Shown here piece by piece: positions 1 to 64,000 of a stretch of 64,000 bases of DNA; within the stretch, counting starts at the first letter, position 1, and the number at the start of each line of letters is the position of its first letter. The translations under genes and the position numbers were made by a program. Below the pieces are notes generated by a model. The model did no database searches, was not told the DNA's origin, and worked only from the letters and a program-made list of their open reading frames with translations. The stretch is from Capitulum mitella (lineage: Eukaryota > Arthropoda > Thecostraca > Pollicipedomorpha > Pollicipedidae), in assembly GCA_030062745.1 (NCBI GenBank), contig CP099843.1, forward strand, positions 23,490,122 to 23,554,121, given 5' to 3'.

Positions 1-180
1 TCCTCCAGACGTACCCTGGTCTTCCTCAGACGTGCCCCGGTCCCCGTCAGGCGTACCCCGGCCTCCGCCGGACGTACCCCGGCCTCCGTCAGACGTACCC
101 CGGTCTGTCATATGTACCCCGGCCTCCGTCAGACGTACCCTGGTCCCCGTCAGACGTACCCTGGTCTCCGTCAGACGTAC
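1..180. repeat. 21-bp minisatellite at the ORP exon donor
   Basis: About nine units of 20-21 bp (anchors near 7, 28, 49, 70, 91, 111, 131, 152 and 173). Read on the minus strand each unit contains a potential 5' splice site of the form CAGG/GTACGT. The array begins inside the last bases of the ORP exon at 181-363 and runs to the window edge. The minus frame stays open through the first four or so heptads (GDQGTSD type). Confidence 0.93.
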
Positions 181-363
181 CCTGGTCTCCCGCCTCCGGC
201 TCGGACTCGGCCCAGGACCGGCCGCCGTCGGCGTTCATGGAGCGCTTTAGCAGCGACGAGCAGGCCATGCTCAGCTCCAGCGCGTCCATCCAGCACTTGC
301 CCGAACTCTGCGTCGGCGCCCGGAAGATGAGGTGCGTCGTCGGCAGCGGCTGCACCACGGCGC
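181..363 (-). CDS. OSBPL8: ORP exon: C-terminal half of PH domain
   Basis: Acceptor ATCGCCAG/GC at 364-370; the split Gly codon matches the phase-1 donor of the previous exon. Encodes GAVVQPLPTTHLIFRAP and KCWMDALELSMACSSLLKR, then an acidic tail. The donor placed at 177-180 (CAGG/GTACGT) is the first of several equivalent donors in the 21-bp repeat, so the true 3' limit may vary by multiples of seven codons. Confidence 0.9.
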
Positions 364-3300
364 CTGGCGATGACGTCACCGCGCGTCAGCTGACCGCCCG
401 GCGGCGGCCATCTCCCGTGGAGAGCGGGAAGCAGGCGGACTGCCAGCGCACACGCCTCCGGGGAGCGGGCGGCCAGCTGGCTAATCATAGTCTCGCAACA
501 GGCGTTTTGCTCTCGCTGAACGGGGGTTAATTTCACTCCGACGGTTTCTAAGCAGCGCAACACGTCGGCATGAAACATGCACGATCTCCCAACTGAAGCC
601 CACCCGGTGACCGGTCCTGTCGCGCCGGCCCGGGCAGCCGGCGCGACACCCACCGATGCTCTCGCCGTCCGGGCCCTTGGTGGACCAGATGCTCTGCTCC
701 AGCGGGTGGTACAGCTTGAAGCAGAAGCCATCCTTCTTGCTGGGCCGCTCGATCAGGTGACAGCTGGCCAGCAGGACCGTGCCCACCCAGTGGCTCTTCT
801 GCGGACAGTCACCCACGTCACCCGAGCCTCGACACACAAGGATTGCGTGCACTGCCCGCGTTGTTCTCGAAACAGGCCATGCTGCAATGGAAGTGTATGC
901 TGACCACGCGACAGGCTGGCGTTTAATTACACCTCGGTTTACAGTCAGCACAGCGTCCAACAATCGCTCAGATGCCTGACGCCACACCGTCCCGTCCAGC
1001 GTGGCCGCACCACCAGCGTCCGACACGTAGAACAGTGACGTCACGTGGCCAAGCGGATGGCTGAGAAGTCTGGTCCGACCGTACGGCGATCTGACGCCGT
1101 AATGAGCGATCATTCGGAGGCTGGGTTAACTGGCCATGCGGTCTGGTCGTGGTCGCCGGTTGTATGGTCACCTGCTGGTCTTCCCACGCTGTCCTGTGTA
1201 TCTGCGCGGGCAGGAGCTAATGGCGGACATCTGTGTAAGCAGCGTGATCACCAGTCGTGTCTCAGGGTCCACCCGTGTAACCCCGACCAGGCCGTGTAAC
1301 CCCGACCAGGCGAGTCATTCGTGTTGGCAGCGCGTGGCCACCAGAAGAGCTTCAGAGCCGGCCGCCGTCAGCATAGGCCGAAGTAGTTCCGTCAGTTCGT
1401 GCCTCTGTTTTCCATTACGGACCGTCTCCGTGCCTTTCAACGGCCAGAGAAGCCAGCCGCGTCACGGCGTCCCGCACCGTCTGTCACGCAGAGGGATCAA
1501 CGGGCACGGGAACGCCCGGCAGGACGGCGTCTGCACCAGGCAGCTCCGGCCGGACAGCCAGGCTCGGGACAACCAGACCTACGGCGTTCGTCACCGAAAC
1601 ACCACATACGGCGCGAAGCCGCCGCACTGCGTTGGGACCGGCGGGGTGTTTTTTTTACACGTCACGAGTGTTTCACAAGTCCTCAGGTGGCGCGCTATTA
1701 CTGACGCACACATCTGGTTCCATCCACGGCTTCGCGGTCGTCACACGACTTCGTTTCGGATGTGCGCTTGAGAGAGCGTCGTTGGCGTGGGATATTCAAT
1801 CATGTTCGCTCGACAGCGCGTCCAGAGTTATTGCCCCGCCGATCGGAGCGGATCCAACCCCCACCCTAATCAGCAGCCCGTTCGTTATCAACGGCCCCAC
1901 AGCCCACAACAGAGCCCAGGCTGTCACACGTCAGGCCTCCGAACGCCGTGGTCCTCCTCACCCTCCCGCGCGCAGAGGCAACCCGCCTCACAGCGCTATC
2001 CGAACTGTGTCCCACGCGACGCCGGCAAGCTTCTCACGTTTGGGCCGCACAAGGTCACGGCTGAGGACGGTCGGCAGGCGGCGCCACGCAGGAGCCGGCG
2101 CCGCGGAGCCGCAGCAACTCATCACAGCGCCGAGCGCCGTCGCGGGGCCGCGCCGGCCGGGCCGCCGCCGCCGCCGCCGCCGGATCCGGGTTGGGTTCGT
2201 CATCCGGCGTGCCGCGGTCGATTCCCCAGACCCCCACACACGGCCCATCGATCTGGGGTAGCGCTCCGGTCCCGGCCGACCGGACGGGGGGGGGGGTCCC
2301 GGTCCGGGTCGGAGAGCGGGCCCCGACCGGCGTTCACGACTGCTGACTGGGACGAGACGCCCGCCCCGGATCCATACGACAGTGCTGACCGCCGCTGAAT
2401 TGTGAATCGCGTTACTGGGAAAGCTTCGGCCCCTCGAGCGTCAATGAGAACACTGACTGCGTTGCATTTGTGACCGTCGCCCACCCACCGCCTTGCATTT
2501 GTCGCACTAGGTCTTTTCCGCCATACACAACAAATTGGCCAGTAAGCTGTGGGAATACACCACAAAGCGGCAAGTGAGATGCCGGCGCAATATGTCCGGT
2601 ACACTCCAGTATGTCAACGTCAATCTGTCTCGGTCTAAGGCCGCCCTACGTGCATTATGATGCATAACACCTACCCGCGTAACTACACACCAACTGCTCT
2701 GACCGAACAGGTACAAGGAAACATGCTGTCCAAGAGAACAATAAGCTGTGAGGTTTGGCTCACTCCGACAACATTTATCACGAGACAAAATCGTTTGCTA
2801 CCCAGCAGTGAGTAATCACATTTGTTGTCTATGAGGTGCCAAATCCACACGCAAAGCTGAAGAGTTCTGCGCCAAGCCGCACACTATCCGCGTTGTGCCC
2901 TTCTTGGTCTCAAACATCCACACGGCAATGATTCCCCACCAGACCGGCGGCTCTCGACCTTCCTCCCACTGGACAGCCGTCTCTAAGCGGCTCATCAGAC
3001 CGCATCTGTCCCAGTTTCCACACCGTGACCGCGCCGGTACAGCCCCTCAGCCTCCCGCGACGGGACAGAGACGTCACGAGCGCCCTACGTCCCACCACCT
3101 CCCAGCACCGTTCACCCCTCTCTGACGCCCCTCACTCCCGCACCCCCGCCGACTGCCCTCCCCCAGACGCTCACCTTGGCCTTCTCGCTCTTGTAGAGCA
3201 CCAGCAGGCCGGGCTTGAGCACGCACCAGAGCTTGGTCCAGCCCTTGAGCGAGCCGCGCACCTTGAGCCAGTCGGCGCGCACCAGCACAGCCGGGTCGCG

Positions 3301-3402
3301 CACCGTGCTCAGCAGCTCGTCGGCGGCGCGCCGCTTCTCGTGCCGGTATCGCCGCCGCTGGTCCTTGTACGACTCCTTGCGCGTCAGCGGCAGCGGCGCC
3401 GC
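181..3402 (-). CDS. OSBPL8: ORP5/ORP8-type oxysterol-binding-protein-related protein, PH-domain part (partial, 3 exons)
   Basis: Known family role: ER-anchored lipid-transfer proteins at ER-plasma membrane contacts that exchange PI4P for phosphatidylserine; the PH domain binds plasma-membrane phosphoinositides. Seen here: exons 3175-3402, 654-798 and 181-363 join in phase (0, 1, then 1 out) into about 185 residues. They begin with the basic region (LTRKESYKDQRRRYRHEKRR), followed by DWLKVRGSLKGWTKLWCVLK (PH start), IERPSKKDGFCFKLYHPLEQ and GKCWMDALELSMACSSLLKR (PH C-terminal helix with the conserved Trp). The order and spacing match ORP8/ORP5. The ORD lipid-binding domain and the tail anchor must lie left of position 1. 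The 5' exons are not certain; candidates are listed separately. I cannot separate ORP5 from ORP8, since many invertebrates have one gene for both. Confidence 0.93.
364..653 (-). other. ORP intron
   Basis: Intron between two PH-domain exons, with donor GTGGGT at 648-653 and acceptor CAG at 364-366 (minus strand). Nothing else is recognised in it. Confidence 0.8.
654..798 (-). CDS. OSBPL8: ORP exon: central PH domain
   Basis: The acceptor TGTCCGCAG precedes AAG AGC CAC TGG and is phase 0. Encodes KSHWVGTVLLASCHLIERPS, KKDGFCFKLYHPLEQSIW and KGPDGESIG, the most conserved part of the ORP5/8 PH domain. The donor ATCG/GTGGGT is phase 1. Its 145 nt fit both neighbours exactly. Confidence 0.95.
799..3174 (-). 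other. ORP intron, no gene seen
   Basis: Intron of about 2.4 kb. It has a very GC-rich stretch at about 2010-2370 with a (CCG)n run at 2161-2180 and a G run at 2286-2296, then more AT-rich DNA. Open frames across the GC-rich part exist on both strands and show no recognisable protein, so I do not call them genes. Confidence 0.6.
3175..3402 (-). CDS. OSBPL8: ORP exon: basic region and PH start
   Basis: 228 nt, phase 0 to 0, 76 residues. The acceptor CGCCTCTGCCGGGCAG precedes GCG GCG CCG CTG; the donor is GCCAAG/GTGAGC. Encodes LTRKESYKDQRRRYRHEKRR, AADELLSTVRDPAVLVRADW, LKVRGSLKGWTKLWCVLKPG and LLVLYKSEKAK. The frame remains open upstream through the adjacent 21-bp repeats, so a longer exon that includes ASALTPA heptads cannot be excluded. 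Confidence 0.94.
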
Positions 3403-3410
3403 CTGCCCGG

Positions 3411-3515
3411 CAGAGGCGGTCGGCGTTAGGACAGAGGCGACCGGCGTCAGGGCAAAGGCGGCCGGCGTTAGGGCAGAGGCGGCCGGCGTCAGGGCAGAGG
3501 CGGCCGGCGCTGGGG
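3411..3515. repeat. 21-bp minisatellite overlapping an ORP splice acceptor
   Basis: Five 21-bp units starting at 3411, 3432, 3453, 3474 and 3495. On the minus strand the unit nearest the exon supplies the pyrimidine-rich part (CGCCTCTG) of the acceptor for exon 3175-3402. In the exon's frame the units read as ASALTPA-type heptads without stops, so they could be translated if an upstream acceptor were used. Confidence 0.92.
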
Positions 3516-4877
3516 CCGCGGCCATCGGTGACGCTCGGCGGGCCGCGGAGCCCGGGTCCGGCCGTCGTCGGGACGGCCACGCCGGGTCTGGGGAGGTCGC
3601 CGCGGCGGACGACGCGGACACGACACGGCCACTGGTCAATGTGGACGGGGCAACGGATAACACGGCGGCGATGCTCGGGCGCCATTACCAAGAGCGGTCC
3701 CGTCACTTGGTAATGCATGAAGCACTCGGACGCTGTGGTGATTAGCGTCGCGGATACCGCATTCCAGGGTCGACGCTCTTTTTAGGGCACGACGCCTACG
3801 TGTCGCTGCCGTCCTTACACTTGTCACCGAATTAATGAGCTGCATGTGGGCAAGAGCACGTTTCGCCGACCTAGGGAATTTGCGCAATCGCCATCATCAA
3901 AAACACGCCACGACCACAATGGCGTCGTCCATTTATTGAGCAATGGTTGCCAGGACCCTCGGCCAATGAAATGCTGTATTACGGCGAACAGGGATATCCC
4001 GGATCCCTATCCAATGAAGTACTCTGCTAGCATCGCCGGGGGGGCACAGTATCCGGCATGTATGCCTGTATTCTAACAAATGTATGACTGCGAATGCATT
4101 AAGTATAATTTATGTATAATTAATTACACAATTATAATGTATACTTTATTTAATTATAATGTATACGTTGACTTTGCGAAACCTGTGTTACACAGACATG
4201 CATTTCCACCACGGGACCTTTTTCTCGATATTCGAGATCGAGAAATCCTGATCCCCGCCGACATCGGTACAGATATCGGCACGGACAAATGAAGCAATAC
4301 CGCAGCTCCAAAACAACTGGCCCGATGGGGGACCAGTCTGCAGGCGTGACGTCACCATGGCTCCAGATGTCTCCTATCGACCGGCGGCCAAATAGCAGCA
4401 TTATACCGCCCATTGAGCCCGACCCTCGTGCCCACAAAACAGCAGGCCGTCCTCGGCCGCTATATCTCGGTGGCTGCGGTTCCATATGCCGTCGCTCGGC
4501 ACGCCTCCGGTCGAAGTCAAACGCGGAAAGCCCGTCATAATCAGTCGGCACTCCAGCGGGCCTGATTAATTGATCAAACGTGCGCGCCGCAAGCCGCTGA
4601 AGCAGGCACGAAGGACGAATAAAAGGACGGATCGACAGCGTGGCTACGTGTTCCCAAGTATGCCGCGGAATTTCACAACTAACAAAATCATCAATATGTC
4701 ACAAGGATATATTAACCCGCGCAGTGGAAAGAGGTTTCGCGCTAACGCGCACTGGAAGCGTGGGGATTTAAACGGGCCCCCCATCTCGGAAACGGGAAGA
4801 GCTAGCGACATGAAAATTTGTGGACAGGGTAGGGCTATAACGATTTACATTGTGTGCAATTTTCATAACCCTAGATG
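3516..4877. other. Presumed ORP intron, nothing recognised
   Basis: Begins GC-rich and becomes AT-rich from about 4080. No exon, RNA gene or complete mobile element is recognised here. Confidence 0.5.
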
Positions 4878-6021
4878 AATATCTTCAAGGTCAAATGGGG
4901 TCGAAAACGTCAACTTTGGACACTTTCTCGGCCCGTGCAGGCCATTCCGTGCAATTTTTTCGAACGAAACGAGAAAAGGGCATTTGTTTGAGTGTTAAAA
5001 CGTTGCATATGACAATGTCCATTCATTTGACGTCTTGACTGAGGATTCTGGGTCGAGGTCATGTCAGGTCATTAACCTATGCTGTCATTTCTCATCTTTT
5101 GCAGATTAGGTTTCGAACAACACGAGATAGCTTGAGTGTAAATGAGGGAGCTATACGCATCTTTTGGCGTATTCTCAGTGAAGGCAGCCAATATCGGTAC
5201 ATTTGGTCACTTCCGGCGTTTATATCTAGGTATGTGTGTATATGTATATATGTATATGCATGTGAGTATCAGTGTGCCAAACGTGTTTGTAGTCTTTGTT
5301 TTTGAATGCATATTTCATACAAATCGACAAATTACAGAGCAAATCTAGGCCAGGTCACAAAATGGCTGTCCCTGACCTTTAAAGACCGTGACCTGAAATG
5401 ACCCTGGTATATATAAGGATATCCATGTGCGCATACATGTTTTTATTGGGGTCTTTGAATGCATATTTCATACAAATCGACATGTCGCAAACCAAATCTG
5501 GACCAAGCCACAAGATATTTGACCTTGGTCTTTGATGACCTTGACCTCCACTGACCGTAGTATATGTAAGCGTATTAGTGAGCGCACAAGCGTTTTTATT
5601 GGGGTCTTTGGATGTACATTTCATACAAACCGACATGTTGTAAAGCAAATATGGATCAGGTCACAGGCTGGTCGACCTTGACCTTTGATGACCTTTACCC
5701 TGGTTTTGGTCTTAGTACATCCATCATTTATGCCCCAATGACGTCGCATGATTATGTTCAAACGGTAATCTTAACAACGCTGTTTTTCACAAAGTTCCGA
5801 TTTGTCAACGACAACCGTCGTTTTCGTTGTTTGCTTGACTTCAAATGCTTGAAACTTCAAACATTTTGGGGTAATTTTCGATTTTTCTGCGTCAATCGAC
5901 GAGTTATTCAATTGCCATAAATGTCGCAAAGTAGCAGCAGCCAGCTGCGATCCGTTCTCGAGATATTCGGGAAAAACAGATGGGAGGAGCACAAAAAGAC
6001 CCCCTTCCAATGCGCGTATTA
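4878..6021. repeat. Dispersed 1.14-kb repeat R1, copy 1
   Basis: Matches 29026-30168 along its whole length at the same size (about 1,144 bp). Shared landmarks: a start at ATCTTCAAGG, then CAACTTTGGACAC, three internal tandem units, GAGATATT near the end, and a final TGCGCGTRTTAA-like segment. It has no long open frame. It is probably a non-autonomous mobile element; the class is unknown. Confidence 0.85.
5301..5759. repeat. Three 153-bp tandem units inside R1 copy 1
   Basis: Units start at 5301, 5454 and 5607, each opening with TTTGAATGCATATTTCATAC or a close variant. They contain repeated TGACCTTTGATGACCTTGAC-like text, that is, clusters of AGGTCA half-sites on the minus strand. Confidence 0.88.
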
Positions 6022-6334
6022 ATGGTCAAGGGGAGTAAATAAAAAAACATTGCACACAAATTAACTGAAAAATTTCATTTTGTTGCAGCCACATCCTTTT
6101 CCCATCAGTCAAATATGTGCACACAATGCATAAAATAGGGGGAAACTACATCTTTTTTTAATTCCTTACCCGTTAATGGGTAGGCAGCACTGCCCTTTCA
6201 TGCCCGTGAGACCCAGTTACGTTAAATACCATGGTTTCTAGAATGCTTAAACAAAAAACATTTCAGGGTACATCACTCCCCGCTATTCTTTTTTTCTACA
6301 TCTACTACCGCCACCGATGGTAGTTTGTGATGGG

Positions 6335-6388
6335 CCTCGCGAACCGGGCAAGCAAGTGCATACTAGTAACGCTGCCCGGTTAGCGAGG
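6335..6388. repeat. Stem-loop, 16-bp arms
   Basis: Arms CCTCGCGAACCGGGCA (6335-6350) and TGCCCGGTTAGCGAGG (6373-6388) pair with one mismatch around a 22-nt loop. The rest of 6022-6920 is AT-rich and shows no gene. Function unknown. Confidence 0.7.
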
Positions 6389-6926
6389 AATGCCATGCTC
6401 GAATACCATGCTCGGGTATGCCATGGGGTTAGTAAAAACGTAAATAAATGAGAAAAAAAACACAAGCGAACAAAACGGAAATGAAAAGGAAGAACAAGCA
6501 GGACACACTCTGACGTTATATTTAAGTTTCAATACGATATGGAAAAGACATAAATAATATGGTTCAATTTAACTGGCTTGATCAGCAACTTGTGTTGTTT
6601 TCATGACCGATTTTTGTATTTGTCCAAAATGAACTATTTACAGCTCTTTTGATGTTTATTTTTCAGAACACGAGAAATTCTCAGAAATATTTTATCAATT
6701 ATTTCATTCCAGGCTCTCATTCAATATTTCATTACATCTTTGTATGGTCTGAAGAGAAGCAGCACAATGCACTGCGGCAAAAAATGTTACCTCCACTGCT
6801 CGCTAATCATAAATGGGCAGTCTGTCCGAGCATATTAATGAAAGGGCCAACTCATGTGTACACATCGCCACGCCCGCCCGTGTTTTTGTCCGCGCTGCAG
6901 CGCTGAGGAGCGTGTTCACGAACACG

Positions 6927-6970
6927 AAACAGTTAAAACCACCGCCACCAGGTGGTGGTTGTAACTGTTT
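6927..6970. repeat. Imperfect palindrome at an AT/GC boundary
   Basis: Arms of 20 nt (6927-6946 and 6951-6970) match at 18 of 20 positions around ACCA. The DNA changes sharply from AT-rich to CpG-rich directly to its right. Confidence 0.75.
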
Positions 6971-6989
6971 AACCACCACGCAACGGCGT

Positions 6990-8220
6990 CCCGCGTGAAC
7001 CAACCCCGGCGACGACTGTTTCAACACGACGAACCGTGGAGCGCCGGGCGGCGGCGGCAGGCGAGTTCTGACGGCGTCCGCCCCGCGCACGACCCCCAGC
7101 CGGGGGGCCGGCTCCGCACGCACCGCCGCCGACTCGAGCGGCGGCCGGGGAGCGCGGCGAGCGCCTCGTTAGTGCCGGCCGCTCGGCACGGGGAGCGAGA
7201 GAGAGCGCCGGGCGGAGGCGTCTGCCGGAAGGATCAGGGTCCGGCCGGGCGGCGGCCGCCGGAGCGAGCAGCTGACACGCACCGCGGGGTCGATATCCAT
7301 CCAATGTCGGGACAAGGTCAGGCGGCGCCACGACCCCGCCGCACTGGGTCACGGGCCTGTCAGAGTCTGGCGCGCCGGGGCGGGGGCACTGCAGCTGACG
7401 GGAATGTCACAGCTGTCGTCACAGCTACAACTACCGTCGCAGACTGCACCTGACATCACAAACAACGCCTACCGTCGCAGATTACCGTCGCAAGTAACAC
7501 CCACCATCATGGCTCACAGCCGCCGTCACGCGCCGCAGCCGTCACAGCCGCCGGGCGCCTCGGCCGCTGACGTCACCGTCCTCCGGACGTGACGTGGTCA
7601 TGACGAGGCTGCTCGGCGATACTCACTACCCGAGACACAAATACCGGCCCCCACACGTGGCCGGCGGGCGGGCCGACAAAGCGAGCCCCGACAGCGGCCG
7701 ATCCCGACAGCACGTCCCGCTCGACACGTCTAGCACGTCAGCTCCCAGCGTCTGAGTTAGGGGCCGGCCGGCCGCGACACCGCGCCCAGATACGGCCAAT
7801 CAGGAGGGGGCGCACTCCTGGCCGCGGGCGTTGCGCCGACGCGCCGGCGACACCGCCGATAAACCGAGCTGAATGGCGCAATCAGCCGTTCCAAAGGGTT
7901 CGATGGCCACCCACACGCCGTGCTCTGCGATCGACTTCACTTCCACACGACGCCTTCTCAGTACGAACGCACGCAAACCGTACGAGCGCGACCAAGTGTT
8001 CCGCGAAAAGGAAATAAAAGAAAACTAGGCGGCAGCATATTTCTTCTACTTGCGAACTTGTCCCCTCAACGAGAAAACGACACCTGCATCAAACGTCGAC
8101 CCAGTGTGGGCCACAGACAGGTGATGAGAACCGTACCATAACATCCAACATACTAGTGTTCCCTGACGTACAAAAACCAACATCTAGTAGACTAGTGCAT
8201 CTTAACGCGCCAGAACCTCG
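6990..8220. other. CpG-rich, GC-rich segment
   Basis: CpG-dense DNA, especially 7000-7900. Overlapping open frames on both strands are compositional. It could be an alternative promoter region of the ORP gene, but nothing in the sequence proves it. Confidence 0.4.
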
Positions 8221-8224
8221 GGTC

Positions 8225-8606
8225 AATGACTGAACTTGTGACGAGTCCGTAGCTCACCGTGTAGAAAGATCTGTATCCGACCTGTGACGGATCAGTACCT
8301 ACAACCCACCGTGCCACGGGCCGGTATCTGAACATGTGACGGTTCGGTACGTGACCATGTGACGGGTCGGTACCTCACCGTGTGACGGTGTGGTATCTGA
8401 CCGTGTGATGGACCGCTTTCTGACCATGTGACGGGTCGTTATCTGGCCGCGTCACAGCACCCGACCGTGTGACGGCTAAGTACCCGACCCTGTGACGGGC
8501 CAATACCTCGCCGTGTGGTGTACCTGACCGTGTGACGGGTCGGCGCCTGACCGCGTGACGAGTCTCCGTGGCCGTGTGACGGATCTGTGCGAGTGACCGT
8601 GCGATG
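8225..8606. repeat. Degenerate ~22-bp minisatellite
   Basis: Roughly 16 diverged units of the form GACCGTGTGACGGGTCGGTACCT. It generates open frames with HTVRY-like repeats on the minus strand; these are not called as genes. Confidence 0.85.
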
Positions 8607-8633
8607 GAACAGACAGACAGACAGACAGACAGG
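8607..8633. repeat. (CAGA)n microsatellite
   Basis: About six perfect CAGA units directly follow the 22-bp minisatellite. Confidence 0.95.
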
Positions 8634-10337
8634 TTCCGGCGCCCAGCCGCAGCCGTCGCCGTCCCGCCGACACGGCGCCTCCTCCAGACGCCTCGTGGCG
8701 TCACGCGCGTGACAGGGCGCCGCTCGGTCGTAATTGCGGCCCGCTGGTGATACCGAGGCGCCCGCTGGTGCCACGATAGGCGCTGTGGCCCGCCCCTGGA
8801 ATGTCTGACGCACGGGCTAGCACCGGAAAGGACGTGCGCTGCCGCAGGACGGCCGTCGACATACAAACAGAACAGCCACGGGCTCATCAACAAAACAGCT
8901 GCGGGCGCATCCACTGACCAGCCGCGAGCGTGGCAACGGCGGCGAGCTACCAACAACGCCATCGCGACCTCACATGGCGGCCTCGTGGGTTAATGGCAGG
9001 CCGGCGCCGCTGCTAACCGCAGGCTCAGTCGTCGACCGGCCGTGAGACTCAGGTACAGCAGGCCCGGCCCGGACCCGGACCGACACAGGGACCGCTGACA
9101 AGCCCATCAACGGGGTTCGATCGACGTCGATAACGGGCGCGCTGACGAGCCCGGTGTGGATCCGCTCTGGAGTCGATAGGTGCGTAATCGCAGACCGCCC
9201 CGGGCCAAATGACGGCACTGCAGCGCCACCGGCGGCAGAACCGCAGGCTGACGGCCGACGGCAGGCCGGTGTCACGTCGCGTCACGCCAGACGCCGTCAC
9301 ATCGCCACTAAACGGGCGGCCGCCGTGACGCGGCACAGGCACAGGCGTCCCCTGCCCCCGAGCCCGGCCGTCACCGCAGACCGCACCTTTACAACCGATC
9401 AGCTCGGTCAACTGTGATGAGCCACGGGTCACCAGCGGGCCGCCCCTGTACCCGGCACTGCCAGTCCACCAGCAGCATTCCCAGGATTTTCGTAGCGGGA
9501 GGGGATCAAGAATAAAAGTAAAAAGGCTTAATGCTGCTCGTACCGTTTTACTGCAAACTTGAGACATTTACACCATCACATCGCACACCTGATATTTGGA
9601 AAATTGGAGATTATCTTTGATAATTTTGTTATTATGGAAACAAAACTACATGACATTTTAAACCTATGCTTTGTCATTCAAACAATCCATTCGTGATAAT
9701 GGCCCTCTTGGAAACCTCTGACCAGACGGACGCGGGGGGGGGGCAATTAACCCCTCTGAACCCCTCTGGCTACACTACCGTCGTCGACCGGACGTACACA
9801 GCAGACCACCGCTGCGGCTGTCAGCTGCGGTCTGACGCGGACTCGGGCCAAATAAACCGCAGCACTGGTGCCGCTGGTGCTCTTGGGACGGACGTGCCTT
9901 GCGGCGCTCTCAACAGACCGGACAACGGCGGAAAATAATCAGCGCAAGCGAGACACGTCAAAGACATAGCTACGAACCCTGTCGCGTCGCAGTTTGTGTC
10001 AGTCTTGGGAAGGAAGGGAGGTGAGGCGGCTCTCGAAATATCATGGCGTTATTATGATTATGTAACGACTACAACAAATGAAAAACCCACTGCCGGTTTC
10101 AATGGGGCGACGCTTCGAGAAAAAAAACGTGCAGTCATCAATGCCTACAAAACGATAAAAGTTTTACAAGCACTCCAGGACATCGTCCCTCGGCTACTCC
10201 ACACACCCGTTACCCCAACTCAAAGGACTAAGGTCGCTACGGGTACCGCTGAAGAAACCTTCACTCAAGCTGCTGGAAAACCTCCGAAACGCTTGAGCAG
10301 CCACCGCACCACCACCACCGCCACCAGCGCCACCGAC
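8634..10337. other. GC-rich intron-like DNA, no gene recognised
   Basis: GC-rich to about 9480, AT-rich to about 9700, then mixed. It includes G7 and G8 runs. No convincing exon was found on either strand. Confidence 0.5.
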
Positions 10338-10394
10338 CTTGGCGAAGAGGGAGGAGCCGCCGTAGGAGCGGCTCTTGACCTTGCAGAGGCTCAT
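10338..10394 (-). CDS. Candidate ORP upstream exon
   Basis: An ATG at 10392-10394 in the context GCCGAC opens a 19-residue frame (MSLCKVKSRSYGGSSLFAK) that ends at AAG/GTCGGT in phase 0, matching the phase-0 acceptor at 3402. The serine and basic residues resemble the low-complexity stretch before the basic region of vertebrate ORP8. The donor is weak and the true 5' limit is unclear, since the frame is open further upstream. Confidence 0.35.
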
Positions 10395-10849
10395 GTCGGC
10401 GCCGGGCCGCGCAGCCTGACTGTCGGCGCCGACAGCCGGCCGGGCGGCGCCGTCGGCCGCGCACACCTGCGCGGCGGGCCGCCGCCGCCGCCGGCGCGGC
10501 CCGTCAGCCCCGCCGACCGGGGCCCGGCCGTGTGACGCGCCGCAATCGCCACCGCGCCGCAATCGTCACCGAGACGCAATCGCCACCGCGCCGCGCGCGG
10601 CCCACTGTCGGCCGGCGGTGACGGGCACGGTGTGCCGGATGCCATTCGGGGAACACCGTCACCAAGAGTGTCCGGAGAGCGACTGATTGCCAACTTGTGG
10701 CACAGCTGGCGGCGGCCGTAGCGACCCAGAAGACAGGGATGTCATCGGCAGCGGCCACATCCAAAAGACACGCCGACGTGGAATGCCTGTCCTGCTCGTG
10801 TACGTCGAGGAGACTGCAAACTGTCATGCACTGTGGACGACTGTACCGC

Positions 10850-11165
10850 ACGCTTCTGGGACGCCGGGGTCCACAGCAGACTGCCTGAGCCACCTGTGAA
10901 CAGGACTGCGCCAGGCCAGGGATGCCAGGGTGTACCGAGGTCAACCACGATGCACGAGAGGCCAGGGATACCGAATGTACATACCAGACTGCCGGTGCCA
11001 CTTGTGGACAGAACTGCCACCCCGACAGAGAGCCAAAGGGTGCCAGTGGTTCCGAGTGGCACTGGTGTGGTACGTACCAGGCTGCCTGTGGGACTGGTCG
11101 AGAGGTCTCCATACTTGCCGCTGCCACCGGAGTCGTTGGCTGTTGGGTCGATCCCTGAGAACACC
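10850..11165. repeat. Degenerate ~100-bp tandem repeat
   Basis: Three diverged units sharing an ACCAGACTGCC-like core near 10874, 10983 and 11078. Open frames through it in several phases are by-products of the repeat. Confidence 0.65.
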
Positions 11166-12600
11166 GGTGGGGAGTGAGCGAGGTCCGTTCACGAGAAAAC
11201 AGACGGTTCCACCGGATTTCCGACCAAAAACTACCAATGCACCCCCGCCAAATCTATAAAATACGGAGTATGGTTATGAATGTCCCCAAAAAATGTAGCT
11301 CCACTGAATGAGAAAGACGTTGCATGTGCAAGCACTGAACAATGATGTAACACGTATCAACGGAAAAGGAATACCGTGATCCCAGGAAGGCAGATTTAAT
11401 CAACTACTGTTAAAATTCGCGAGCGTTTTCAAAAATCGACCCAATTTACGCACATGTTCTCTCCTTGATACCCGTTTGCTGAGTGTCCGGCAACGGCCAC
11501 TGTCTCGAAAAGTGCACGTGCCATGAGGGTTTGTGGGGTGATTTTTATATATCACAGGGGTAATGTAACGCTGACCACAACCAAGAACGTGCATTCACTA
11601 AAATAAAATAAAGGAACTTACAAAGAGCAACTGACAAACGATATCATCTTGATACACTAATTTCACGTCATATGTTTTCTGACTCAACAAGCATGTAAAA
11701 ATATGAACATATGTAGCTACTTCGTTGAATATCAATGGTATTGCGGTCACTATCTATGAAAAGAAAAGTTAACGGCAGAGCACTTTGGTTTTCAGGATAT
11801 AACGTAACAGCTACCTATGACCTTTTCCAGAGAGAATCCGCATAGTACGAATTCTTCCCAAGGACTTAATATTGCAGCCTGTAATTTCCATGACCGCTTC
11901 CTTTTTTGTAAGTCGGAGAATATCAGTACACAAATACCGATATCACAAAATGCAGCAATGAAGGGGTCAAAGTCGTTCCTGAAACCCAACAAATGAGACA
12001 TTGTACGTACAAATGGGTGTATTTGTGCGAATGCATCAAATGTCGTTTACAGTAACAACGTATCGGTACAAATACATACAAATCATAAACGAAACGTAAC
12101 GAGATGTACCTATTTTGCCAGTCAACGGGGAAAAAATTCATGACGGAAATAAGTGCAACAAACTATGTGAAAGGCGCACAGTGGGCGACGAAAAGCCGAA
12201 ACAATTCTGGGCAAGAACGAATTTTCGATGCGTTACACAATTTTTCGAGGACATATGGGACGTCGTCGCACAGACTGGACATCCGTCATCAACACAATCT
12301 GTTAACAGATGGGGCTGGGTAAGCGGAGGCGCGACTGCACCAAGACGAGCCATCAAGAGCTTATGACGCAGTATCGACTAAGTTCAACGACGCATGCCGA
12401 TGGCCCAATCACAAGCGACAGCGCCGCCAAGACAACGCAGAAGCCGTGCAAGCCTCACCGACACTCAAGTCTCCTTAGACACCTGGCACGACAGTCCGGC
12501 TGTTCCACTGTCCGCTCCGTCCCCCGGCCACGGCGTGAACACGGGAAGATGGCTCACACAACGGCCGAGGAACCCAACGGCAGACTTTTCTGGCGGGTTC
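11166..12600. other. Intergenic or intronic DNA, nothing recognised
   Basis: AT-rich DNA with only short frames and no splice-flanked exon found. It becomes GC-richer after 12250. Confidence 0.5.
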
Positions 12601-12608
12601 CCTCCATG

Positions 12609-13124
12609 CAGACCTGTGCTTGATTCTGAACTGATTCAAATCGACTGCCTCGATTCAGTAAATCACTTCCATTTATCAGTTTCAGAATCGACTCAGTGGA
12701 AACCGTACTGAATCAGCACCACAACTGAATCGCCTACTAGTGTAACGAATAACTCGTGAATCGATTCCCTAAACCCTTACATAATAGTGATAATTTCGGT
12801 ATTAAAGCAGCCATATTACTCAACCACTAATGAAATTAATACAACAAATATTTCGTAACTGTTTGGCTTTTACACATATTTTCCTTCATTACGAATATTT
12901 CACTACTAATCTGACTAAGAAACTGAGCATTTAAACTAATTTAAACTGTTATAAAACGGATACAACTTTTAATCGATTGGCATGTATTTCAATCACAACA
13001 GAATCGACTCACTAAAAAGGCATGCCTCGAATGTGAATCCGAGTCGATTCCCAGTTCTCAAAATCTCGCCTCTGAAAATCTCGCACTGAATCGATTCACT
13101 TCCACTGAATCAAGCACAAGCCTG
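12609..13124. mobile_element. Complete hAT-type MITE, 516 bp
   Basis: Termini are CAGACCTGTGCTTGATTC at the left and, inverted, CAGGCTTGTGCTTGATTC at the right. The flanks are an 8-bp duplication with one mismatch: CCTCCATG (12601-12608) and CTTCCATG (13125-13132). The inside is AT-rich with many GAATCGATTC motifs and has no coding capacity. CAG termini plus an 8-bp duplication indicate the hAT superfamily. Confidence 0.9.
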
Positions 13125-13579
13125 CTTCCATGCAGCACTAAAGATAAAATGTTCGAAGTTGATGACGGTGGGGCATTCCCTTCTCTCGCCCCCTGTTCCA
13201 GCGTGCCGCGACAAGAGCCGAGCACGGCCGGAAGACCACATCCTGGCCGGTACGGGCGACCTCAGCAATAACAGATACCGGCCAACGACTTAAGCAGGCA
13301 GAAGAGCATGCATTAAGTGGCCGGACGACAAATGAACAAGGCAAGATACAACAAACCGAGGAAACAAATGAAAGCCTAACAGACGTAACAGAGCTGTTCG
13401 ATGCGAAAATAATCGAAACCAGAAGACAAAGCGGCTACGACTGAACCCAGAGCGAAACACGACACGGGCCTCCTGCCAACTATTTGCCGTACTATTTCAC
13501 GGCAGTCCTGAACCACAACTCATGATCATTCTACTTGAACCCGAATGGCGAAACCCAGAGAGTGCGCGAACGGGCGACA

Positions 13580-13602
13580 ACACATACACACACACACACA
13601 TA
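13580..13602. repeat. (CA)n microsatellite
   Basis: Short CA run with a single interruption. Confidence 0.9.
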
Positions 13603-13839
13603 CAAAATCAACAAAGCGGAAAACCGAACGGCTGACGCAGTCATCCCACGGCAAACAGCGCCGTCCAATCAGGCAAACGGTCCGCCCAAACTACGCAAGC
13701 CAGCACGCAGGCAAACAAAACGACCAGCGCGCGCTACGCCGCGCAACGAGACAGCGCCGCCGGGCCGCGCCAAGGCGCCATCTCGCCGGCGACGACGGGA
13801 CCGCGCCGAGCGCGGCGCTCGGCCGGCCGTCGGTCTGAC

Positions 13840-13960
13840 CTGGGCTCGGGTGGCAGGCCGAGTCGGTGCTGCTCTGGCTCAGGGAGCCGCGCTGCAGGCG
13901 GCGGCCGACGCGCAGCAGGTCTGGCCGGCACAGACGGCCGTCAGAGGAGGCCGACCGCAT
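13840..13960 (-). CDS. Candidate coding first exon (possibly ORP)
   Basis: An ATG at 13958-13960 (context GCGCC) opens 40 codons with very high G/C at third positions. The product is Ser/Arg-rich (MRSASSDGRLCRPDLLRVGR, RLQRGSLSQSSTDSACHPSP). It ends at a good donor, CCCAG/GTCAGA, in phase 1. That is the same phase as the exon at 18191-18257, so both could be alternative 5' exons of one transcript. The product is not recognised; overlapping frames are also open. Confidence 0.4.
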
Positions 13961-14222
13961 GGCGCTGGCCGCTCGGCGCCGGCCCGCGCCAGGCCGGCCG
14001 CGCCACACACGCGCACGCATTCGCGCCGCGGCCCCCGTCCGGCGTCCCCGGTATCGGGCATCGGTTCGCTGGTTATCTTTCCGTTGCATCGCGGCTCGGG
14101 CGAAGCAGAGCGTCACCCCGGCGATAGCGTTCGTCCGTCGAACGTAAAAACCGGTCAGACGCGTCATCGGTGTCCCGAGGGCGCGATATCACATTTCTCG
14201 AGCCGTCTAAGTACGTCTAATC

Positions 14223-14251
14223 TAAAAATCGACTCGCTTCGTCGATTTTTA
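14223..14251. repeat. Perfect 11-bp stem-loop
   Basis: TAAAAATCGAC and GTCGATTTTTA flank a 7-nt loop. Function unknown. Confidence 0.75.
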
Positions 14252-17029
14252 AGTGATCCTTCTTCGAAAGGACCTCGTCCAAGTCGTGGCGAACAATCTG
14301 TCAATGACTGCTGCTTTCTAACAGCTACAGCGCATCAATGCGTGCCTGCTGCCAATGCCGCTCTTTTCTGATAGCTGACAAGGCTGTTTTTCTGCTGACA
14401 GACAGTTTTCTAACAGACAGAGGTCGACAAACAGCACTTCCATTTCCGATGAAATCTGCTAATTCTGCACACATCAGAATCAGATTGGCGCCAAATTTCC
14501 ACGGCCGTGGCAGACATTATAAAAAATTTCAATGACGTGGCGACTACGTGTCGAGAACCTGGCTTCGACGAGGCCGACTGACGATGCTGTCAGTGGACTT
14601 CGTCGAATACCCTTTAAGTGACCCCCACACCCACCCCATTGGATGTTGACGCATTCGACAGTGTACCTTGGCCATATTTGACCGAATATTGAACGGGATC
14701 TATCTTTAGCCTTCTGCCTGCGTCAACAGCACCGCAATCCAATCAAGATTATTGTTATCGTTGCTTACTGGTCAGATCCTTACTTTCCTTTTCAGACGCA
14801 ATTGTTCTTACCGCAGGGTCATAGAGGCCAACAAAGCGGCACATTTCGTCTACGCCAAACTACGACGCGATCGCCGAAGTCCTCTGATTTCTTCTTTCTG
14901 GGAAAGGCCACAGTCGAAGGCCGCTTAGGCTCGTTTCTCGCCCATCTGCCTGTGTAATGACGCCAGTCAGAAGCTCGCCCTGGGCACGTCTTTATCCCGC
15001 CTTCCCCGCCAGTCACTCACGTCCTTTCAGTCAACAGACGTCGCCGATAATCCTCTCTCCAGTGACGAACACCGACTCCAGCTCCCCCTCATCGCCCGAA
15101 GTGTCAAGCCTTGAAATCCCTTCTGGCCCCACACCAGTCTTGTCGTGATCGATGGGTCGATAAGAAACCAAAGGCCACCCGATGCAGCAGCCCATTGTCC
15201 GCAACGAGCCCAGTGAGTTCTTTTTTGTCCTTCCAAGTTCGATCAGCGGTGGCCGTCTTTCACTACGCATCCTGTTGTTAACTACCCATTTACCCACCGG
15301 AGCACACGGGGACCAGAGTAACGTCCAACGACTTGTTCCAATTTGCAAGGGACACTGCTGTAGCTATTAACCCGCCAACGACTAGCTCGATTATCTGGTT
15401 CCTTGGACGTAAGTTATGTCAGTCCTTACTTTCCTTCATTTGTAAAATTATTGTCTTACGTAACGTCTTATCCTGCAGGACGAAGAGCATGACGCTAATC
15501 CGCCTGGTGGTCGCCAATTCCATTTCATAAATCTTGGTACCACGACAGCTATGGTAATCCGACAAAGAACTTTCCCCGTTTAGTATCACATATCACATAT
15601 CACGTATCACGTGCATGACAATGGACGTTCTGCTACAGCTTCATGCACCCATTGGCAGTGAAACATTTTTCTGGGTCCCCTGTTTTTCATCCAAAACTGT
15701 CATGAATAGTACGTGAACATTTCAGTCCAAATGCTTTTAGCAAGCATGCGCGTGTTGGGGCTTCTGAAATGTTAACGAAAGAGAGCGGTTTATGGTGACA
15801 AACACAACGCTCTACTCAAAATGGCTCGGCGTTCATATTTACAAGACTGTGGTTGAACATCCTACAACTGTTCACGACTATACAGCGGTTTGTGACTGGA
15901 CCAGGATCGCCGCCATCGCCGCAGCGATCGCGGCCGGACGGTGATCGGCGGTGCAGTGCACGTCCTCGGGCGGGCGCGCCGCTCAACAGCTGACGGCATC
16001 GGCCGAACGGCACGCCGGCCGAGCTCAGCTCGCGTCTATCGCCGGCCTGAATCTGGCGCGCGACATCGCCGGACCGACGCTGTCAGAATGGCTTCAAACT
16101 GAAGCCAGAAACACCCCGCGCAGCATCGTCCGTCCGACACAAGCCCCACGGGCACGCTGACGCTCAAAGGCGGGTCCCACGGCCGTCTGTCCCTCCGAGA
16201 CCCGTCTGGCGCAGCTCCTGTGCCCGAACCTATGTCCGGTGCAGGTCCTACGCACGCGGCCCCTCCATGGCGACGATTCAAGAGATACACCGCCTGCAGT
16301 TACATCAAGTTGCCGTTAGTTCGATTATCGGTCCTGCCACAGGGGACCCCGCCCCCCACCCTCTACCTTGGCTCAATATACAATCACTGGCGACAGACGG
16401 CCCAGAAATAAACATTCCACCCGAGGATGCCAATGTTCAGTATATCAGAGGCCACAGGCTGTTCCGTTTTACTAGTACTACGCCCTCGTTCCCGCCGTTC
16501 ACCCAGTGTTGCTTTGGTTTACGCAAGGCTGTGCGTTAAGTACCGAGACTAGGGTGTCGCAACCTCGCGACTGAATACGAACGAACCAGATTCAAAGAAA
16601 AGCCGTGTGAGTCCGGCGGGACCCTCGACAGTGGCTCGCTGCCGTTCCCCCGAGCCCGCTCGCCGACAAAGCGTCGCCGCAGTCAGGGAGCCACATCCAC
16701 ACCCTCCCTCCCCTATCGCCCTCAGTCGGAGGCTGGTGAGTCCGGCCAGAACGGCACTAAACGGAGGAGGCCGGGACGCCCAAGGGCGGCCACAGCAACA
16801 CACACCGGCATCGGCGAGATCAGGTGCGCCAGTGGCGCAGGGTGGCGCCGGCGCCGCAGCCATTCAGTGAACACCGACCAGGCGTCCACGACATGCATTG
16901 GACAGGGTACATCCGGTGAAGACGGCATCCATATCCTGGGATTGAAAGAAAGTGACGAAGCGCCACGCAAACGTACGGGGTCACAAAAACGCAAATAACG
17001 ATGGCAAATGTAGTATGTCATGGAGCATC
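14252..17029. other. No gene recognised
   Basis: Mixed composition, with GC-rich patches at 15900-16170 and 16600-16870. Open frames there (for example 16549-16863 minus) are Ala/Pro/Arg-rich and compositional. No splice-supported exon was found. Confidence 0.45.
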
Positions 17030-19330
17030 ACGCATTTGGATATGTATCAAAATACATGCAATGCTCGTGCTCGATGTCGTGTGTTTCGTGTTTTCAGGCA
17101 GAAATGTCTCCTTGCATTCTAAAATATACTAAAATGGAAAATAGCAAAGCAGCTTGGGACAAGACCACAAATGCTTACTTCTACGTAAACAAAGGTCCGA
17201 ACAACTGCATGTGTTAAACTGGCGCTATGCATCAAAATTACAACTAGCCTTAAAGCCTTAACTTAAAGAATGATTCGAGCAAATGCTAGGAATCCTTCGC
17301 CAACAGACTGAGATGCACAATAGGGGAAAAAACGTGCAGCACACCAGGCTACAGAATCATCTGCTACACTAGCTTTTGCATAACCATGATATGACAGAAG
17401 CCACTGCCAATTACCTTTAGTGCTTGCCATCACTATTTATGCAGCAATAGCCACCACTGAAATCAGCCATAGAGATACAATGATTTTGTGGGCCTCTCAC
17501 TGGCAACTGTAAGCACCCTGTCATAGGACTTTGACAATCTAACAGACTGCACATACAACTACAATATACAGCAACCTCATTCTTGTTGCAGCTTTTATTT
17601 TTCACATTCAACCTTTGACATGTGTTTGGTTTTGTGTCATGGAACTATATGCTGCAAACATTCACAGAAGCCCAGCTATAAGCATCACAAAGGTCGGGCA
17701 TAAGGTGTCAGTTTTTCCCCAGCCATGGTCCCCTTGCAGGGATTTAAAGTCCCACTTCCCCAGATCCACCCTATGTATGAGTGTGGAGAATGGCTTTAAC
17801 ACCATAACAAATAACATTTTGTTTTTATAACAGAAAAAAATCCCTAACTACAAAGCTTGAGTACAAGAGGTGCACAAATGCCATAACATATTTGCCTTTT
17901 GGAGCTGACCTAAATAATTAAAAACCTTTGGGAAAGCATAAAGCCTGAACAGACTGAAGGAGCTGCATCCATTACATGGACCACTTTTAGAATACAAAAT
18001 GATAAAATTCCTATGCATGCAAATTAGCATTTTAATTTGCATCACCTAATGAGTAAGACAACAATTATTTCTGTATACAGGTTATGGAAGCAATAATGTG
18101 GTGGAGATGTGGAGGTGGGTTCTGCAATGAACTTCCATGAAATATAAGAGATAACTTGATAAGTAACTGAAACAGCAGTAAATGACTCACCATTTCCCAG
18201 TTCTTCATCCTGCAGTGCCAGATCAAAAGTAGAGGAATCACCATTTATTTCCCCCATCTGCAAAACAACATCACCTTAGTCTTATCATTTTGCATTTGTG
18301 AGTTATCTTATATTCATTTTTGGCCTCATTATGCCAGTGTCTAATACTATGCTTGATAAAGTAAACTACAACAGCTTCTTATGTCATTTTGTGGCCAACC
18401 ATTTGATGAGGGAATGGAAGTATGTACAGTCTAGTCCATGCTATATCAAGATTGTTCTAGGGACATTGAATCAGGAAGCACAGAGTTGTCCTGATATAAG
18501 AGTAATTTTGATCAAGGCACAAAATCATATAGCACTGGACTTACTGCATCTTGCAGGTCAACAACATTGCTCCCTGTGACCAGCTGGCCCTTTCCCTAAC
18601 CATATACCAGTGCTTATTCTAGGCAAAGTGCCCAGTAGTATTTGGCATACACCAGATTCTAATGTATCTGCCCAGTTAATCAGCACCACAATGACTGAGT
18701 GGAAGATTATGACTGGAACCCTGTCAGTTTAGTCTGTTTCAATGGGGAGCAATTTTCCAGCCCACTGGATTTTGTGCAAAACTTACTGATTTCACTTCTG
18801 GGGTCACTGAAAGTACTAAACACCTCTTTTGCTCACCTCACTGTTTCCAGACATGGTTTGTTGTCATATGGGGATCAAATTGCTTTTAGATTGCAGATTT
18901 ATCAGAGACAAACTCCCCACAATGTTCTATAGTTAGGTTACTGGAAAACCTGTTCAGTACCCAACACATGCCCATCCAATTGTCTCCTATGAACACCCAC
19001 ATACACAGCAGTCTGCTACTGCTGATGGGTTGGCATTGCAACCAACCATTCAAATCTGCCAGGCTGAAGCAAACAGCACACTGATTTTAATTTTCAAACT
19101 TTGGATGGAAAAAGGACATGGCAGACCAATTTTTCTACTGATGGAAGGAACGAAAGTTCAGAAGACAGATGAAATTAGGTTATCAAAGTTTTATGCAAAA
19201 CCTTGAATGGTGGACAATTTTCGCCCTCCCCTCATCAGCATGTGTTACTGCAAAAAATGGGCTTAAAAACCCAAAATTAGTTGGACACAACTGATGCGAA
19301 TATGACTTGTGGAAAGAAAAACGTGAATTC
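17030..19330. other. CpG-depleted domain
   Basis: About 2.3 kb with very few CG dinucleotides and abundant TG/CA, sharply different from DNA on both sides. It contains the spliced exon 18191-18257. CpG loss of this kind is expected from germline gene-body methylation. Taken as the 5' body of a transcribed gene, probably the ORP gene. Confidence 0.7.
18191..18257 (-). CDS. Small coding exon, probable 5' exon of the ORP gene
   Basis: 67 nt between the acceptor TTGTTTTGCAG and the donor AATG/GTGAGT, both strong. The ATG is the first codon of the exon; the 22-codon frame (MGEINGDSSTFDLALQDEEL, then GN) ends in phase 1. The acidic product is not recognised. Strand and position upstream of the ORP exons make it a plausible N-terminal exon, with an untranslated first exon further upstream (a GT donor CAG/GTTAGG lies near 19478). 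Linkage to the ORP gene is inference. Confidence 0.55.
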
Positions 19331-21588
19331 CGTTCATATACATAATATGCCCATCACATAACAGAAATGTAGATCCCGCGACAGCAACCCGAGAATGCTT
19401 GCTGAAACCAAAATCTCGAAAACAATATTACCTGGCAAGTAACGAGAACGTACGCCTTCCCCTGATGTACACCCTAACCTGCCGAAGCCTCCACAGACTC
19501 TTGCCAGCCTGTACCTTGGTGATGAACCGCTTGCGTCAGTCCCTGTTTTCCACTCTCTCAGACATCCCAAGAGTCCCAGCACTCACTTCGGGCCTACATG
19601 TATGGCTTGTTCCTTGGCTCTTCCCGGCACTGGCGCGTCAGTGACATTTACATGAAAGGACACAGCTATGAAATTGAAGAAAGCTCCTTACAGTACATCA
19701 TATCACCCACAATTATTACTACTCTGAAGAAGGTGATAGAAAGAATGAGGGACAATCATCGAAAAAAATTAACAATGAACCTTTTAGCGTTTGAAGTATG
19801 AAGACAGTTTTGCAATCACTTTGGGATGTTTAAAAATTTGAACGGCGAGGGTTTAGCCTCGGCCGCCCCGACCATCTTCGAAAAGTGAAAGAAAAGATGC
19901 GTTGCCCAGTCTTTCCTGGCAGAAAATAACCTCAGAACGATCCTCTTCTGTCGCTATCGAGAGAGATGACCTGACAATAGCGGATCCAGTCCCGGCAGCG
20001 TCGACAGAGCTGCCCTCTTACGATTCCAGCGGTAGCCTTGGTGCGGTAAACACAACAGGTTTGTCAGACCGGCGACTTCTCTAGAGTTCAGGCCAGGTAT
20101 TGAACAGCATCCGGGCCCGCAGTGTCCCAGTCAGACCACACCATCGGCCAAGGTCGAATCCATGGGTGGGGGAGGGAGGGTGTCAAAATCTTTATCCGTG
20201 TAGTCCAACGTACCTCCAAGTGTTGATTTCTTCCTGATCCCTGCCAGGACAAGCTCCCTCTTCCCAACGAAAGGATGCCATGGCCCCGATACCAGGGGCG
20301 CAGCCAGGATTTTCTTAAGGAGGCCCGGAACCCATTCTGAACTGAAGCATAGGAAAACCGCATGCTGAGATGACGATGTGCACTGGTTTTCACAAAAATG
20401 GTAGTTGTAAATACAATATAATACAATACAATAGAGGCATGGATCCACTTTGGATGTGCCAGTGCCCGATACACCCCCCCCCCCCTGCCGGATCCGCCAG
20501 AGCTAGTGTCAGAGCTCAGGCCGTGTTTTGGACCGCAACCCAACCAGCAGCGTCCCAGGCACACCGTATCAGCGAGAGAGCTCAGGCCGTGTATTGAATA
20601 GCACTTCGGCGAGCAGTGTCCCAAACAGACTCCACCAGAGGTCAGGGAGGGCAGCGATGGTGACCGTGGGCGCCGTACAGCTGGCGCCAGCGGTGGTCGC
20701 TCGAGACAAGGCTGGTCCAGTCCGGGCCAGTCCAGACTGTTCGACTGATTTCATCCAGCGGAAGCGACACTACAGGTATGGGACACGAGGCATTCACATC
20801 GTGGCCGCCAGTGACCTAACGCCAAGGCCGTCGTCGAGCTATCGGCAGTTCTTGGCACAAAGGCAGCTGACAGTGGCAGGCTTCACGTCACATAGGTAAT
20901 TTCTAGTTCATCGTCTTAAGCATCACTCAAGTAGGAAACAGTTCCGCCTGGTTCTTGTACTTAGTGTTGGTAACATGTTTAAGGTGAACACTACCTAGCG
21001 CGAAATAACTTTCATCTTGCATGTTTCCACCACGCATCGCAGCATGCGTTTCCCTTCATGTCATAGAATTAATTGCCATTAGAGGCAGCTTAACAAAATT
21101 CATGTCATCATTGCACAAGAAACCGCACATTTAAATCTCAAACAGCCCAACTTGTTGCAATGCAATGATATAACTAGCTAATCAATAAATAGCGCTACAA
21201 GAACAACGGATTTATCACGCAATAAAATAGACTCCTGGTGCTGAAATCCACCAAATCGTAACAAGTACGAAACTGCAAGAGTACCTGCAATAAAACAAGC
21301 ACATTATTTAATCTACTATCCTGATTTCTACCCTATCACGAGGACACAATAAGCAAGCATTCCACGAATGACTCCGATAACTTGGGAGAAGTGGTACTCC
21401 ATGACTCGTAAAACTTCAACGTAGAACACTTAAAGGGCCGCCCATGCGCACTCCCCGCCAACGAAGCGACGGCAATGAACGGAACAGCCAAAGCACGCCA
21501 CTACTCTGTGGACGAAATCCGATCACTCCGTCACGAGCCACTTTGCGTTGCTGCGGCTGCCAGTCCGACTCAGCCCCCAGTCGCCGCC
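19331..21588. other. Intergenic region between ORP 5' end and ABTB1 3' end
   Basis: CpG-bearing DNA right of the CpG-poor domain; 19400-19900 is the natural place for a promoter and first exon of the minus-strand gene to its left. The stretch 20290-20330 has a GGGGCGCAGCCAGGATTTT-like motif often seen at transposon ends. A C11 run lies at about 20476-20486. The rest is AT-rich without a recognised feature. Confidence 0.4.
20080..20645. repeat. Diverged ~65-bp repeat units
   Basis: Three related units near 20085-20150, 20515-20580 and 20581-20645 share TCAGGCCGTGTATTGAA, AGCAGTGTCCCA and CAGAC-ACACC-type text. The first is separated from the others by about 370 bp. Confidence 0.65.
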
Positions 21589-21795
21589 TCAGGCGTTTAG
21601 GCCCAGCCGGTCGAGCAGGTCGTCGATGAGCCGGAGCTTCTCGCTGGCCTCGTTCATGTCCGAGAAGGTCTGCACGGCGCTGGTCACGTGGTAGCGCACG
21701 TCGTCCACCACGCCGATCGAGTCGGTTAGCTGACGCGCCACCACGGCGCGCGCGTCCTCGGCCACCAGCGCCTGGAACTCGGCGCACTCCACCAT
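21589..21795 (-). CDS. ABTB1: ABTB1 exon 9 (C-terminus and stop)
   Basis: The acceptor CGCTGTCCACAG precedes ATG GTG GAG, phase 0. Encodes MVECAEFQALVAEDARAVVA, RQLTDSIGVVDDVRYHVTSA and ends LLDRLGLNA TGA at 21589-21591, the conserved C-terminus of the family. Confidence 0.96.
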   Translation of the reverse strand: MVECAEFQALVAEDARAVVARQLTDSIGVVDDVRYHVTSAVQTFSDMNEASEKLRLIDDLLDRLGLNA

Positions 21796-24700
21796 CTGTG
21801 GACAGCGGTGGACCTGTGGACCCGTGGAAGGCGTGCGCAGGGCTCAGACGTCAGCCGACCCGGCGGCCGGACCGAGACGGGCCAGTACAGCGAGACACTG
21901 CCCCTGCCCTCCACTGCCGGCAGACGGCCCCACCAGGCCCCCACTGACTCCGCTGCAGCCCGGGAACGGGGCGCGGACGAAACACGTAACACAGAGATCC
22001 GACTGATGGGGCCCATGAAGGGTCGATTCACCAACCTATAATTCGCCGTCCCTCGCGACAACCGGCGTGAGGTTGCGACGCGAAATGGCCCTGGTAGTCG
22101 AGGGCGTCGTTTAATAGCCCAATAGCCAACCAACCACCAACCTATAATGACAAGATTCACCAGCCCACAAGGAACATACGCAGAAGCCCACCAAAACCGT
22201 ATTTCGTAGCCCATAAAGGTCATATTCAATAGTCCATGGGGGAAAACAAGAAGTCCTCGACGACCTGCATCAGTAGCTCATGAAGACTCTATTCCCTCGC
22301 CCATGATGATCTGCCAAGGCACGGCACGATGACCTGTGCACAATCGCCTGACTCAGCAACCCACGGTAACTCGATTCTCTAGCCCGTGAGTCCCACGACC
22401 CAACACTCAGTACCCCACGAGGACCTGGCTCAGTAGCCCATGAAGAAGCCGTAGACGATGGCCAGGCCGGACAGCATGATCATCAGCACGCAGACGGCCA
22501 CGCCCATGCTGCGCATCTCGGCCTCCGGCAGGCCGCAGACCAGGCCACCGCCGCCGCCGCTCGGCCCGCTCGAGCTACAACTGGCCGCGGCGCGCGGCCG
22601 CGCCGGCGACGGCGAGCTCTCCAGGCTGCACGGCAGCGGCAGCGGCGCCGGCGGCGGCGGCTCCGGCGCCGCGTGCATGTAGAAGCAGGGCGTGGGTGCG
22701 GCGCGCGGCAGCGTGGCGCTCTGGCCGGGCCGGGCGGGCCGGCCGCCGGCCGCCGCCTCGCACAGCCGGTTGACGGAGGCGACGCGCGCGGCGCCGGCGG
22801 CGGGCGGCGCCGGCGGCTGATGCGCGCTGGGCGGCGTCTCCACGTGCACGACCACCTCCTCGACGGAGCGCGGCCGCTCGACGGGGCCGACCAGTCGGCG
22901 CAGCTTGGAGCGGATCACCACCTCGGAGCGGGTCAGGATCGTGGACGAGGACGACGCGCCGCTGGGCGGACGCAGCGGGTCTGTCAGAGGACCCAGGATC
23001 TATGGACGGCACGGGGTACATTTAAACTTCAGGTGAGGACTCAGGGTCTCTGGACCAGCATGGGATACAATTCTTCAACTGTGGTGATACAGTCACGAGG
23101 ACCCAGGGCCTACGGATAGGATGGGTATCATGCATTGCCTCCAGATGGCGTAACGAACGCTTTGTACGGTAATGATACCTGGTCTAGATTTTCAGCAATG
23201 AACTGCGTGCAGGCGTCCTCCAGTTTGGGCAGCTGGAACAATCGCGCCGTCTTCAGCACGGGCAGCACGTTCTCCCGGTCCAGTAGGTTCACCAAGAAGT
23301 TGCCGCAGAGCCGTTTCAGGCCCGGCAGCAGGCACATGTCGGCGGCGTACAGCACGTCCAGCACTGTCGAGTCGGTCAGCTGGTGGACCGAGACGCATTG
23401 GTGTCAGAGACTGGGACAACAAGGCCCTGAACAGCACGTCCAGCAATGTCGACCAGTCAGCTGGCGGACCGACACCCACGGTTGTCTGAGACCGGGACAA
23501 CATGAGACCAAGTACAGGCTACACTGTCGATCGTTTGTTGGCGCCCCAACAGGCCGGTTACATAACGCCTGAAAAAGCAATCCGAGAAACGGGTAATACC
23601 GCGTTGGACGAAACTTTTCGTAACCAAAGCTCAAACGTACGGTAACTAGCATCGTGCGCTGACAGCCAGCGCAAATCTCGCTGTAAAAATAAACTTCACC
23701 GCGGCCCAGTGCCAAGCCAACGAGCAGTGGCCGCATCGCGTGACCGCGACGCACCCCGGAGGTACCATGGCGCTTGTCCACCAGCACTGCTGGTTACACT
23801 GTATCGCCACGCACAATGATGACCGTCCGTCGACACAGACGTGCGGCGCTGACGGCGCGGGGGCCGTCGCGGCCGCGTCCCGGGGGCCGGGGCCGTACCG
23901 TGGCCGTGTTCTGGTAGACGTAGTGCACCATGCTGACGAACACGGGCGCCGTGACGCCGCGCAGCGTGATGACGGGCACGTCGCAGTCGCGGCCGCTCTC
24001 GGAGAAAGGATCCCGTAGCAGCGCGCGGAAGTACTCGCTCCGGCCGCAGAAGAACACCTGCCGGCCGGCGGCGTTCAGAGAACGCTTCGGAGGGAGTTCG
24101 CCGGTGCTGTTTAGACACTGCGCGTGCTGTTCAGTGGTGAATCAGGCCTAGATGTATGGGCAACGAGAACGTCCTCGGCAACGGCAAGCAGCCCACGCGG
24201 AACACGAGACATCGCCCCACAAGGCATACAATTATTACAAACGTAATACGCAACCTTTTCCATCTCCACGACAACGAACGACCGCAGCAGTGAACACAGC
24301 CCAGAACAAATCCGAGACCCTTTCGCTGCTCACACTGCAGCCTAACCTCGCGGACGGCAGCCGACGCCCCTGGCGACGACGGCGGCACCCACCTTGTGAG
24401 CCGGGAACCGATGTCCCTCGACCAGAAAGACGACGTCGGCGTAGCGCGGCGGCACCTTGGGCATGAGCGGCAGCTCGGTGCCGACCGCCCAGCTGCAGAG
24501 CGCCGGCGGGACGGCCTGCTCGGCCATGACGCCCAGGTCCTGCGCCAGCTCGGCCAGGCCCTGGTCCGGCTCCAGCACCAGCTGGGTGACGCGCGTGCCT
24601 GGTTTACCGCTCACTGCGCCGTGACCGCGGGGCAGTTAGCGGGCTGAGCGGCGGCTGCACGGCATTGGCTCGAAGACGGCTCAAGAGGTGCGGCAATGCT

Positions 24701-27700
24701 GCAGGGCGTATCTCGCGAGTCGCACGAAGCAGCTCCACGACAGTACAGTCCCAATCGGGTACAGCCCTGACCCTGCCTCCGTCCTCGCACGCCCAGTAGT
24801 TAGGCCCGTCATGTCCCCGCAGCGATCGGTGAACGAGGACCGTGCCCCCGTCCCGACAGCGACCAAAACGCGGACACCGCGCCCCGGATCGTCAGCGACC
24901 CAGGCATCGCGCGGACCCCGTCCCAGCACGGCCGCCGGGTCGGCGCGGCCGAGACCCCGTACCGAACTCGTCGACCCTGGCCAGGTGGAGCTGCAGCTCG
25001 TGGCGCAGCGTCGGCAGCCGGCACTGGGCGGCCAGCCGGAGGCAGTCGTCCACCTCCTCGACGGCCGTCTCCAGCCGGGCCGTGTACAGGAACTGCATCA
25101 GGCTGGCGAACGCCGCCGGCCGTACCTGCCGGGGGGCGGGCGTCAGCGAACGGAGCCGCAGCTCCGGCCACCGTGACGAGGGCCGGAGCTGCACTCACTG
25201 CACGGGAACAGAGACACCAGGACCCGCCTCTGCGGCTCGGCCGCACAACCGAAACTCGGCCGTGGCTGCACAGCTCAAGATGAGGCTGGCTGCACAGTGC
25301 GGGCACTGGGTTGCTTATGCTATAGAAACTGTCTGTCGTCTTACGACGGACAGTGAGTCATCGGGAACCGAGCTGTCCTCTTATGAAGGAAACTGGCCGT
25401 TATCTTCGAGGGGAACCGGCAGTCCTCTTACGACGGAAACTTTACTGTCCTCTTGTGACAGAAACAGAAGCAGAAACATGACTGCGGTGAAGCACACGGC
25501 ATCGCAGCAGACGCCCCCTCACCACGGCCGTTCCCTTCTCCCGAACACGCGGATACCGCGGCAGCCGACCCACCGGCCCTCATCGGCCGCGCTCAGCGGG
25601 CCCCGGCGGTACTCACCAGGTCGTTGTTGAGCGTGACCGTGCTGCGGTCCCTCCACTTGGTCTCCAGCATGTCGCAGAAGTACTCGGACCGCGCCGCCAG
25701 CACGCACCGGTGCATGTGGAACGCCTCGCCGTGGACCACGAACGTTATGTCGCTGAACTGGTGAGTTTCGAATATCCTGAGGTGCGCGCGGGTCAGTGAC
25801 AGTTACCGTGGAATTGCGTACAGGGTACCTAAGAACAAACGTGTGCGTTATGAGGTTTGCCAATGTAAAGAATGTTATCAAAGAGCCTACAGGTCTTAAA
25901 TGTGTCAAACGCATAAGATCAAACGCATATGATCCGTAATTTTGTAACGCTAGGAGGGCGTGGGTGGGGGCAGGGGAGGAGCTGATCAATGCATGACAAA
26001 GCGTCAAAATGGCGAAAGTAGTGGTTTGGCAGAACGTTATGCATGGCTGTCACATCAAAGAATAAAACAGGCTAATAACCTAGACTTAAGAGTCATGTCT
26101 AGGAAATTTTGTAAATTTAGTTTCTGTTTATCGACATCAGCACTCTAAAATCAGCGATGCGGGCGTGTTTGATGCGGGCGTGTTTCGTGAGCGTTCGAGG
26201 GGAAGGCCGTTAACAGGGCATTGCATAATTCTGATGCTGGGAGTCTGGCTGACTGTTGCAAAGTGTCACAAGGGAGGAATCAAAAAAAGTCAAATAAATT
26301 TACGGATGGTCCGATATGCAATCTGCCTATGCTCTTTGTCGGGAGAGTTGAAGGCGCCTATAATTCACTCAATCAAGTAGCAAGGTAAGCCTGACAAGTA
26401 CCCACATGATCGCAAAACACCGTACTAGGCTCAGCCCCAGCACCGGCACTGCCAAAGGCAACGGCGATCAGTAATGTCCCCACCTGCGCAGAAACTCCTG
26501 GTACATGTCGCGCCGGATGGTCTGCCGGGTGACGACCTGCCAGCGCAGTAGCAGCCGTCGGATATCGTCGGTCAGTGCGCCATACAGGCACCGCTCGCCG
26601 TCGAACGTGTTAGCCTCGCAGCGTGCCCCGACCTCCAGCAGATACTCCACCAGCTCGGTGTGGCCGCACAGGCAGGCATAGTACCTGGGCAATACACACC
26701 ATTACACTGGCCCTAACCACGAGCCACTTTATAATTTACTCCCTTATAATACCGAACACCCTACTCTAATAACACCCAATTCACAGGAGGAATCATGAAA
26801 CTGTAAGGCTTGAAGGAGCTGCCTACCAATAAAGGCTAACCCTTGCCTGTGTGGGAAAGATGGCTACTTAAGCATGAACAGAACCTCCTGTTTTCTGCCC
26901 TCCAAAGGTGCAAACCCATTGTGGCACACTCATCAGGCCAACCTACAAGATTTTGTATAACATGAAAAACAACATATGCAACTATAAGCAGAAATGAAGA
27001 ATGACAAAGCAAATGAATTCGTAGAGCATACATTGTATTGCATCTAAGGCCAGGCTGCCATCAGCAGAATAGCTATCTAAGTTATTTTCAATTCTGAGAG
27101 GTGCAAACCATACCATAGGTTTGTATTTCAAAATGCATAGGAATACTCTGCCCTGTTTAGTGGTATTTATCTACCATCAGTTTCCAAATGAGATCAGAAA
27201 TGAAAATGCCATGAACTTTATTTACATTAAAGCCAAAGTGCTCAGATAGTATGGCAAACCATACAAAAATGCTGCAATATCTCCCTGTACAAAACTGCTT
27301 AATGAACTTACAAGGGTGTGCTGTCCCATGTGTCTCTTGTATTTACATCCACTTCTTTGATATCAACAAGATACCTGCAAATCAGACAGTAACCAGTCCA
27401 ATGCAGTGTTAAAAACACAAGCCATGTCTCATGAACATCGCAAAACCATAACAGCACTGACTATGCTTCAATATCTTCATTATTATATTCACTCATTCTC
27501 AAAAAGATGCATTAGGACTGCATGGCAATAATGCATACCACTTTATTTCTGGTAAAACCTGATTTCTTTTTATCACAACTGAAACACCATGCATGGGAAA
27601 TTCAACATTTATGAGTAAAGACAAAAATTAGAATGAGGATTTCAAGAACTTACTTGACTTTAGACAGGTCACCAGTTCTGCATCCCAAGAATAAGTCATT

Positions 27701-27709
27701 TGTGTCCAT
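21589..27709 (-). CDS. ABTB1: ABTB1 (BPOZ), ankyrin repeat and double BTB/POZ protein, complete, 9 exons
   Basis: Known family role: a cytoplasmic ankyrin/BTB protein (BPOZ) reported as a growth-suppressive effector downstream of PTEN; it binds eEF1A and works in ubiquitin-dependent turnover, probably as a CUL3 adaptor. Seen here: exons 27654-27709, 27312-27374, 26484-26684, 25617-25776, 24963-25125, 24393-24598, 23899-24057, 23179-23379 and 21589-21795 join with matching phases into 471 codons plus TGA, close to the human protein (478). Ankyrin segment about residues 20-75 (YYACLCGHTELVEYLLEVGA), first BTB about 117-190 (MHRCVLAARSEYFCDMLETK), second BTB about 265-360 (FFCGRSEYFRALL, AADMCLLPGLKRLCG), C-terminal helical segment 404-471 (LTDSIGVVDDVRYHV). 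The similarity to vertebrate ABTB1 is continuous; no domain is missing. Exons 1-2 lie in CpG-poor DNA and exons 3-9 in CpG-rich DNA. Confidence 0.97.
22005..22450. repeat. Degenerate ~30-bp minisatellite in ABTB1 intron 8
   Basis: Many diverged units with the core TAGCCCATGAAG (for example near 22010, 22200, 22275, 22300 and 22434). The unit at 22431-22450 coincides with the last codons and the stop of the tail-anchored exon at 22430-22980, read in reverse. Confidence 0.7.
22430..22980 (-). CDS. Terminal exon for a proline-rich, tail-anchored protein (partial gene or ABTB1 isoform)
   Basis: The acceptor CCTCTGACAG is followed by 182 open codons and TGA at 22430-22432. The product starts with a Ser-rich patch (LRPPSGASSSSTILTRSEVV) and a basic stretch (IRSKLRRLVGPVERPRS). 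A long Pro/Ala/Ser/Gly low-complexity part follows, and then one hydrophobic segment (SMGVAVCVLMIMLSGLAIVY) ending GFFMGY at the stop: a typical tail anchor. It lies on the ABTB1 strand inside ABTB1 intron 8. The acceptor is phase 1; the only ABTB1 donor that fits is exon 5, which would give an ankyrin-BTB protein with a membrane tail. It may equally be the last exon of an unrelated overlapping gene. The family is not recognised. Confidence 0.6.
22985..23125. repeat. ~55-60-bp triplicate next to a splice acceptor
   Basis: Three diverged units containing AGGACCCAGGGTCTATGGAC-like text (near 22988, 23036 and 23098) followed by GGGATACA-type text. The first unit abuts the acceptor of the tail-anchored exon. 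Confidence 0.7.
23179..23379 (-). CDS. ABTB1: ABTB1 exon 8
   Basis: 67 codons, phase 0 at both ends. The acceptor GTCCACCAG/CTGACC is chosen because LTDSTVLDVLYAADM then matches the family spacing exactly. Encodes CLLPGLKRLCGNFLVNLLDR and KTARLFQLPKLEDACTQFIA. Its acceptor region is tandemly duplicated upstream (see the 82-bp duplication). Confidence 0.95.
23349..23510. repeat. 82-bp tandem duplication of the ABTB1 exon 8 acceptor
   Basis: The text ACAGCACGTCCAGCA at 23349 recurs at 23431. The duplicate contains the CAG acceptor and the first ~34 nt of exon 8 but has lost one nucleotide, so its use would shift the frame. Confidence 0.85.
23899..24057 (-). CDS. ABTB1: ABTB1 exon 7 (second BTB core)
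   Basis: 53 codons between CCGGCCGGCAG and ACG/GTACGG, phase 0 at both ends. Encodes VFFCGRSEYFRALLRDPFSE, VPVITLRGVTAPVFVSMVHY and VYQNTAT. Confidence 0.95.
24393..24598 (-). CDS. ABTB1: ABTB1 exon 6 (linker and start of second BTB)
   Basis: Acceptor GTAAACCAG/GC, completing a Gly codon. Encodes TRVTQLVLEPDQGLAELAQD, ALCSWAVGTELPLMPKVPPR and the BTB start YADVVFLVEGHRFPAHK; donor AAG/GTGGGT, phase 0. Confidence 0.94.
24963..25125 (-). CDS. ABTB1: ABTB1 exon 5 (first BTB, C-terminal half)
   Basis: The acceptor CCCCCCGGCAG precedes GTACGGCCG, phase 0. Encodes PAAFASLMQFLYTARLETAV, EEVDDCLRLAAQCRLPTLRH and LARVDEF; the donor TTCG/GTACGG is phase 1. It is the only internal ABTB1 exon with a phase-1 donor. 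Confidence 0.95.
25325..25475. repeat. ~30-bp minisatellite in ABTB1 intron 4
   Basis: Four to five units of CTGTCCTCTTACGACGGAAA type between exons 5 and 4. Confidence 0.8.
25617..25776 (-). CDS. ABTB1: ABTB1 exon 4 (first BTB, N-terminal half)
   Basis: The acceptor CGCACCTCAG/GATATTC is chosen because it keeps the 13-residue spacing of FLxRxxExxxxSD found in the family; an inner AG at 25763-25764 would break the phase. Encodes FSDITFVVHGEAFHMHRCVL and AARSEYFCDMLETKWRDRST; donor CTG/GTGAGT, phase 0. Confidence 0.95.
26484..26684 (-). CDS. ABTB1: ABTB1 exon 3 (ankyrin repeat)
   Basis: Acceptor ATTGCCCAG/G and donor CGCAG/GTGGGG, phase 2 in and out. Encodes YYACLCGHTELVEYLLEVGA, RCEANTFDGERCLYGALTDD and the basic linker to MYQEFLR. 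Confidence 0.97.
27312..27374 (-). CDS. ABTB1: ABTB1 exon 2
   Basis: 63 nt between ATTTGCAG/G and CTT/GTAAGT, phase 2 in and out. Encodes YLVDIKEVDVNTRDTWDSTP, the start of the ankyrin segment. Confidence 0.95.
27654..27709 (-). CDS. ABTB1: ABTB1 exon 1 (coding part)
   Basis: ATG at 27707-27709. Encodes MDTNDLFLGCRTGDLSKV and ends in AA/GTAAGT, phase 2. It aligns with the conserved MDTSDLF-like N-terminus of the family, which fixes the start codon. Confidence 0.95.
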
Positions 27710-28096
27710 TCTTGAGTTTGGCTGCAAGTGGGCTGCGATGAGACAATGAAATCACAGCAACAGATAGTTTAATTTTATTCCCTTGTTGAAGTTATCTAAG
27801 ATAACTTTAAGTTAAGTTATCCCCTGTACAGTTTCGCCTTATCCCCCGAGACATTCAGGGACACTCCATAGATACAAAACAGGCCTCAAAGAGGTCTGTG
27901 AATGGCACCACACTAATGCTTACGGGAAAAAACACCTCGCATGTCTTACACAGGAAGTGTGCACCGTCCTCGCCGTGCCCTATTCCGTTTAAAATGTTCA
28001 TGGAATGACAGACGTAATGTGCAACACAGAAAGTAAACACATCGAAACTGGTAGCTATCACGGTCGCTGCTTCCATATCCATGAGCACAAAATCCT
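27710..28096 (-). promoter_or_regulatory. ABTB1 5' flank / promoter region
   Basis: Immediately upstream of the ABTB1 start codon. CpG frequency recovers from about 27845 leftwards in transcription direction, as expected at an unmethylated start region. No TATA box or initiator is convincing, so the exact start site is not called. Confidence 0.4.
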
Positions 28097-28485
28097 TTAA
28101 AAATAAAAAAGGCGTCTGAAAGCTGTGGGTTTCACCAAGGGTCGAACCTTGCGTTTGTCATAATGGGGAGGGGGACGTTGAGCAGAGGGTACGTTGAGCG
28201 TTGTGCTGGAGGTTGGGCAGAGATTCGTTTGCACATGTAGACGCGCTGGTCGCGCCGTATGGCGGAGCGTACCGAACGGTTCAGCGCCCGGTATTCCTCG
28301 AACCCGTGACCCAAGGCGCTCATCACACGGCGGCGACGGGCCATAAGCTCTCTGATGGATGACAACGCATGAGGCGCGGAAAGATTTCGGATTTTGATGA
28401 GGCGGAGAGGCGCGTGCCGATTCAGTGTAGGCTGTAATAAATGACAGAAATACTCCCAATGGTCCGAAACAGATGACAAAAACAC
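28097..28485 (-). mobile_element. LINE (non-LTR retrotransposon) fragment, endonuclease-RT linker region
   Basis: About 117 residues including LNRHAPLRLIKIRN, IRELMARRRRVM, YRALNRSVRSAIRRDQRVY. This is the characteristic DRHAPLR...IRELM..RR...YRALRN.V...I segment between endonuclease and reverse transcriptase of CR1/Jockey-type elements. It is 5'- and 3'-truncated. It sits just upstream of ABTB1. Confidence 0.8.
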
Positions 28486-28793
28486 TATTCTCTAGTCAAT
28501 GTTCGACAGGCCATTGTGGAAAGGATGCCAGGTAACATTTTTAAACTGTCGCTACTGGGTTGTGAAGGGTTTAAACCGCGGCTTAGAAGCATACATAATA
28601 TTACAAGGACAACTCTGCGGCGGCAACAGCGGCAGAAAGTGACTTCAGAGCACAGCATTGGGCATCGAGATTGGACAGCCATGACCCCGAGTAGCCAACC
28701 GGTCACAAATGTAGGAGAGTCAATGATCTGATGATTGGAGACCCACCGCAATGACCCGACTACTAGCTCTATAAACGCATCAGCTGTTACGGC
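28486..28793. other. No feature recognised
   Basis: Short spacer between the LINE fragment and the hAT unit. A small minus frame here is not recognised; it may be more of the decayed LINE. Confidence 0.4.
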
Positions 28794-29025
28794 ACTGTAT
28801 GTAGGGATGCACCGGATCGGGATTTTTGTGATCCGGCTGGATACCGGATATGCCGGATCGGGGTGCCGGATATCCGGCCGGATATCCGGCCGGATACCGG
28901 ATATTACGTTTACATGTTTTTATTTACTATTTCTATTGAAATAATGAAATCGAGAAGGCTGAATAGAAAAGAAAAATATGAGAAACTGAAAAAATTAGTA
29001 AAAAATGCCCACAGCTTGTAAGTCG

Positions 29026-30168
29026 ATATCTTCAAGGCCAAATGAGGTGGAAAAGGTCAACTTTGGACACTTTATCGGTCTGTACAGGCCATTCCGTACA
29101 ACTTTTCGAACGAAACGGGTCGTTTGTTGGGCCGTTAAAACGTGGAATACGATAACTTTCAGTCATTTGGCGTCTTGACTGGGGATTTTGGGTCAAGGTT
29201 ATGTCAGGTCAATGAACCGTGACGTCATTTTTTCATCTTTTACACATCAGATTTTGAGCAACACGGGACAGTTTGAGAGTAAATGAGGGCGCGACATGTA
29301 TCTTTTGGCGTATTTCCAGTAAAGGTAGCTAACATTGGTACATCTAGTCATTTCCAGCGTTTATATTTCTGTAGGTATGTATAGCTATGTATGTATATAC
29401 ATGTCAGTATCAATATGCCAAACGTGTTTAGAAGGGTCTTTGAATGCGTATTTCACACAAATCGATGGATTGCAAAACAAATCTGGACCAGGTCACAAAA
29501 ACCTGCCCTTGACCTTTGATGCCTTTGACCTGAAATGACTCTGTCATATATATAAGCGTCTGCATGTGCGCACACGTGTCCTCATTAGGGTCTTTGAATG
29601 CATATTTCATACAAATCGACATGTCGCAGAACAAATCTGAGCAAGGTTACAAGATATTTGACCTTGGTCTTTAACGACCTTGACCTTCACTGACCTTGGA
29701 ATATGTAAGCGTATCAGTGTGCGCACACGTGTTTTTATTAGGGCCTTCGAATGCATATTTCATACAAACTGACATGTTGCAAAGGAAATCTGGATCAGGT
29801 CACAAACCTTGACCTTTGATGCCCTTAGCCCTTATTGACCCTGGCTGTGGCCTTGGTACGTCCATCACTTATGCCCGAATGACATCGCCTGACTGTGTTC
29901 AAACAGCAGTCTTAAGAAGAACGCCAGTTCTTTCACAAAGTTCCCATTTGTCAGCGGCAACTATCGTTTTCGTGATGTTTGTCTGACTTCAAATGCTTGA
30001 AACTTGAAAATTTTCGGCTGATTTCCAATTTTTCTACGCCATTCGACGAGTTATTCAATTGTCATGAATGTCACAAAGTAACAGCAACCACCTCAGATGC
30101 GTTCTCGAGATATTAAAGAAGAGCAGGTGGGCTGCACAAAAAGATCCCCATTCCAGTGCGCGTGTTAA
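29026..30168. repeat. Dispersed repeat R1, copy 2, inside the hAT unit
   Basis: Collinear with 4878-6021, same orientation and almost the same length. Its three internal 153-154-bp units start near 29439, 29593 and 29746. Confidence 0.85.
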
Positions 30169-30229
30169 AACACAGCTGTAGCTGATTCGAACGGTAAAAA
30201 CAACGGGTGTCATAACGCGTTCCGGCTGG

Positions 30230-30931
30230 AAAGTTTAATCTCCAGAACGTACGTGACAAGAAAATATTGCTGGCAAACAAGGTTCGGTACCGAAAGAGCA
30301 AGAGGTCACCCCAGGTCACCCAAAAACAAGAGGTCGCCCAAATGACCCGCATCCGGAAACTGTCCCGCGGATCACATGAAATCGGAAAGAACGGGGCATT
30401 GCCATGGACGACGAAAGCTACTTCACCTACCACGAGAGGCATATGTCAGTAAACCTTGGGTACTCTGTTGGTGCACGTCCAGCAGAAGTGCAGCAGAAGT
30501 ACAACTGAGGCCAGAGAGCAAGTTTCCCCGCTATCTTTTCGTGTCGCCCGCCATCTCTCTCAGGGGTGTGACAAAGCCGGCTATCATGCCGGGTATGTTG
30601 ATGGTAACGTGTACCGTGAGAAGTGCGTAGGAGATGTGCTCATCCCATATTTGGATGAGGGCTGTTTCGAGAGGGACATGTTGATCTGGCCAGACTTGGC
30701 CAGCGCTCATTATGCGAAGAAAACGCTCAAGTTGTTGCAAGAGGCCAGAGTGCCGTATGTAGTGCGTAACAGCAGTCCCCCTGTGTGCACCAGATGTGTC
30801 CTACTGAGGACATCTGGGGCATCATTAAGCAGAGGATGTATCAGGGAGACTGGTGCGTAACATCCAAAGTCGCCCTAAAGCGCTGGATGAGCCAGGTGAT
30901 CGCTGCTCTGGACCTAGAGATACCGCGTTAA
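30230..30931 (+). pseudogene. Decayed Tc1/mariner-superfamily transposase
   Basis: Three parts of a DDE transposase core remain in order. The first Asp region is AMDDESYFTYH (30401-30436). The second Asp region is LIWPDLASAHYAKKTLKLLQ (about 30681-30740). The third acidic region is PTEDIWGIIKQRMYQGDW (about 30800-30853), then a helical tail ending at a stop at 30929-30931. They lie in different frames, so at least two frameshifts and a stop break the gene. The N-terminal DNA-binding part is missing or unrecognisable. Confidence 0.85.
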
Positions 30932-31560
30932 ATGCTGGTGCACGTACCCAGGCGCGTGCGTGTTGCCGACAGATGAGAGGTGATGGAGATGATCCATTAA
31001 GCAAAAACTGACCGCAGCAGTTATGACTACATTTCTGCAAAGTTTAATGTTCATACAGTAATAAATGTGCTTACGGTATGACTTTAAATACTGTCTCATT
31101 TTCCAGTGCTCACAATTTATATTTTTCCTTAATACATTTGTGTCAGAATTTGAGAAAGACAAGAAATATTTCGAAAAAAGGAAGATAATAAATCATAAGA
31201 TGAGCTACTGACCGCATGCTGGCTATTGTTTCACAGTTTTGAACTTGAGTCCCGTTCTTGCAAAGATATGTCCGAACCCTCCCGGACCAACACAGAAAAG
31301 AATTGGTCCCAAGGTCTCCAGACCGACTTGGAACTGCCAGTTACATCGACAATCTAACACAACAAGCCACGCTTCCCCTGAAACGGTTTTGGACGCAGAC
31401 ATTAGAGCACCGTCTTGATTGTACACTGGGAGGTTAAATATCCGGCAGTGTCCGGCCGGATCACAAAAATATCCGGCCGGATACCGGATACCGGATAATC
31501 TCTAATATCCGGCCGGATATCCGGCCGGACCGGATATCCGGTGCATCCTCTAACTGTATG

Positions 31561-32861
31561 TAGCTGGTGCAGTCGGACAGGACGTCTTAACTGGGGGTGA
31601 GAGTCCCCATCTTTCCGCGCCAATATGCGATGAAAGGCTGAAAGGCTTACTTGCTGTTGTTATTAAGCATTGCGTTTTCTAACCATGGCTGCCATTTCAA
31701 AACGCAGTTATCTTCTATCCCTTGTGCTTTCAAGGAAATGCGTATGCCATGGTGTTGAAAAACGTCGACATGTCATTTTTTCGTAATGCTTAATTTTTCA
31801 CTGTTCTGTGTCGTTTGTAAGGGAAAGCTGTAAGTTCTGGTAATGTTTTTCTTTCGCCGGGAGTGATGTGACCACCTTTCTATGCTTCACTTAACTTAGT
31901 TGTCCAAACTTTATTTGCATGTCATTACATTTTTCTCCTCATGGTTCCCAGCAGAACTCGTATGAAGTTCCATTCAATGTCCTCACAGGTGAAGAGCAGA
32001 CGATTAGCAGTACGCCTTATTATAGCAGGACTTTTTGTGTCGAAAACGGCTTTGAACTTCCTGACGAATTAATGAAGACAAAATCTGCCTGACATCACGC
32101 CTGTTATATGTTGACGTAAGACCTGACATGCGCTGGACACTAATGGAAGCAAAAGGAATGAAACAAGGCTTCAGTTTTACCTAAAATTCTTTCACGAGTT
32201 ACGTCAGACGGAATCCAATCGGTTTTCATCCCAGCAGATGACATTAGTGCATCTCGCATACTTCATTTTTAGCAGCCATTCAGTTTTCCGCTACTAATTT
32301 AATCTTTGCAACGTGGGAAATTTCAAAGCATATTTGTATGTATACAACATTACTGTCATTACAAATGGAGGACTGCTGCATTGTAAGGCAATTTGCTGCT
32401 TCGTCCCGTGGTCGGCTCTGCAGTCGTCATTTATTCGCCACTGGCACCACGTGATAAAAAAAATACTACATTTCACATTATGCAGCCTCATTGTGGGTTG
32501 GCTTATCAATTACAATAAAACATTTTTGGAGTCCCAGAGGGAATAAAATCCTCGCCGGACGAGGGGGTGGCTGTCAACCTCCAAGCAGTTTTTCCAGGAC
32601 CACGGCAATATGGCAAACCGCAGCGTCGTGAAATTTCATATTGCTGACAACACATTCATTGCCCGTGTATTGAAAGAAGAGAGACCCCAGGTCACTCAGG
32701 TCATTGAGCTATGACGCCATTGCTGCCTGCTTGCAGGGCAATTTTTGCACCAAAATATCGGTTTCTTCCAGTTGTAGGGCAACGCATATGCATAAACGGC
32801 AGATGACCAGCATGAAATCGGATCAGAATGGTAGTCCACAAGCGAACCGGTCACTCCAGAT
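31561..32861. other. AT-rich DNA, no gene seen
   Basis: Only short frames; no exon with splice signals and no recognised repeat. Confidence 0.5.
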
Positions 32862-32874
32862 AGGTCAGTGACCT
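32862..32874. promoter_or_regulatory. Perfect AGGTCA inverted repeat (IR-1)
   Basis: AGGTCAGTGACCT is a perfect palindrome with one spacer base. It fits the ecdysone-receptor/USP consensus (RGKTCANTGAMCY). It lies just left of a CpG-rich patch at 32890-33110. Binding is inferred only from the motif. Confidence 0.5.
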
Positions 32875-32889
32875 TTTCAGGGTCTTACG

Positions 32890-33110
32890 AGATAAGATGA
32901 CTGTTGCCGCCGCTGGTTGCCCCGGACGTCACGGCTCTGGCTCCGGCGGCGCCCCTGCCCGGCTCGGTCGCTCACGTGACCAAACCGACCTTCTGGCCGC
33001 GGGGGCCGGCCAGTCACTCTTTTTGACGTGGTCGGGGAAGCGGGATGTTGTTGCGGTTTGTGCCCGTTCAGGCGGACAGACTTGTCTTCGTGCGGCGTTA
33101 AAAGTGTTCA
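32890..33110. other. Small CpG-rich island
   Basis: GC- and CpG-rich patch within AT-rich DNA, next to the IR-1 motif. A plus-strand frame from 32897 runs through it but is not recognised. It could be a promoter for an unseen non-coding or small gene. Confidence 0.35.
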
Positions 33111-34990
33111 TCGGGTATTTCGGATCACCTTACCGTAAGAAGTTTGCTTTTCTGTTGCTTTCTTTAGTCTGGTATCTCTTTGTTCTGTTATTGTCGCATT
33201 CATCATTTATCACCATCCTCGATTGCCTGTGTCCTCTATGCTAAATAATGATTAGCATGCACATGAGCGATAGTGTTTATCAAGATGCCGTTATTACACA
33301 GAGCGATTACAGCTGCTCACGTTGCTTTTGCCGTCTGTTTGCACTGATTTCTCATGTCACGTGTCGGTCCTTTTGGTCGTTGTCACGTTGTATACGATAA
33401 TTTAGTTTCAGTGGACTGTTATTACGATCATTATTAATTCCTCAGAAACCGTTTCCAAATACATCACTCGTACCGGAACGCGTACCGACGACCAAGCAAG
33501 CCCGAGAACGCTACTACTTTTGACCTTAGAACGTTTCTGTGCTATTTTTGCCAGCGAATGTGATAGGCAGACGATTTTAGGCCCATTTCGCCCCAAATGT
33601 GTGTCTTTCAACTGCGGAAAATCGACCTTTAGTTCCCAACTAATTTCAATCCCCATAAAATTTGACCATATCTAGAGGGTCACTGGTTGACTTGACGGGG
33701 TCGAACTTGGTACCACTGGATGTCTTGGGCACACGGCTATCGATTGTTTTTCGTCTCGTGAGAATAGCTAAATTAGGGGCAAAATGGCGAGGGGGTGCCT
33801 GCCATCCCCCTCGTCATTGGTGTGAGTAAAAATCGTTTCTGTTCGGCGAGGGTTAAGAGGGTCTTGACTCCCACATTTTAGAGATTGAGCACTTGGCCTA
33901 TAACAATCACTAGAAGGAAACTGTCTGGTATTCACCTCAGGTTTTGGACCTTTAAACTATTTTCCGAAATCTCCAGCAACGCAGCTGAGGATGTTATTCA
34001 GCGGCATAGTTTTGTATTCTTTTGCGGATGTTTGGGACATATCGCCGTGCTACATTACAATGGCGTGAGATGGTGCGACGCGAAATGACCCTGGCAGTGG
34101 AAAACGTGGATAAAACACTGCATAACGAACCAGCTGGGCGCCTCAGCACCCCAGTGTTGACTGAGCATCTCCAAAATATTTGTAAATTTGCTATAGAACC
34201 CTATGGAGCGGAAGCCCAGTGCAATATGACGTACACAGAATAGTGTATGCGTGAATGGCCCTTAATCCGTTGAAAAACTTTCAAAGTTTTGATGTTAGTT
34301 TCAGTTAGGTTTGTAAAGTCACGATTGCATATGTAAGCGTTGCAATTCTGACACAGCATAACGGGTCTCTTTATATGATTTTAGGATAGAGTAGGACGCC
34401 TTCTCGGGTGAAACGCCTACCACCCCTAAGGTCAAAATATGCAACTTTTTATATCTTTATTGCTACTGCGAAACAGAAGTCTTTCCGAACGTACGTCGGG
34501 TGACGCTTTACGTGCGGGGCGAGTCTGGTGAATTTCTGTTGGAATGATGTTCGTTTTTGCCTTTGCCACTAAAACAATTGTTGATTTTGACATCGTTGTC
34601 AGATGCAGAATAAGTTGGTTGCATGTGCTATGCTCATAGGAGGAAAAACATGCGTATTTTAACGCAAGGTGAAGCACGCCACAGTTCCAGAGAAATTCAG
34701 TGGGTCCTAGAGAAATCTAGTGTTGTGTCTGGCGGTAAAACGCCACTCCATGGTCGAGGTAAAACGCCCCTACCAGGCGCTAAACCTCGTGTCGGGTGGG
34801 CGTCTTACTCCTGAGGTACATACAAGTTAAGCTGAGACGTGCGAAGGGTGGAGCGGCGGCTGGGGATGGAATAGAATGTCACCTAACATGGGACAAAGGC
34901 GTTCCTATTATTATTTTTTTTTGCCTGGAGCCACATCATTTGATAAAATACACTTCCAGACTGACTGACTGATAGCGATTTATTCGTTTA
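33111..34990. other. No gene recognised
   Basis: AT-rich, short frames only. Repeated AAAACGCC(C/A)CT text at 34395-34800 hints at an old repeat. Confidence 0.45.
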
Positions 34991-35071
34991 TCCCTTTTCC
35001 TCCATCATCCTTCCTCCATCCTTTCTCCATCCATCATCCTTCCCCCACCATCGATGATGGAGGAAAAGGGA
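34991..35071. repeat. Perfect 18-bp inverted repeat with pyrimidine-rich loop
   Basis: TCCCTTTTCCTCCATCAT (34991-35008) and its exact complement at 35054-35071 enclose a (TCCATCC)-like tract. Can form a hairpin; the tract itself is strand-asymmetric (pyrimidine on plus). Confidence 0.85.
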
Positions 35072-35277
35072 AAAGGGAGCTTCCGCCTCGGTTAAGCGAC
35101 ATTCATTGCGGTTTTCGAAAACCGCTCAAGTTTGGTCTGAAAGAAGCGCGCCTTTGGACCCCGGCGTGAGAGTGATTCAGCCAGAGTGTCTCTGTTGGCG
35201 ATAGCGCTGGGGACACCGCGGGAGCCCCCTCCCAAAATTAAAAGAGGAGCCCTGGGGGGGGGGGCCCAGATCAGTTC

Positions 35278-35640
35278 TCTCGGCAACTCTCTGTGCGAAA
35301 AATTAAAGTGAAAATGACAACGAACTAATAGTTTGCTAGCAAATCTTATAAATTACGCAGTGTAACAGATGACCTTTGGTGATTAAATGATTGTTTTTAA
35401 AAGTAAATTAAAGGACTGCAGCCCTCGTCAGCTCAGTTCATCTCGACAACTCATTTATGTTGTAGCGAAAATAGTATAAAAGTGGAAAAATTGACAACGA
35501 ACTAATAGAATTTGATAGCAAATGGGCTACCCTGAACTATCTTGATGTTAAATTAAGCCGCTGATGCTAACAAAATGCTACATTGATAATTAAATGATTG
35601 TTCTGTTAACAAGTACCAGCAGATGGAAGGCTCAGATCTG
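35278..35640. repeat. 177-bp direct repeat, two diverged copies
   Basis: GACAACGAACTAATAG at 35316 and 35493, with flanking CTCGRCAACTC and TTGATAGCAAAT-like similarity. A C/G run at 35254-35266 precedes it. Confidence 0.7.
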
Positions 35641-36462
35641 GCGCTACTACGTTGTATTTTCCGTGGATATAGCGTTGGCTTCCCGTCCGTTTTCTGTAGC
35701 ACTGAAAGAACTGTTGATATCTCCAATAGTACGGAAATACTCATACTTTCTCTGGGTGTTTAATATTCAACGTGACAGTACCACTGTGTCCTGCGTGATG
35801 TAGGCGCCGTCCGTCCTGACGGTCGACGACGGCCGACGAAACTGTGAAAACGCCTGTGCCTTAGTGCTGTCTTCTCAATTTCCAGCCGTGGTGCTGTCGA
35901 CGTTATTGGTTCGCCGGCGGAACCAGGACAGTCTGCAGCGAAACTGTGACTTGTACGCGGATGGCGGTATTGTACATGCGATGCGTCGTCTAGGGGAGGG
36001 CGAAATCCGGAGACGTGTTCGTTATCATTCGTTATCGTTCGTTCTCGTGGCGTGTGCGGGCTTCCACGTGGGGAGTCGCGGCGCCCGACTCTGGGTGTCT
36101 GGGAGTTTTATGACCGTATTCCGATCGCACATGAACTCTTGACGTAAATCTCTGTTCGGCCGCCTACAGCAGCGCTTGACTGAGAAGGCAGACAATGACG
36201 TCCCGATGTTCCTTCGGTGCGTTTTGCCGTTTTTCATGCAAATAGCTCATTGTAAGTTTCGCACATTTCTTTTTGCGTGCGACAATGTCTGGTCGTGGTT
36301 ATATCGCGCACAATGTTCGGGATCGTGATGTTTGTTACGCTTGTTAAGAAGGTAAAAAAGTTGTCGGAAATAAAACTCGGGCGGGATAGTAAAAACGCGA
36401 TAATGCTCTTTGGCCCCATATTTGTGACGGGCAACAAATGCTCTAAATGTTTAGCCGATCCG
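35641..36462. other. No gene recognised
   Basis: Short frames on both strands with no recognisable product. Confidence 0.45.
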
Positions 36463-36858
36463 TTAAGTTTCGCGAAATGTTTCCAGTAGTTGGGTGTTGT
36501 TCGTACCGACCGACAGGTTGATGGGTCTCTGCCCCAGTGACGCGACAGCAGCGCTGTAGGTCAGCATCTGTCTGTCCCCGTACGCCAGCAGACAGTCACA
36601 CAGGGCCAGAAAGTGCGTTGAATACTGACGTCCGGGAAACGTCCTGATGTTTGCTGTGTCATAGCGAATGGTGTAATATTCGTTAATAAAGTTAGAAAAA
36701 ACGGTGTAACTGAAAGTCAGCCTGCACCTACCCGTGTTATTGTTGCCACGCTTTTCTTCAATAAAGTCAACCCCTTTGACAATGCCAGAGAAAACAAACA
36801 AAACATGCGTTCTCATAACAAAAAAAGTTTTTATTTTTAAGTAATTGCTCAAGTACAT
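36463..36858 (-). CDS. Orphan ORF, 131 codons, unknown
   Basis: ATG at 36856-36858, stop at 36463-36465. It is among the longer ATG frames in the right half that are not in GC-rich or repeated DNA. The product starts MYLSNYLKIKTFFVMRTHVL, has a second Met with a hydrophobic stretch (VLFVFSGIV), then mixed sequence with ALCDCLLAYGDRQMLTYSAA. No family is recognised. It could be a TE or viral relic, or chance. Confidence 0.3.
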   Translation of the reverse strand: MYLSNYLKIKTFFVMRTHVLFVFSGIVKGVDFIEEKRGNNNTGRCRLTFSYTVFSNFINEYYTIRYDTANIRTFPGRQYSTHFLALCDCLLAYGDRQMLTYSAAVASLGQRPINLSVGTNNTQLLETFRET

Positions 36859-37982
36859 TCTGGGAGTCCTCAGATGTTGCGAGTCTTCAAATGTGTTATG
36901 GTTGAACGACTTCTTCTTTATGACTAATGGATAAGATATGTTACGCTACATTCAGTTAAATTCAGTTGAAACTTTTAGTTTTCGGCATACTTTACAAGTA
37001 ATGATTACAAATTACGAGCATAGCATTACACACATGTACGTAACACACACTCACACATTGCACATTACGACCCTTTATAAATAACTGCTGCCGCCGCGCG
37101 CGCCCGGTCCGGAAATCACCAGCAGCGGAACCGCTTGGCAGTCGCCTAAGTGGAAAGCGGCTTCCAGCTCGGTTCGCGACGGCCGCAGCAGTTTCCTGGC
37201 ACGACGCTCGAATCTGCCTCCACTCCGCGATGCGCTCTCGTCACGCCCAGGTCGCGTCTCCCGCCGTGCCGTGAGCACGTGGGGCCGCTCCTCAGTCATT
37301 ACCTGTTGATTCGCAGTGAGACGGTCGCCACTTCACCGACAGCACACACATTGGTTGGCTGACGATGTGTCAGATTTTTACCCTGAAGCTAAGGTTCCCG
37401 ACATCTGCATTAGTTTCCGTTCCGTAACAACAGCTTTTGGACGAAAAAATCGTCCACGACACCACGGACGCAGCAGATGTACCGAAAAACAGGTCGCGAT
37501 TCCGCCGAAACGACGAGATGAAATAGGAAATGATTAGTAGACTCATGTCAACTCGCCAGGACAAAGTCGCCACAGTTGTAAGGGACAATCCAAGTCCTTA
37601 TCGATGGTCAAGCTGGTCACCTGCAAAAAGACAGAAACCGCTCTCACGCCCTTCGGATTTAGGCCATTTCTTAAACTATTTCGGCTTCTGCCCGGTACGT
37701 AAGATTCCGTGCGGAGAGCGGGCAGATTCTCCCCACTCGCGATCTCGAAAATCATTTGCCCGATATCCTAGCGGAAAACGGTGTTTGACAACCTGTAGCA
37801 AGATCTATATTTCTAAAAGTTGAAAAGTTTCGAAAAAGGGAACAGAATGTCAAAATGAAAAAGAATGGTAAGATCAAAATGAGAGGATGCTGTTTATACT
37901 TTTACTTATACGAGCTTTCATAGGTTTACTTATACGAGCTTTCTGACCACATTTTACAGTTGATTCTGTTTAACTTTAACAG
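36859..37982. other. No gene recognised
   Basis: AT-rich left part, CpG-rich patch at 37085-37290, then mixed DNA. A minus frame over the CpG patch (37075-37299) is Arg-rich and compositional. Confidence 0.45.
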
Positions 37983-38640
37983 CCGAAGAGAAGTCGATTA
38001 GAGCATGTTTTATTTTGATCGAAGCAATCGATGTCGGTTTTCAGCCATTGCAGCAGACTGCGAGTATTGTTCCAAACACCAGCTACTTGACTTGAGGCCA
38101 CACGTTTCTGGTTTCTAAATAAATACCCCGAGAGAAATCGACTGGTGCATGTTTCACTGCGATCGGAGCAGAGAAAGTTGGTTTTTAACTGTCTCAGCAC
38201 ACAGCAAATACTGTTTCAAGTACCACCTACCTGACCTGAATACCTGAAGCCACAAATTTCTTGGCCGTAGGTAAATACTTTGCAAGAAGTCGGTTGCTGC
38301 ATGTTTAATTTCCATCGGAGTAATGGAAGATGTTTTTAACCAGTGCAGTAAACTGTAAGGACTTTTTCAAGTACCAAGTACATAACCTGAGGTCTCAAGC
38401 TTTTCACGCTGAAGTAAACAGCCCGAGAGACGTCGACTGGTGCGTGCGTCAGTTCGATCGGAGCTGTGGACGTTGGTTTTTAACCACTGTATCAGACTGC
38501 AAGCACTATTTCAAGTACCAAGTACCTGACATGAGGTCATAAGTTCCCTATGCTCACGTAAATAGCCCAAGAGAAGTCGAATGGTACATATTCCATTTCG
38601 ATCGGAGCAGTGGCAGTTACTTTTTAGCCATTGCAGAAAA
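37983..38640. repeat. ~144-bp satellite, about 4.5 units
   Basis: Unit anchors (AAGTCGACTGGTGCATG-like) at 37991, 38135, 38287, 38430 and 38574. Shared text includes TCGATCGGAGCAGTGGA, TTGGTTTTTAACCATTGCAG and CAAGTACCAAGTACCTGACC. No coding capacity. Confidence 0.92.
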
Positions 38641-38962
38641 ACCATTGCAGCGCCCTGGTATGTCTCAGGGTTCTTGCAACCGCTGGTCATCAGCTGACGG
38701 CACTGCGTCATTCGTATCACGTGATCGCTGCATGATGGAGTCCGTCGGGGAGGTCGGGTTCAAGGACGATGAAACATGACGGTGCTTCGCGGAAAAAAGA
38801 TTCGTAAGGAACCATGTAAGCTTTAATAACCGTCTTTCTTGTGCTCTGGTCAATCTTGAACGTCCGATTAATCTTGTGAGACGCATTTGACAAAATACTG
38901 TGTGTCCGTATGCAGTAAGCAGTAGGCTTTCGATGTCCGACCGCGTGATTTTCTGCCATGAA

Positions 38963-41645
38963 GCAGCAAGGGCGTAGCTAGGATTCGGCCCGAGGCAGGC
39001 AAATTGGATCAAGGGGCCTTGTAACCAATGGGGGCCCTCGCCCAGGGCGGATCCAGGATTTCTCCAAGGCAAGGGGGGGGGGTGGAGGCGAATGGTGAGA
39101 GCGGGACCCGGATTTTTTTGCCATTCAGATATGAAAAATGATGTAATTTTGCTTTTCTGCCATATAAAATAACGGAAAAAATTCAAACGCATCGTCTTAT
39201 TTGAGAAAATTCTGCGTGTTGTTCCCGAACAGAGTGGCCGAAATATGACAAAAATGGCGAGATTTTAGGTGGTGCCGTCCCTCCCTCCATTTGAAATGCG
39301 TCTATATCTGGTCCAGGAGCCCGTCTGTCCCCTCCCCTCCCGTAGTTTTTGGGGATGTTTTTGTCGGCTTAGTTTTGGTTTCCTCTTGCAGTTACAGGGA
39401 CACTTCAAGTAGTCTCGGGCCGTCTGCCGTGCCAAGACTTCCCAGTGGTCTTAGGTTCCTTTTACAGGTTCACGTGTCCCGCGGGACGTCTAAGGCGCTC
39501 GTTTGTCAGTTCCAGGGGCACTTCGGGCAGTCTCAGGGACCCATCTGACAGTTTCAGGGACGCTTAAGCCATTTCGGGTTCCCTGCTGTCGTCCCTGGGA
39601 CGTTTTTGCCGTCTAAGAAGCGCCTCAGGTACTAAAAAAGGCCCGCTATAAGTGTCTTTCTGCCGTGACAAAGGCGCCCGACAATCCTCTAGGTCCTTTG
39701 GCCGTTTCAGGAGCAGCTTGGAAGTTTCAAGGTCTAACAGTTTCAGGGGCCACTCTGGTCGTCTCAGGGACCCCTATTGCTAGAGGCTTCTAATAAGAAG
39801 TCCCCAAGGTCCCTCTCTAGCAGTCTCAGTGGACCCCTTGTGGTCCTGGGTACCCCTCTTATCGTCTCTCGGGAACATTTTTACCATGTAAATGGTCCTT
39901 TGACAGTTACAAAAGACCTTTTGGCAATTTCAGGACCTCTGTGCAGTGTCATAGGCTCTCTAAACGTCTCCGGTGGTCCCCATGGCAGTATCAGGGATCT
40001 TCCTCTGTTACATGAGGTATGTCTGGCAGTCTTTTAGGGTACCTCTAACTGTAACGAGGGGCTTTTGTTGGCGCTTCAGGGACCTTACTGGCAGTCTCAG
40101 GGGACCTTGCCCGTGACAGGAGCCCGCTTATTACACCGCTTATTTACGCTTATTACCCCTTGGACCCTCTGGCCGTCCAGCGCCCCCATAAAACCCAAAT
40201 ACCGTCTCAGAAGCCCTCTTATCGTCTTTGCCTCGCAGGGGCCCTGGGACCTTTGGGCAGTCTCCGGGGTTATCTACGGTGTACAGGCCCATCTTGCCGT
40301 CTCAGAAACCACCTGGCCTTCCCGGGGCCCCTGATAGCATCAACAGCCCCTCAAGGTTTCAAAAAGGCCAGTGTAGTCCATTTGTGGCTCCTCTCGAGAC
40401 TGAGAAGGTCATTGACGAATCCCCGTTCAGGGAACTCCTCTAGCTGGCCAGGGTCTCGTTATGCCGCGCTAGGTGTCCTCTTAAGTTCTTTCCGTCTCAG
40501 GCGCCTCTCTGGCAGTTTTAGCGGTCTCGTGGACCTTTTGGCGTGCTGGGGCCCCTTTGCGGTCCCAGGGGCTCTTGAAGAGTTTCAAGAAGAGATTCTT
40601 TCCATCTTAGGGACCTCCAGCTTTTCACTCACAGTGGCCCCCTAAGGACTCAGTCCTCATCTTGGCCGACTCAAGGGCCCTATGAGCCATCTGGCAGTCT
40701 GAAGGACACTCTGCCGTGTTGGGGCCCTGCTGTGGTCTCAAAGGCCCTTGGAGAGCTTCAGAGGCCCTCTAGGCGTCTCGGAAGTGATCTTACCATCCAG
40801 GAGACCTACCTGACTGCATCAAGAGCCCGTCAGGTCCTTATAGAGACCCCGTGAAGCTCATACGGGGCCCCTTCGGGGCTCCTTTTAGGTCTGACTGGGG
40901 CCCCTTCCCAGGCATCAGGGGGAGGGAGCGATCGCCCCGATTGCTCCCTCTTTGGATCCGCGCCTGGCCGTCGTAATCAGTGGGGCCCCATGTGGTTAAA
41001 ATTACTATCGGTTTGTAAAGGTGTCCCGTTGAAGTGTAAAGGAGCCCATGCTCACCTGCTCCCCTCAAAGACGTTCCTGCCGACCTGACGGATGCCTCTT
41101 ACAGTTCGGCGGGGACATCTTTACAGGAAAGCAGGGGCCCCTGAATGATCGCTTAGGGGCCCTGCTGGCCAGGGCGGTCGCTGCCTGTCTGTAGAGGGCA
41201 GACTATCCGTCTGTAAAGGGCCCCTGTCGACCTCTTGAGGCAGGGGCAGGGGCCTTCTTCCAGACCGAAAGGAGGTCTCTTCAGAGGCTGATAGGGGCCC
41301 TTTATGGGCCGACAGGGGGCCTTCCCCAGACAAGCAGTGAACTCCCCCGCAAGCTAGCAGGGGCCCTAAATGCTCATTCAGACCAAGGGCTTCTCTTCAT
41401 AGCACACAAAACCTTCTTGTGTATTCGGAGGACGTTTTCTTTAGGTTCCTAACCCTTTTTAATGCTTAAAATATTCTTATTTTGTTTGAATTGTCTGTTT
41501 CGGACAGTGTAAGACGCCCTGCGGACACCTCACGTATCCAAAGAACTGAGGCCTTCGGCCCTAGGGGGGCCCGCTCGGCCGCCAGGGGACCCCGCTTGGC
41601 CTCCAGGGGGCCATGTCCCCTTTGGCCCCCTTGGCTACGCCACTG
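38963..41645. mobile_element. GC-rich minisatellite element with transposon-like ends
   Basis: The left end AAGGGCGTAGCTAGGA and the inverted right end AGTGGCGTAGCCAAGG resemble each other and the GGCGTAGCCA termini common on DNA transposons. Possible 8-bp flanks GAAGCAGC and GGAGCAGA agree at six of eight. The interior 39280-41400 is a long, very degenerate array of ~22-30-bp units of the type GGCAGTCTCAGGGACC, reversing orientation near 41000. Confidence 0.55.
39280..41400. repeat. Long degenerate GGGCC-rich minisatellite
   Basis: Scores of diverged short units with cores CAGTCTCAGGGACC, CAGTTTCAGGG and GGGGCCC. Open frames through it are by-products. Confidence 0.8.
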
Positions 41646-41685
41646 TGGAGCAGACACGGGGTAAGTATAACAGCTCATGGTCACT

Positions 41686-41718
41686 CACGGTCAGCCCACG
41701 GTCAGCCCAAACTCGAGA
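41686..41718. repeat. 33-bp perfect inverted repeat, left member
   Basis: Contains two CACGGTCAGCCC units followed by AAACTCGAGA. Its exact reverse complement lies at 47105-47137, so the pair brackets the whole nested transposon block. Confidence 0.9.
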
Positions 41719-42530
41719 CCCTTCAACGGCCAAAGATAAGTTTCTGACCAACTAAAGTCGAAATAATCCTCGAGTGATTACCACCACTGTGAAGAACATG
41801 TCATCCCATTTCCAGTCGTACTTCTGACTGCCTGAATTTCTCGAAAAATAACGATAAAATCATAACGATAACGTACCATACGGTGCCACCGTGCTGGGAT
41901 CGACAGACGAAGAATATCAATATTCCACTGCGCAAAATGTAGTGCCTCCAAGGCTAATGGCATTAACGAAACGTGAAGATCCTGCAGACATCTTGAAGCG
42001 GTTAATGACGTCATATGTATGAAAATTTCATTTTGTTGCCACAGATTGAATTCAAGGCAATTGCCGAATTCTGATAGCGCTACGTTATTGTATTACATGA
42101 TTGTTGGGATATCTGCAGCACTATAACAATATTGCATTTTATGCTGTGCGGCGACTAGCCTATGTCTAACGCGGGTGTGCCGTTGGAATCGGGGTTTTGG
42201 GTGGGGTTGTTCTTATCATTATGCTCTTATGTCATTGTTACGATGTCTCCTTGGATTTCTATTATGATGGCACATGATAATATCATTGAATTATATCGTT
42301 GCAATACCGGATGCAATTATCATGCAGGAAGCTCGCTGGATGGTGGGGGGAGTGTTTCCTCACTGGACGTACCTGGAAATAAGGAGGCAGAAATGCTGCG
42401 CTGAAGGCGCGGTATGGAGGTACTATAGGCCGCAGGCCAATAAAGGGTGCGATCGGACTTGGCTCTGTCCAATAAAGAGGTCGTGCGTAGCACGGTATCA
42501 GGTAATATCTAAGGAGGGGCCGTGCGCTGG

Positions 42531-42592
42531 TTAGGTTAGATTAGATTAGGTTAGGGTAGGTCAGGTTAGGTTACTATGTTAGGTTAGGTAAA
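42531..42592. repeat. Degenerate TTAGG tract
   Basis: About ten TTAGG/TTAGA/GTAGG-type pentamers. TTAGG is the telomere repeat of most arthropods; here it is interstitial and degenerate. Confidence 0.75.
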
Positions 42593-43940
42593 ATTCTACT
42601 TATTGTTTCTTTTCGTTTGTTAATGTTTTCCAGTCTTACATCGAGATTTCTTTTCCAGATATTCTATTCCACTACTTTTTATTTATTCCGTTTATATATA
42701 TTTTTTTTAAATTACAATTTCGCTTTTCCATATTTTTGAGATGAATTATAATATTATTGCCAACTTTTTCATTTTAATAATAATTTGTATCGCATACTAG
42801 TTATTGCTAAACCATTTTTATTACTCTTGATCGGGCCTTGGGTCCGATCAACCACCCATCAGCGTCGAGATGCCACGTAAACAAACCATTTAACCCAGAA
42901 ACGCCAAAAATCCCTACGCGAGCGTCTGGCGGCTAGCAAGGCAGTGACGACGCAATCCGTTTCGTAGGAAAATAATGTGTGTTGCAGTTTTTTTTTCGGC
43001 TGAAATCGTAAAAAGCATGTATCAGTATTGCATTGCAAGTGCCGTACAACCACCGTTACGATTGTTTTCCCTCATTATAAGCGCTCGGTCAACATCTTAC
43101 TGTTTTAACCTCGCATCTATTGCTTTGCACTCCAGAGCAAAACAAAGAAAAACACCACAGAAATGACGCGAGGACAAATGTACCTTAAACCTCTACAAAC
43201 AGGCACTCAAAATGTTCGTCTCCGGCCGCTGAGCCGAAACATACCGCAATCACATTTCGCCACTCACGTTTCCAGTAAATTCGAGAGAAAACCGTTTTTT
43301 TGCCCTACGCTTTATTTCCCATTGGATTTAACACAGAATCCTATGGAGCTGATTTCGGCGGACACCTTCGATTTTGCCAATTTCTTCTGCACTGGTGCGC
43401 AGAGCCGCTATACACATGAAACCATCACCAGGAGTCCATCGCATTGATATTCACACGGTCAAATTGGGCTCCAAAAAACTTAAAAACCACATTTTTTACT
43501 GTTCTTGCAAACGGGGCAACTAGGTGCTCAGAGTGTTCGGTTTGTGCCGCTGAGTCCAAAAATAATACCCCATGCTTTATTTCCTGTTGGATTTAACCCA
43601 CGAACGACCGTCGGTCCGTTTCGAACATGGGCGACTGGGGGGGGGGGGGCAGTTGGCCGCCCCCCTCTAACTCACGAACGGTTGGTCGCACGATAAAAAT
43701 AAGCACACCGTTGGAAAGCTTGTGACGAGTAGACCTCGAAACTGGTCTCACTTGTAGTTTCAGACAATATGTGAGCAACTTACGCCCTATATATGTTTTT
43801 TCATAGCCGACTGCATGAGACCGAGAAATGCCCTGAATCTCAAGGGCTGTGACTAAAAACGCATAGGTAAACGCACCAGCGCATAAGTAAAGGTCCGCGG
43901 ATGCCGATGAACGTCGAATTTCCCCAGATTTGTTCAATAT

Positions 43941-45155
43941 GCCGTCCCCGACTGGGGGGGGCAGTTGACTGCCCCCCCCTGAGGTTTTTCTGAGATTGCG
44001 AGAGAACTAACAAACACAGAGTCACGAAACTTTGTGTACCTTTTGCTCCATCAATTTTACGTCTCTTGTCAAAATTTTGACCTCAGGTCTCGTCAGGTGT
44101 CTGACCTAGGTCAGGTCAAACAGACCTATGTCAAAAAAAGTTTAGCGCCCTCTTTTTCTTTTTTTAACTTTTTCGCAAAACAAGATATCTCAATAATGCT
44201 TTCGGGGATTGATGGTCCTGATAGCTGCAACAAATCTGCTATCTCAGATTTTTCGGAATTTGCCGGGTCATTGACCTAAGGTCAAGCCCATTTTTAAGAC
44301 ATATCGCCGTTTTTTCGGAAATTGACGGAATATTTCGTAACATTTTTAGTGTGGAGTGAAGCAGACATCTCGTTACCGTCATTGGGCAAAGTATTAGGGA
44401 CTTCCAGCCATTGACCTGAGGTCAGGTCACGAATAACTGTAGTGGGCCAAAATGTACCACCGTCAAAATCTACGATGAATTACTCAGAATGGGTAGAAAA
44501 TGGCAGAAGTAGCTTGCACAGGAACCTCAAAAAGTTTGAAAAAGTAGCATATTTTGCAAATAAACAGGCTCTCGCGAATAAAGCTCCGCTATCTTTGTAG
44601 ATTGGCAACTAATCAATTTTTCCAAAATTTAAGCATGAGAAACCATCACAAGAACTACAAAGATCAATAAAATTTACATAGGTCGTCTTTTTTCGGAAAA
44701 ATAAAGGAACGCTAAAATTAGTTCCCGTCAATTTGGTGCCGCATACGGCCACGGCGCACGCTGACGGCTGACGGGAGAATTACGGTGTCTTTAACTGAAC
44801 GTTTCGGCGTATATATTGAACAAATCTGGGGAAATTAGACGTGTGTCGGCATCCGCGGACATTTACTTGTGCGCTGGTGCCTTTACCTATGCGTTATTAG
44901 TCACAGCCCTTGAGATTCAGGCCATTTCTCGGTCTCATGCAGTCGGCTATGAGAAAAAATATATAGGACGTAAATTGGTTTGCATATTATCTAAAACTAA
45001 AAATGACACCAGTTTCGAGTTCTACTCGTCATAGGCTTTCCAACCGTATGCTTATTTTTACCGTGCGACCAACCGTTCGTGAGTTAGATGGGGGCAGTCA
45101 ACTGCCCCCCCCCCCAGTCGCCGATGTTCGGGACGGACGAACGGTCGTGCGCGGG
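43941..45155. mobile_element. TTAA-type element T, inner copy, inverted, 1,215 bp
   Basis: A full-length reverse copy of the element at 52906-54104, flanked by ATAT (43937-43940 and 45156-45159). Removing it and one ATAT restores the sequence of the outer copy exactly as in 52906-54104 (AAATATATACGCCG region). The ends GCCGTCCCC and GTGCGCGGG match the family termini. Confidence 0.9.
44265..44277. promoter_or_regulatory. EcRE-like IR-1 in inner T copy
   Basis: GGGTCATTGACCT fits the consensus RGKTCANTGAMCY completely. The equivalent site in the outer copy (45708-45720, AGGTCAGTGATCC) has one mismatch. Confidence 0.5.
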
Positions 45156-47104
45156 ATATATACACCGAAACGTTGAGTTGAAGACACGGCAATTATCCCG
45201 CCAGCTGTGGCGGTGCGCCGCTGCCGTATGTGGTACCAAATTGACGGAAACTAATTTAGCGTTCCTTTATTTTCGCGAAAAAATACGATCTTTGTATATT
45301 TTATTGGTCTGTGTGGTTCTTGTGATGGCTTCTCATGCTTAAATTTTGGAAAAATTTATTGGTTACCAATCTACAAAGCTGGCGGAGCTTTATTCGGCAG
45401 AGCCTGTTTATTCCCAAAATATGCTACTCTGTCAAACTTTTTGAGGTTCCTGGTATTACTTACGTCTGTGCAAGTCAGTTCTGCCATTTTCTACCCATTC
45501 TGAGTAATTCATCGCTGATTTTGACGGTGGTACATTTTGGCTCACTACAGTTATTCGTGACCTGACCTCAGGTCAATGGCTGGAAGTCATTGATGCTTTG
45601 CCCAATAACGGTAATTAGATGTCTGCTTGACTTCACACTAAAAATGTTATGAAATACTTCGTCAATTTCCAAAAAAAACGGCATGTGTTAAAAGTGGGCT
45701 TGACCTTAGGTCAGTGATCCGGAAAATTCCGAAAATATGGGATAGCAGATTTGTTGCATCTATCACGTCCACTAATCCCTGAAAGTATTATTGAGATATC
45801 TTGTTTTGCGAAAAAGTTGGAGGGCGCTAAACTTTTTTTGACATAGTTCTGTTTGACCTGACGCAGGTCAGGCACCTGACCTGACCTGAGGTTAAAATTT
45901 TGACACGAGATGTAAAATTGATGAAGCAAAAGGTATACGACGTTTCGTGACTCTGTGTTTGTTTGTTCTCTCGCAATCTCAGAAAAACCTCAGGGGGGGG
46001 GGCGTCAACTGCACCGTAGTCGGGGACTGGTTAACATAGGGCCCTCTAGAACTGAATTCGGCGGACCCCTTCGACTCGCCAATTTCTTCTGTGCTGGTAC
46101 CCAGAACCGCTGTACACATGAAAACATCACTAGAACTCCATCGCATTGATATCCAAACGGTTAAATTGGGCTCCAGAAAAAAGACGTAAAAACACCTTTC
46201 CTTCTTCGCAATAACTCAAAAAGTTAAGAACTAAATATTTCAAATATTTTTTTTGTACTCATTCGCACAAGACAAACATTTGGAGTACCTATCTGGTGTA
46301 GTTAAGAAGAATATCCAGAAATGTGGTTTTCACCTGTTTCCTTTGGAGCCCAATTTCACCGTGTGAATATTAATTCGATGGGCTTCTGGTGATGGTTTCA
46401 TGTGTATTGCGGTTCTGGGTATCTGTACAAAAAAAATTGGCGAAATCGAAGGGGTCCGCGGAAATCAGTTCCAAAGGAGCCTACGTTAAATCCAATGGGA
46501 AATAAAGCATAGTGTACAAAACGGATACCTTTCGCAATAACTCAAAAAGCTATAAAACCAAATGTCGTAAATATGTTATTTTTGGACTCAGCGGCACAAA
46601 ATAAACGTTTTGAGAAGTCATTTGACTCCGTTTGGAAGAACGTTAAAAACTGGTCTTCATTTGTTTTTAGGAGCCCAGTTTGGCCGTGTGAACATCAATG
46701 CGATGGACTTCTGGTGATGGTTTCATATGTATAGCGGCCCTGGGTACCAGTAGAAAAGAAATTGGTAAAATCGAAGGGACCCACCGAAATCAGTTCTAGA
46801 AGGTCCTATGTTAAATTCCATTGGGAAATAAAATATAGGGTAGAAAAAAGGTTCCTTTTGAAACCACTGAAAAACTAGGGAGCCAAATGTTGTGAATGCG
46901 GAATTTTTGGCTCAGCGACCCGAGATGACCATTTCGAGTTACTGTTTGTTGGAGTGTAAGGTACATCTGTCTTCGCGGCATTTTGGAGGTGTTTTTTTGT
47001 GCTCTGGAGTGCAAAGTAATGGATGCGATGGACGTCCGATGATGTCAATGAGCTTAGTTAGTCAACAACTATTTAAAGGCGCGTTTGGGTTGACTTTGCA
47101 GTGA

Positions 47105-47137
47105 TCTCGAGTTTGGGCTGACCGTGGGCTGACCGTG
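47105..47137. repeat. 33-bp perfect inverted repeat, right member
   Basis: Exact reverse complement of 41686-41718. It may mark the end of a 5.4-kb element containing the foldback repeat and its insertions. Confidence 0.9.
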
Positions 47138-48164
47138 GACTGAGCGTGGACTGTCTTGACAGACGTGGTAAGTATTAGGCAACGACGATAATAATTCTTG
47201 AACCGTACCGTAAGTGCAGTGCAGTTTTTTTTGGTTCTGACCCAAAATATGCTCGCATGTTCCGACTTCGCGACAGTGCAGTAGCCAGGTAACATTCACG
47301 GGGCTACAGCTCGCAAACCTCCAGTGGTCCACTGCGTGCCCAGGGCTGTGCTCAGTAGCGGGGGAGCGGTGACCGTCAAGCGGCCTTCGTCGCCGCGGTG
47401 GCCTTAGGCGTTGGCCCGCAACCCAAGGAGTCGTCATGGAGTGTGGGCGGCGGGCCGGGGATGCCAGCGGACTACGAGCCATCCAACCTCCGACTGGACG
47501 CCTTTAGATGGATACAAATCCGGGGAGTTTTTTGGAGGGTGAGGCAGGGATGGCATCTCGGGAGGACAGGTGTACGTGTCTCCCCTGCTATCCACAAATT
47601 TAACACCGTGCATATGGCCAGGAAGGTATGGAATTGTGGAAAGTTGGGGAGGGAAGTGGCAGTTTTCGTTTCGTTATTCTTTCCATGGAACACCATGGGG
47701 CTAACGATAGGCTTCCTCGAAGCTGAAGGGAAAGGGCATGACAGCTGCCCATAGGCATCACCACGGGAAGGGAACTCCTGGGGCAAGTGCTCCTTGTCCT
47801 CCAGAACATTATGGCTAAAATTCGGGAGCTATGTAGGTATACAACTAACTATCTATACAGTATATATCCATGGAAGTATATGTTCGTATCTATAGGTAAA
47901 TACATTTTGTATATGTGTATATTTATGTATATACAGTATAGACAGAAGATAAAAGATAGATCGCTTTATGCTTTATTGTGTACTTTCTGACCTTTTCTTA
48001 CCCTTTAGTTGTCTTGGCCTTTTCTTATCTTTTCAGCAGAAAGCATGGGGCCCAAACCAGCATGGAGGGCCCAATTCAACATGGGGACAGGGCACTCACA
48101 AAAAATGCAAATCAACACGACACCCCTGATCATACAAATACCCTTATGCAAATTATGAGAGGTA
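47138..48164. other. No gene recognised
   Basis: CpG-containing patch at 47330-47480, then AT-rich with a TATA-type low-complexity tract at 47840-47950. Open frames are not recognisable. Confidence 0.45.
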
Positions 48165-48375
48165 GTGAACTGCATTGAGGAAGTGTCCGAATTCATTTAC
48201 AGGAAATTAATCGTTTCATAATTTCATAATTATAATTATTTGTAGGAAACCAATGACAAAATATTCATCTATGGTGAACTGCATTAAAGAAGTGTCCGAA
48301 TTCATTTACAGGAAATTAATCGTTTCATAATTTCATAATCGTAATTATTTGTAGGAAACCAATGAAAAATATTCA
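48165..48375. repeat. 109-bp recent tandem duplication
   Basis: Two nearly identical copies starting GTGAACTGCATT at 48165 and 48274, differing at a handful of positions. Confidence 0.95.
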
Positions 48376-51300
48376 CAAAAAAATCATTTCTTTTCCGATT
48401 GACGACACACGATATCTTCGATCTTCTAGAATCCGATACAGACAGTGACATCAGATTCAATTCATTTGACAGAGTAAATCTTCATCCATCTGTCGAGAAA
48501 GCAGACGGGATGTTTAATGGCTGTTTAACTTTACTGTTCAGAACATCTTTTTAGGTGAGGTTTAAAGACTGCTATTAGATGAGGGTGACTGACGTCATTG
48601 CATATCTAACGTTATATGTTTGTCGTCTCCTAATGCCTTGCATGTTTTTTCTCTTTTTTTTTAAGGAACATGAGTTCATTGAACTTTCGAAAGCACCTGT
48701 GTGTACCACAGTCTGACAATATGTATGCCAGTATGTGACAAGATCTGACTTAAAATACCTAACAGGCAAATTTCAACCCCGAAAAAGAGAGCAGGCAAAT
48801 AGAGAATCAACCTTTCTGATCGCTGAAATCAGTGATGAGCAAAAGTTGGGCCATCAAGTCCAAAATATTTCGGCATACCTGACACCCATCAGACCTAGAA
48901 GTGGATCAGGGCTCCCCTCAGAGTATCCAGTGATTATGGATAAAGTTGTCAGCAGTCAGGTACCGTCGCCTCATCAGATTTCGCAGCAGGCATCTCCGGT
49001 AATTTTTGGTGATAACCATCGAAGACCAGTTTAAAGCCTGAACAGACATCGTTCCCGGAATGCATTTTGAATATCTCTGGCACCAGCTGATGAGTGGAAT
49101 GCATGGGACCCAGTTAAAACAAAAATTAGTAAACTTCCTCGACCATAGATCATGTGCTACTTTGTTTTTTTGCATGTTCAGGAAAATCTTGGCCCCGCAC
49201 CTGCGCCTTGGTAGAGAATTCTTCCACTCTCAAAACACCTATTTCCGGCTACAATTTTTCTTTGAAATTCGGCATGTGACGCATGTCCATGTCATGTGTC
49301 ACATGCCATGTCCTTCGCAGAAGTACACCAACACCAAAAAATCGCATATGTGGCGTTGCTGGGGAATAATGGGCAGTAATGGGTTAAATAAAACATAAGT
49401 GAGCAATTGAGTTGGAGCTTAAGAAGTTAAGAAAATTCAGAAGGACCGATGCGCCGTGTGTCTTATTTTATCATTTGAACTCGTTCCTCTACGACTTGCG
49501 ACCTGGAAGTTATTGGCTTGCCACGCGGCGAGTAGGCTCGCCTCTCGACCTCGTGAGCGTCTGCTACTGCCGCCAGCAGCACCCCGGTCTGACACCAGAA
49601 GTCGGTCCGAGGTGGCTGAGGTCCCAGTCGTCCGTGCACTGGCCGTCCTGTCCGATAAGACGGCTGATAACACTGTCGAGAGTACAAGATTTCACTGTAA
49701 ACACTTACCGAGTTTGTCATCAGATATTACCGTGTCATTCTTGGTCTTCCATTCTCGACTGGCAGTCAGACCGCACAAACGGCAGTCGGTCTACTCCCAA
49801 CGCTTGAAACGGCGTACGAAAAGATGCCTTTGGTGGGAGCGTGGGCATCCTAGTACATAATAGTTTGTAGCATTGTCCATGGACATTTTGCAGTTAGCAA
49901 GACTCACCAAAAAAATAAATCATTCGCGATTTACGTTGCTTCGCCATGAAATGAAACTGCGATCCTCGCAATAACAGTGACGTCATTTGTTCGCTACATG
50001 TGAAATTACAGAACAGTGCTGCAGGTACTGCTTTTTGGTTCCGACCATATCCTGCGTTGCAGTTTATGTTCACTTAACTGATCAAGCCAAGCTAGTTAAA
50101 TGGAAAAAATCCCGAGTTAACTTAGTGCAAGAGGCCTGCGAGCATACAGCAACGCGAACATTAAACTTGATGGATTAATCTTAAGAGTAGTGCTTTTTAT
50201 GTTTTACAAGATCTACAAGTCCGGCCGCATTCGAGTTTAGTCATAACCTAGGCATTTTCTTCGGCACATTTTCCTGATCAATAACCGCAGTGATTCTTAG
50301 AAAATCCTAAAGCGTTGTCTTTGCCATCGACGTGAGCATGCAGAATTCGAGTACACAGCCGCACAAATGAACACTGCTTGTGGTAAACAGAGACATATTT
50401 AATTCTCTTCAGTCGGAGCGGAAATGCCCGAGATTTTCACGGGACGCGCGGCCGGTACTGAACCAATGCACCGAAAACGCACAACACCCCACTACCGTCC
50501 ATGCCCTCAAGTCACAACGAAATGGTAAAGCTGCTGGCTAGCCACATCACAAAGTTTGGGCATTTGGTCTCTGGCGGTCAGTGTCGTCGCAACAAGTTCG
50601 TACACTGAGCTTTCAGAATTTCGATTGCTGATTGATATTTAAGTCTGGAATGAACCAAGGCTATTCAAGAACCTTCTGGCTCTGTGGTCTGCTTCGATGC
50701 ATAGGCCCAGCCAGGGGTGTCATCCCGATGGCGGAACATAGGGAGAAAATATTGTTTCTTTATCCTCATATCTGATGTGCGGTGACGCCTATTTTGTACC
50801 ACCCAACTGACATTGGAAATGCGAAAACAGTCTCAGTTTATATGATGCAATACATGGAAATTCCCCTCGTTGCACGTAAAAGCATTACATTGAAACCTTA
50901 AGTGCTTACTGATTTTGCATCAAGCTGAAAATGGATCACGGTTTTTTAATACCCAGATTTCAGAGCTGCAGCTATTTCACAATGACTTTGTTACCAAATG
51001 ATGTTGCAGTTACCATGGTTACCGCGAATACATCATAGATGTTTGCACCACGGAGACGTTAGTAAGTGCTGATGGTGGCAGATAATTGCTGTTATTGTAC
51101 GAAAGAAAATGTTTTATGCTTGGTTTTAGATAAGTTTTTTTTCTACTCGTACATTGTAATATCTTCACAAATACACACTTTGCTGGTCTCAAAAATGCCG
51201 CTAATCTCGTTCTCGGCAATCATGCTTATGAAAAATGTTCAGAAGTTCCAGAAAATAGTTGGTTTAAACCTCAATTTTGTAGTCATCCGATGATATCACG

Positions 51301-51589
51301 CAATACGGGCCTGCGCAAAACAATCGACGTAAACATCCCTTAGCCTGCAACCGCTTGTGACCTCACACAACAGCTGTCAAGACGATGGGACCGACTAGAA
51401 CACATGAAAACCGCAGGATAGGGGTGTCGTTTTGTATAAATGACTTGTAGGACCAAGTGAAAGCCGGACAACCTTCCCCCAAGTAACTTTCCCAAGGGAT
51501 TTGGCCCACTTCATTTTGACCGAAACAGTTTCCGTAATTTTTTATGATTTTAAAATATGTCAAACAACAAACTATGCAGACACATACGC
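48376..51589. other. No gene recognised
   Basis: Mostly AT-rich. A GC-richer patch at 49460-49700 has open frames on both strands and a possible reverse-transcriptase-like remnant (TSGVRPGC on minus), too weak to call. A short inverted repeat GGCATGTGAC/GTCACATGCC lies at about 49271-49308. Confidence 0.4.
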
Positions 51590-51662
51590 ACACAAATACC
51601 ATATATATTTATATAACTTGATATAATATATATATGGATATATGTGTATATATATATGGTAT
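51590..51662. repeat. AT-rich (TATATA) microsatellite
   Basis: Interrupted TA/TATG repeats. Confidence 0.85.
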
Positions 51663-51689
51663 GGATATTTTATATGTCATTTTCAAAGC

Positions 51690-52224
51690 AGAAACAATGA
51701 ATTCAACTGAAAAATATGCATTGAAGCATGCAACTCCTCGTAAGCGCGATGGAGCAGGAAAGGATATTGGCTCGTTGCGAATGCAAAACAAAAATATTTT
51801 AGACATGAGGTTAAATGTGGCGAAGAAATGAAGGTGTCCGAAAGTACCGTCTGACATTACCAAAATCTCCCCAACACGCAGCCTCCGTACCAGCAACCTT
51901 CGGACGGCAGGCAATTTCGGAATTCCTTAATTCTCGGGAATGGGCTGTTAAAAGTCAGATATGTATTTTTTGATTGGAATTGGTAACGGTGTATTATCCC
52001 TTTGTATTGCGCTATTGTCACGGAGGCTGCATGTTGGGCAGCTTTGGGTTATGTCAGACGGTGGGTACTTTCGGACATCTTCATTTCCTCGCCATATTTA
52101 ACCTCACGTCTATAACATTTTTCCTTTGAATTCGCAACGAGCCAGTATCCTTTTTTGGTGTATCGCTCATACGAGGAGCTGCATGCTTCAGGTGCATATT
52201 TTTTTATCTGAATTCACTGTTTCC
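51690..52224. repeat. Long inverted repeat, ~200-bp arms
   Basis: Arm 51690-51890 and arm 52019-52224 are diverged reverse complements (landmarks TGGCTCGTTGCGAAT, GAGGTTAAAT, AAGGTGTCCGAAAGTACC and CAGCCTCCGT). They are separated by about 130 nt. A transcript would form a long imperfect hairpin. One arm has an open frame (51634-51831 plus) ending in MRLNVAKK; its counterpart is not open. Confidence 0.88.
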
Positions 52225-52905
52225 GTTTTTAAAATTCCGGTTTTCTATCATCTGCCACTGAACAGTCCACAAAGAGGAGTTGGCACAATTATCATATTAC
52301 AGTCTATTTGTGTATTTACTTCATTTTAGAAATTGGCTGCACATGGCTGAAACCGTCATCCTCGACATTATGCTGCACCTTTTAAACCCCGGCTTTTCTG
52401 GTAATACTGGACACCGTCGGATAATACCCGAATACCTGAATTGTTACTACTTACATCGCCATACTGTTGTCGCTGCTTTTACAACGTATCGTGACTGTAG
52501 CTTCCACTGCATGTCATCATGACCCGAGAGTTCAATAAGGACCTTGCAACAAATCTCACGTACAGCTTGCACAGCAGTTTCTTGAAAACAATTCAGTATT
52601 TTTTTTCGTAGTATGAACTCGGGTGGTTTTATTCAGATTTCAGTTTAGCGAGTAAAGTGGAGACATCTGTTTGACGTTCTGGGTACCTGATGTTGAGCAA
52701 TCGGCCTTTGCAATGTTGTGTAGCATTTCAGGAAAATGTGCAAAATGGGACAGACTGTCTTGTAGGGTCATCCAGAGATGTTAGGAGGAGATTACTAGCG
52801 TGTTCGCCTAATTTGAAATAAAAAATGTTGCAATATGGCATATGCATGATAATTTGGGCCATTTTAAGCCATATTTGTAATCAGGGCTCTTTGAAAGTTT
52901 CTTTT
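52225..52905. other. No feature recognised
   Basis: AT-rich DNA with short frames only. A motif CACTGTTTCCGTTTTTAAAA at the right edge of the long inverted repeat recurs near 55090. Confidence 0.45.
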
Positions 52906-54104
52906 TTAACCCGCGCACGACTGTCGGTCCGTTACGATCATGCACGACTGGGGGGTATGTTGGCCGTCCCCTCTAACTCGCGAACGGTTGGTCGCGCAAT
53001 AAAAATAAGCACACCGTTGGAAAGCTTGTGACGAGTAGATCTCGAGACTGGTCTCATTTTTAGTTTTGGATAATATGTAAGCAATTTACGCCCTATATAT
53101 GTTTTCTCATAGCCGACTGCATGAGGTCGAGAAATGGCCTCAATCTCAAGGGCTGTGACTAATAACGCATAAATAAAGGCACCAGCGCACAAGTAAAGGT
53201 CCGCAAATGCCGATACACATCTTATCTCTCAGATTTGTTAAATATATACGCCGAAACGTCGAGTTAAAGACATGGCAATTTTCGCGCCGACCATCGGCGT
53301 GCGCCGCAGCCGTATGCAGTAACAGATTTACGGGAACTTATTTTAACGTTCCTTTATTTTCGCGAAAAAGCCTATCCATGTAGATTTTATTGATCTTACT
53401 GGTTCTGGTAATGGTTTTTCATGCTTAAATTTTGGAAAAATTCATTAGTTACCAATCTACATAAATGGTGGAGCGTTATTCGCGAGAGCCTGTTTATTTC
53501 CAAAATATGCAATTTTTTCAAACTTTTTGGGGTTTCTGGTATTGCTTCCGTCTGTGCAAGTTAGTTCTGTCATTTTCTACCCATTCTGAGTAATTTATCG
53601 CCGATTTTGATGGTGGTACGTTTTGGCTCACTACAGTTATTCGTGACCTGACCTCAGGTCAACGGCTGGAAATCATTGATACTTTGTCCAATGACGGTAA
53701 CTAGATGTCTGCTTTAATCCACAGTAACAGTGTTATGAAATATCCCGTCAATTTCCGAAAAAAACGACGACATGTCTTAAAAATGGGCTTGACCTTAGGT
53801 CAGTGACCCGGAAAGTTCCGAAAAATCTGACATAGGATATTTGTTGCATCTGTCATGGTCACTAATCCTTGAAAGTACTAATGAGATATCTTGTATTGCG
53901 AAAAAGTTAGAGGGCGCTAAACTTTTTTGACATAGGTCTGTTTGACCTGACCTGACCTGAGGTTAAAATTTTCGCACAATAAATAAAGATGATGAAGCAA
54001 AAGGTACACAAAGTTTTGTGACTCTGTGTTTGTTGGTTCTCTCGCAATCCCAGAAAAACCTCAGGGGGGATTGTCAACAGCCCCCCAGTCGGGGGGCGGG
54101 TTAA
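52906..54104. mobile_element. TTAA-type element T, complete copy, 1,199 bp
   Basis: TTAACCCGCGCACGACTGTC at the left and GGGGGGCGGGTTAA at the right; TTAA on both sides and CCCGC termini. It has GC-rich hairpins near both ends (CCCCCCAGTCGGGGGG at the right), many AGGTCA half-sites, and an open minus frame (52938-53192) similar to one in other copies. No transposase. Confidence 0.92.
53797..53809. promoter_or_regulatory. EcRE-like IR-1 in T copy
   Basis: AGGTCAGTGACCC, a complete match to RGKTCANTGAMCY, at the position equivalent to 44265-44277 in the inner copy. Confidence 0.5.
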
Positions 54105-55329
54105 CATTTCCGCATAACATGGGTTAGGAAACATGGATTGCATTACACGTTATAACCGATGTCAGATTTGACCCAGCCTGTGACTTTGACCTGCTATGAC
54201 CTTGGGTCAGGTGACAATTACGAAATTAAGGTACCAGGAACATCTTATCACGGAAACTTGAGTCTCGTTCTGCTTTTCAATGTGATTAAATGACTAGAGA
54301 AAATGGCCACTTTTCCGTGGTTTGACCTGATCTGTATGTCATCAGTGACCCCAGAGTAAAAAATGTATAAGCCACAGGATTGCAAAGTTTGGCGCTATTG
54401 ATAAGCGTTTGAATCAGCCGAATCAGACGATTGGTTCTCGAGATGGACAAGGGGCCCAGACCCACCTCAGTCAATGGAAGGTGGCGAAACTGTAGTCAGT
54501 GACGGGTTAATATGTGTGCAAAGAAATACGTATTATTCAAACTATTTTTTATTAGCAATGTGCGGTAGCACGTAAGAGCTGGCCGTCTGGCAGAAGTATT
54601 ACAACGAATCGACCAGGCGACTTTTGGTGCCCGACGGCACCACCAGCAGCGGTGACGCGGCAAGCCGACAGCAATATCGTAGGCGACGGGAGGCTGACAT
54701 GGGGATAGATCCTAGTTTGTGGCTGACCGAAGAAATTTCAGCTTAACCTTAGCTAGCACTGCCTGTATGAGACATGGATCGGGACAATTTGGACGGTCAT
54801 CTGAAATTACTGTGCGGTGTCCGGAATTAGCCAGGCTCAAAATTGTTTTGAAAGAATTATGGAATTAAACGAATGCTCAGAACAACAATTCAAGAGGTCA
54901 CATGTTAGATTTGATCATTAAAATGTTATACGAATGTTGTTAATGTTGTCTTAGACTTGAAGGTGGTCTTACATTTGAATGTCCTTTGGTTGACTTACGC
55001 CTACCTGGGAAATTAACTTCAGCCAACTTAATGTAGGCGTCCGATATTACCCGATTTTCTCCTATCTTTTAAATATTTTTTTTCTTCAGATTCACTGTTT
55101 CCGTTTTTAAAATTTCCCATTTTTAATACGGATTGCCTGGTAACCCATAAGACGAAGTGACTGGAATTGTCCTTTTGAGTTCTATTGACATGTTTCGTAC
55201 GTTTTATAAGTAACTTTAAATACTTAATGTGCATCTCTCTGGTCAAATCTGCCGCAAATTTAATATAACTGCATTTCTGGTAATCCCGGCACGTGTCCAG
55301 TATCAACAGGATAACTTTTGTACATTTCA
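54105..55329. other. No gene recognised
   Basis: AT-rich with scattered TGACCT half-sites at 54170-54480, possibly an old relative of element T. No coding sequence. Confidence 0.45.
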
Positions 55330-56330
55330 TACCTCAATGCCCTCACACTGCCACGGCCCTTGCTTAGCACGAGAAGACCTCTTACCACGTCCGGAGGCCT
55401 AATCGCCGCCAAGCTCCAGAGGTGCCGCTCCCCAAGACAGGAAGCTCCTCACCTTCCCAGGAGGCCCCATATCGCCACAGTAGACGATTTCACGTCCACA
55501 AGAGGCCCTTTGCTCCCGCGGAAGCCTCATTAACGCTACAGGGGACTCCTTACTACCAAAAAATCTTTCTAACCGCCACAAGAAGCCTCCAGTTACCGAC
55601 AGAGAAGGTCTTTTCCTATCACAGGAGGGCGATTTGCCGCCACAAATGTAGGAGTTATCATTACAGGAGGGTCTTTTTCGCCACAGGGAGACTCTTATCG
55701 CCCGAAGAGACAATTTCATCATCAAAGCAGGCCCCCTCACTGCCCTAGGAGGCTTCCCCATAAAAGAAGGTCCGCTCCCGCATCACGGAGAGTGACGTAC
55801 CCGAGGAGGAGGCTAAGAGGCAGCCCCCCTGAACGTTTTGGGAGGTTGACGATAGCATTAGGAGATTCCTTGAACGTAACGGGATGCACCTCACTGCCAG
55901 GGATGCACCTGGGCCCCGCTGGATGTCACCGCATGCTCTAGGAGGTTTCTCTGAACACCCCAGCAGTCCTTGCAACATGGCAGGGGGCCCTCTGAGTGCC
56001 GTTAGAGGACCTCGTAGCGGAGCAAGAGGTCGCCATAGCGCCACAGAAGGCTCACGATGGTCAGGCTCAGGCTCAGGCGAGAGGAGGCTCAGGAGCCTCC
56101 TCTCGGATTGCACAGGAGGCACCTCTGGGAATCACTGGAAGTCCCTGAACCCCGATAGAGACCCACTACATGCTCTAGGTAGTTTTCCTGAACACCACAG
56201 GACTCCGGTTGAGTATAAAAGGAACTCCCCGAGCACTGCTAAAGGCCCCTGTAGCGCCGTAAGGAGGCCCCAAAAGTCAGAGTGGCCCCAACGTCAAAAA
56301 AGCCCTGACACCTAGGAGGCTTTCTGCTTC
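55330..56330. repeat. Second degenerate GC-rich minisatellite
   Basis: Diverged ~25-30-bp units with ACAGGAGGCC / CCTCACTGCC-type text, similar in style (opposite orientation) to 39280-41400. Followed by a C13 run at about 56337-56349. Confidence 0.75.
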
Positions 56331-56609
56331 CTACTACCCCCCCCCCCCAATGTGCAATAAATGTTGCTAAATGACCACAGAGAGCTTTACTTTACAGCAT
56401 CGCTCGAAACCATCCCTACCTACCATGCGTAATTAGATGAAAGGTTAGGTACTTCATCCGAAATTGATACTTCCTACTACATGCGTAATTAGCTATAAGA
56501 TGAGGTACTTCATAAAACATACCGTTACGAAGTTAGGTACATAGCATCAGGAGCTATGACGGGACATGCCCAACAACGGCGCCTGACGGCAGCCGCAGCA
56601 TCCGCGGCG

Positions 56610-57105
56610 CGGCAGGTTACCGAACGGTGTTCGGAATGGTTTTAGGGTAAAATGGCGAAATGTAAAAATGGCCAATGCCTTTTTGGCGAATGCTAGACGG
56701 CGAACGCTAAATAGCGACAGGTAAACATGGCGACATGCTAAAATGTGGAACGGCCAAATGGCGCAGAACGGAAGGACGAACTAATCCTAAATCAAAAAAA
56801 AAACTAATAATGGCAAATTGTTTACCGTTTGTTGCGATGAAATGAGCTGCGTAGTTCTCAAGATCTCAGGGGGGCCGAATCCGCCCCCCCCTGTCGGGAA
56901 TCGGCCATACCGTCTAGCCCTCCGGGAATACGGTTAAGAATGCATTTTGGGTCGGGGTAATTCCGGACGGTGTCCGGACAAAATCGCGAAACGTAAAAAT
57001 GACGAATGCCTTTTTGGGGAATGCCGGATGGCGAATGCTGAAGGGCGACATGTAAAAATGGCGACACGGTTAAAACGGCGACTGGTCAAATGGTTCGCCC
57101 TCTCT
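56610..57105. repeat. Direct repeat of ~150 bp, two copies
   Basis: 56630-56770 and 56960-57100 share GAAATGTAAAAATGGCCAAT, GCCTTTTTGGCGAATGC and GGCGACATG-type text built from AATGGCGAA motifs. Between them is a GC-rich palindrome (CCGAATCCGCCCCC, 56870-56890) like those on element T. Confidence 0.75.
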
Positions 57106-57949
57106 TTTTTGGCTTCTGCTAGTCATTGAGTGCGAGAGAAGTACAAATCGTACTATAATGTTTGTATAATGTTAGCATAGGCGGTGCCAGGGACGTGAAA
57201 AAGGGGGAGTTGTCATAGTCGCATGTACTTCAGATTAACTTGTGACCTTTGGCCTTAAATGGCCTCCAGTGACCTTGGAGTTACTTTGAATGATCTCGTG
57301 TGCGTTTAGCATTATTTCAACACGTTTTCAATCATTTGAATTTACTCAGTTTCAAAAATTCCAATTTACGGCTGTTGTGATATAGGGTACCCGCACTAAC
57401 ATTTTAGGCCATAGCTCCGTGACCCCACCGGATATCAAGCTGGAACTCGATACGCAAGTAAAAGATACTTTTCCACGTCATGTATTTCTGGGTTTGGCAT
57501 TTGAAAAAATAACGCCGAAATTATTATTATAAAACCGAATTTTGATTTTTAACCTTGATCGGACCTTGTAAAGTGACTTCAAAAGAACAAAATTGTATTC
57601 GTACGTTGCCCAAGTATTTACCTATACATCCATGTACAGTTTTGAGCTCTATCTTAAAAACACTATTTCTGGCAGCCATTTTCCTTTTACCCTTAAACAG
57701 GGCCAAAAATGGCCTGAGATTCGTCCCAAAAACGTTACTTGACTCCGCCCCTAAGGAAAACAGAATTTCGAAATTTTGTCACAGTACTGAAGAAGAATAG
57801 GTAGGAAAAGTAACAAAGTTTCGTGAAACTGCGACCAAAACCCTGCAATTGGCAGGCAAAAAAACCGAGGGGGCGGATTCAGCCCCCCTCCGGGAATAGG
57901 GTTAAGAATTATTGTGGACAAATGAACGTTCAGAGTACTAATACAAGAT
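57106..57949. other. Probable old TE relative of element T, no gene
   Basis: Ends with GAGGGGGCGGATTCAGCCCC...GGGTTAAG at 57868-57905, the same hairpin plus TTAA style as element T, with TGACCT half-sites at 57240-57290. The left limit is not defined. Confidence 0.4.
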
Positions 57950-57954
57950 GATGA

Positions 57955-58035
57955 TATGGATACATATGTATATACAGAGATATATATATATATATGTATG
58001 TATACATACATATATATATATATATATATACATAT
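57955..58035. repeat. (TA)n microsatellite
   Basis: TA/TATG tract. Confidence 0.9.
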
Positions 58036-58257
58036 ATCAATGTTTTTGTTTATGCACCATTGGCTTTTAAGCCAACTTTTATGGACTAAGATATTTGTAT
58101 ACAAAAACATCTTTGCTAGGTCTCAGAAAAACATTGATTGGACACAAATCAACATCGGTTGGGCTCGGGCCCTACATGACCTATAAAAAACTAGAGCCGT
58201 ACCACAGAAATACTTTCGAACCCCCTTAACTGTAGAATTTTCCAGGATCCCTGGATC

Positions 58258-58746
58258 GTCTCCGGGGCTCGTAAGCGAGATTCGGTGTCGGTGACCTTGA
58301 GGGCGCTAGGCTGGCGCGCCGTATGTGACCTAGTTGCGAGGCGCGACAGCATTGGTGTCTTCCGAGTCCTGAACGACTGGCGTGCTCCGGATGCGGTCCG
58401 GCCCCTGTTCATTCCACGTACCGCTGTGTCTTTGCGTGCCACCCCGGCGTCGGCGGCCGGCGCCTCAGAGCCGCCGACTTTCCGTCTGTCTGTCGCCCGC
58501 AGAGCTTTTTCGTATCGCGCGGCCTCGTCCTGGAACCGCCTGCCGCCGGACATCACCGCCTCTCGGACGCGTGGAGAGCTTGTACACAAACTTGGCGAAC
58601 TTTCTCCTGTAATTTGACATGTCTGACTGCCTAGTTTTATCTGTATGATTATTGCGCATGTGCTGTACTGTAATGACTAGGATCAAACAGTAATCCACGC
58701 GGTGGAAAGATTTGCAAATAAACCGAGACTGAAACTGACACTGAAA
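58258..58746 (+). mobile_element. LINE 3' end (C-terminus of reverse transcriptase ORF)
   Basis: About 115 residues in one frame ending at TGA 58615-58617. FSYRAASSWNRLPPDITASR followed by a helical end is the signature C-terminus of CR1/Jockey-type RT proteins (F..RA...WN.LP..I). A short 3' UTR follows with AATAAA at 58717-58722 and a (ACTGAA)-like tail at 58728-58746. 5'-truncated, GC-rich and apparently little decayed. Confidence 0.85.
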
Positions 58747-60489
58747 ATTTTGAGACAAAATGAAGATTATAGGTACGCCTCTAAGACTGCAGGCTACAGC
58801 TTAGATACCTCGGCTCAGAACACGTGTCAGTGGATAACATTAAGAATTTTATTCCTAAAATAATATTCACAAAATAACATAAGATTTCATTCATAAGATA
58901 GCACTTAGGAATTCCACTCCTGTGGAGCATTTTCACCAACATGGCGTTCATAGGGAGAGCCGACTCCCTCCAGCTGTCCGAAAACAAATAAGTAATATTT
59001 CAAAAACGAATGATGGTGTGGCCTATTTCCATTTTGCTAGAAACGCAGCTTTGTTGTTCATGTGGAAAGTATTTAGAATTTGAAGCCAAATACGTTTGTT
59101 GTGCGGCAGTTTTCTCCTTTGGAAAATCAGATGGAAAAATCAGCTATCGACTATTTTCAAAAATACAGAAAATCGCGCTTTCATTCCTTAACCTCTGTAA
59201 ACCGCGAGTTTATCAACATCTCTTCAAGACACGAAATGCGTGGAAAATCTTGTGATGCTATCGGGAAGAAAGAATGGAAACTACGTCAGATAAGGACATT
59301 TATCTGAAACCATCTCGCGACCTCATAGGACTTGGTGCAGATAACCGGGGCGCTAGTCGCTGATAGCCCCAAATCCTTGGGGTAAGTGTCGGCCGATTTG
59401 CAGATTATCGCGCTGTTCAGTAGGTCGCAGCGCGTGCTCTAGTCCGGCCGAGATAGCCGGCCGTGAACAAAAACCCAGCCATGGACCTGTGCTGCATCCT
59501 CTGGTCTTTCTTCCAAGGTAATGGAGATGGAAATATTTGCGTTGCGGAATTTTTCACTTTGCTTACCACCTGTCATAAATATCTCACTTAACTCTCCTTC
59601 AGACGAGGAGGATGGTTGTTACCCCTCCCCCCACCAATATGGCATTTGTCTTAGACTGCCTCCGAGGACCGGTGTCTTGGACGTGAATATTGCTATAGCT
59701 GACTTGACATACGTTATTTAATCGTCCAGCGATTCACCTCGTTCACTTACTGCAAACACTCCCAACACATCCACACATAAACATTCACGAGAGATCCTTG
59801 TGGCTTCCTTCACTGACTCGTTGTCTTCTTTGTTCGTAACATGTGCCCCATAAACTTTGCGATGTTCAACATTGATATGGAACTGTGTGAAGTGGGAACG
59901 CATTGGTGCTTTTCGTGGCGATTGAATAAAAGGACTGCGATCGGTAAAAGTTTCAGCTGGATTAAACAAACCATCAGGAAGCTATTGTCGGCAAACCTCA
60001 GGGGGCACTGCATGCCCGTCCCCTTCCCTGTACGGGACAGGGATAGCTGTCGTCGGACGACATGGATAGCTGTTACACCCCGCGGCCCCACCGGCAGCTT
60101 TTTCTTGGGCTGCCCTCGAAGACCGATGTCATGGGTGTGAAATTCGTTATAGCTGACATGATATATTTCTGCAACTTTTCCCCTCATATGACAACCATTT
60201 CGCGTCGGTTCACCGAATTATGATGCTATTCTTGAGAGCTCGCAAGCCGTTTTTAGAACTTGGCTTCGTTTCGGCTTCTTTTTCAGGCGTCTGACGAGAT
60301 ATGCCATGTCTGATTTTGGAAGGTCAAACGAAGTCACTGACCCACTATGACATCAAAATATTTTTGAACCCATCTTAGTGCGATTTTTGGCGTTGATTTC
60401 AGCTATAGTAACCGTTTTTACCCGTTTCGATTATTAAAACTATAGTCTGTGGTAACAAAGCATAGTTTATGGCACCAGCAGTATCGTAA
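58747..60489. other. No gene recognised
   Basis: Two diverged stretches, 59600-59720 and 60030-60160, share GACCGRTGTC-TGGRYGTGAA and ATAGCTGACTTGA-like text, so one is probably a duplicate of the other. Confidence 0.45.
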
Positions 60490-60625
60490 GATGATAATAG
60501 AATGCGACATTTCATTGTTCATCGTTTCATTGTTTAATTTTTCATTGGCTTCATGGTTTCATGGCTCATTGGTTCATGGTTCATGGCCATTGGATAATTT
60601 ATGAGCCATGCATGGTTCATGGCCT
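60490..60625. repeat. TTCATGG-type low-complexity repeat
   Basis: Runs of TTCATTG/TTCATGG/GGTTCATGGC words. Confidence 0.85.
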
Positions 60626-60969
60626 TACTTTGGTCCAGCGGGAAATAACATTCACTGACTACAACGGTGGATTAATCATAAAACTAAGTTGCGAAAATAT
60701 TTGGTTTTTAACCTTTTTGCTGTACAGTTACTGCGATGGCGACGAGGAGAGGGGAGGGGGAAATGGCATGAAACTCTCCTTCGCAGAAACCTGAGAGGAC
60801 ACCAGGTGTCTTCAAGGGATGATATCGGGCATAATTGAAACACAGAAAAGGTGTGCTCCACGTCCATTTTTGTTTTGTAGCTCTATTTCAGTTAGGAGTG
60901 GGATCGGAAGACGGTGTAACAATCACCCACTTCGTCCGGCGAGGGTAAACAGAACAGCGGTCTATAGCG

Positions 60970-62198
60970 ATAGCCCGAGCGCAGCTGGCAGTCGGCGCCG
61001 ATCATGCCCGACTCGGGGGAGGCGGTTGACCGTCCCCCCCCCTAGCTCATGAACGGTTGGTCAAACGATAAAATGATCATCGTTGGAAAGCTCGTGGCAA
61101 ATGGAGCTTGAAACGGCTCTCATACTTAGTTTTGGATAATATGGAAGCCATTTAAGCTCTATCTATGTTTTCTCACAGCCAACTGGATAAAACCGAGAAG
61201 CGGCCTGGATCTCAAGGGCTGTGATTAATAAGGTCTAGGTAAAGGCGCCAACGAATAGGTAAAAGTCTGCAGATGTAGATATACGTCTAATTTCTCTGCT
61301 TTGTCTAATATATACGCCAAAACAGTGTGTTAAAGACCCGACGATTTTCGCTCCGACTACCGGCGGGCGCCGTAGCCGAATGCGGTATGAAATTAACGGG
61401 AACTGATTTTAGCGTTTCTTTATTTTTGCGACATAAACCTTCCCAGGTGATGTTTATTGATTCCAGTGGTTCTTGTCTTTTGATGATTTCTCATGGTTAA
61501 ATTACGGAAAAATTCGTTATCAGTCTACACAACTGGCTTACCTTTATTCGCAAGAGCCTGTTTATTTACAAAATATTCAGTTTTTTGGAACTTCTTAAGT
61601 TCTTGATATTCCTGGCAATTTTGCGAGCCAGTTCTGCCATTTTCTACTCGTTCTGAGTAATTCATCGCCGCTTTTGATGGCAGTGCATTTTGGCTCATAA
61701 CAATTACTTGTGACATGACCTCAGGTCACTGGTTGGAAGTCATTGTTTCTATACCCGTTGACGGTAACTGGATATGTGCATCACTCCACACTAAAAACGT
61801 TTTAAAAAATGTCGTCATTCCCCCAGAACAACGACATGTCTTAAAACTGGGCGTGACGTCAGGTCAATCACCCGGAAACTTCCGAAAAAAATCTGAGATA
61901 GCAGATTCCTTGCATCTATAAAGGTCTCCAATCCGCGGAGTGTTATTGTGATATCGTGTTTTCTGAAAAAAAAGTTACAGGGTGCTTAACGTTTTTTAAC
62001 ATAGTTCCACTTTACATGACCTAAACCAGACACCTGACTTGACCTGAGGTCAAAAATTTTGATACAAGGTGTAGAAATGATCAAGCCTAAGGTACACGAA
62101 GTTTCGTTTCGTGACTCTGCGTGAGTGCTTTCTCTCGCAATGTTGGAAAACCTCAGGGGGGGGGGGCGGCCAACCGCCCCCTCCCGGTCGGGGGCTTA
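60970..62198. mobile_element. TTAA-type element T, older copy, ~1.2 kb
   Basis: Collinear with 52906-54104 but more diverged; the right end GGTCGGGGGCTTAA keeps the TTAA. The equivalent of the EcRE-like site (61861-61873, AGGTCAATCACCC) has one mismatch, and the shared open frame is broken by a stop. Confidence 0.8.
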
Positions 62199-62304
62199 AT
62201 AGTTTTTCCTCGTAGTGCTTCAACGACCGTACGCATTTCGTGACAGGAACATGCAATTTTGATGGAATATTTTCTGAGAAATTTAAGTTCAATAGGCATG
62301 CCAA

Positions 62305-62725
62305 TTTTGACATCACAGTTCTTGTGCACGAAACTGCAGGAAATATGAACAAAAACTGGTGCTGTGGATAATGTGGCGTCTGACGAAGTGCTGTCTTAGA
62401 CGTATGTAGAAATTACGCAATTTAATCCCCGCTCTCCACAGCGGCTAATAACTGTTGAGGCGCAAATAGCTGTCAGCTTGAATTCAAAATTGCATTTAAA
62501 GACAAACATGTGAAAGTGTGTTCACAATTCTAGTTAACGAAACTGCAAGAAATATTGGTAAAAATTTGCCCTGTGGATTATGTTGTGTTTGACGAAGTGC
62601 GATTATACAATTATGTACATATTACACAATTTAACCCCGCTCTCTACAACGGCTAATAACTGTTAAGGCGCAAATGGCTGTCAGCTGGAATTAAAAACTG
62701 TAGTTCTGGAGAAACATGTGAAATA
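62305..62725. repeat. 209-bp direct tandem duplication
   Basis: GACGAAGTGC at 62382 and 62591; shared GGCTAATAACTGTTRAGGCG and CTGTCAGCTKGAATT text. Confidence 0.9.
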
Positions 62726-64000
62726 TTTGAAAAAAAACAACGCTGTCTCGTTTTTTAGAATGAAAACTAAAACAAATGCATTTATCGAGTTTAGATGAGA
62801 CTGATTTTGCCGAATTTTTACTTCGTGGAAGGAGGCATGTTTTATTTACAGCCTAGCCTCTTACATATGTTATTCCTCGGCAATAATTAAAGGAGCGCTA
62901 TGTTTCCACGCATTTTTGCGTTCTGTCGTTCATTAGTGCTGATCGTGCTGACAGAATAGGCCTAAAATTTAAATTGATCACCTGCTTTATCTGCTTTGAA
63001 ATCTTGCTGGTTTTTGACCATTTATCTGTATCGTGTTGTAATGTTTGCGGTGAACTATGGTGAAGCACCCATAATTTTGGGATTCACTTCAAGTTTGTAA
63101 ACTATTCTCGTAACATGCATAAGGAAGAAACCACATTTGTACTATAAGAACATGTGTCTATATGTCCTCTGGCAGCAGTCAGGGCCGACGGTGGGTCATT
63201 GAATTTACGCAGTTAGTAAACAATGCTAGTATTTCACCCCTGCCTTTGAATAGCAGGTTTCGTTTTCCTGCTGAAAACCCTGCGTAACGTTATCAGTATT
63301 TTTCATTGCTTGATTTGTAACATTTTCACTTGCTCACGCTTTTACAGGATTTGGTTACGGGCTCGTTACATCAGCCCGGTGTTAACGTTCCTCCCGTTGC
63401 GCGCACAGACGGATTATCAATCTCACAAGTCGACAGCCATTTCACCAGTCGCGAGGAATGAAGAGCGCCTCCACTGGACCAGTTATGCTGGTCCACTGGG
63501 TACTTGGTCTATGTTCTCGAAGCACGTAGGGTGGTGGAAGTCTCAGTCGCCTCGTGGATGTTGAAAGTCTGCGTTGCATGGCGGCTATTCGCATTGTATG
63601 ATATCGTGGTTTAATCATGCAGGTTCGGTAATAAGTGTACAGCTTGCTTCCACACCGCCCAAACCGTGTTTCGGACGCATTCACCTTTTGCAACAAACGA
63701 CAGGGGGTACATCAACGTATATTTCGGGGCTTTGCGATCACGAAATCGCTAGCATCGCACCCAATCACTGCAAATTTCGCAAACAACATTTTGGTATTTT
63801 CACCGCTTGCCCGTGACACACATCATACACGTCAAACAATGCTCGGACATTGCCGAAACAATTTTGGTCATAAATAAATGCGTCTTCAGCCAGCCTGAGC
63901 AGTGGTTACTGCATCTAAACCCGCCGGAGCCCAGACTTTGTTTTGCGCTTTGCAGCTCTTTCGTCTGCCGTGGGCTAAATATGACAGTGTACTGTATCTG
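62726..64000. other. No gene recognised
   Basis: AT-rich to 63300, then CpG-containing DNA to the edge. Overlapping frames at 63310-63877 on both strands are short and not recognised. Confidence 0.45.

Follow-up and report, generated by a model that had tools for sequence, protein, structure and literature searches.

A 21-bp minisatellite with repeated donor-like sites at an exon-intron junction of an ORP8-like gene in Capitulum mitella

Results

An ORP8-type gene with three exons in view

The stretch of DNA analysed here, referred to as the window, has a length of 64 kb, and its low-coordinate end harbors on the minus strand part of an ORP8-type gene, of which three exons are in view that join into one open frame (Table 1). 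Position 363 is the exact first base of the third of these exons. It is immediately preceded by an acceptor (...CCAG), one base is carried over from the preceding exon, and the exon exits in phase 1. The joined reading across the boundary of the second and third exon is ESIG-AVVQPLPTTHLIFRAPTQSSGKCWMDALELS. In a comparison of the encoded PH domain with PDB, the ORP8 PH domain 1v88 was matched with an E-value of 4.3e-57 and 5u77/5u78 with 5e-57, the next-best matches being PH domains of the GRP1/cytohesin type with merely 5.3e-05. The encoded protein also matches the Pfam PH family (E 8.7e-12). Judged by its ORP8-type PH domain, the gene is classified as an ORP5/8-type oxysterol-binding-protein-related lipid-transfer gene, and the E-values for 1v88 and 5u77/5u78 bear out a preliminary description of this DNA in which the exon had been assigned to the PH domain of an ORP. 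The OSBP lipid-transfer domain and the C-terminal membrane anchor of such a protein would have to be encoded past position 1 of the window.

Table 1. Features of the ORP8-like locus and candidate donor sites of the array (slash, exon-intron border)
Feature	Position	Strand	G(+1)	Description
ORP8-like exon 1 in view	3525..3175	(-)		candidate ATG at 3525; donor AAG/GTGAGC
ORP8-like exon 2 in view	798..654	(-)		145 nt; donor TCG/GTGGGT
ORP8-like exon 3 in view	363..181	(-)		PH-domain end; 183 nt with donor 1
21-bp minisatellite	190..1	(-), coding strand		nine donor-like sites in view; window edge cuts array
Donor 1	184..175	(-)	180	CAGG/GTACGT
Donor 2	163..154	(-)	159	CAGG/GTACGT; +21 nt; phase as donor 1; +7 aa
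Donor 3	142..133	(-)	138	CAGG/GTACGT; +42 nt; phase as donor 1; +14 aa
Donor 4	121..112	(-)	117	CGGG/GTACAT; +63 nt; phase as donor 1; +21 aa; weak
Unit 4	117..99	(-)		19 bp, 2 bp short; phase break
Donor-like sites 5-9	102..9	(-)	98, 77, 56, 35, 14	different phase from donors 1-4

Within the first exon in view, the same gene contains a second 21-bp array (3409-3516, 5.1 copies). This array encodes in-frame heptads of the ASALTPA type and is located after the candidate start codon and upstream of the PH domain.

The 21-bp array at the end of the third exon

The array was reported by TRF at 6-190 with a period of 21, 8.9 copies and 83% matches; the window starts inside unit 9, and the copy number refers to the visible part of the array. 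Upstream of donor 1, the exon ends in the same 10 bases as unit 1, in agreement with the earlier proposal that the final bases of the exon begin the array. For units 2 to 8, the exact run shared with the exon end amounts to 7, 2, 2, 2, 2, 2 and 8 bases, respectively. In the frame of the PH domain, the first three units read DQGTSDG.

The array is beyond chance, since its 21-mer, searched with up to three mismatches, was found five times in the window, always inside the array, and not once in 100 shuffles. With the 21-mer thus confined to the array within the window, a dispersed repeat family was rejected for the window. Less special than the 21-mer is the 10-mer CAGGGTACGT, for which 12 matches with at most one mismatch were obtained against an expectation of 3.11, and half of these 12 lie elsewhere in the window. 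A strong RNA structure over the donors was likewise discarded, as z was 0.00 and 97 of 200 shuffles folded at least as well.

Minisatellites are common in the window, where the 40 TRF rows with periods of 10-60 cover 2.9% of the sequence, or 0.7% if at least five copies are demanded. In 15 of these rows, this array included and some of them overlapping, the period is divisible by 3. A consensus containing GGT[AG]NGT occurs in this array alone (1/40).

Further repeats were observed elsewhere in the window. These comprise three adjacent arrays with a TRF period of 23 at 8316-8582, a tandem repeat of 153 bp with 2.6 copies at 5301-5699 that contains TGACCTTTGATGACCTTGACC-like stretches, short repeats of CCGGATATCCGG-type palindromes in two places (28865-28900 and 31505-31541), and longer tandem repeats of 144 bp and 209 bp at 38310-38640 and 62313-62723. 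The window also holds 315 open reading frames of at least 70 aa. When 20 long ones outside the first 8 kb were compared with protein families, one match was obtained (Tail_completion_gp17, E 0.014), which is below the curated cut-off and was taken as chance. A Pfam search (E 0.01) of two of the three minus-strand frames over the first ~14.7 kb, with stops replaced by X, returned no families; this search is too insensitive to demonstrate absence, as the same frames hold all three PH exons.

Sequence and strength of the donor-like sites

Each unit in view of the junction array presents a donor-like site, with GT at eight of the nine positions and GTACGT at six. The deviant ones are site 4 (GTACAT), site 7 (GTACGC) and site 8 (GC). 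Donors 1-3 are identical across their nine bases, and the exact motif CAGG/GTACGT is found at sites 1, 2, 3 and 9. The preliminary description, which had CAGG/GTACGT recurring at a constant phase in almost all units, was not confirmed, the exact motif being present at these 4/9 sites and the phase being shared by another set of 4/9 (sites 1-4).

Donor strength was scored with a donor matrix not fitted to Capitulum mitella. In this matrix, AGG/GTACGT scores 2.8, a value reached by 2.2% of the 7704 GTs of the window, and the other two visible donors of the gene score 7.07 and 2.11. The duplex with the U1 5' end has an energy of -5.8 kcal/mol for AGG/GTACGT versus -9.6 and -9.4 kcal/mol for the other two visible donors; when a random half of the window GTs was examined, 7.1% paired with U1 as well or better. 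The array donors are thus plausible and of moderate quality; donor 1 is not strong, because its pairing with U1 is weaker than that of the gene's other two visible donors. The exon contains seven other GTs upstream of donor 1, and the highest matrix score among them is -2.88 as compared to 2.8 for donor 1; alternative donors in this part of the exon were rejected on this basis.

Phase and reading frame

The nine sites follow each other at distances of 21, 21, 21, 19, 21, 21, 21 and 21 nt. Donors 1-4 exit in phase 1 with an open frame and would add 0 to 3 heptads. Donor 5 exits in phase 2 and is followed, in the PH frame, by an in-frame TGA, downstream of which sites 6-9 are located. The change of phase from site 5 onwards is due to unit 4 with its length of 19 bp. 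In this assembly, the TGA also rules out that the whole array is read through as coding sequence.

It had been proposed that the choice among donors adds heptads without shifting the frame; this holds for donors 1-4, of which the fourth is weak, and fails for sites 5-9. Units out of phase, named in the same proposal as the observation that would speak against it, are present already in this assembly (sites 5-9). Which phase is productive depends on the next exon, which lies beyond the window, and if that exon continued from phase 2, productive splicing would be confined to donor 5.

Discussion

How much of the pattern is to be expected

The repetition of a donor site is automatic when a tandem repeat spans an exon-intron junction. 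For such a repeat to keep the frame, its period has to be divisible by 3 and the frame has to be open, and over the first three units two of the three frames are open. Since the copying of the donor is automatic and periods divisible by 3 are not rare, the pattern alone gives no argument for a tunable linker.

Proposed explanation and its alternatives

The explanation which we favor, and to which we would assign about an even chance, is that of a minisatellite at the junction in which donor 1 yields most of the product, donors 2-4 may allow some in-frame variants through and sites 5-9 give no productive transcript. Such an array probably arose by tandem duplication of about 10 exon and about 11 intron bases, as suggested mainly by the 10 bases common to the exon end and unit 1, and the duplication would have copied the 5' splice site into each unit. 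The spliceosome would be expected to choose donor 1 in most transcripts, and donor 1 has the highest score of all GTs from the first base of the exon up to the array (unfitted matrix). Some leakage to donors 2-4 would lengthen the protein behind the PH domain by 7, 14 or 21 residues of the DQGTSDG type. Splicing at sites 5-9 would lead to a frame change or a stop, and the resulting transcripts would be expected to be non-functional or degraded. The array, its phases, the stop and the identity of the PH domain are read directly from the DNA, and from these we infer the use of the donors. The array needs no selected function. Its putative birth at the junction is suggested by few bases, as only unit 1 shares 10 with the exon end and units 3-7 share 2, and an array merely extending ten bases into the exon would give an identical picture. 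In addition, SRSF1 is described as activating intron-proximal and hnRNP A1 as activating intron-distal 5' splice sites (PMC5585400). An effect of SRSF1 would thus push splicing towards the later, unproductive sites, which counts against the favored explanation, and with these two proteins acting in opposite directions the choice of donor could fall either way.

A passive intronic minisatellite, in which splicing relies on donor 1 alone and the other units are silent decoys, is a reading we regard as possible and deserving of serious consideration, if doubtful. The decay of later units fits it (GC at site 8; GTACAT and a deficit of 2 bp in unit 4), and no feature of the sequence demands more than one donor; however, donors 1, 2 and 3 are identical over nine bases, so that some influence of the sequence context would be required to restrict splicing to donor 1. 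If, on the other hand, later donors compete effectively, frame-shifted or stop-containing transcripts could act as a splicing brake that lowers the protein level. This appears unlikely to us, even with the GTACGT retained at sites 5, 6 and 9, their scores of 1.93, 1.93 and 2.8 (donor 1, 2.8; unfitted matrix) and their U1 energies of -6.1, -6.1 and -5.8 kcal/mol (donor 1, -5.8 kcal/mol); these sites are unproductive provided that the phase of donors 1-4 is the correct one.

The idea put forward in the preliminary description was that of a tunable linker. In a regulated form of it, the donor chosen would determine how long the stretch behind the PH domain is and thereby how far the protein reaches at membrane contacts. 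In its favor, donors 1-4 share an open phase, and units 1 and 2 differ at a single place (GGA/GGG) that leaves the DQGTSDG heptad unchanged. With five of the nine sites out of phase and at most 21 residues added, we nevertheless hold it to be quite improbable. A further point against it is the reported selection in human coding sequences against tandem splicing that shifts the junction in frame by 3, 6 or 9 nt (PMC2279118), a range outside of which the 21 nt of the present array fall. Only as a highly improbable extension can it be imagined that array length and donor choice jointly determine how long the post-PH segment is (0 to 3 additional heptads) and what fraction of the transcripts is unproductive, a fast-mutating minisatellite then serving as a heritable dial on a lipid transporter of ER contact sites.

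Comparison with known systems

Adjacent 5' splice sites that are able to make small in-frame changes are described for GYNGYN and close tandem donors (PMC1779574, PMC2878309), and in this respect they resemble the favored junction minisatellite. These donors are 2-12 nt apart (PMC2878309) and are not presented as minisatellite repeats, whereas the sites of the ORP8-like array are 19-21 nt apart. In the same protein family, natural splice variants are described for human ORP5 and ORP8 (ORP8L/ORP8S and ORP5A/ORP5B; PMC5624964), but these variants are described as differing by an N-terminal stretch of 42 residues or by a truncated PH domain rather than by repeats that follow this domain. Among the matches listed in a search of the open-licence literature, no paper joins ORP and repeat terms, which does not prove absence from print.

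The closest likeness is offered by a repeat of the human gene IFI6/6-16, in which two downstream units act as splice donor sites and give rise to three mRNA species (PMC4526556). A minisatellite that supplies multiple splice donors is thus already known. In both cases, tandem repeats whose units carry donor-like sites are located where an exon meets an intron; gene and unit are different, and transcripts have been reported for IFI6/6-16, whereas the ORP8-like array is known from its sequence alone. The alternative donors of IFI6 keep the frame; in the ORP8-like array, four of the nine sites share one open phase, which breaks after the fourth. As seen now, the latter is a tidy example of a junction-spanning repeat that makes donor decoys, limited by the visible frame break. 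If several of its donors are used, it would add another gene to those in which a splice-site-copying minisatellite couples mutation of repeat length to the length of a protein.
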